Virus record (IMG/VR): IMGVR_UViG_3300036715_000251
Span: 1 to 22,855 of that record
DNA: 22,855 nt
Reading direction: 5' to 3' (one strand)
Origin: a virus
The first letter of the stretch is position 1, and each line of letters starts with the position of its first letter. A program made the translations under genes and the position numbers. Of the stretch, positions 1 through 22,855 are shown in pieces. Under the pieces are notes generated by a model. The model was not told where the DNA came from. It ran no database searches and saw only the letters and a program-made list of their open reading frames with translations.

Positions 1-72
1 CGCATTCGCAAGATCGAGAACGAACGACTTGCGCGGATGAAAACTGCACAAAGCAACGCCTCTAAAAACTAA
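1..72 (+). CDS. C-terminal end of an unidentified protein (5' partial)
   Basis: An open frame enters from the left edge and ends at TAA 70-72. The visible 23 residues are very polar and basic (RIRKIENERLARMK and so on) and look like a helical C-terminus. Too little is present to name the protein. It is followed closely by a strong palindrome that may end its transcript. Confidence 0.6.
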   Translation, partial: RIRKIENERLARMKTAQSNASKN

Positions 73-83
73 CGACGTATGAT

Positions 84-103
84 CAAACGGGGGCCCCCGT
101 TTG
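84..103. terminator. Perfect 20-bp palindrome, possible terminator
   Basis: CAAACGGGGGCCCCCGTTTG is a perfect palindrome 12 bp after the stop of the upstream gene. In RNA it would give a very GC-rich hairpin. There is no run of T on either side, so an intrinsic terminator is an inference; it could instead stabilise an mRNA 3' end or bind a dimeric protein. Confidence 0.45.
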
Positions 104-110
104 CTAAATA
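103..110 (+). promoter_or_regulatory. Possible T4-late-like promoter box (GCTAAATA)
   Basis: GCTAAATA abuts the palindrome and lies about 75 bp before the ATG at 187. It matches six of eight positions of the T4 late element TATAAATA. The leader position between a probable terminator and a gene fits, but the motif is short and AT-rich, so this is tentative. Confidence 0.35.
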
Positions 111-186
111 ATACAACATCGATTTACATTTACAGTAAACATCGACAGCAACTAACAGCATCACTAAAAGGACTCGGAGAACAACA

Positions 187-1443
187 ATGACCACAATCAA
201 CGAATTACGCGACCTCGACGAAGCGGATCGCAGTCCATACGACAAAGCCGCGAAAGTTCTTCGTAAGATGTCGTTGGACACAAAAAACCACTCCGCAGAA
301 GATCGCGTAATCTATGCGACTCATGCTGATTTGCTAGCTAGTAAGAATCCGCAGCACCATCAAGCATCGGCGAACATTGTTCGGCAACACGACACCGTCG
401 TTCGCGATCGAGTTAGCGACGCCGTTCATCGTAACAGCAGCAAACAAGACTCAGAAAATTACCACAAAGCTGCTGGGTTGACGCGGTTGAAGGAACAACA
501 CGACAACAAACTTAGCGAACAAACACAACAAGGAGATGTAATGTCAACAATGGACAAATACCTTGCCGCTCTTGAAGGCAAGACCGACTTTCGTGATGTA
601 GTGTCGGAAAAGACACTGACTGCTGCGGAACTAGACAAACGCGAGCAAATTGCGCGCGCAATTCAACGGGAAAATCCGTCAATCGACAAAAGCAAAAAGA
701 TCGCAATCGCAACCGCAGTCGCGAAAAAGGTTGCTGAAGACAACGACCTCGAAGAAGCTAAAGACGTGGTAAAACGCGATCCGAAGACTGGCAAAGTAAT
801 TAGTTGGTCTCACGGAGGCGACTGGGAGAAAGCAAAGGATAAGAAAGATCTTCGCGGCAAGGTTACTCATGCTAGCGACGTTGCTCGCCGCCAATCTGCA
901 AAAATGGCGAAAGCTAACGAGGGTGTTGAGCTGCTTGATGAATTCAAGCAGGGTCAGGAGTACACTCGCGATCACATAATGAAGAAGATCAAATCCGGCA
1001 ATTGGGAAGCTGTTACTGACATCAAGCCAGGAAAGCACGTTGAAATGCGTCATCACTCCGGCAAGCGAGTGTTTGTTAAAGTCAAGCACGATGACGTTAC
1101 CGAGAGCGTTGATCAATCGTCGAATCACCGTCTATCGTTCTCTGAGTTTGTGTCGAAGATCGATAGTCTGACCGAAGGCAAGTCGCAGTATGTCGTTAAG
1201 CTGACTCACAACGATAACGGTCGTACTATCAACAAAGTTTATACTGCGGATAAAGGCGAGGACCATCACGATATCAAGCGGCGCGCTCAAGTCGAGCATG
1301 GTCGCTCTGGCTACAGTGTTGATAGCGTTCGCAAGAAGGACATTGACACATATGAAGCGGACGACGACCAAAGCACAGGGTCGAATTCGACGCCTCAAAA
1401 ACGCGGCCGCCCAGTTGGATCTAAATCTGGCGCTCGCCACTAA
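187..1443 (+). CDS. Unknown 418-aa hydrophilic protein with C-terminal AT-hook-like motif
   Basis: Function not recognised. The ATG at 187 has a GGAG Shine-Dalgarno sequence (GACTCGGAGAAC) at good spacing. The protein is highly charged, with no membrane segment or signal peptide. Residues from about 120 to 200 (MSTMDKYLAALEGKTDF onward) are helix-rich and lysine-rich. The C-terminus carries KRGRPVGSKSG, which resembles an AT-hook that inserts its RGRP core into the DNA minor groove. A DNA-associated or internal virion role is therefore possible, but this is inference. A palindrome and a TAAATA-like box precede it, and it is followed 18 nt later by a small protein gene, probably in the same transcript. 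Confidence 0.85.
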   Translation: MTTINELRDLDEADRSPYDKAAKVLRKMSLDTKNHSAEDRVIYATHADLLASKNPQHHQASANIVRQHDTVVRDRVSDAVHRNSSKQDSENYHKAAGLTRLKEQHDNKLSEQTQQGDVMSTMDKYLAALEGKTDFRDVVSEKTLTAAELDKREQIARAIQRENPSIDKSKKIAIATAVAKKVAEDNDLEEAKDVVKRDPKTGKVISWSHGGDWEKAKDKKDLRGKVTHASDVARRQSAKMAKANEGVELLDEFKQGQEYTRDHIMKKIKSGNWEAVTDIKPGKHVEMRHHSGKRVFVKVKHDDVTESVDQSSNHRLSFSEFVSKIDSLTEGKSQYVVKLTHNDNGRTINKVYTADKGEDHHDIKRRAQVEHGRSGYSVDSVRKKDIDTYEADDDQSTGSNSTPQKRGRPVGSKSGARH

Positions 1444-1461
1444 CAAGTAAGGAGAACTATC

Positions 1462-1719
1462 ATGGCTCTATGGGGAAAGACCGATACACCTGCAGATCAT
1501 CCGAAATGGATTGCAAAGCAACCGATTCCGGCGGGCGCTACCGTAATGTTTGTCGACCGTGCTGGTGCTCAGTCGCCAACTAACCGTGCAAAAGGTATTA
1601 AGTCGCCTGGTTGGTGGCTATACAAATCGTGGACGAATGCCGACGGTTCTGTCCAGCATAGCGCTGAGCTGCTTGTGGCAATCAACGAACTTGCTGCGCA
1701 ACCGTCGTCCTCGACGTAA
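1462..1719 (+). CDS. Small 85-aa protein of unknown function
   Basis: The ATG at 1462 is preceded by AAGGAG (1448-1453). The protein begins MALWGKTDTPADHPKW. I associate a MALWG start with small structural proteins of T4-like phages, but that is memory and not proof. It is rich in Trp, Gly and Pro and has no membrane segment, suggesting a small beta-rich fold. It appears to be the last gene of its transcript, because a strong intrinsic terminator follows 41 bp after the stop. Confidence 0.75.
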   Translation: MALWGKTDTPADHPKWIAKQPIPAGATVMFVDRAGAQSPTNRAKGIKSPGWWLYKSWTNADGSVQHSAELLVAINELAAQPSSST

Positions 1720-1759
1720 CACATTGCAATCTAACCGCCATTGCGAATCGCTATAAAGT

Positions 1760-1786
1760 AAACGGAGAGCAATTGCTCTCCGTTTT
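1760..1786 (+). terminator. Strong rho-independent terminator
   Basis: A perfect 13-bp inverted repeat (arms 1760-1772 and 1773-1785, core CGGAGAGC/GCTCTCCG) ends in TTTT. This closes the transcript of the two genes before it. The next gene starts only 10 bp later, so that gene must be read through or have its own promoter, which I could not see. Confidence 0.85.
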
Positions 1787-1795
1787 GTTAACAGA

Positions 1796-2176
1796 ATGAA
1801 CGAATTACCTATCAATGAAAACACATTTGTAATTGTCGCGATGCATCACTACGACAACACGCAATGTACTGGCTTATCGGAATTTGAAGAGGACCTAAAG
1901 CGATTTGTCTATCTGAAGAAGTTGTTTGGTAGGTACAAGGACAATGGCGAGCTCAAAGAGCGGCTAATCCTCAATCACTTGATCACTCTTTACAACCTGT
2001 TTGGCATTGTAACAACCGAGTTGCTGTTCTTCAAGATTGATAAACAGTATTGGGACATCCTTGCGACGTTCCTCGTATTCCTAAATAAGATGCCAGATCA
2101 AGTTCCGGAGTTTGCAATCAGACTGGCGGATCTTAATCTAGACCAAAAAGTAATCGACGCTCTAAGGAACATATAA
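1796..2176 (+). CDS. Conserved T4-like phage protein, DUF7207-like, unknown function
   Basis: A 126-aa protein. The central segment (GELKERLILNHLITLYNLFG, about residues 59-78) is the kind of conserved core I recall from small proteins of T4-like cyanophages and SAR11 phages, probably the family labelled DUF7207; the label is from memory. It is mostly helical with no catalytic motif. The ATG at 1796 lies just after a terminator and has no clear Shine-Dalgarno sequence, which is odd. Its stop overlaps the next start by one base (TAATG at 2174-2178), implying translational coupling. Confidence 0.8.
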   Translation: MNELPINENTFVIVAMHHYDNTQCTGLSEFEEDLKRFVYLKKLFGRYKDNGELKERLILNHLITLYNLFGIVTTELLFFKIDKQYWDILATFLVFLNKMPDQVPEFAIRLADLNLDQKVIDALRNI

Positions 2177-2895
2177 TGTCGCAAGTAGTTGACAATCTAA
2201 TCGCATATCGAGTGTTGTCAATGCTCGTCAAGCCGTTTAAAGAGACTGATGCTTATAAGCTCGGGATCATTGATGTTCAAGGGAATGTTTTGATCAGTCC
2301 GAAAGACTTTACAACGCAACAGCAACGTGACGCTTACAACTATCTTACTCGGCTGGTGTTCAACATCAAGAAGCTGATAAACAAGCTGCCGGGAGGAAAC
2401 GAGAAGCTGAAGAACATTATTGCGGCGTTGTTTCTTGTCAAAGAAGCGTACAGTAACCGCAGCGTTCATGTCGACGAACAACGGCTCAATCGGTTGATTC
2501 GTCTGTTAGACTCTGGCGTTGTCCTTGCGGAACAGCAGTTGATTGTCGAACAGTTTATGATGTTGCAAGAAGACGCTCCAGCAAACTCGACCGGTTCGGC
2601 AGTTTCAACTGATGTACCAGCTATTCGTAAACCACGGCGATTTGCGCGATTTGACGTAAGTGACGAAACGTTTAACAAGTTTGCCAACGGCAAGACAAAG
2701 TTTCGCAAGTGGTCACAATATCTCAACATCGAAGATCAACACGAGAAGAAGATCTACGATTTCGCTCGAAGCAATCCAAAAGGTGTGATCGTTCTTCACA
2801 ACGGCGATCGATCGAAAGCAATTAGGTTTAACCGTCGCGGTGGCGGCCGGTGGTCGAAGATCACGAGGAAACAAATTAACAATCAGGTGGTGTAG
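2176..2895 (+). CDS. Conserved T4-like phage protein of unknown function (239 aa)
   Basis: The ATG at 2176 overlaps the stop of the previous gene by one base. The N-terminal half contains TDAYKLGIIDVQGNVL and LTRLVFNIKKLINKLPGG (about residues 24-75), a conserved region I recall from many T4-like marine phages, without a known function. A Thr/Ser/Pro-rich linker (about 137-152) separates it from a basic C-terminal part (about 153-239) with IVLHNGDRSKAIRFNRRGGGRW, which could contact nucleic acid. No membrane segment is present. It is followed directly by the lysis pair, with only one base before the next ATG. Confidence 0.8.
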   Translation: MSQVVDNLIAYRVLSMLVKPFKETDAYKLGIIDVQGNVLISPKDFTTQQQRDAYNYLTRLVFNIKKLINKLPGGNEKLKNIIAALFLVKEAYSNRSVHVDEQRLNRLIRLLDSGVVLAEQQLIVEQFMMLQEDAPANSTGSAVSTDVPAIRKPRRFARFDVSDETFNKFANGKTKFRKWSQYLNIEDQHEKKIYDFARSNPKGVIVLHNGDRSKAIRFNRRGGGRWSKITRKQINNQVV

Positions 2896-2896
2896 T

Positions 2897-3460
2897 ATGG
2901 GTATGTTAGCAGAATTGCTTGCAAATCGTTTAACGAAATATCTTGCAGCAGCGTTTGCTGGTGTTTTGATTTTGATCGGCGCGTATGTAAAAGGACGGGA
3001 AGATGGCTCTGCTTTGACACAAGCAAAAGTTGCCGAAGAACGTCACAAGTGGGAATTGAAAGTTGCTGAGACGCAATCTCAATACAATTCCACTATCGAC
3101 AAGATCACTGAAGATTACAAAACCAAAGTTGACAGCTACCAAGCAGAAATTGCGAAGCTAAGCAACAGCCCTAGCAAGACAAAAGTCGTTGAACGTGTTG
3201 TTCAAGTTTACGTCCCAGCCGATGTAGACACGATTGTTCCGATCGGATTTGTCCGGCTACATAATACAGCGGCGGAAGGCGACCGTCTTGCAGATGTCAA
3301 GTCTGCAGATGCGGAACAACCTTCTGGCAAGAAGCTATCTGATGTTGCAGCGACTGTTGCAACAAACTATTACCAATGCAATGCAACGCGTGAACAACTT
3401 ATTGCTCTCCAACGCGTTGTTGCTGAGTTTCAAGATAAACAGAAGGAGCTTACAAAGTGA
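2897..3460 (+). CDS. Putative i-spanin (Rz-like inner-membrane lysis protein)
   Basis: I chose the ATG at 2897, one base after the previous stop; an earlier in-frame ATG at 2840 would overlap the preceding gene by 56 bp. The 187-aa protein has one N-terminal membrane helix (about residues 15-31, YLAAAFAGVLILIGAYV), then a long charged, heptad-like stretch (about 42-100), and a C-terminal part with DVAATVATNYYQCNATREQLIALQ. This N-in/C-out layout matches Rz-type inner spanins, which pair with an outer-membrane lipoprotein to fuse the membranes at the end of gram-negative lysis. The overlapping lipoprotein gene directly downstream strongly supports this. Confidence 0.75.
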   Translation: MGMLAELLANRLTKYLAAAFAGVLILIGAYVKGREDGSALTQAKVAEERHKWELKVAETQSQYNSTIDKITEDYKTKVDSYQAEIAKLSNSPSKTKVVERVVQVYVPADVDTIVPIGFVRLHNTAAEGDRLADVKSADAEQPSGKKLSDVAATVATNYYQCNATREQLIALQRVVAEFQDKQKELTK

Positions 3461-3600
3461 AATACACGATGATTGCTGTACTGCTAATCGTTAGCATTGG
3501 TGTTGCTGGCTGCCAAACGTGTCCTAAACAGACTGAACAGCTAATCCTTAACGTTCCGGCGGAACTAATGCAACAACCGCCAACACTGAACAAGTTGTAA
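3457..3600 (+). CDS. Putative o-spanin (Rz1-like lipoprotein), 47 aa
   Basis: A short GTG-start gene overlapping the end of the i-spanin by 4 bases (GTGA at 3457-3460). AAGGAG lies at 3443-3448, 8 nt before the GTG. The product has a hydrophobic signal peptide (MIAVLLIVSIGVAGC) with a lipobox VAGC, Cys at residue 19, giving a mature lipoprotein of about 29 residues. The mature part has VPAELMQQPPTL, a proline-containing tail typical of Rz1-type outer spanins. Size, lipobox and position next to an Rz-like gene together make an o-spanin likely. An ATG four codons in (3469) is the alternative start. It implies a gram-negative host. Confidence 0.75.
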   Translation: MKYTMIAVLLIVSIGVAGCQTCPKQTEQLILNVPAELMQQPPTLNKL

Positions 3601-3786
3601 TCAACACACTTAATAATATCCCAGCGGCCGGACAAAGTCAATTCTACTGCGACTTTGTTGCCAAGTCAACTTTATTTTTGGTGGTCAACCGGGAAACACC
3701 CAACTGTTTGGCGACACGTTGACTTTGGATTGGTCATCGCGTATAATTGACATGTATCATTTGCGTACATCGTTTGTGAGGGAACT
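3601..3786. other. 186-bp intergenic leader of the replication/nucleotide block
   Basis: This gap between the o-spanin stop and the primase start holds a clear sigma70-type promoter in its right third (3719-3747). All three forward frames stay open over much of 3610-3720, but none has a start codon with a ribosome binding site, so I call no gene. No strong terminator hairpin was found. Confidence 0.5.
3719..3747 (+). promoter_or_regulatory. Sigma70-type promoter upstream of primase
   Basis: TTGACT at 3719-3724, a 17-bp spacer and TATAAT at 3742-3747. This is near-consensus for host RNA polymerase with its housekeeping sigma factor. Transcription would start near 3754, about 33 nt before the primase ATG, and would drive primase, thyX and possibly the nrd genes early in infection. 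Confidence 0.8.
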
Positions 3787-4812
3787 ATGCTATATGTTGA
3801 CGTCAAGTATGCAAACATGCTTGCTCCGCGGCTGCGAAACTACAAGCACAAAAGCGACTATCTGTGGAACTTCTCATGCCCAATTTGCGGCGATAGCTCA
3901 AAGAGTAAAACTAAAGCTCGCGGGTACATCTACAAAGCAAACACCGGTCTGTTTGTCAAGTGCCACAATTGCGGCTACGGGTCAAATCTCGGCAACTTGA
4001 TCAAGTACGTTGATCCCGCAATGTACGAGGAGTATGTTCTCGAGAATTACAAGCAGAGCGGAGTTCCTCGATCCCATCACAGCAGCACGGAAGTTGCAAT
4101 TCCGTCAATCATTAGCCGGCGAGATATCGGTGTAGATAGCATTCTACAACCTCTGAAAAGTCTTGATCGTTTGCGGCCGGATCATCCAGCAGTTAAATAC
4201 GTACTCAACCGAAAGATTCCAACGCGGTTTCTATCGATGCTGTACTTTGCTCCGAAGTTCAAGAAGTTTGTCAATACGGTGATCGCCGGCAAGTTTGACG
4301 CCGATGATAAAGATCATCCACGTTTGATCATTCCGTACTTCAACCGTCACGGCAAGTGCTTTGCATTTCAAGCAAGAGCGTTTGGCAACGAACAGCCGAA
4401 GTATTACACAATCAAAGTTGATGACAGCGAAGAGAGGATCTTTGGTCTTGACCGTGTAAACTTTGCAAAGAGGATCTATGTAACAGAGGGGCCGTTGGAC
4501 TCGTTGTTCATTCCAAATGCAATCGCGGTTTCTGGATCAACATTCAACACGCCGACGATTGAAAGTTTGAAATCGAATGCAACGATTGTCTATGACAACG
4601 AACCGCGTTCCAAGCAACTTACGAAGCTGATAGATAATACGATTGAACAAGGATTCAGTGTCTGCTTATGGCCAGAGTCGGTAACTGAGAAGGACATCAA
4701 TGAAATGGTCCTTGCCGGGAGAACTCCACAACAGATTTTGGACATTATCAATGAAAACACGTATACTGGCGCTGAAGCTAAGTTACGTTTTGCTACATGG
4801 AGAAAGTGTTAA
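3787..4812 (+). CDS. 61: DNA primase, T4 gp61-like
   Basis: 341 aa, almost the same length as T4 gp61 (342). A zinc-binding module comes first: C31-P-I-C34 and C59-H-N-C62. The catalytic TOPRIM core contains TEGPLDSLF with its conserved acidic residues (E234, D238), followed by VSGSTF and VYDNEPRSK, which should supply further metal ligands. The enzyme makes short RNA primers on lagging-strand template, working with the gp41 helicase in T4; the helicase gene is not in this window. The ATG at 3787 has a weak GAGGGA Shine-Dalgarno sequence and its own promoter 40 bp upstream. The stop overlaps the thyX ATG by one base. Confidence 0.93.
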   Translation: MLYVDVKYANMLAPRLRNYKHKSDYLWNFSCPICGDSSKSKTKARGYIYKANTGLFVKCHNCGYGSNLGNLIKYVDPAMYEEYVLENYKQSGVPRSHHSSTEVAIPSIISRRDIGVDSILQPLKSLDRLRPDHPAVKYVLNRKIPTRFLSMLYFAPKFKKFVNTVIAGKFDADDKDHPRLIIPYFNRHGKCFAFQARAFGNEQPKYYTIKVDDSEERIFGLDRVNFAKRIYVTEGPLDSLFIPNAIAVSGSTFNTPTIESLKSNATIVYDNEPRSKQLTKLIDNTIEQGFSVCLWPESVTEKDINEMVLAGRTPQQILDIINENTYTGAEAKLRFATWRKC

Positions 4813-5651
4813 TGATTGAAGCGAAAGTTATAGAGGACAGCATTAGTCCCACAGGAAAGCGGATTACGACGATTCAAGTGAAGTTTCACCGGTTCATTCT
4901 TCCAGAGTTCAACACTCACCGCGTGTTTTCTAGGAATTTCAGCTCGTCTCGAGCGATCCCGACTGCTAAGTTGATTGAACAGGTTCGAACTGATCCAGCA
5001 ACGCCCGTTCACTGGGGTAAAAATCAACGAGGGATGCAAGCGAATCAACAACTTGATCCAGCAGATTTGTACACCGCACATCGAATGTGGCGCGCCGCAG
5101 CTAACAGTGCTGCGAACTATGCAGATTCGTTGGCAGCTATTGGAGCACACAAACAGATCGTCAACAGAATCATTGAGCCGTTCATGTGGGCCAATGGGAT
5201 TGTTACATCTACCGAGTGGGACAACTGGTTTCAACTGCGCGCACACGAAGACGCGCAGCCAGAGATTCAACAACTCGCGTTGCAGATGCGACAAGCTATC
5301 GATGAATCGATTCCACGGCTGCTTCAACATGGACAATGGCATCTTCCGTACGTAACCGATGCGGAACGTAATCAAGCGGATTGCGACATGTTGAAGAAGA
5401 TTAGCGCCGCGCGGTGTTGTCGTGTGTCATATCTAAAACATGATGGACATGCGCCAAATCGCGATGATGACCTAGCGCTGTTTGATCGTCTTGCTGGTGC
5501 AGTTCCTATTCATGCAAGTCCACTGGAACACCAAGCAACACCACTGGTCGATGATAGTGATGTTGATCTGCAAGGGAATTTCAAAGGCTGGATTCAGTTT
5601 CGCAAGGTATGGGAACGGGAGATATATACCGCCCCAACAAATCAACAATAA
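4812..5651 (+). CDS. thyX: Flavin-dependent thymidylate synthase ThyX
   Basis: 279 aa from the ATG at 4812, chosen over 4797 because it forms a TAATG overlap with primase and has GGAG 9 nt upstream. The ThyX signature appears as T35-HRVFSRN-FSSSR47, matching the family pattern (R)HRxxSxNxxSxR. The enzyme converts dUMP to dTMP using methylene-tetrahydrofolate, FAD and NADPH. T4 itself uses an unrelated ThyA-type synthase. Length is slightly above the usual 220-260 residues. It lies between primase and nrdA, forming one deoxynucleotide-supply block; the dCMP deaminase at 14392 would supply its dUMP. Confidence 0.93.
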   Translation: MIEAKVIEDSISPTGKRITTIQVKFHRFILPEFNTHRVFSRNFSSSRAIPTAKLIEQVRTDPATPVHWGKNQRGMQANQQLDPADLYTAHRMWRAAANSAANYADSLAAIGAHKQIVNRIIEPFMWANGIVTSTEWDNWFQLRAHEDAQPEIQQLALQMRQAIDESIPRLLQHGQWHLPYVTDAERNQADCDMLKKISAARCCRVSYLKHDGHAPNRDDDLALFDRLAGAVPIHASPLEHQATPLVDDSDVDLQGNFKGWIQFRKVWEREIYTAPTNQQ

Positions 5652-5659
5652 GAGGTAGT

Positions 5660-7663
5660 ATGGATAACATTGTGCATGGTATTAAAGTCGATTACAGTCG
5701 CGACAGTATGTTCTCAGAGTCTGGGTTATCGCGACTGAAAGAAGGTTACATGATCGATGGGGAGACTTCCCCGCAGCAACGATTTGCATTTGTATCGAAG
5801 ACGTTCTCATCGAACGCAGAACACGCTCAACGTCTGTATGATTACAGTTCAAAGATGTGGTTGTCGTACTCAACTCCGATTCTTTCATACGGCAAAACAC
5901 AGCGATCTCTTCCGATCTCGTGCTTTGCTTCATACCTCGGCGACAGCATTCGATCGATTCTCGATACATCTAGTGAGACTCGTATGTTAGCTGTCGTTGG
6001 CGGTGGCGTTGGTCTTCATGTTGCGTTGCGGCCGGGAGATAAGAAGTCGTCTGGGATCATTCCGCATCTGAAGACGTATGATGTTGACACTCTTGCGTTT
6101 AAGCAGGGGACAACTCGCCGCGGTGCAACTGCTGCTTATCTTGATATCAATCACCCGGAGATCGTTGACTTTCTTGAAATGCGCAAGCCTACTGGCGGCG
6201 ACCCGAACCGCAAGTGTTTGAACTTGCATCACGGAGTTAATATCACCGACGATTTTATGCGTCGTGTCGAACAGCTTTCTCTTCGTGGCGCCGAACTGAC
6301 GAAAGAACAACGAGAACAACTTGATCGTTTTCCGCTTGTCAATCCTAATACCGGCGAAGTTGTTGAATACGCGTCTGTTCGCGAACTGTGGGAGCGGATC
6401 CTAACGATTCGAATGGAGCAGGGCGAGCCGTATATCTGGTTCATCGACACAGTCAACAACCATCTCCCGGAGTTTCAGAAAGCAAAAGGCCTAAAGAATC
6501 GTGGGTCAAACCTGTGCTCTGAGATCACTCTTGCAACTGACAACGATCGTACGTTTGTTTGCTGCCTGTCGTCTGTCAACCTCGAGAAGTATGATGAGTG
6601 GAAAGACGATCCGCAATTCATTCCGGACATCGTTGAGATGCTTGACAATGTGATCACAGTGTTTGCGGAGAAAGCTCGTGATTTCCCAGAGCTCAAACGC
6701 GCGATTAACTCCGCGTTGGCGGAGCGGTCGATTGGTATTGGTGCGATGGGTTGGCATGCTCTGTTGATGAGCAAGATGATTGCTTTCGAGTCGCCGATGG
6801 CTGTTGGCCTCAACAAGTCGATCTGGAGCAAGATCAAACAACAGGCGACGGAGAAAACGATCGAGCTTGCTAAACAACGTGGTCCGTGTCCAGATAGCGC
6901 AGAAGGGTCTGTTTACGACATTGTTCTCGACGACGATTCCGCGATCGAGAAATACGGGTTTGACGTCGTTTCAGTAAATCGCGATCGTGTCCAGCAGTCG
7001 GTGAAAGTTTGTGATCTCGTCAAAGGCGATACGATCGAGCTCGTTGATCGTGGCTCATCTCGGTTTACTACGATCAAATCGATCACACCAAAAACTCCTC
7101 TCGTGCGGAATAGTCACTTGCTTAGCGTAGCACCAAATGCAAGTTCGTCGATCATTCTCGACACATCCCCGTCGATTGAGCCATATCGTGCGAACGTTTA
7201 TCTCGAGAAGGGAGTTAACGGGACTAGGGTTCACCGCAACAAGTACCTCGAGAAACTGCTGGAAACTAAGCAGAAAAACACCGCGGAAGTTTGGACGGAA
7301 ATCACATCGAATGATGGCTCTGTTGCAACTCTTGACTTTCTCACTGACTATGAGAAAGCGGTTTTCAAAACGTCGATGGAAATCGATCAGACGTGGGTAA
7401 TCCAACATGCAGCAGATCGTCAACCGTATATCTGTCAAGCGCAATCGTTGAATCTTTTCTTCGACCCGACAGTAAACGTTGAGTACCTCCATCTGATCCA
7501 TTTGATGGCGTGGAAACAAGGGTTGAAGAGCTTGTACTACTGTCGTTCCGATGCAATGCGCAAGGCGGATAAGGTTGGCAAGAGAGTTGAGCGTGAGCGG
7601 ATCGAAGATATGAAAGACATGCTAAAGTCTGACGAGCCGGTATGTTTGTCGTGTGAGGGGTAA
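5660..7663 (+). CDS. nrdA: Ribonucleotide reductase class Ia, large (alpha) subunit NrdA
   Basis: 667 aa from the ATG at 5660, which follows AGAGGTAG; a GTG-type start at 5609 would overlap thyX. The subunit reduces ribonucleoside diphosphates with NrdB. Visible active-site parts are C88 (PISCFASYLGD), N284-L-C286-S-E288, the partner Cys at 301/302 (FVCCLSS), the radical-relay pair Y626-Y627, and a terminal C662-x-x-C665. There is no long N-terminal ATP-cone region, so allosteric control may be reduced. Between PCPD (residues 409-412) and RNSHLLSVAPNAS (from 483) lies an unusual segment of about 70 residues that resembles a Hint/intein beta module. nrdB follows after 55 bp. Confidence 0.95.
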   Translation: MDNIVHGIKVDYSRDSMFSESGLSRLKEGYMIDGETSPQQRFAFVSKTFSSNAEHAQRLYDYSSKMWLSYSTPILSYGKTQRSLPISCFASYLGDSIRSILDTSSETRMLAVVGGGVGLHVALRPGDKKSSGIIPHLKTYDVDTLAFKQGTTRRGATAAYLDINHPEIVDFLEMRKPTGGDPNRKCLNLHHGVNITDDFMRRVEQLSLRGAELTKEQREQLDRFPLVNPNTGEVVEYASVRELWERILTIRMEQGEPYIWFIDTVNNHLPEFQKAKGLKNRGSNLCSEITLATDNDRTFVCCLSSVNLEKYDEWKDDPQFIPDIVEMLDNVITVFAEKARDFPELKRAINSALAERSIGIGAMGWHALLMSKMIAFESPMAVGLNKSIWSKIKQQATEKTIELAKQRGPCPDSAEGSVYDIVLDDDSAIEKYGFDVVSVNRDRVQQSVKVCDLVKGDTIELVDRGSSRFTTIKSITPKTPLVRNSHLLSVAPNASSSIILDTSPSIEPYRANVYLEKGVNGTRVHRNKYLEKLLETKQKNTAEVWTEITSNDGSVATLDFLTDYEKAVFKTSMEIDQTWVIQHAADRQPYICQAQSLNLFFDPTVNVEYLHLIHLMAWKQGLKSLYYCRSDAMRKADKVGKRVERERIEDMKDMLKSDEPVCLSCEG

Positions 7664-7718
7664 CCTGTACAGTAGAACTCAGTTTGATCGCAACGTCACT
7701 ATATTGAAAAGGAATGGT

Positions 7719-8699
7719 ATGATCCAAAAGAAGAAAAAATCGCTGCTTGAACCTCGTGTTTATTACAAGCCGTTTGAGTACGAACAGGCGTACAAGTTCT
7801 ATGAAATGTCAGAGAAGATGCATTGGCTGCCGGACGAGGTACCAATGCAACAAGACGTTCTCGATTGGAAGCACAAACTGACGAAAGAAGAAAAGAACTT
7901 CCTCACTCAAATCTTCCGTCTGTTCACGCAATCTGACATTGATGTTGCCGGCGCTTATAGCACGAAGTACTTGCCGCTATTTCCAAAGCCTGAGATCAGA
8001 ATGATGTTGCTGTCATTCGCCGCTCGTGAAGCTGTTCACATCCAAGCATATTCTCATTTGATTGATACTCTTGGCATGCCTGAAACGACGTACAAGGCGT
8101 TTATGGACTACGAGGCAATGCGGGAGAAACACGACTTCATCGAAAATTTCCTTGACACGACCGATCACACTAAGATCGTCCAACAGATTGCGTGTTTCTC
8201 TGCTTTCACTGAGGGGATGCAGTTGTTTAGCTCTTTTATCATGCTGCTGAACTTCACTCGGTTCAACAAGATGAATGGGATGGGCCAAATCATTGCTTGG
8301 TCGATCAAAGATGAATCGACGCACGTTGACGGAATGACGTGGTTGTTCAAAGAGTTTCTCCGCGAGAACAAAGAGATTTGGACTGACCAGTTGAAATCTC
8401 AAGTTTACACAATTGCAGAGAAGATGGTCGAGCTTGAAGACAAGTTCATCGATCTCGCATTTGAGCTCGGCGGGATCGAGGGACTGACCGTCGACGAAGT
8501 TAAGAAGTACATTCGGTACATTGCCGACCGTCGTTTGATTGGCCTTGGGATGAAAGGGATCTTCAAGGTTAAGAGCAACCCGCTTCCGTGGGTTGAGGAG
8601 ATTATTACCGCACCAGAGCACACAAACTTCTTTGAACAACGTGCAACTGCATATTCGAAGGGCTCTTTGACTGGCGATTGGAGTAATGTGTGGAAATGA
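7719..8699 (+). CDS. nrdB: Ribonucleotide reductase class Ia, small (beta) subunit NrdB
   Basis: 326 aa from the ATG at 7719, which has AAAAGGA 5-6 nt upstream; an in-frame GTG at 7653 overlaps the end of nrdA and is less likely. The di-iron and radical residues are all present by alignment to the E. coli motif order: D73, E104, H107 (REAVH), radical Tyr Y111, E165 (FTEGMQLF), E199 and H202 (DESTH). It generates the tyrosyl radical passed to NrdA. The gene is separated from nrdA by 55 bp, with no recognisable promoter. The stop overlaps the next ATG (ATGA at 8696-8699), suggesting coupled translation. Confidence 0.95.
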   Translation: MIQKKKKSLLEPRVYYKPFEYEQAYKFYEMSEKMHWLPDEVPMQQDVLDWKHKLTKEEKNFLTQIFRLFTQSDIDVAGAYSTKYLPLFPKPEIRMMLLSFAAREAVHIQAYSHLIDTLGMPETTYKAFMDYEAMREKHDFIENFLDTTDHTKIVQQIACFSAFTEGMQLFSSFIMLLNFTRFNKMNGMGQIIAWSIKDESTHVDGMTWLFKEFLRENKEIWTDQLKSQVYTIAEKMVELEDKFIDLAFELGGIEGLTVDEVKKYIRYIADRRLIGLGMKGIFKVKSNPLPWVEEIITAPEHTNFFEQRATAYSKGSLTGDWSNVWK

Positions 8700-8941
8700 C
8701 TAAATACGTTGAACATATTGTCGATCTCGCAAAAGATGTTGATTCGCAATGTGCAATCGACTGGGCAATGCTGAACATCGACGAAGACGCTGCGTACCGG
8801 TTGATTGCTTCGAAAGTCGTTGAGTACATGCTACCTAAATGCGACGATCCGATTTTGTTTCGCGACATCATGCTTGCCACGGTAGTTCAACTCGTGGTTG
8901 AAAATTTCACACTAAACATAAAACTGCACGGGAGATCATAG
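8696..8941 (+). CDS. Small conserved T4-like phage protein, unknown function (81 aa)
   Basis: The ATG at 8696 overlaps the nrdB stop (ATGA). The product has IDWAMLNIDEDAAYRLIAS (about residues 21-39) and MLATVVQLVVENFTLNIKL near the C-terminus, a pattern I recall from small unannotated proteins of T4-like marine phages. It is acidic and predicted helical, without membrane segment or catalytic motif. Its stop TAG overlaps the GTG of the next gene by one base, so it belongs to a tight run from nrdB to 10522. Confidence 0.78.
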   Translation: MTKYVEHIVDLAKDVDSQCAIDWAMLNIDEDAAYRLIASKVVEYMLPKCDDPILFRDIMLATVVQLVVENFTLNIKLHGRS

Positions 8942-9096
8942 TGGTTGTAAAGCAATTCCAATGCGAGCACTGCGGTGCAGAAGGCAAGATCACGTTGAGA
9001 GGAAACGACTTTCAATTTGAAGATATTGTCTGCTGCCCAGTTTGCTCAAGCGATATCTACGAAGAAGAGGACGATGTTGATGACGAAGGTCGCTAA
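8941..9096 (+). CDS. Small zinc-ribbon protein, 51 aa, GTG start
   Basis: A GTG-start gene (TAGTG overlap with the previous stop) with GGGAGAT about 5 nt upstream. The product has two Cys pairs, CEHCG near the N-terminus and CCPVC after a beta-rich segment, forming a four-Cys zinc ribbon, followed by an acidic tail (EEEDDVDDEGR). Such ribbons bind zinc for structure and often contact nucleic acid or RNA polymerase; the specific partner is unknown. Its TAA overlaps the next ATG by one base. Overlaps on both sides and the ordered Cys pairs make it a real gene despite its size. Confidence 0.75.
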   Translation: MVVKQFQCEHCGAEGKITLRGNDFQFEDIVCCPVCSSDIYEEEDDVDDEGR

Positions 9097-9503
9097 TGAC
9101 GTGGTTGTACAACGGACAGCCTGTCGAGCAAATTGATCCGAAGTATCAGGCTTTCGTATATCTTATAACTAATCTGCAGACAGGCCGATTGTATATCGGC
9201 CTGAAGCAAACTACTTTTGCTAGAATTAAGCGAGTCAAAGGGAAGAAGAAAACAGTTCGCGTTGAATCTGACTGGCGAACTTACTGGTCGTCGTCCGAAG
9301 AGTTGAAGGCCGACGTTGCAACGCTTGGCGAACACAACTTCAAACGCGAGATCCTGTACTTTTGCAAGCTGAAATCGCATGCAAACTACTTGGAAGCTCG
9401 CGAGCAAATGGATCGTCGTGTTCTTGAGAATCCAGACAAGTACTACAACGGGATCATCAACTGCAGAGTGTCAAAGAATCACATAAAGAATCTAGAAGTA
9501 TGA
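9096..9503 (+). CDS. GIY-YIG-like nuclease-fold protein
   Basis: 135 aa. The N-terminal segment FVYLITNLQTGRLYIGLKQ (residues 20-38) has the two short motifs of the GIY-YIG nuclease fold, here as VYLI and YIG. Further on are ESDWRTYWSSSEELK and FKREILYFC, as in phage proteins usually annotated as putative GIY-YIG or Seg-like endonucleases. There is no DNA-binding extension as in long homing enzymes, so it may be a stand-alone nuclease or a non-homing protein. The ATG at 9096 overlaps the previous stop, and its own stop overlaps the next ATG (ATGA at 9500-9503). Nuclease activity is inferred from the motifs only. Confidence 0.7.
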   Translation: MTWLYNGQPVEQIDPKYQAFVYLITNLQTGRLYIGLKQTTFARIKRVKGKKKTVRVESDWRTYWSSSEELKADVATLGEHNFKREILYFCKLKSHANYLEAREQMDRRVLENPDKYYNGIINCRVSKNHIKNLEV

Positions 9504-10522
9504 TCTACATCATGTTGGTGCTAGCGCTGGCACTATCTGCAGTTGCGGCTTTTTACTCAATTGCTGGACTTGTTGCGATCTTCGCTGCAAGTCCTGTCGC
9601 TATTGCAATACTAGGATCGATTCTCGAGGGTTCGAAGCTCGTTATTGCGTCGTGGCTGTACAGAAACTGGAATCGATCTCCCGCGTTGATCAAACACTAT
9701 TTCATTATCGCGGTTGCTGTTCTGATGTTGCTGACGTCAATGGGGATTTTTGGCTATCTGTCAAAGGCACATTTGGAACACGGTGCGCCGACAGCAGAGA
9801 TTGCAGCGAAAGTCGCGGCAATTGACGACAAGATTGCAATCGAGAAGGGAAACATCGACGCAGCTCGCCGCGCGATCGACCAACTCGATAGGCAAGTCGA
9901 TCAAACGATCAGTAGAACAACCGATGCTGCCGGTACCGATCGGTCAGTTGCGATTCGTCGAAGTCAATCTCACGAGCGCGCCGCACTTGCAAAACAGATC
10001 GACAATGCACAAGCAGCAATTGGTGAACTAAACGAACAGCGAGCACCGCTCGCGAGCGAGCTTCGCAAAACTGAAGTTGAAGTTGGGCCGATCAAATACA
10101 TTGCAGCGTTAGTTTATGGCGATTCCGCAGCAACTGATACAACAATCCTCGAGAAAGCAGTTCGCTCGGTAATGGTGTTGATTGTTGCTGTGTTCGATCC
10201 ACTAGCCGTGATCATGCTGATTGCAGTGAATTGGTCACTAACTAACCGCGTCGTCCAACAATCGACCACTGATAATCGTAGCGGTGCTGATGTAGTTGCA
10301 CAAATCGATCAACAACAGTTGACTGCAGTGCAAACTGATGTTACAGTTGATCAATTGCAGCAAAGCGATACTGCTGGTGTAGTTGCACAAATCGATCAAC
10401 AGCAGTTGACCGCAAATCAAACTGCAGTTACAGTCAGCAAACGACTGCAGCAGCAAAGCAACGTTGTCGTTCCAAACCCAACTATTCGCCCGTACAATGT
10501 AACTTGGAGATTGCGGCCATAA
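9500..10522 (+). CDS. Membrane protein with coiled-coil domain (340 aa), function unknown
   Basis: Three hydrophobic segments lie near the N-terminus (about residues 4-30, 33-53 and 66-87), then a long charged alpha-helical region (about 98-190), and a further membrane segment around 222-247 with VFDPLAVIMLIAVNW. A Gln-rich C-terminal tail holds two copies of a 29-residue repeat built on VVAQIDQQQLTA. I recall the general design, including GPIKYIAALVYG before the last helix, from unannotated membrane proteins of T4-like cyanophages and SAR11 phages. A role in altering the host envelope is possible but unproven. Translation is coupled to the previous gene. Confidence 0.82.
   Translation: MIYIMLVLALALSAVAAFYSIAGLVAIFAASPVAIAILGSILEGSKLVIASWLYRNWNRSPALIKHYFIIAVAVLMLLTSMGIFGYLSKAHLEHGAPTAEIAAKVAAIDDKIAIEKGNIDAARRAIDQLDRQVDQTISRTTDAAGTDRSVAIRRSQSHERAALAKQIDNAQAAIGELNEQRAPLASELRKTEVEVGPIKYIAALVYGDSAATDTTILEKAVRSVMVLIVAVFDPLAVIMLIAVNWSLTNRVVQQSTTDNRSGADVVAQIDQQQLTAVQTDVTVDQLQQSDTAGVVAQIDQQQLTANQTAVTVSKRLQQQSNVVVPNPTIRPYNVTWRLRP
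10292..10414 (+). repeat. Two direct copies of a 36-bp unit, 87 bp apart
   Basis: Copies at 10292-10327 and 10379-10414 begin GTAGTTGCACAAATCGATCA and differ by two bases. They encode VVAQIDQQQLTA twice in the C-terminal tail of the membrane/coiled-coil protein, with a period of 29 codons. This looks like an in-frame tandem duplication. Confidence 0.8.
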
Positions 10523-10527
10523 CGCTG

Positions 10528-10556
10528 TTGACTTTATATCGTCGACTGTGTATAGT
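10528..10556 (+). promoter_or_regulatory. Sigma70-type promoter with very short leader
   Basis: TTGACT at 10528-10533, a 17-bp spacer, and TATAGT at 10551-10556. The likely ATG of the next gene is at 10564, only 7 nt after the -10 box, so the transcript would be leaderless or nearly so. Confidence 0.7.
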
Positions 10557-10563
10557 TGGCACC

Positions 10564-10785
10564 ATGAGAACAAAATTTGACTTCTATTTGAAATGGTTAG
10601 CGACCGCGATCACATTGATCTTCGCGGTTATGACGTCCCTGCAAATCACCCCTTACAATGTCTGGGTAGCTAACATCTCATCGTTGATGTGGCTGATATG
10701 GTCATACCGTGTTCGTGAATGGAGCCTCGTTGTTGTCAATGCAGGTCTTCTCGTTGTATACTTCGTCGGTTTGTTTGTTAAATGA
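10564..10785 (+). CDS. Small membrane protein, about 73 aa
   Basis: The ATG at 10564 lies just after a promoter; an in-frame ATG at 10504 is inside the previous gene and upstream of the promoter. The product is mostly hydrophobic, with about three membrane segments (WLATAITLIFAVMTSL, VWVANISSLMWLIWSY, WSLVVVNAGLLVVYFVGLF). The N-terminus is short and basic. The pattern of aligned Asn and Trp residues is reminiscent of small SWEET- or PnuC-like transport folds, but I would not assign transport. There is no Shine-Dalgarno sequence, in keeping with leaderless translation. Its stop overlaps the following ORF (ATGA at 10782-10785). Confidence 0.7.
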   Translation: MRTKFDFYLKWLATAITLIFAVMTSLQITPYNVWVANISSLMWLIWSYRVREWSLVVVNAGLLVVYFVGLFVK

Positions 10786-10808
10786 TGCAATTTGAAAGTG
10801 AGGTTATA

Positions 10809-11111
10809 ATGGTAGTACGCGAACTTGGTAATCTTTCTGATAGTGAATTTGAGCAATTCAAGACATGGGTAAAGGGCCTTTTGCATGATGACAAAATCGA
10901 CAATCTGCGCATTACTTTCACCAAAGCTGATGGGTCAGAGCGCGAAATGCGGTGTACGCTTGTCGAATCCGCAATCCCACCAGACAAGGTCGCTAAACGG
11001 ACAGGTCGCACGATTACTGCAGCCGTTCAACGAGTGTTTGACGTCGATAAACAGCAATGGCGAAGTTTCAAATGGGATGCCGTCAAGCGAGTACAATATG
11101 ACAAAAACTGA
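10809..11111 (+). CDS. WYL_2 / DUF2693-like small protein
   Basis: 100 aa from the ATG at 10809, which has GTGAGG 6 nt upstream; an in-frame ATG at 10782 overlapping the previous stop would add nine residues. The core NLRITFTKADGSEREMRCTL (about residues 30-49) is the signature of the small Sm-like SH3-barrel family named WYL_2 (DUF2693), common in phages and of unknown function. The C-terminal part (VQRVFDVDKQQWRSFKWDAVKRVQ) continues the beta barrel. WYL folds can bind ligands or nucleic acid. Two hairpins follow the stop codon, suggesting a transcript end. Confidence 0.82.
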   Translation: MVVRELGNLSDSEFEQFKTWVKGLLHDDKIDNLRITFTKADGSEREMRCTLVESAIPPDKVAKRTGRTITAAVQRVFDVDKQQWRSFKWDAVKRVQYDKN

Positions 11112-11155
11112 TTACGGTGTGTAATCAACAAACGAGTTCCGCCGGTATTGGCGGA
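11109..11155 (+). terminator. Two consecutive hairpins after the WYL_2-like gene
   Basis: First hairpin: TGATTAC/GTAATCA (11109-11115 with 11121-11127) starts at the stop codon itself. Second: TCCGCC/GGCGGA (11138-11143 with 11150-11155). No T-run follows, so these may attenuate transcription or protect the mRNA end and need not be a classic terminator. Confidence 0.45.
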
Positions 11156-11180
11156 TCATTAACTTAGCATGGAGTGATAT

Positions 11181-11447
11181 ATGACTATTAGCAATCCCGC
11201 AGACCGTAAGAAGATTCGTGATGCATTGCAAGAAGCGTCGAACAGTATGACACGGATTAGTGCCGAACGCGATCTAATCAAGGAGATCGCGAAAGAATTG
11301 GCCGACCAATACCAGTTGCCAAAGAAGACCGTTAACAAGATGATTCGCGTCTATCACAAGCAGAACTTCTCCGAAGAGGTTGCTGCTCAAGATGAGTTTG
11401 AGACGCTGTATGAGGAGGTCGTAAACCTGCAAAGCACGCAGCAATAA
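11181..11447 (+). CDS. dsbA: Double-stranded DNA-binding protein, T4 DsbA-like
   Basis: 88 aa, against 89 in T4. The segment KKTVNKMIRVYHKQNFSEEVA followed by EFETLYEEV (about residues 48-80) closely resembles what I recall of T4 DsbA. In T4 this protein binds double-stranded DNA near late promoters and affects late transcription. The N-terminal half is helical and charged. The ATG at 11181 has GGAGTG 7 nt upstream. It sits between a hairpin pair and a strong promoter, so it forms a short transcription unit. The assignment rests on motif similarity and length. Confidence 0.78.
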   Translation: MTISNPADRKKIRDALQEASNSMTRISAERDLIKEIAKELADQYQLPKKTVNKMIRVYHKQNFSEEVAAQDEFETLYEEVVNLQSTQQ

Positions 11448-11453
11448 CTGGTG

Positions 11454-11482
11454 TTGACATTATTTCGTTGCCGTTGTATAAT
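11454..11482 (+). promoter_or_regulatory. Consensus sigma70-type promoter
   Basis: TTGACA at 11454-11459, a 17-bp spacer and TATAAT at 11477-11482: a perfect match to the bacterial housekeeping consensus. It lies 23 bp before the ATG at 11506 and probably drives that gene, RNase H and the following gene early. A small inverted repeat AATTGA/TCAATT lies over the start-site region. Confidence 0.88.
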
Positions 11483-11505
11483 TGACATATCAATTGGAGA
11501 ACATT

Positions 11506-12642
11506 ATGGCTACAACTGGACAACCTCGCGTCCGTCGCAAGCAAACGATTGAACAGTCGATGTCGATTATTCGCGGCAACGAACCGACGACAACGAAACA
11601 AAACTTCAAGTGCGATTTGATTCGCGCTCTGAATTGGTACAATGCGAATTGGGATGAATCTGCTTATCGTAAAGCTGCGGAACACTATGTTGTCAAGCAT
11701 ATGAAAATCCGCGATGCGGCATATGCTTTGTCTAAAGCTAGCAATCTCGAGATTCGCCCGATCGCAGTTATCGGTCGTTTGATCGAGCGTGAGCAGTATG
11801 TCGATCTCGATTACGTTGAACGTGTGTTCAAACAGATTGAAGATATCAAAACGAAGTACATCAAGACAAACGTCCGTGCAACTGTAGCTGATACAACTGC
11901 TAGCACTGGTGTTAGCACTGGTATGTCGATTCAAGATCGGATTACTGAGTCTGCTCGGCAGTTAGCTAGTGAGGTTGATTATGCAATCGACCAATACACA
12001 GCTGATGGGACGGAGTTCTCGATGAAGAACTTTCTGCTCGCTAATCAAGTGTCTGCAGTCGTTGCTAAAAAGATTGGCTCGTTTTATGAGCCGTTGGTTA
12101 AACAGCTCGATCAAGCAATCACAGGTAAGTGTGATCAATTGAAAGAGGGGTATAGCCAGTACACAAGACGTGGTCTTAAGCAATTTGCCGATTTTGTTCG
12201 GCAGATCGTTGTTGATTGCAATCAACACGCAGTTTCAACGAAAGCTGCACGTAAACCTCGTGCACGCAAGGCAAAGCCCGCCAGCGTTATCGTCAAGAAG
12301 CTCAGCTACATGAAGGAGTATCCGGAGCTCAATTTGAAATCGATCTCTGCGGAGAAGATCATTGGGGCAACCGAGCTGTGGGTTTATAACACTGCAACAC
12401 GTAAACTGATCGTTTACTATGGTGCTGACAACGGTTACCTTGGCGTCAGTGGAACGTCGATTACGAACTATGACGTTGAGAAGTCTAGTGTCAAGACGAT
12501 TCGCAATCCCGAGCAGTTCTTTAAAGCGCTGTCGTCAACTGGTAAGCGTGCAATCAACAATGCTTGGAAGTCGATTAGAGCAAAGACGTCGAAGCCTCGT
12601 TCGCGTATCAATGGCGACATGATTCTGTTGGCCGCAAATTAA
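11506..12642 (+). CDS. Conserved T4-like phage protein of unknown function (378 aa)
   Basis: The ATG at 11506 has TTGGAGAAC upstream; an in-frame TTG at 11482 lies in the -10 box and is excluded. I recall proteins with this layout from T4-like cyanophages and SAR11 phages: an N-terminal RRKQTIEQSMSIIRGNEPTT segment, a helical centre with DGTEFSMKNFLLANQVSA, a basic linker ARKPRARKAKPAS (about 248-260), and a C-terminal domain with ATELWVYNTATRKLIVYY. No catalytic motif is evident. The Lys/Arg linkers suggest DNA or RNA contact. Its position directly before RNase H and under a strong early promoter suggests a replication-related role, which is inference. Confidence 0.85.
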   Translation: MATTGQPRVRRKQTIEQSMSIIRGNEPTTTKQNFKCDLIRALNWYNANWDESAYRKAAEHYVVKHMKIRDAAYALSKASNLEIRPIAVIGRLIEREQYVDLDYVERVFKQIEDIKTKYIKTNVRATVADTTASTGVSTGMSIQDRITESARQLASEVDYAIDQYTADGTEFSMKNFLLANQVSAVVAKKIGSFYEPLVKQLDQAITGKCDQLKEGYSQYTRRGLKQFADFVRQIVVDCNQHAVSTKAARKPRARKAKPASVIVKKLSYMKEYPELNLKSISAEKIIGATELWVYNTATRKLIVYYGADNGYLGVSGTSITNYDVEKSSVKTIRNPEQFFKALSSTGKRAINNAWKSIRAKTSKPRSRINGDMILLAAN

Positions 12643-12660
12643 CTGACAAGGAGAGCTAAA

Positions 12661-13557
12661 ATTATCATCCTAGACTACAGCCAAGTTGCGCTGTCAACAA
12701 TCTTCCAGTTCCAAGCGGATTTGAGCAAGAGCAACACTGATCGCGCCGCGGCAGTTAACATTATTCGCCACGCTATCCTAACCGGCGTCAAGTACTACAA
12801 CAAGAAGTTTGCATCACAGTATGGAGAACTCGTACTTGCATGTGATGGCCGTTCATATTGGCGAAAAGACGTGTTCCCGTATTACAAAGCTGGACGCAAG
12901 GCAGTTCGCGACAAATCCGAGCTCGATTGGAAACTGATCTTTGACACGATCAGTGAGATTCGTGACGACATTGCCGAGCACTTTCCATATCGAGTTATCC
13001 ACAACGATCGTGCCGAGGCCGATGATATTGTTGCTACTCTATGCAAGTGGACGCAAACTAATGGATACATTGATCATGGGATGTTTGAGCAGAAGCAGAA
13101 AGTTCTGATTGTGTCGTCTGATGGCGACTTCAAACAACTGCACAAATACGATAACGTCGAGCAGTACAGTCCAATTCAAAAGAAGTTTGTCAAGTGCGAT
13201 GACCCAGTTAGATATCTTGCTGAGCACATTGCAAAAGCTGGTGATGATGGGATTCCGAACGTTCTCAGTGCAGATGATGTATTCGTTACACCAACGGCGC
13301 GACAATCGAAGATGACTGCCGCAAAGCTCGCACGTTTCGTTGAGCTTGGTCGTGATGCGTGCGAAAATGATCAACAGCGCCGGAATTGGGATCGTAACAA
13401 TCAACTGATCAACTTTGACGCTATCCCGCAAGAGATCTCGCAACAGATCATTGATAGATATGTAAATAGCAAGCCAAAAGGCGACAAGATGTCTATATAC
13501 AACTATCTGATCAAACATCAGTGTCGTTTGCTTTTGGACGAGATTGAGCAATTCTGA
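12661..13557 (+). CDS. rnh: RNase H (T4 Rnh-like 5' nuclease), apparently starting at AUU
   Basis: 298 aa, against 305 in T4. This FEN-family 5'-3' nuclease removes RNA primers and flaps from lagging strands. Metal-binding acids are all visible: D5 (IILDYSQVALST), D62 (CDGRSYWRKD), D121/D122 (AEADDIV), D154 and D156 (SSDGDF), and D195/D196 (AGDDGIPNV). No ATG, GTG or TTG occurs in frame before the essential N-terminal IILDYSQ. The first such start, TTG 12721, would delete D5. The best start is ATT at 12661, placed 7 nt after AAGGAG (12648-12653). AUU starts are rare and are known in some bacterial genes under initiation control, for example infC. A sequencing error from ATG is the alternative. 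Confidence 0.9.
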   Translation: MIILDYSQVALSTIFQFQADLSKSNTDRAAAVNIIRHAILTGVKYYNKKFASQYGELVLACDGRSYWRKDVFPYYKAGRKAVRDKSELDWKLIFDTISEIRDDIAEHFPYRVIHNDRAEADDIVATLCKWTQTNGYIDHGMFEQKQKVLIVSSDGDFKQLHKYDNVEQYSPIQKKFVKCDDPVRYLAEHIAKAGDDGIPNVLSADDVFVTPTARQSKMTAAKLARFVELGRDACENDQQRRNWDRNNQLINFDAIPQEISQQIIDRYVNSKPKGDKMSIYNYLIKHQCRLLLDEIEQF

Positions 13558-13582
13558 CACAACTACAAACAAGGAGTTTTTG

Positions 13583-14143
13583 GTGGCAAAGTATATTACC
13601 GAAGTGTTGAAGGAAATCAATGATGATCCATCGTTGTTCCAATCGACATACAAGAAAGTTGGCAATGGCGGGCCGTTAGCGGTCTTGTTTAAGCACGCGT
13701 TTACACGCGAAGGGAAGTTTCTCCTTCCGGAAGGCGAACCTCCATTCAAGAAGGACAGTGCTCCGCTTGGGATGAGTCCCTCTCGGTTTATTCAGGAGAT
13801 TCGAAAGTTCTATTTGTTCTGTCGCCGTGATCTCACTGCAGCAAAACGAGAGATGCTGTTCATTCAAATGTGTGAGTCGATCCATCCGGACGAAGCGAAG
13901 ATCTTGATTGCTGTAAAAGACCAGACGCTGACCAAGCTGTATCCAAACATCACGCGTAAAGTTGTTGCTGATGCGGGATTCATTGATCCGCAGCCAGATG
14001 ACAATGTCGTCAGTGCTCCGAGCAATGTTGAGGTACCAGAGGTAAAAAAGCCTGCGAGGCCGCGGGGCAGGCCTCGCAAGACGCCAAGTCCCCAATTGAC
14101 GCAGCAAATGATCGACAACACGTCATTTGGGCACACAAGTTAA
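13583..14143 (+). CDS. DUF6433-like conserved phage protein with AT-hook tail
   Basis: 186 aa from GTG 13583, which has AAGGAG (13571-13576) 6 nt upstream; a frame start at 13544 overlaps rnh and has no site. The body, YITEVLKEINDDPSLF, then GKFLLPEGEPPFK, and AVKDQTLTKLYPNIT, is a conserved T4-like family I recall as DUF6433, of unknown function. A C-terminal linker holds KKPARPRGRPRKTPSP, a good AT-hook (PRGRPRK) for minor-groove binding. The DNA coding this tail is markedly GC-rich and contains an 8-bp inverted repeat. Location after RNase H suggests a DNA-linked function, not proven. Confidence 0.82.
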   Translation: MAKYITEVLKEINDDPSLFQSTYKKVGNGGPLAVLFKHAFTREGKFLLPEGEPPFKKDSAPLGMSPSRFIQEIRKFYLFCRRDLTAAKREMLFIQMCESIHPDEAKILIAVKDQTLTKLYPNITRKVVADAGFIDPQPDDNVVSAPSNVEVPEVKKPARPRGRPRKTPSPQLTQQMIDNTSFGHTS

Positions 14144-14168
14144 TCAACAAGATTTCCAAACTTTGGCG

Positions 14169-14197
14169 TTGACTTGATGTCTGAGATCGCGTATAGT
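14169..14197 (+). promoter_or_regulatory. Sigma70-type promoter overlapping an inverted repeat
   Basis: TTGACT at 14169-14174, a 17-bp spacer, and TATAGT at 14192-14197. The -10 box lies inside GTATAGTGTTTT (14191-14202), whose exact reverse complement AAAACACTATAC begins directly after the ATG of the driven gene (14231-14242). Only transcripts from further upstream would contain both arms. Confidence 0.8.
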
Positions 14198-14227
14198 GTT
14201 TTATACTTGTTACAGGAGAATGCAACA

Positions 14228-14395
14228 ATGAAAACACTATACTCAGTGAACTTCTACAAGAAAGTGGACGGTTCCGGTTGGATGTTTCAGTCGTTCAAGA
14301 CGACAGATAATGCTGTTCGAATGCATCTCCGAGAACTAATTCGTCAAAAGCAACGTGGAACTGTCCGTTCGATTGAAGCAAACAAGTTGAAATGA
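14228..14395 (+). CDS. Small basic protein of unknown function, 55 aa
   Basis: The ATG at 14228 has ACAGGAGAA 9-10 nt upstream; the frame could be extended to 14174 but that lies within the promoter. The product starts MKTLYSVNFYKKVDGSGWMFQSF and ends in a basic helix. It looks like a compact beta-hairpin plus helix fold. No family recognised. Its own promoter and an inverted repeat around its start suggest special timing. The stop overlaps the start of dCMP deaminase (ATGA at 14392-14395). Confidence 0.72.
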   Translation: MKTLYSVNFYKKVDGSGWMFQSFKTTDNAVRMHLRELIRQKQRGTVRSIEANKLK

Positions 14396-14829
14396 AACGC
14401 AAGTGGATTGACGCGTATCTCGATGTTGCTGAGCGGTTTGCTCAGTTATCATCCGCGGTTCGGTTGAAAGTTGGCGCGGTTGTCGTCAAAGACAACCGGA
14501 TAATCTCAATTGGATACAACGGAACGCCGGCCGGGTGGGACAACGCGTGTGAGATTGAGGTTCAAAACGATCAATCGCAACGCGTGTTGAAAACCAAAGA
14601 TGAAGTTATCCATGCTGAAGCAAACGCTATAGCGAAACTCGCTCGTTGCAATGACGGAGGTGATGGTGCCGTTCTCTTCTGCACTCATGCTCCTTGCATT
14701 CAATGCGCTAAGTTGATCTACGGCGCCGGAATCCGATCGGTTTACTATCGCGATTTGTACAGCAACGACTATGGAGTGAAGTTCCTTGAAAAATCTGGAG
14801 TTGAAGTCAACCAATATCACCGAAAATGA
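14392..14829 (+). CDS. cd: dCMP deaminase
   Basis: 145 aa, cytidine/deoxycytidylate deaminase superfamily. The zinc and catalytic residues are H74-A-E76 (IHAEANAI) and C102-x-x-C105 (APCIQCAK). It also has the substrate-loop GYNGTPAGWDNAC typical of dCMP deaminases. It converts dCMP to dUMP, the substrate of ThyX at 4812. T4 Cd is longer (about 193 aa) because of extra zinc-binding and regulatory elements; this shorter version may have less dCTP/dTTP control. The ATG at 14392 overlaps the previous stop. The following small gene overlaps its 3' end. Confidence 0.92.
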   Translation: MKRKWIDAYLDVAERFAQLSSAVRLKVGAVVVKDNRIISIGYNGTPAGWDNACEIEVQNDQSQRVLKTKDEVIHAEANAIAKLARCNDGGDGAVLFCTHAPCIQCAKLIYGAGIRSVYYRDLYSNDYGVKFLEKSGVEVNQYHRK

Positions 14830-15040
14830 GCATTTCGTCGCGATCGCGGATATGTTCCCGCACGTTGCTAGCAACATTGCTAGTTTGTGGGGCCGCGCGG
14901 AGCTGGACGACTACATAATCAAGCTGCTTACTGATACTCGAGATGATAGCCGCACGGGGTTTCCGCTAGCTACAGCTTTGTCGCTTGTCAAGCTGCTCGA
15001 TGCTCATCAACAGATGTTCCCCGATGCAGTTGAGCGATGA
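14786..15040 (+). CDS. Small conserved T4-like protein, start uncertain
   Basis: The conserved part is ENEHFVAIADMFPHVASNIASLWG, then YIIKLLTDTRDDSRTGFP and a final helix ending in HQQMFPDAVER, which resembles a small phage protein family of unknown function. TTG 14786 has GGAG 9 nt upstream and gives 84 aa but overlaps dCMP deaminase by 44 bp. The first in-frame ATG is 14852 (62 aa) and lacks a ribosome binding site but would cut into the conserved start. I prefer the longer form at low certainty. Confidence 0.65.
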   Translation: MKNLELKSTNITENEHFVAIADMFPHVASNIASLWGRAELDDYIIKLLTDTRDDSRTGFPLATALSLVKLLDAHQQMFPDAVER

Positions 15041-15049
15041 TCTTGCATG

Positions 15050-15078
15050 TTGACTTAAATTCGATCGCGAGCTATAAT
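15050..15078 (+). promoter_or_regulatory. Sigma70-type promoter
   Basis: TTGACT at 15050-15055, a 17-bp spacer and TATAAT at 15073-15078, 23 bp before the ATG at 15102. It drives the small gene and may continue into the tRNA region. Confidence 0.83.
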
Positions 15079-15101
15079 GGAGTTATCAGTTGGAGATTAG
15101 T

Positions 15102-15278
15102 ATGAAAGCAAAACGTGAGATCAAGAACTTCCTTCGCAATTTGTTCACCAACAGCGATCTTAGTATCGCCGAGATTGAGCGGCAGTACACTGCTAAGTTT
15201 GCAAGCGAGGATGCTGATTTGCTTGGTATGGTCTGGGTGGAAGTTCTCAACGAGATTCCAGACCGTAGCGGTCGTTAA
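15102..15278 (+). CDS. Small protein of unknown function, 58 aa
   Basis: The ATG at 15102 has TTGGAGATT upstream and a promoter 23 bp away. The product starts with a basic helix (MKAKREIKNFLRNLF) and ends acidic, with SIAEIERQYTAKF in the middle. The size and helix pattern could suit a small regulatory protein, but no family is recognised. Separate transcription close to a strong promoter suggests early expression. Confidence 0.7.
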   Translation: MKAKREIKNFLRNLFTNSDLSIAEIERQYTAKFASEDADLLGMVWVEVLNEIPDRSGR

Positions 15279-15292
15279 CGCAAATCGATGGC

Positions 15293-15300
15293 GATAAATA
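15293..15300 (+). promoter_or_regulatory. T4-late-like promoter box GATAAATA
   Basis: GATAAATA matches seven of eight positions of T4 late TATAAATA. It lies 15 bp after a gene stop and 84 bp before the tRNA-Thr gene, a place where a late start for the tRNA cluster would make sense. Confidence 0.45.
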
Positions 15301-15315
15301 CCGTGTCTCGACGGT

Positions 15316-15336
15316 TGATCTGTTCTTAACAGATCA
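15316..15336 (+). terminator. 9-bp perfect hairpin between gene and tRNA-Thr
   Basis: TGATCTGTT and AACAGATCA pair exactly around a CTT loop (15316-15324 with 15328-15336), followed by TATT. It may be a weak terminator of the upstream message or a processing structure at the head of the tRNA transcript. Confidence 0.5.
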
Positions 15337-15383
15337 TATTGAAGCGCATTGGGATATCAATCGAGTGTGTTTCAATATGTTCT

Positions 15384-15457
15384 GCCTCCATAGTTAAGTG
15401 GTATAACAATCGCCTTGTAAGCGATCGTTCTCTGTTCGATTCAGAGTGGGGGCACCA
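15384..15457 (+). tRNA. tRNA-Thr (anticodon TGT)
   Basis: Acceptor GCCTCCA pairs with TGGGGGC with one G-U pair, followed by discriminator A and encoded CCA. Anticodon stem ATCGC/GCGAT holds loop CTTGTAA, anticodon TGT at 15416-15418. The T-loop TTCGATT is present. It reads ACA and wobble ACN codons. Confidence 0.93.
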
Positions 15458-15642
15458 AAGTTACTGTTAAACATCTCCGTATGGTGATTTGCTGTAAGTG
15501 AGGATGCAGCTTTGTTTTGGTTCTCAGATGGATTCATCAACCGACTATGTCCGTTGCCGACTGAGAACATATTCAAGTACACTTCCCTGTTAACTAATCT
15601 CGGGTTAGGATGTATAGTGTACTTCAATATGTTTGGGTTAAA
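15458..15642 (+). ncRNA. Structured non-coding spacer between tRNA-Thr and tRNA-Pro
   Basis: No coding frame or complete tRNA is seen in these 185 bp. Two long-range inverted repeats are present: GTTCTCAG/CTGAGAAC (15520-15527 with 15561-15568, with an inner CAAC/GTTG) and AAGTACACT/AGTGTACTT (15575-15583 with 15616-15624, with an inner CTAA/TTAG). It is transcribed if the tRNAs share a transcript, and might be a small structured RNA. No known family was recognised. Confidence 0.35.
15590..15618 (+). promoter_or_regulatory. Possible promoter before tRNA-Pro
   Basis: TTAACT at 15590-15595, a 17-bp spacer and TATAGT at 15613-15618. It differs by one base from the TTGACT-17-TATAGT form used elsewhere in this window. 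It lies 25 bp before tRNA-Pro and within a nested inverted repeat. Confidence 0.5.
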
Positions 15643-15718
15643 CTCGCATTGGGATAATTGGTAGTCCACCTGATTTGGGGTCAGGAAGGTGCACGTTCGA
15701 GTCGTGTGTGCGAGACCA
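15643..15718 (+). tRNA. tRNA-Pro (anticodon TGG)
   Basis: Acceptor CTCGCAT pairs with GTGCGAG (one T-G pair), then A and CCA. Anticodon stem CCTGA/TCAGG with loop TTTGGGG gives anticodon TGG at 15676-15678. T-loop TTCGAGT is normal. It reads CCA and other CCN codons. Confidence 0.93.
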
Positions 15719-15730
15719 ATTTTTGATAGA

Positions 15731-15805
15731 GGGGGCTTAGTGGTAGTGGTAGCACAATACGTTTGCACCGTATAAGCAGGAGTTCGATTCTCCTAGCCTC
15801 CACCA
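15731..15805 (+). tRNA. tRNA-Ala (anticodon TGC)
   Basis: Acceptor GGGGGCT pairs with AGCCTCC (one G-U pair), then A and CCA. Stem ATACG/CGTAT with loop TTTGCAC gives anticodon TGC at 15764-15766. T-loop TTCGATT is present. The acceptor lacks the usual G3-U70 check only in name: G3 does face T70, supporting alanine identity. Confidence 0.92.
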
Positions 15806-15820
15806 AACATAGTGTGTACT

Positions 15821-15896
15821 GGACTTGTAGCTCAATCGGAAGAGCGTCGTCCTGTCACGACGAAGGTAGCGAGTTCGAAACTCGTCAAGTCCGCCA
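15821..15896 (+). tRNA. tRNA-Asp (anticodon GTC)
   Basis: Acceptor GGACTTG pairs perfectly with CAAGTCC, followed by discriminator G and CCA. Stem TCGTC/GACGA with loop CTGTCAC gives anticodon GTC at 15854-15856. Discriminator G fits aspartate identity. Confidence 0.93.
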
Positions 15897-15921
15897 ATAA
15901 CGTTGACAAAAGGAGAATGTT

Positions 15922-16065
15922 GTGAAACCTCGTAATCACATTGTGATTGCACTGCTGAAATCGAACAGAGTCGGCGGAGCGCATCGCAAAGCCAACAAAG
16001 CAATTCGCCGCAGTGAGAAAGTGAAACTGCAGCAATACCAGCAGGATCGACACACACAAGATTAA
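15922..16065 (+). CDS. Small basic phage protein, 47 aa (DUF7230-like)
   Basis: GTG 15922 is preceded by AAGGAG at 15909-15914. The product starts MKPRNHIVIALLKSN and contains GGAHRKANKAIRRSEKVKLQ, very rich in Arg and Lys. I recall many phages encoding a tiny protein with the RNP/RNH start and the AHRK-NKA-RR pattern, probably the family DUF7230, of unknown function. It sits between tRNA-Asp and tRNA-Ser, only 5 bp before the latter, so it is likely on the same transcript as the tRNAs. The basic charge suggests RNA binding. Confidence 0.78.
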   Translation: MKPRNHIVIALLKSNRVGGAHRKANKAIRRSEKVKLQQYQQDRHTQD

Positions 16066-16070
16066 TATGT

Positions 16071-16161
16071 GGAGGAGCAAGCCGATTGGCGACGGCACCG
16101 CTCTTGAAAAGCGTCGAGCGTTAATAGCGCCTTGTCGGTTCGACTCCGACCTCCTCCGCCA
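16071..16161 (+). tRNA. tRNA-Ser (anticodon TGA)
   Basis: 91 nt with a long variable arm, as expected for serine. Acceptor GGAGGAG pairs with CTCCTCC, then G and CCA. The anticodon loop CTTGAAA gives TGA at 16105-16107. One pair at the top of the anticodon stem looks mismatched (C-T), otherwise the structure is intact. Confidence 0.9.
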
Positions 16162-16256
16162 CAAACACACAACGTATAGGAAAGCAACTTGGTTCTTGGA
16201 CGCGGTGGCAATGGCGCCAACATCCGTTTACAACCCAAATCAACGCTGGGACAATT

Positions 16257-16571
16257 ATGAAACAAGTAGCACGCGTTGGAGATCTGTGTCAAGGAATCTG
16301 CTACAACTCGTCTCACAGTTCTCCATACAGTACAACGGCAGTGATTGTTCAAGGCGGTAGTATTACACATGCGGATAACAACAATCTTGTTGCTCGAGTT
16401 GGCGATCGTGTTTTGACGACGTGTGGGCACTATGGTGTTATTGTCACTGGATCGGATACCGTTACCGTTGAAAACAGCCGTGTCGCGCGAGTTGGCGACT
16501 CTGTCAGCAATGTCAATGGGACAGATTTCGTTGGAACAATTGTTGGAGGATCGAGTACAATTACCGCTTAG
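16257..16571 (+). CDS. 5.4: PAAR-domain spike tip protein, T4 gp5.4-like
   Basis: 104 aa, against 97 in T4 gp5.4. The PAAR fold is built from repeated VARVGD-type turns: ARVGDLCQG near the N-terminus, LVARVGDRV mid-way and SRVARVGDSV later, with paired GS/GT turns (VQGGSITHA, VTGSDTVTV, VGGSSTITA). PAAR proteins cap the trimeric central spike of contractile tails and sharpen it for membrane puncture, often holding a metal ion; candidate ligands here are His and Cys residues such as CQGICYNSSH, H39 and CGHYG. The ATG at 16257 has a weak GGGA site 5 nt upstream. It is a virion gene placed inside the tRNA region. Confidence 0.85.
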   Translation: MKQVARVGDLCQGICYNSSHSSPYSTTAVIVQGGSITHADNNNLVARVGDRVLTTCGHYGVIVTGSDTVTVENSRVARVGDSVSNVNGTDFVGTIVGGSSTITA

Positions 16572-16680
16572 ATTTGTTGATCTTTGTGATGTTGTTTGTG
16601 CGACTTTAGCTGTGTTACAGTTGCGCAATGTTCGTTGCATTCAATGTTGTGTTAAACAGTCGAATGCGTGATAGTAGCTA

Positions 16681-16694
16681 CGTACTTCGGTACG
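16681..16694 (+). terminator. UUCG tetraloop hairpin
   Basis: CGTAC-TTCG-GTACG forms a five-base-pair stem capped by a C(UUCG)G tetraloop, a structure frequent between T4-type genes. It is followed by AAATTTTG. It lies about 110 bp after the PAAR gene and may end or protect its message. Confidence 0.65.
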
Positions 16695-16719
16695 AAATTT
16701 TGATTTGAAGGAGAATACG

Positions 16720-16989
16720 ATGACATTGAAAGATAAGATCTTCACCGCGTTGGTCACTAACCGTAAGCAGAAAACTCCGGCGCAGCTCGCCGCTCAACTG
16801 AATACGACAAAGCGATCTGTTGCCGCGCGAATCAGTGAACTTCGCGATGATGGCTACTGCATTTACACCGTCAAACGGACGGATACTGCTGGCCGTACGA
16901 AGACGTTCTACTACCACGGTGTTCCGGACAATAGCATTGTTGCTCTTGGCCGGCTTTTGATCAAAGCTGCTCGCCAGCACGCAGCTTAA
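16720..16989 (+). CDS. Small winged-helix DNA-binding protein
   Basis: 89 aa from the ATG at 16720, with AAGGAG at 16708-16713. The segment KTPAQLAAQLNTTKRSVAARISELRDDGYCIYTVKRT (about residues 18-53) reads as a helix-turn-helix with a recognition helix, then a beta wing ending in RTKTFYYHG. This is the common small winged-helix domain used for DNA binding in phages. The target is unknown. A UUCG hairpin precedes it, and another hairpin and two tRNA-Leu genes follow. Confidence 0.82.
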   Translation: MTLKDKIFTALVTNRKQKTPAQLAAQLNTTKRSVAARISELRDDGYCIYTVKRTDTAGRTKTFYYHGVPDNSIVALGRLLIKAARQHAA

Positions 16990-16996
16990 CAACTGC

Positions 16997-17019
16997 GACA
17001 CGGTCGTGACGACCGTGTC
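16997..17019 (+). terminator. 10-bp perfect hairpin before tRNA-Leu
   Basis: GACACGGTCG and CGACCGTGTC pair exactly around a TGA loop. It lies 7 bp after the winged-helix gene stop and 5 bp before tRNA-Leu. No T-run follows, so it may act as a processing or mRNA-end structure and not as a full terminator. Confidence 0.6.
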
Positions 17020-17024
17020 AATCT

Positions 17025-17108
17025 GCCCCGATGGCGTAATGGTAGCCGCGTGAGTCTTAGGAACTCATGTCCTTGGGCGTGCCGGTTCGAGTCCGGCTCG
17101 GGGCACCA
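17025..17108 (+). tRNA. tRNA-Leu (anticodon TAG)
   Basis: Acceptor GCCCCGA pairs perfectly with TCGGGGC, then A and CCA. Stem TGAGT/ACTCA with loop CTTAGGA gives anticodon TAG at 17058-17060. A long variable arm (TGTCCTTGGGCGTG region) fits leucine. Confidence 0.93.
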
Positions 17109-17128
17109 CAGTTAGTGAATACTTCAGT

Positions 17129-17214
17129 GCGATGGTGGCGAAACTGGTAAACGCAGTTGACTTAAAATCAACCTCCTTAGCGGATTGAGGGTTCGAGTCC
17201 CTTCCGTCGCACCA
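17129..17214 (+). tRNA. tRNA-Leu (anticodon TAA)
   Basis: Acceptor GCGATGG pairs with CCGTCGC (one T-G pair), then A and CCA. Stem GTTGA/TCAAC with loop CTTAAAA gives anticodon TAA at 17163-17165. A long variable arm is present, fitting leucine. Both leucine tRNAs read A-ending codons. Confidence 0.93.
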
Positions 17215-17307
17215 ATACAATCCGTTCGCGAGATACTGAACTAGTCAATGAAGTGTAAGATCGAGTGCTCAACAGATCGCTGTAAATAGTAGCGCGCTCC
17301 AACAAAT

Positions 17308-17322
17308 GCCGTTGCCAACGGC
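17308..17322 (+). terminator. Short hairpin upstream of the structural block
   Basis: GCCGTT and AACGGC pair around a GCC loop directly before the late-promoter-like box. It could mark the end of the tRNA transcript, though no T-run follows. Confidence 0.4.
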
Positions 17323-17323
17323 A

Positions 17324-17331
17324 CATAAATA
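17324..17331 (+). promoter_or_regulatory. T4-late-like promoter box CATAAATA
   Basis: CATAAATA matches seven of eight positions of T4 late TATAAATA and lies 26 bp before the GTG of the first structural gene at 17357. A second weaker box, TGTAAATA, lies at 17281-17288. Location before the tail-fibre block fits a late promoter read by a T4-type gp55 sigma factor. Confidence 0.65.
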
Positions 17332-17356
17332 GACAAATAACTCAAGGAGATTTACT

Positions 17357-17704
17357 GTGCCCAACGTATTTCGAAACTACACAGCACAAAGCGTCGGTAC
17401 CTCGTCGACTACAGTGTACACTGCACCAGCTTCAACGCAAGCAACCGCAATTGGAATGACTGTCGCAAATCGTACTGCTTCGAACATCAGAGTTTCCGTT
17501 GCTCTGTATGATGGTACTGCGGACACTTACATTGTTGGCGGCCCAACTCCTGCATCAACTGGCGCGACGCTTGCTGTTGGAGGTGCATTAGTTGTCGTTG
17601 GTGGTGAACAGAAGTTGGTGCTCGAGCCAGGCGATCAACTTAAAGTTATTTCAGATACGGCAAATTCCGCCGACGTTGTTGTTTCTGTGCTAGAGGTTTC
17701 TTAA
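17357..17704 (+). CDS. Putative small virion structural protein, 115 aa
   Basis: GTG 17357 has AAGGAG (17344-17349) 7 nt upstream. The protein starts MPNVFRNYTAQSVGTSSTTVYTAPA and is rich in Thr, Val, Gly and Ala with alternating beta pattern (VSVALYDG, GGALVVVGGEQKLVLEPGD, ADVVVSVLEVS). The sequence resembles single-domain beta-sandwich structural proteins of phage tails. Its position under a late-type promoter and 1 bp before the first fibre gene supports a virion role. The exact place in the particle is unknown. Confidence 0.75.
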   Translation: MPNVFRNYTAQSVGTSSTTVYTAPASTQATAIGMTVANRTASNIRVSVALYDGTADTYIVGGPTPASTGATLAVGGALVVVGGEQKLVLEPGDQLKVISDTANSADVVVSVLEVS

Positions 17705-17705
17705 T

Positions 17706-18959
17706 ATGTCAACGCTCGGAAACGAGATCGTAGCATCATCGGATATTCCAGACGGAATAGTAACAACTGCTAGTTTTGCGCCGAATGCTTCGAGCAAATT
17801 TGCAACTTCTCTTGTAGGAACTACTACTGCCGCTATTCCTACTTCCGCGTTAGGCAGTGGAACTGCAGATTCGTCAAAATTTCTGGTTGGCGATAGAACG
17901 TGGAAATCGATTACTGCTAATGCGGGGTATGACATTCCGTATTCATCTACTGGATACTTCGACATTTCAGCGGGAACAACTGCACAGCGGCCGTCGGCGC
18001 CTCCGCCCGGCGCATTTAGATACAATACAGCACAAAGTGTGTTTGAGATCTGGGATGGATTGTTCTGGCGTGTAGTGAACGCATTAAATGGCGGCACACA
18101 GAGAGCGATCTTTGGCTATGGAATGACTAGTTCATCATATGCGTCAATCACGAACCTAGTTTCCAGCACTGGTATCGTCGCGGCCGACACTACAGGCGTT
18201 GGCTCTGCGCGGCAAGGTCTTGCAGCAGCCAGCTATGGCGGAGATAAAGCTATATTTGGCTATGGACACAATGGATCGTCGTTCGTATCGACGACGAACC
18301 TAGTTTCGAATACCGGTGCTGTAGCATCTGACACAACAGGTGTTGGTACTGGGCGGAATGATCTTGCTGCAGCTAGCTATGGCAGAGATAAAGCTATATT
18401 TGGCTATGGATACAATGGATCGTCAAATCTATCAATGACGAACTTAGTTTCGAACACTGGCGTTGTAGCTGCTGATACTACAGGTGTCGGTACAGCGCGG
18501 CAATATCTTGCTGCTGCTAGCTATGGCGGAGATAAAGCAATCTTTGGATACGGGTACACAACCACATACGCATCAGTGACGAACCTTGTTTCGAACACTG
18601 GTGTTGTAGCTTCCGATACCGCGGGCGTTGGTACTGCGCGGCGCCAACTTGCTGCGGCGGGCTATGGTGGAGATAAAGCGATATTTGGCTATGGTTGCAA
18701 TGACTCAAATCTATCAATGACGAACCTTGTTTCCAATACTGGAGTTGTAGCTTCCGATACAACAGGTGTTGGTACAGCGCGATATCAACTTGCTGCCGCC
18801 AGCTATGGTGGAGATAAAGCGATCTTTGGATATGGATCTACTGGATCGAATGTATCAGTGACGAACTTAGTTTCCAATACTGGAGTTGTAGCTTCCGACA
18901 CGACAGGTGTTGGTACAGCGCGGAATAGTCTTGCAGCTGCCGGGTATTCGTTCACTTGA
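17706..18959 (+). CDS. Kelch-like repeat tail-fibre protein A (6 repeats)
   Basis: 417 aa. The N-terminal part (residues 1-132) has fibre-type motifs: MSTLGN start, LGSGTADSSKFLVGDRTWK, then STGYFDISAGTTAQRPSAPP, and FRYNTAQSVFEIWDGLFWRV. From residue 133 come six tandem repeats of about 47 residues, pattern KAIFGYG-loop-S-TNLVSNTGVVA-DTTGVGTAR-x-x-LAAA-YGGD. The repeats look like Kelch-type propeller blades with the conserved Trp missing. Such beta-propellers often bind sugars, so host-receptor recognition is a reasonable inference. Two paralogues follow at 19005 and 20496. The ATG at 17706 is one base after the previous stop and has no strong ribosome site (GAGGTTTCTTAAT). Confidence 0.82.
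   Translation: MSTLGNEIVASSDIPDGIVTTASFAPNASSKFATSLVGTTTAAIPTSALGSGTADSSKFLVGDRTWKSITANAGYDIPYSSTGYFDISAGTTAQRPSAPPPGAFRYNTAQSVFEIWDGLFWRVVNALNGGTQRAIFGYGMTSSSYASITNLVSSTGIVAADTTGVGSARQGLAAASYGGDKAIFGYGHNGSSFVSTTNLVSNTGAVASDTTGVGTGRNDLAAASYGRDKAIFGYGYNGSSNLSMTNLVSNTGVVAADTTGVGTARQYLAAASYGGDKAIFGYGYTTTYASVTNLVSNTGVVASDTAGVGTARRQLAAAGYGGDKAIFGYGCNDSNLSMTNLVSNTGVVASDTTGVGTARYQLAAASYGGDKAIFGYGSTGSNVSVTNLVSNTGVVASDTTGVGTARNSLAAAGYSFT
18102..18956 (+). repeat. Six tandem Kelch-like coding repeats (copy A)
   Basis: Six units of about 141-144 bp, recognisable at DNA level by conserved GGAGATAAAGC and TTTGGCTATGG or TTTGGATA cores. The repeats differ most just after the TTTGG(C/A)TA core. Confidence 0.9.
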
Positions 18960-19004
18960 TTATGAGCTCAATCAATGGTACAAAAATAACCCCGGAGGAC
19001 TTGA

Positions 19005-19826
19005 ATGTCAACTCTTGGAAATAAATCGTCATCGCCGCCGTCTGATGGCTCAATAACAACATCGAAGTTTGCATCAGACGCAACGATTCCAGCAACCAAT
19101 GCAATCGTTGGGACTAGCACTGCCAATGTTTCTACTCTCGCATTGGGTAGTGGGACTGCCAATACAACAACATTTCTACGCGGCGATAGAACATGGGCGA
19201 CAGTCAATGCGGGTATATTTCACGACACTCCGTATTCATCTACCGGATATTTTGACGTCCCGGCGGGAACAACTTCGCAGCGACCGTCGTCGCCTCCTGT
19301 TGGCGCGTTTAGATACAATACATCGCAAAGTCAGGCTGAAGTATGGGATGGAGTGATTTGGCGTGTAGTGCCACTGTACAGTGGCACACAACGAGCTATC
19401 TTCGGCTATGGATACAATTCGTCAGCTGGCGCCGTATCAATGACGAACCTCGTTTCGAATACCGGTGTTGTAGCTGCTGACACGACGGGCGTTGGTACTG
19501 CGCGGCAAGGTCTTGCTGCAGCCGGCTATGGTGGAGATAAAGCGATATTTGGCTATGGCTACAATGGGTCATCGTACGTATCAATGACGAACCTCGTTTC
19601 GAATACCGGCGTTGTATCATCTGATACGACAGGTGTTGGCTCTGCACGGCAAGGTCTTGCTGCAGTCGGCTATGGCGGAGATAAAGCTATATTTGGCTAT
19701 GGCTACAATGGGTCATACCTATCAATGACGAACCTTGTTTCGAACACCGGCGTTGTTGCTGCTGATACTACAGGCGTTGGTACAGCTCGGTATGGTCTTG
19801 CTGCAGCTGGGTATTCTTTCACTTAA
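19005..19826 (+). CDS. Kelch-like repeat tail-fibre protein B (3 repeats)
   Basis: 273 aa, a shorter paralogue of the proteins at 17706 and 20496. The N-terminal part keeps the same motif order: LGSGTANTTTFLRGDRTWA, STGYFDVPAGTTSQRPSSPP, FRYNTSQSQAEVWDGVIWRV. It then has three repeats (from residue 130) and ends GYSFT, as copy A does. GGAGGAC lies 6-10 nt before the ATG at 19005, the strongest ribosome site of the three. Having exactly half the repeats suggests either an unequal-crossover deletion or a propeller built by two chains. Receptor binding is inferred. Confidence 0.82.
   Translation: MSTLGNKSSSPPSDGSITTSKFASDATIPATNAIVGTSTANVSTLALGSGTANTTTFLRGDRTWATVNAGIFHDTPYSSTGYFDVPAGTTSQRPSSPPVGAFRYNTSQSQAEVWDGVIWRVVPLYSGTQRAIFGYGYNSSAGAVSMTNLVSNTGVVAADTTGVGTARQGLAAAGYGGDKAIFGYGYNGSSYVSMTNLVSNTGVVSSDTTGVGSARQGLAAVGYGGDKAIFGYGYNGSYLSMTNLVSNTGVVAADTTGVGTARYGLAAAGYSFT
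19392..19823 (+). repeat. Three tandem Kelch-like coding repeats (copy B)
   Basis: Three units of about 141-147 bp, closely matching repeats of the neighbouring fibre genes at DNA level. The stop lies right after the third LAAAGYSFT. Confidence 0.9.
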
Positions 19827-19844
19827 TCTTAACTCGACAAAATC

Positions 19845-20495
19845 ATGGCACAAAAACTGAACTCTGAATTTAATTACCGTTATCAAGTGATCGGTGAAAC
19901 TCCTTGGGCAAAACTTCAGACGCTGAAAGGATTTCTCAACGGCAGATTGCGAGCTCGCGCACTTGAACGCGTCAATGCGCTAAAACTTGCCGCCAAGAAA
20001 GCGGAGTTAGAGCATCTTAAGTCAATTGATGGGTTGCCTCATCTCATCCTTAATCTGCAAGCAGAGATCGAAGAAATCGAGTCGGTTGCTGAAGATGCAA
20101 ATCACGCATATCGTCTGAATGAAGATGAGATTGCTGTTCTCGAAAAGCTAATTGCAGAGATCTACGAGCAAGTTGAGCCGACGCGGCTAACACATCCTGA
20201 TGGAACGCCGTATACTGATGATGAGATGTTTGAAGTCAATGCCGCTAATGAATTTACTGCAACTATCGCAAAAGACATCTACGCGGAGATTCTTGCTAAT
20301 GGCCGGCCGGCGCCGGCGACACTTCGTAATGCTATGAACAACCCTTACACATTCAAAGCGTTGCAAGATGTTGGGTTGATTCCTGCTACAGCGCAACAAT
20401 TGTTGCCAAGCACAGATCCATTGCAGATTGAGTTGAAACCGACAAATGAAGTAACTTTGCCAAAGCTGGTCAGCGAATGTAAACTGGAGAAGTAA
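19845..20495 (+). CDS. Conserved T4-like coiled-coil protein between fibre genes
   Basis: 216 aa. It starts MAQKLNSEFNYRYQVIGETPWAKLQTLKGFLNGR, a start I recall from unannotated proteins near tail-fibre genes in T4-like cyanophages and SAR11 phages. A long helical, Glu/Leu-rich region spans about residues 35-112 and is likely a coiled coil. The C-terminal part has MFEVNAANEFTATIAKDIYAEIL, then RNAMNNPYTFKALQDVGLIP. Function is unknown; the position suggests a fibre accessory or assembly protein. The ATG at 19845 has no clear Shine-Dalgarno site. The next fibre gene starts directly after its stop. Confidence 0.8.
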   Translation: MAQKLNSEFNYRYQVIGETPWAKLQTLKGFLNGRLRARALERVNALKLAAKKAELEHLKSIDGLPHLILNLQAEIEEIESVAEDANHAYRLNEDEIAVLEKLIAEIYEQVEPTRLTHPDGTPYTDDEMFEVNAANEFTATIAKDIYAEILANGRPAPATLRNAMNNPYTFKALQDVGLIPATAQQLLPSTDPLQIELKPTNEVTLPKLVSECKLEK

Positions 20496-21752
20496 ATGTC
20501 AACGTTAGGAAACAAAAGTTCCACTGCATTTTCGATATTAGCTGGCTCGGTAACATCAAATCAACTTGATCCATCTGCAGTTGTTCCAAACGCTGTCGCT
20601 GTCACTGGAACTACGACTTCTGCTATTCCCGCTACTGCGTTGGGCAGTGGAACTGCTGACGGTACTAAAATATTGAGAGGCGATAGAACTTGGGCTGCTT
20701 ATTCCGGCGGGGACAGTTACGACACTCCAATAAGTTCGACGGGGTATTTCTATGTTTCACTTGGAACAGCTTCGCAGCGACCGTCATCTCCTCCTATTGG
20801 CGCGTTTAGATACAATACAACGCAAGGTGTGTTTGAGATCTGGGATGGAACGATTTGGCGTGTAACGTATGCATCATATAGTAGCACGCAGAGAGCGATC
20901 TTTGGATATGGCCAAAGTGGATCGTCATATCTATCAATGACGAACCTTGTTTCCAACACCGGAGTTGTTGCTACTGACACTACAGGTGTTGGTACCGCGC
21001 GGCAAAGTCTTGCTGCTGCCGGCTATGGTGGTGATAAAGCGATATTTGGCTATGGTAATAATGGAGCACCTGCAACAGCTTTATCAATGACGAACCTAGT
21101 TTCCAACACCGGCGTTGTAGCTGCTGATACAACAGGTGTCGGCACAGCGCGGCATAGTCTTGCTGCCGCTGGCTATGGCGGAGATAAAGCAATCTTTGGC
21201 TATGGTTATGCAGGTGGATATGTATCAATGACGAACCTTGTATCCAACACCGGCGTTGTAGCTGCTGATACAACAGGTGTTGGCACAGCGCGGAAGTATC
21301 TTGCTGCTGCTGGCTATGGTGGAGATAAAGCTATATTTGGCTATGGTTTCAATGGAACTCTATCCATGACAAACCTTGTTTCGAACACCGGCGTTGTTGC
21401 TGCTGATACAGCAGGTGTCGGCACAGCGCGGTACGGTCTTGCTGCTGCTGGCTATGGCGGAGATAAAGCAATCTTTGGTTATGGATACAACGGATCGTCA
21501 AATGTATCAATCACCAACGTTGTTTCGAATGTCGGTGTCGTCGCGGCCGACACGACGGGTGTTGGTACTGCGCGGGAGTATCTTGCTGCTGCGGGCTATG
21601 GCGGAGATAAAGCGATATTTGGCTACGGGTATACATCCGCAGAAGTATCAATGACGAACTTGATCTCAAACACCGGCGTTGTAGCGGCCGACACGACGGG
21701 TGTTGGTACTGCGCGCGCTTATCTTGCTGCGGCTGGGTATTCGTTGAACTAA
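20496..21752 (+). CDS. Kelch-like repeat tail-fibre protein C (6 repeats)
   Basis: 418 aa, paralogous to the proteins at 17706 and 19005. The same N-terminal module (LGSGTADGTKILRGDRTWA, STGYFYVSLGTASQRPSSPP, FRYNTTQGVFEIWDGTIWRV) is followed from residue 133 by six repeats and ends GYSLN. The repeat start falls at the same residue as in copy A. The loops after FGYG differ strongly: QSGSSYL, NNGAPATAL, YAGGYV, FNGTL, YNGSSNV and YTSAEV. The ATG abuts the previous stop, with GGAGAAG just upstream. Receptor binding is inferred from the repeat type and context. Confidence 0.82.
   Translation: MSTLGNKSSTAFSILAGSVTSNQLDPSAVVPNAVAVTGTTTSAIPATALGSGTADGTKILRGDRTWAAYSGGDSYDTPISSTGYFYVSLGTASQRPSSPPIGAFRYNTTQGVFEIWDGTIWRVTYASYSSTQRAIFGYGQSGSSYLSMTNLVSNTGVVATDTTGVGTARQSLAAAGYGGDKAIFGYGNNGAPATALSMTNLVSNTGVVAADTTGVGTARHSLAAAGYGGDKAIFGYGYAGGYVSMTNLVSNTGVVAADTTGVGTARKYLAAAGYGGDKAIFGYGFNGTLSMTNLVSNTGVVAADTAGVGTARYGLAAAGYGGDKAIFGYGYNGSSNVSITNVVSNVGVVAADTTGVGTAREYLAAAGYGGDKAIFGYGYTSAEVSMTNLISNTGVVAADTTGVGTARAYLAAAGYSLN
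20892..21749 (+). repeat. Six tandem Kelch-like coding repeats (copy C)
   Basis: Six units of about 138-150 bp. Length changes sit in the segment coding the loop between FGYG and S-TN. The framework DNA is nearly identical to copies A and B, suggesting gene conversion between the three genes. Confidence 0.9.
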
Positions 21753-21778
21753 ATCAAACAATCTTAAGGAGAATCACG

Positions 21779-22354
21779 ATGAAATTGTGCAAGTATGTAG
21801 CGTCTAACCACGCTACTCTTTTCGGTACACCTTCAAATCCAATTCAACGATCTGATATTGTTATCATCGGTCGGTTGCCAGACGACAGCGAATTTCTCGT
21901 GCTAACTACGGCAACGGATCCAGCACTTGTTGAAGTTCAGCTGTCACAAGTAACCAACTTCATCTTTACATATTGCCAAGCATGGGGTCTTCAAGTAGAT
22001 CAACAACGCGTCAATATGACTCTCGAAGACATCAAGGCAAAACGTTTTGCTGAAATCGATGCGAAACGCGACGAACAACTAAACGCCGGTGTAATGTTTG
22101 CAAACAATCTGTATTACTCAGATAGCGAATTTCAAACACAATTGCAAGCGTTCTTGCTTGCATGGAATCAGGGCCTTTTAGATAGTACAGCAACAGTCGC
22201 TATTCGGAGACCCGACGGTACAATAGTGCAGATGGGTAGAAACGACGTTCTACAACTTGCTGGTGCGGTGTTGCAGTATGTCCAAACAGTGTATGCTGAA
22301 TCGTGGGCAGCAAAAGATGCGGTAACTGCAGACGTTGCTCCACAGTTTAGCTAA
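21779..22354 (+). CDS. DUF4376-containing protein, likely tail-fibre assembly or fibre-linked
   Basis: 191 aa from the ATG at 21779, with AAGGAGAAT upstream. The C-terminal half (about residues 81-184) has the DUF4376 layout: TLEDIKAKRFAEIDAKRDEQL, then GVMFANNLYYSDSEFQTQLQAF, then IRRPDGTIVQMGRNDVLQLAGAVLQYV. DUF4376 domains are typical of phage tail-fibre assembly (Tfa-like) or fibre-tip proteins. The N-terminal half is a separate small domain of unknown type. It directly follows the last fibre gene, supporting a chaperone or fibre-linked role. Confidence 0.78.
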   Translation: MKLCKYVASNHATLFGTPSNPIQRSDIVIIGRLPDDSEFLVLTTATDPALVEVQLSQVTNFIFTYCQAWGLQVDQQRVNMTLEDIKAKRFAEIDAKRDEQLNAGVMFANNLYYSDSEFQTQLQAFLLAWNQGLLDSTATVAIRRPDGTIVQMGRNDVLQLAGAVLQYVQTVYAESWAAKDAVTADVAPQFS

Positions 22355-22423
22355 GTGTACCAATAGATAGTGGATCGTCCGTCATATTACGGTGGACAAG
22401 ATTGCTCGAAACAAGGAAGTGTT

Positions 22424-22783
22424 ATGTTGCAGCCTCAATACTCATATCAAGCAGTTGTCACGAACGTTGTCGATGGTGATACTATCGACGCTTTAGTTGA
22501 CCTTGGTTTCTACGTACAGGTTAATGTTCGATTCCGCCTGTTTGGAATCAACACACAAGAGACAAACGACCAAGATCCCGCGAAGCGCGATCTTGCAATC
22601 AAAGCGAAGCAGTATGTTATCGACAATCTGCTGAACAAGAAAGTGTCGATCCGATCGCACAAGACGGACAAGTACGGCCGTTGGCTCGGCGAAATCTTCA
22701 TCGATAATGCGCTGAGCTCTTTCAACTACCAGATGATCAATCAAGGGTTAGCTGTTGCATATAACGGGGGCGCTCGTGGATAA
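22424..22783 (+). CDS. Staphylococcal-nuclease-like (SNase/thermonuclease) protein
   Basis: 119 aa from the ATG at 22424, with AAGGAAG upstream; a GTG at 22370 gives a longer form with no conserved extra sequence. The fold's key elements are VVDGDTIDALVDLG, VRFRLFGINTQET (catalytic-type Arg and Glu) and KYGRWLGEIFI (second Arg). All three catalytic-type positions are kept, so Ca2+-dependent nuclease activity is plausible. The protein has no signal peptide, so it would act in the infected cell or be packed. It might break down host DNA or RNA. It follows the fibre block. Confidence 0.88.
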   Translation: MLQPQYSYQAVVTNVVDGDTIDALVDLGFYVQVNVRFRLFGINTQETNDQDPAKRDLAIKAKQYVIDNLLNKKVSIRSHKTDKYGRWLGEIFIDNALSSFNYQMINQGLAVAYNGGARG

Positions 22784-22855
22784 TAAATGGCTTAGCCGCA
22801 AATTCATTGCGGCAATGACTGCACTTGGCTCTGCGCACTATCTTATCCAATTTGG
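22776..22855 (+). CDS. Start of a small, probably membrane-linked protein (3' partial)
   Basis: GTG 22776 overlaps the nuclease stop by 8 bp and has GGGGG about 6 nt upstream. The visible residues begin MDNKWLSRKFIAAMTALGSAHYLIQF. An NKWLSRKF start followed by a hydrophobic helix resembles small phage membrane proteins of holin-like type, but the rest lies outside the window. The internal ATG at 22787 reads into a stop after two codons and is not an alternative. Confidence 0.55.
   Translation, partial: MDNKWLSRKFIAAMTALGSAHYLIQF

Follow-up and report, generated by a model that had tools for sequence, protein, structure and literature searches.

The window analyzed here is the whole of a 22,855-base virus record (IMGVR_UViG_3300036715_000251), which, judged by its gene content, appears to stem from a T4-like phage. 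The features considered below belong to the rnh gene and its immediate upstream region, and their coordinates are listed in Table 1. By family, the rnh product is a T4-type RNase H with predicted exo/flap nuclease activity. Profile searches place both PF02739 (1.5e-13) and PF09293 (4.6e-7) over their cut-offs, so that the two domains that define this type of enzyme, 5_3_exonuc_N and RNaseH_C, are present; phrog_107 matches the product as well (1.4e-42), and phmmer aligns it to the T4 RNase H structures 1tfr and 2ihn, with E = 1.5e-35 for the former. The T4 enzyme (Rnh) shares family and domain order with the product encoded here, and its residue D19, an N-terminal metal ligand, aligns with D5 of the latter. 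Unlike the window protein, T4 RNase H is extended at its N-terminus, with about 14 residues ahead of this motif; we know of no AUU start for the T4 gene.

Table 1. Positions of the rnh gene and of the features around its start in the window.
Feature	Position	Strand	Remarks
rnh, T4-type RNase H / 5'-3' flap exonuclease	12661..13557	+	298 aa from ATT 12661; PF02739, PF09293, phrog_107, 1tfr/2ihn
ATT (AUU) start codon	12661..12663	+	aligned with GTG/ATG starts of L002-L007; ATT also in second assembly
Shine-Dalgarno AAGGAG	12648..12653	+	7-nt spacer to ATT; predicted SD:anti-SD duplex -8.5 kcal/mol
GAC (codon 5), counterpart of Asp D19 in T4 RNase H	12673..12675	+	phmmer alignment to 1tfr
TTG, earliest canonical start in the rnh frame	12721..12723	+	rejected as start: no SD-like sequence upstream; homology and coding-type substitutions reach further upstream
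In-frame TAA ending upstream gene 11482-12642 (phrog_11903)	12640..12642	+	18 nt before ATT

Elsewhere in the window, the translations of 4797-5651 and 5609-8699 form a nucleotide-metabolism run that resembles the large and small subunits of ribonucleotide reductase and a ThyX-type thymidylate synthase. Three related genes (17706-18959, 19005-19826 and 20496-21752) share an N-terminus (MSTLGN...) and carry repeats of the kind GGDKAIFGYG...TNLVSNTGVVAADTTGVGTAR; they probably encode diversifying surface or tail proteins rich in repeats.

The start codon of rnh

A preliminary description of this DNA had proposed that rnh starts at an AUU codon placed at the usual distance from a ribosome-binding site. 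The coordinates it gave for the TAA, a CTG at 12643, the AAGGAG, the ATT and the 7-nt spacer all hold, and so does its statement that no ATG, GTG or TTG separates the in-frame stop from the conserved start of rnh, the first such codon being the TTG at 12721. The proposed start itself is upheld by several lines of evidence. The starts of the six nearest relatives, with 61-73% protein identity, align column for column with the ATT, and inspection of that column, which the description had suggested, reveals GTG in one of them (L002) and ATG in the other five (L003-L007). Codons 2-20 of the window differ from those of the relatives by 8-10 synonymous versus 3-5 non-synonymous codons, with 11-13 third-position changes. 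This stretch hence evolves as coding sequence and is translated, which confines the start to 12643-12666, upstream of the TTG, and within that interval only the ATT combines a normal Shine-Dalgarno (SD) spacing with the homologous position. The AAGGAG motif also precedes three other genes of the window at exactly 7 nt (ATG 1462, GTG 17357 and ATG 21779), implying that this geometry is the phage's own. With an ATT at the homologous start, no canonical in-frame codon upstream of it and a well-placed SD, rnh displays the sequence traits of a natural AUU-start gene, and on these grounds it is almost certainly translated from the AUU at 12661.

Initiation at some other nearby codon is, by comparison, very improbable. 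The TTG at 12721 has the merit of being a canonical start codon, but its use would disregard the coding-type evolution of codons 2-20 and, as had been pointed out in the preliminary description, delete the first catalytic Asp, since D5 aligns with D19 of 1tfr and is retained only if translation begins upstream of codon 5. The CTG at 12643 lies upstream of the SD, and the ATC at 12664, although its 10-nt distance from AAGGAG is still usable, is off the homologous start by one codon. Still less credible is a fusion of the upstream protein to RNase H through readthrough of the TAA at 12640 or a frameshift: the upstream gene does share the rnh frame and ends close to the ATT, but the distance to the upstream stop varies among other ATT-started rnh genes, the relatives have ordinary starts at the homologous position and a fusion would leave the SD unexplained. 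The TTG, the CTG and readthrough were accordingly all rejected. A sequencing error or a pseudogene, conceivable in a metagenomic contig, can be dismissed for practical purposes, because a second assembly (IMGVR_UViG_3300035182_000101), with 3 mismatches in 7,001 nt and none at the site, carries an identical ATT and makes a base-call error very unlikely, the 298-codon frame is intact and the feature is shared by many contigs and one isolate.

Recurrence of AUU among T4-like rnh genes

IMG/VR was scanned with the conserved N-terminal motif of rnh while varying codon 1. An ATT at this codon was found in 67 contigs, all of them confirmed as true rnh by profile search, while the joint scan for ATA and ATC returned 4 contigs, of which 3 were rnh, all with ATA. 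No ATC was thus found at rnh codon 1 in IMG/VR, nor any CTG in a separate scan for this codon, which is not covered by the KTG pattern used for GTG and TTG. The scans retrieved at least 120 matches for ATG and at least 120 for GTG/TTG. An internal isoleucine would be encoded by ATC and ATA too, and the bias toward ATT therefore marks it as a start codon. Of the 67 contigs, 39 have no in-frame ATG, GTG or TTG between the upstream stop and the ATT. The other 28 do have one and are ambiguous cases: in many of them the upstream GTG or ATG overlaps the SD or lies directly against it, which makes it an unlikely start, and in 11 (the L085 type) translation probably begins at an ATG located four codons before the ATT.

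AUU starts are nonetheless a minority. Among 79 start-visible loci of a start-blind sample, ATT is the likely start only in L071 and in the locus of the window's virus (L001). Since 2 of the 38 motif-matching ATG contigs in that sample recur among the 120 listed ATG matches, a very rough estimate suggests some 2,000 ATG cases, with ATT accounting for a few percent. On a FastTree phylogeny of rnh proteins, from which the start residue had been excluded, the 23 strict full-length ATT proteins require 20 start-codon changes, and well-supported branches make at least 14 of these unavoidable. The inclusion of all ATT sequences raises the two figures to 29 and 21, respectively, indicating that ATT arose or was lost many times. 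A search of genome contigs for relatives found none.

The arrangement is also present in an isolated phage. Synechococcus phage BUCT-ZZ01 (ON615601.1) has the same ATT configuration, acAAGGAGaatcaaaATT, its rnh start region reading acAAGGAGaatcaaaATTATACTCTTAGAC (L404:3001-3028), and its annotated coding sequence begins at the GTG of codon 10, losing the catalytic Asp. In Caulobacter phage Cr30 (KF301602.1; L397:151-202), ATA occupies the start position and annotation from codon 18 again removes this residue, and in phiM12 (KF381361.1; L394:151-160), with a TTG start, the annotation drops three residues. The public rnh annotations of BUCT-ZZ01 (likely ATT), Cr30 (ATA) and phiM12 (TTG) hence appear to be truncated, and the first two records illustrate how gene calling can deprive proteins with AUU or AUA starts of their first catalytic residue. 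The other ten isolates compared have ATG, GTG or TTG starts, the alignment of S-B68 beginning two codons past its annotated ATG. The host of BUCT-ZZ01 is a model cyanobacterium, S. elongatus PCC 7942, which makes the AUU claim testable.

The strength of the SD varies with the start codon. The mean predicted SD:anti-SD energy is -7.0 kcal/mol for strict ATT genes, against -5.7 for TTG, -5.1 for GTG and -3.4 for ATG. In about 7-8 of 13 phylogenetically independent, supported ATT/ATG pairs the ATT member has the stronger SD, and in no pair does the ATG member (sign test, median p 0.008-0.016); equivalent pairs of ATT with GTG or TTG show no significant difference. The contrast can be appreciated between close relatives, with an ATT locus (L110) reading ...gactgaggtgtaag and an ATG locus 80% identical to it (L068) reading ...aattaatgagtaaataaag. 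The spacing between SD and ATT shares its peak value with that of GTG starts, and predicted mRNA structure around the start reveals no clear difference for ATT genes. In one ATT clade (L137:35-50, L110, L128, L136 and L140) the GAGGTG ribosome site of rnh is immediately preceded by a short inverted repeat, CCCC...GGGG, which is absent from the ATG relatives (L068-L070 and L075-L076).

AUU initiation as a putative attenuator of RNase H synthesis

Near-cognate start codons are known to give lower yields and to be policed by IF3 (PMC5472188, PMC13009471). In this context, we propose, with a probability of about 0.72, that AUU initiation, which has recurred in these genes and is rescued by a strong SD, dampens the synthesis of RNase H and makes it subject to IF3-dependent fidelity. 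The AAGGAG, with its spacer of 7, would position the initiator tRNA on the near-cognate AUU, yet initiation would be inefficient at each ribosome encounter and sensitive to IF3. RNase H would thereby be kept scarce, at a level tied to ribosome and IF3 status, and the phage might benefit by avoiding an excess of 5' nuclease at replication forks. Given the pattern of AUU preference over ATA, ATC and CTG and of stronger SDs, it seems reasonable to regard the AUU start as probably selected for its attenuating effect. The pairing of a strong SD with a weak codon would suit a gene tuned through initiation fidelity, but specific IF3 tuning of rnh during infection is a more tentative proposition, which we consider somewhat less likely than not.

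The main rival accepts the AUU start and denies it any regulatory role. T4 RNase H is functionally redundant with host Pol I, and if the phage enzyme were partly dispensable for this reason, weak codons could drift in neutrally. The scattered distribution of ATT and its many changes on the tree are in line with such a process. Drift, however, should have brought in ATC and CTG too, neither of which was seen in the scans, next to three ATA, and it predicts no link with SD strength, when the strongest SDs are precisely those found at ATT. Neutral drift is therefore disfavoured and, in our judgment, rather unlikely.

Natural AUU starts are, to our knowledge, known for only a few bacterial genes, infC being the classic case. 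The association of this rare start with IF3 in infC, invoked in the preliminary description, agrees with the literature: like rnh, the infC gene of E. coli starts at AUU, and it is regulated through discrimination by IF3 (PMC5472188 and references therein). Unlike rnh, infC is autoregulatory, IF3 acting as a repressor at the codon of its own gene; no feedback loop is expected for rnh, whose product is a DNA-replication nuclease and whose start codon switches often between relatives. A parallel may also be drawn with pcnB of E. coli and with cvfC1 and ccpN of S. aureus (AUU/AUA), in which a near-cognate start limits an individual gene for an enzyme or a regulator, as proposed here for rnh, and in S. 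aureus these starts combine extended SDs with reduced yield (PMC13009471). These genes are chromosomal and the S. aureus starts have been described as conserved, whereas the codon of the phage gene has been repeatedly gained or lost. The Streptomyces sigR gene, with a non-canonical and misannotated start like that of rnh, has been experimentally shown to be repressed by IF3 (PMC5472188), but it involves a different codon (GTC) and a sigma factor instead of a phage nuclease. A non-exhaustive literature search, which left out most subscription journals, found no earlier report of an AUU start in a phage rnh gene. If the present reading is correct, the many switches of a phage replication gene to AUU, with a matching increase in SD strength, would amount to a comparative experiment, performed by nature, on the choice of start codon, and would point to a possible link between initiation fidelity and phage replication.

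Among the starts inferred in 3.0 Mb of phage loci, which were fetched around rnh and over-represent this gene by design, ATT appears almost only at rnh and at a protein of phrog_385. A survey outside rnh based on the SD alone detected no excess of ATT (22/1,093, the mean over all codons being 2.5%), and a general use of AUU by these phages was rejected on the basis of both surveys. The phrog_385 family comprises transcriptional regulators, and the protein in question is small and begins (I)PTYxF. A scan with ATT, ATC or ATA at its first codon yielded one false match and 18 real ones, 16 contigs having ATT and 2 ATC, and all 18 lack an upstream canonical start. It is tempting to speculate that T4-like phages have converged on AUU with a strong SD as a means of control, repeatedly adopted by at least two families (rnh and phrog_385), whose output would track host IF3 and free-ribosome levels during infection, although we deem this broader notion doubtful. 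The phrog_385 loci are L406-L422 and L047 (e.g. L408:5235-5266 on the minus strand and L047:4098 on the plus strand), the ATC codons being those of L420 and L421, and L408 carries an ATT-started rnh together with an ATT-started phrog_385 gene.
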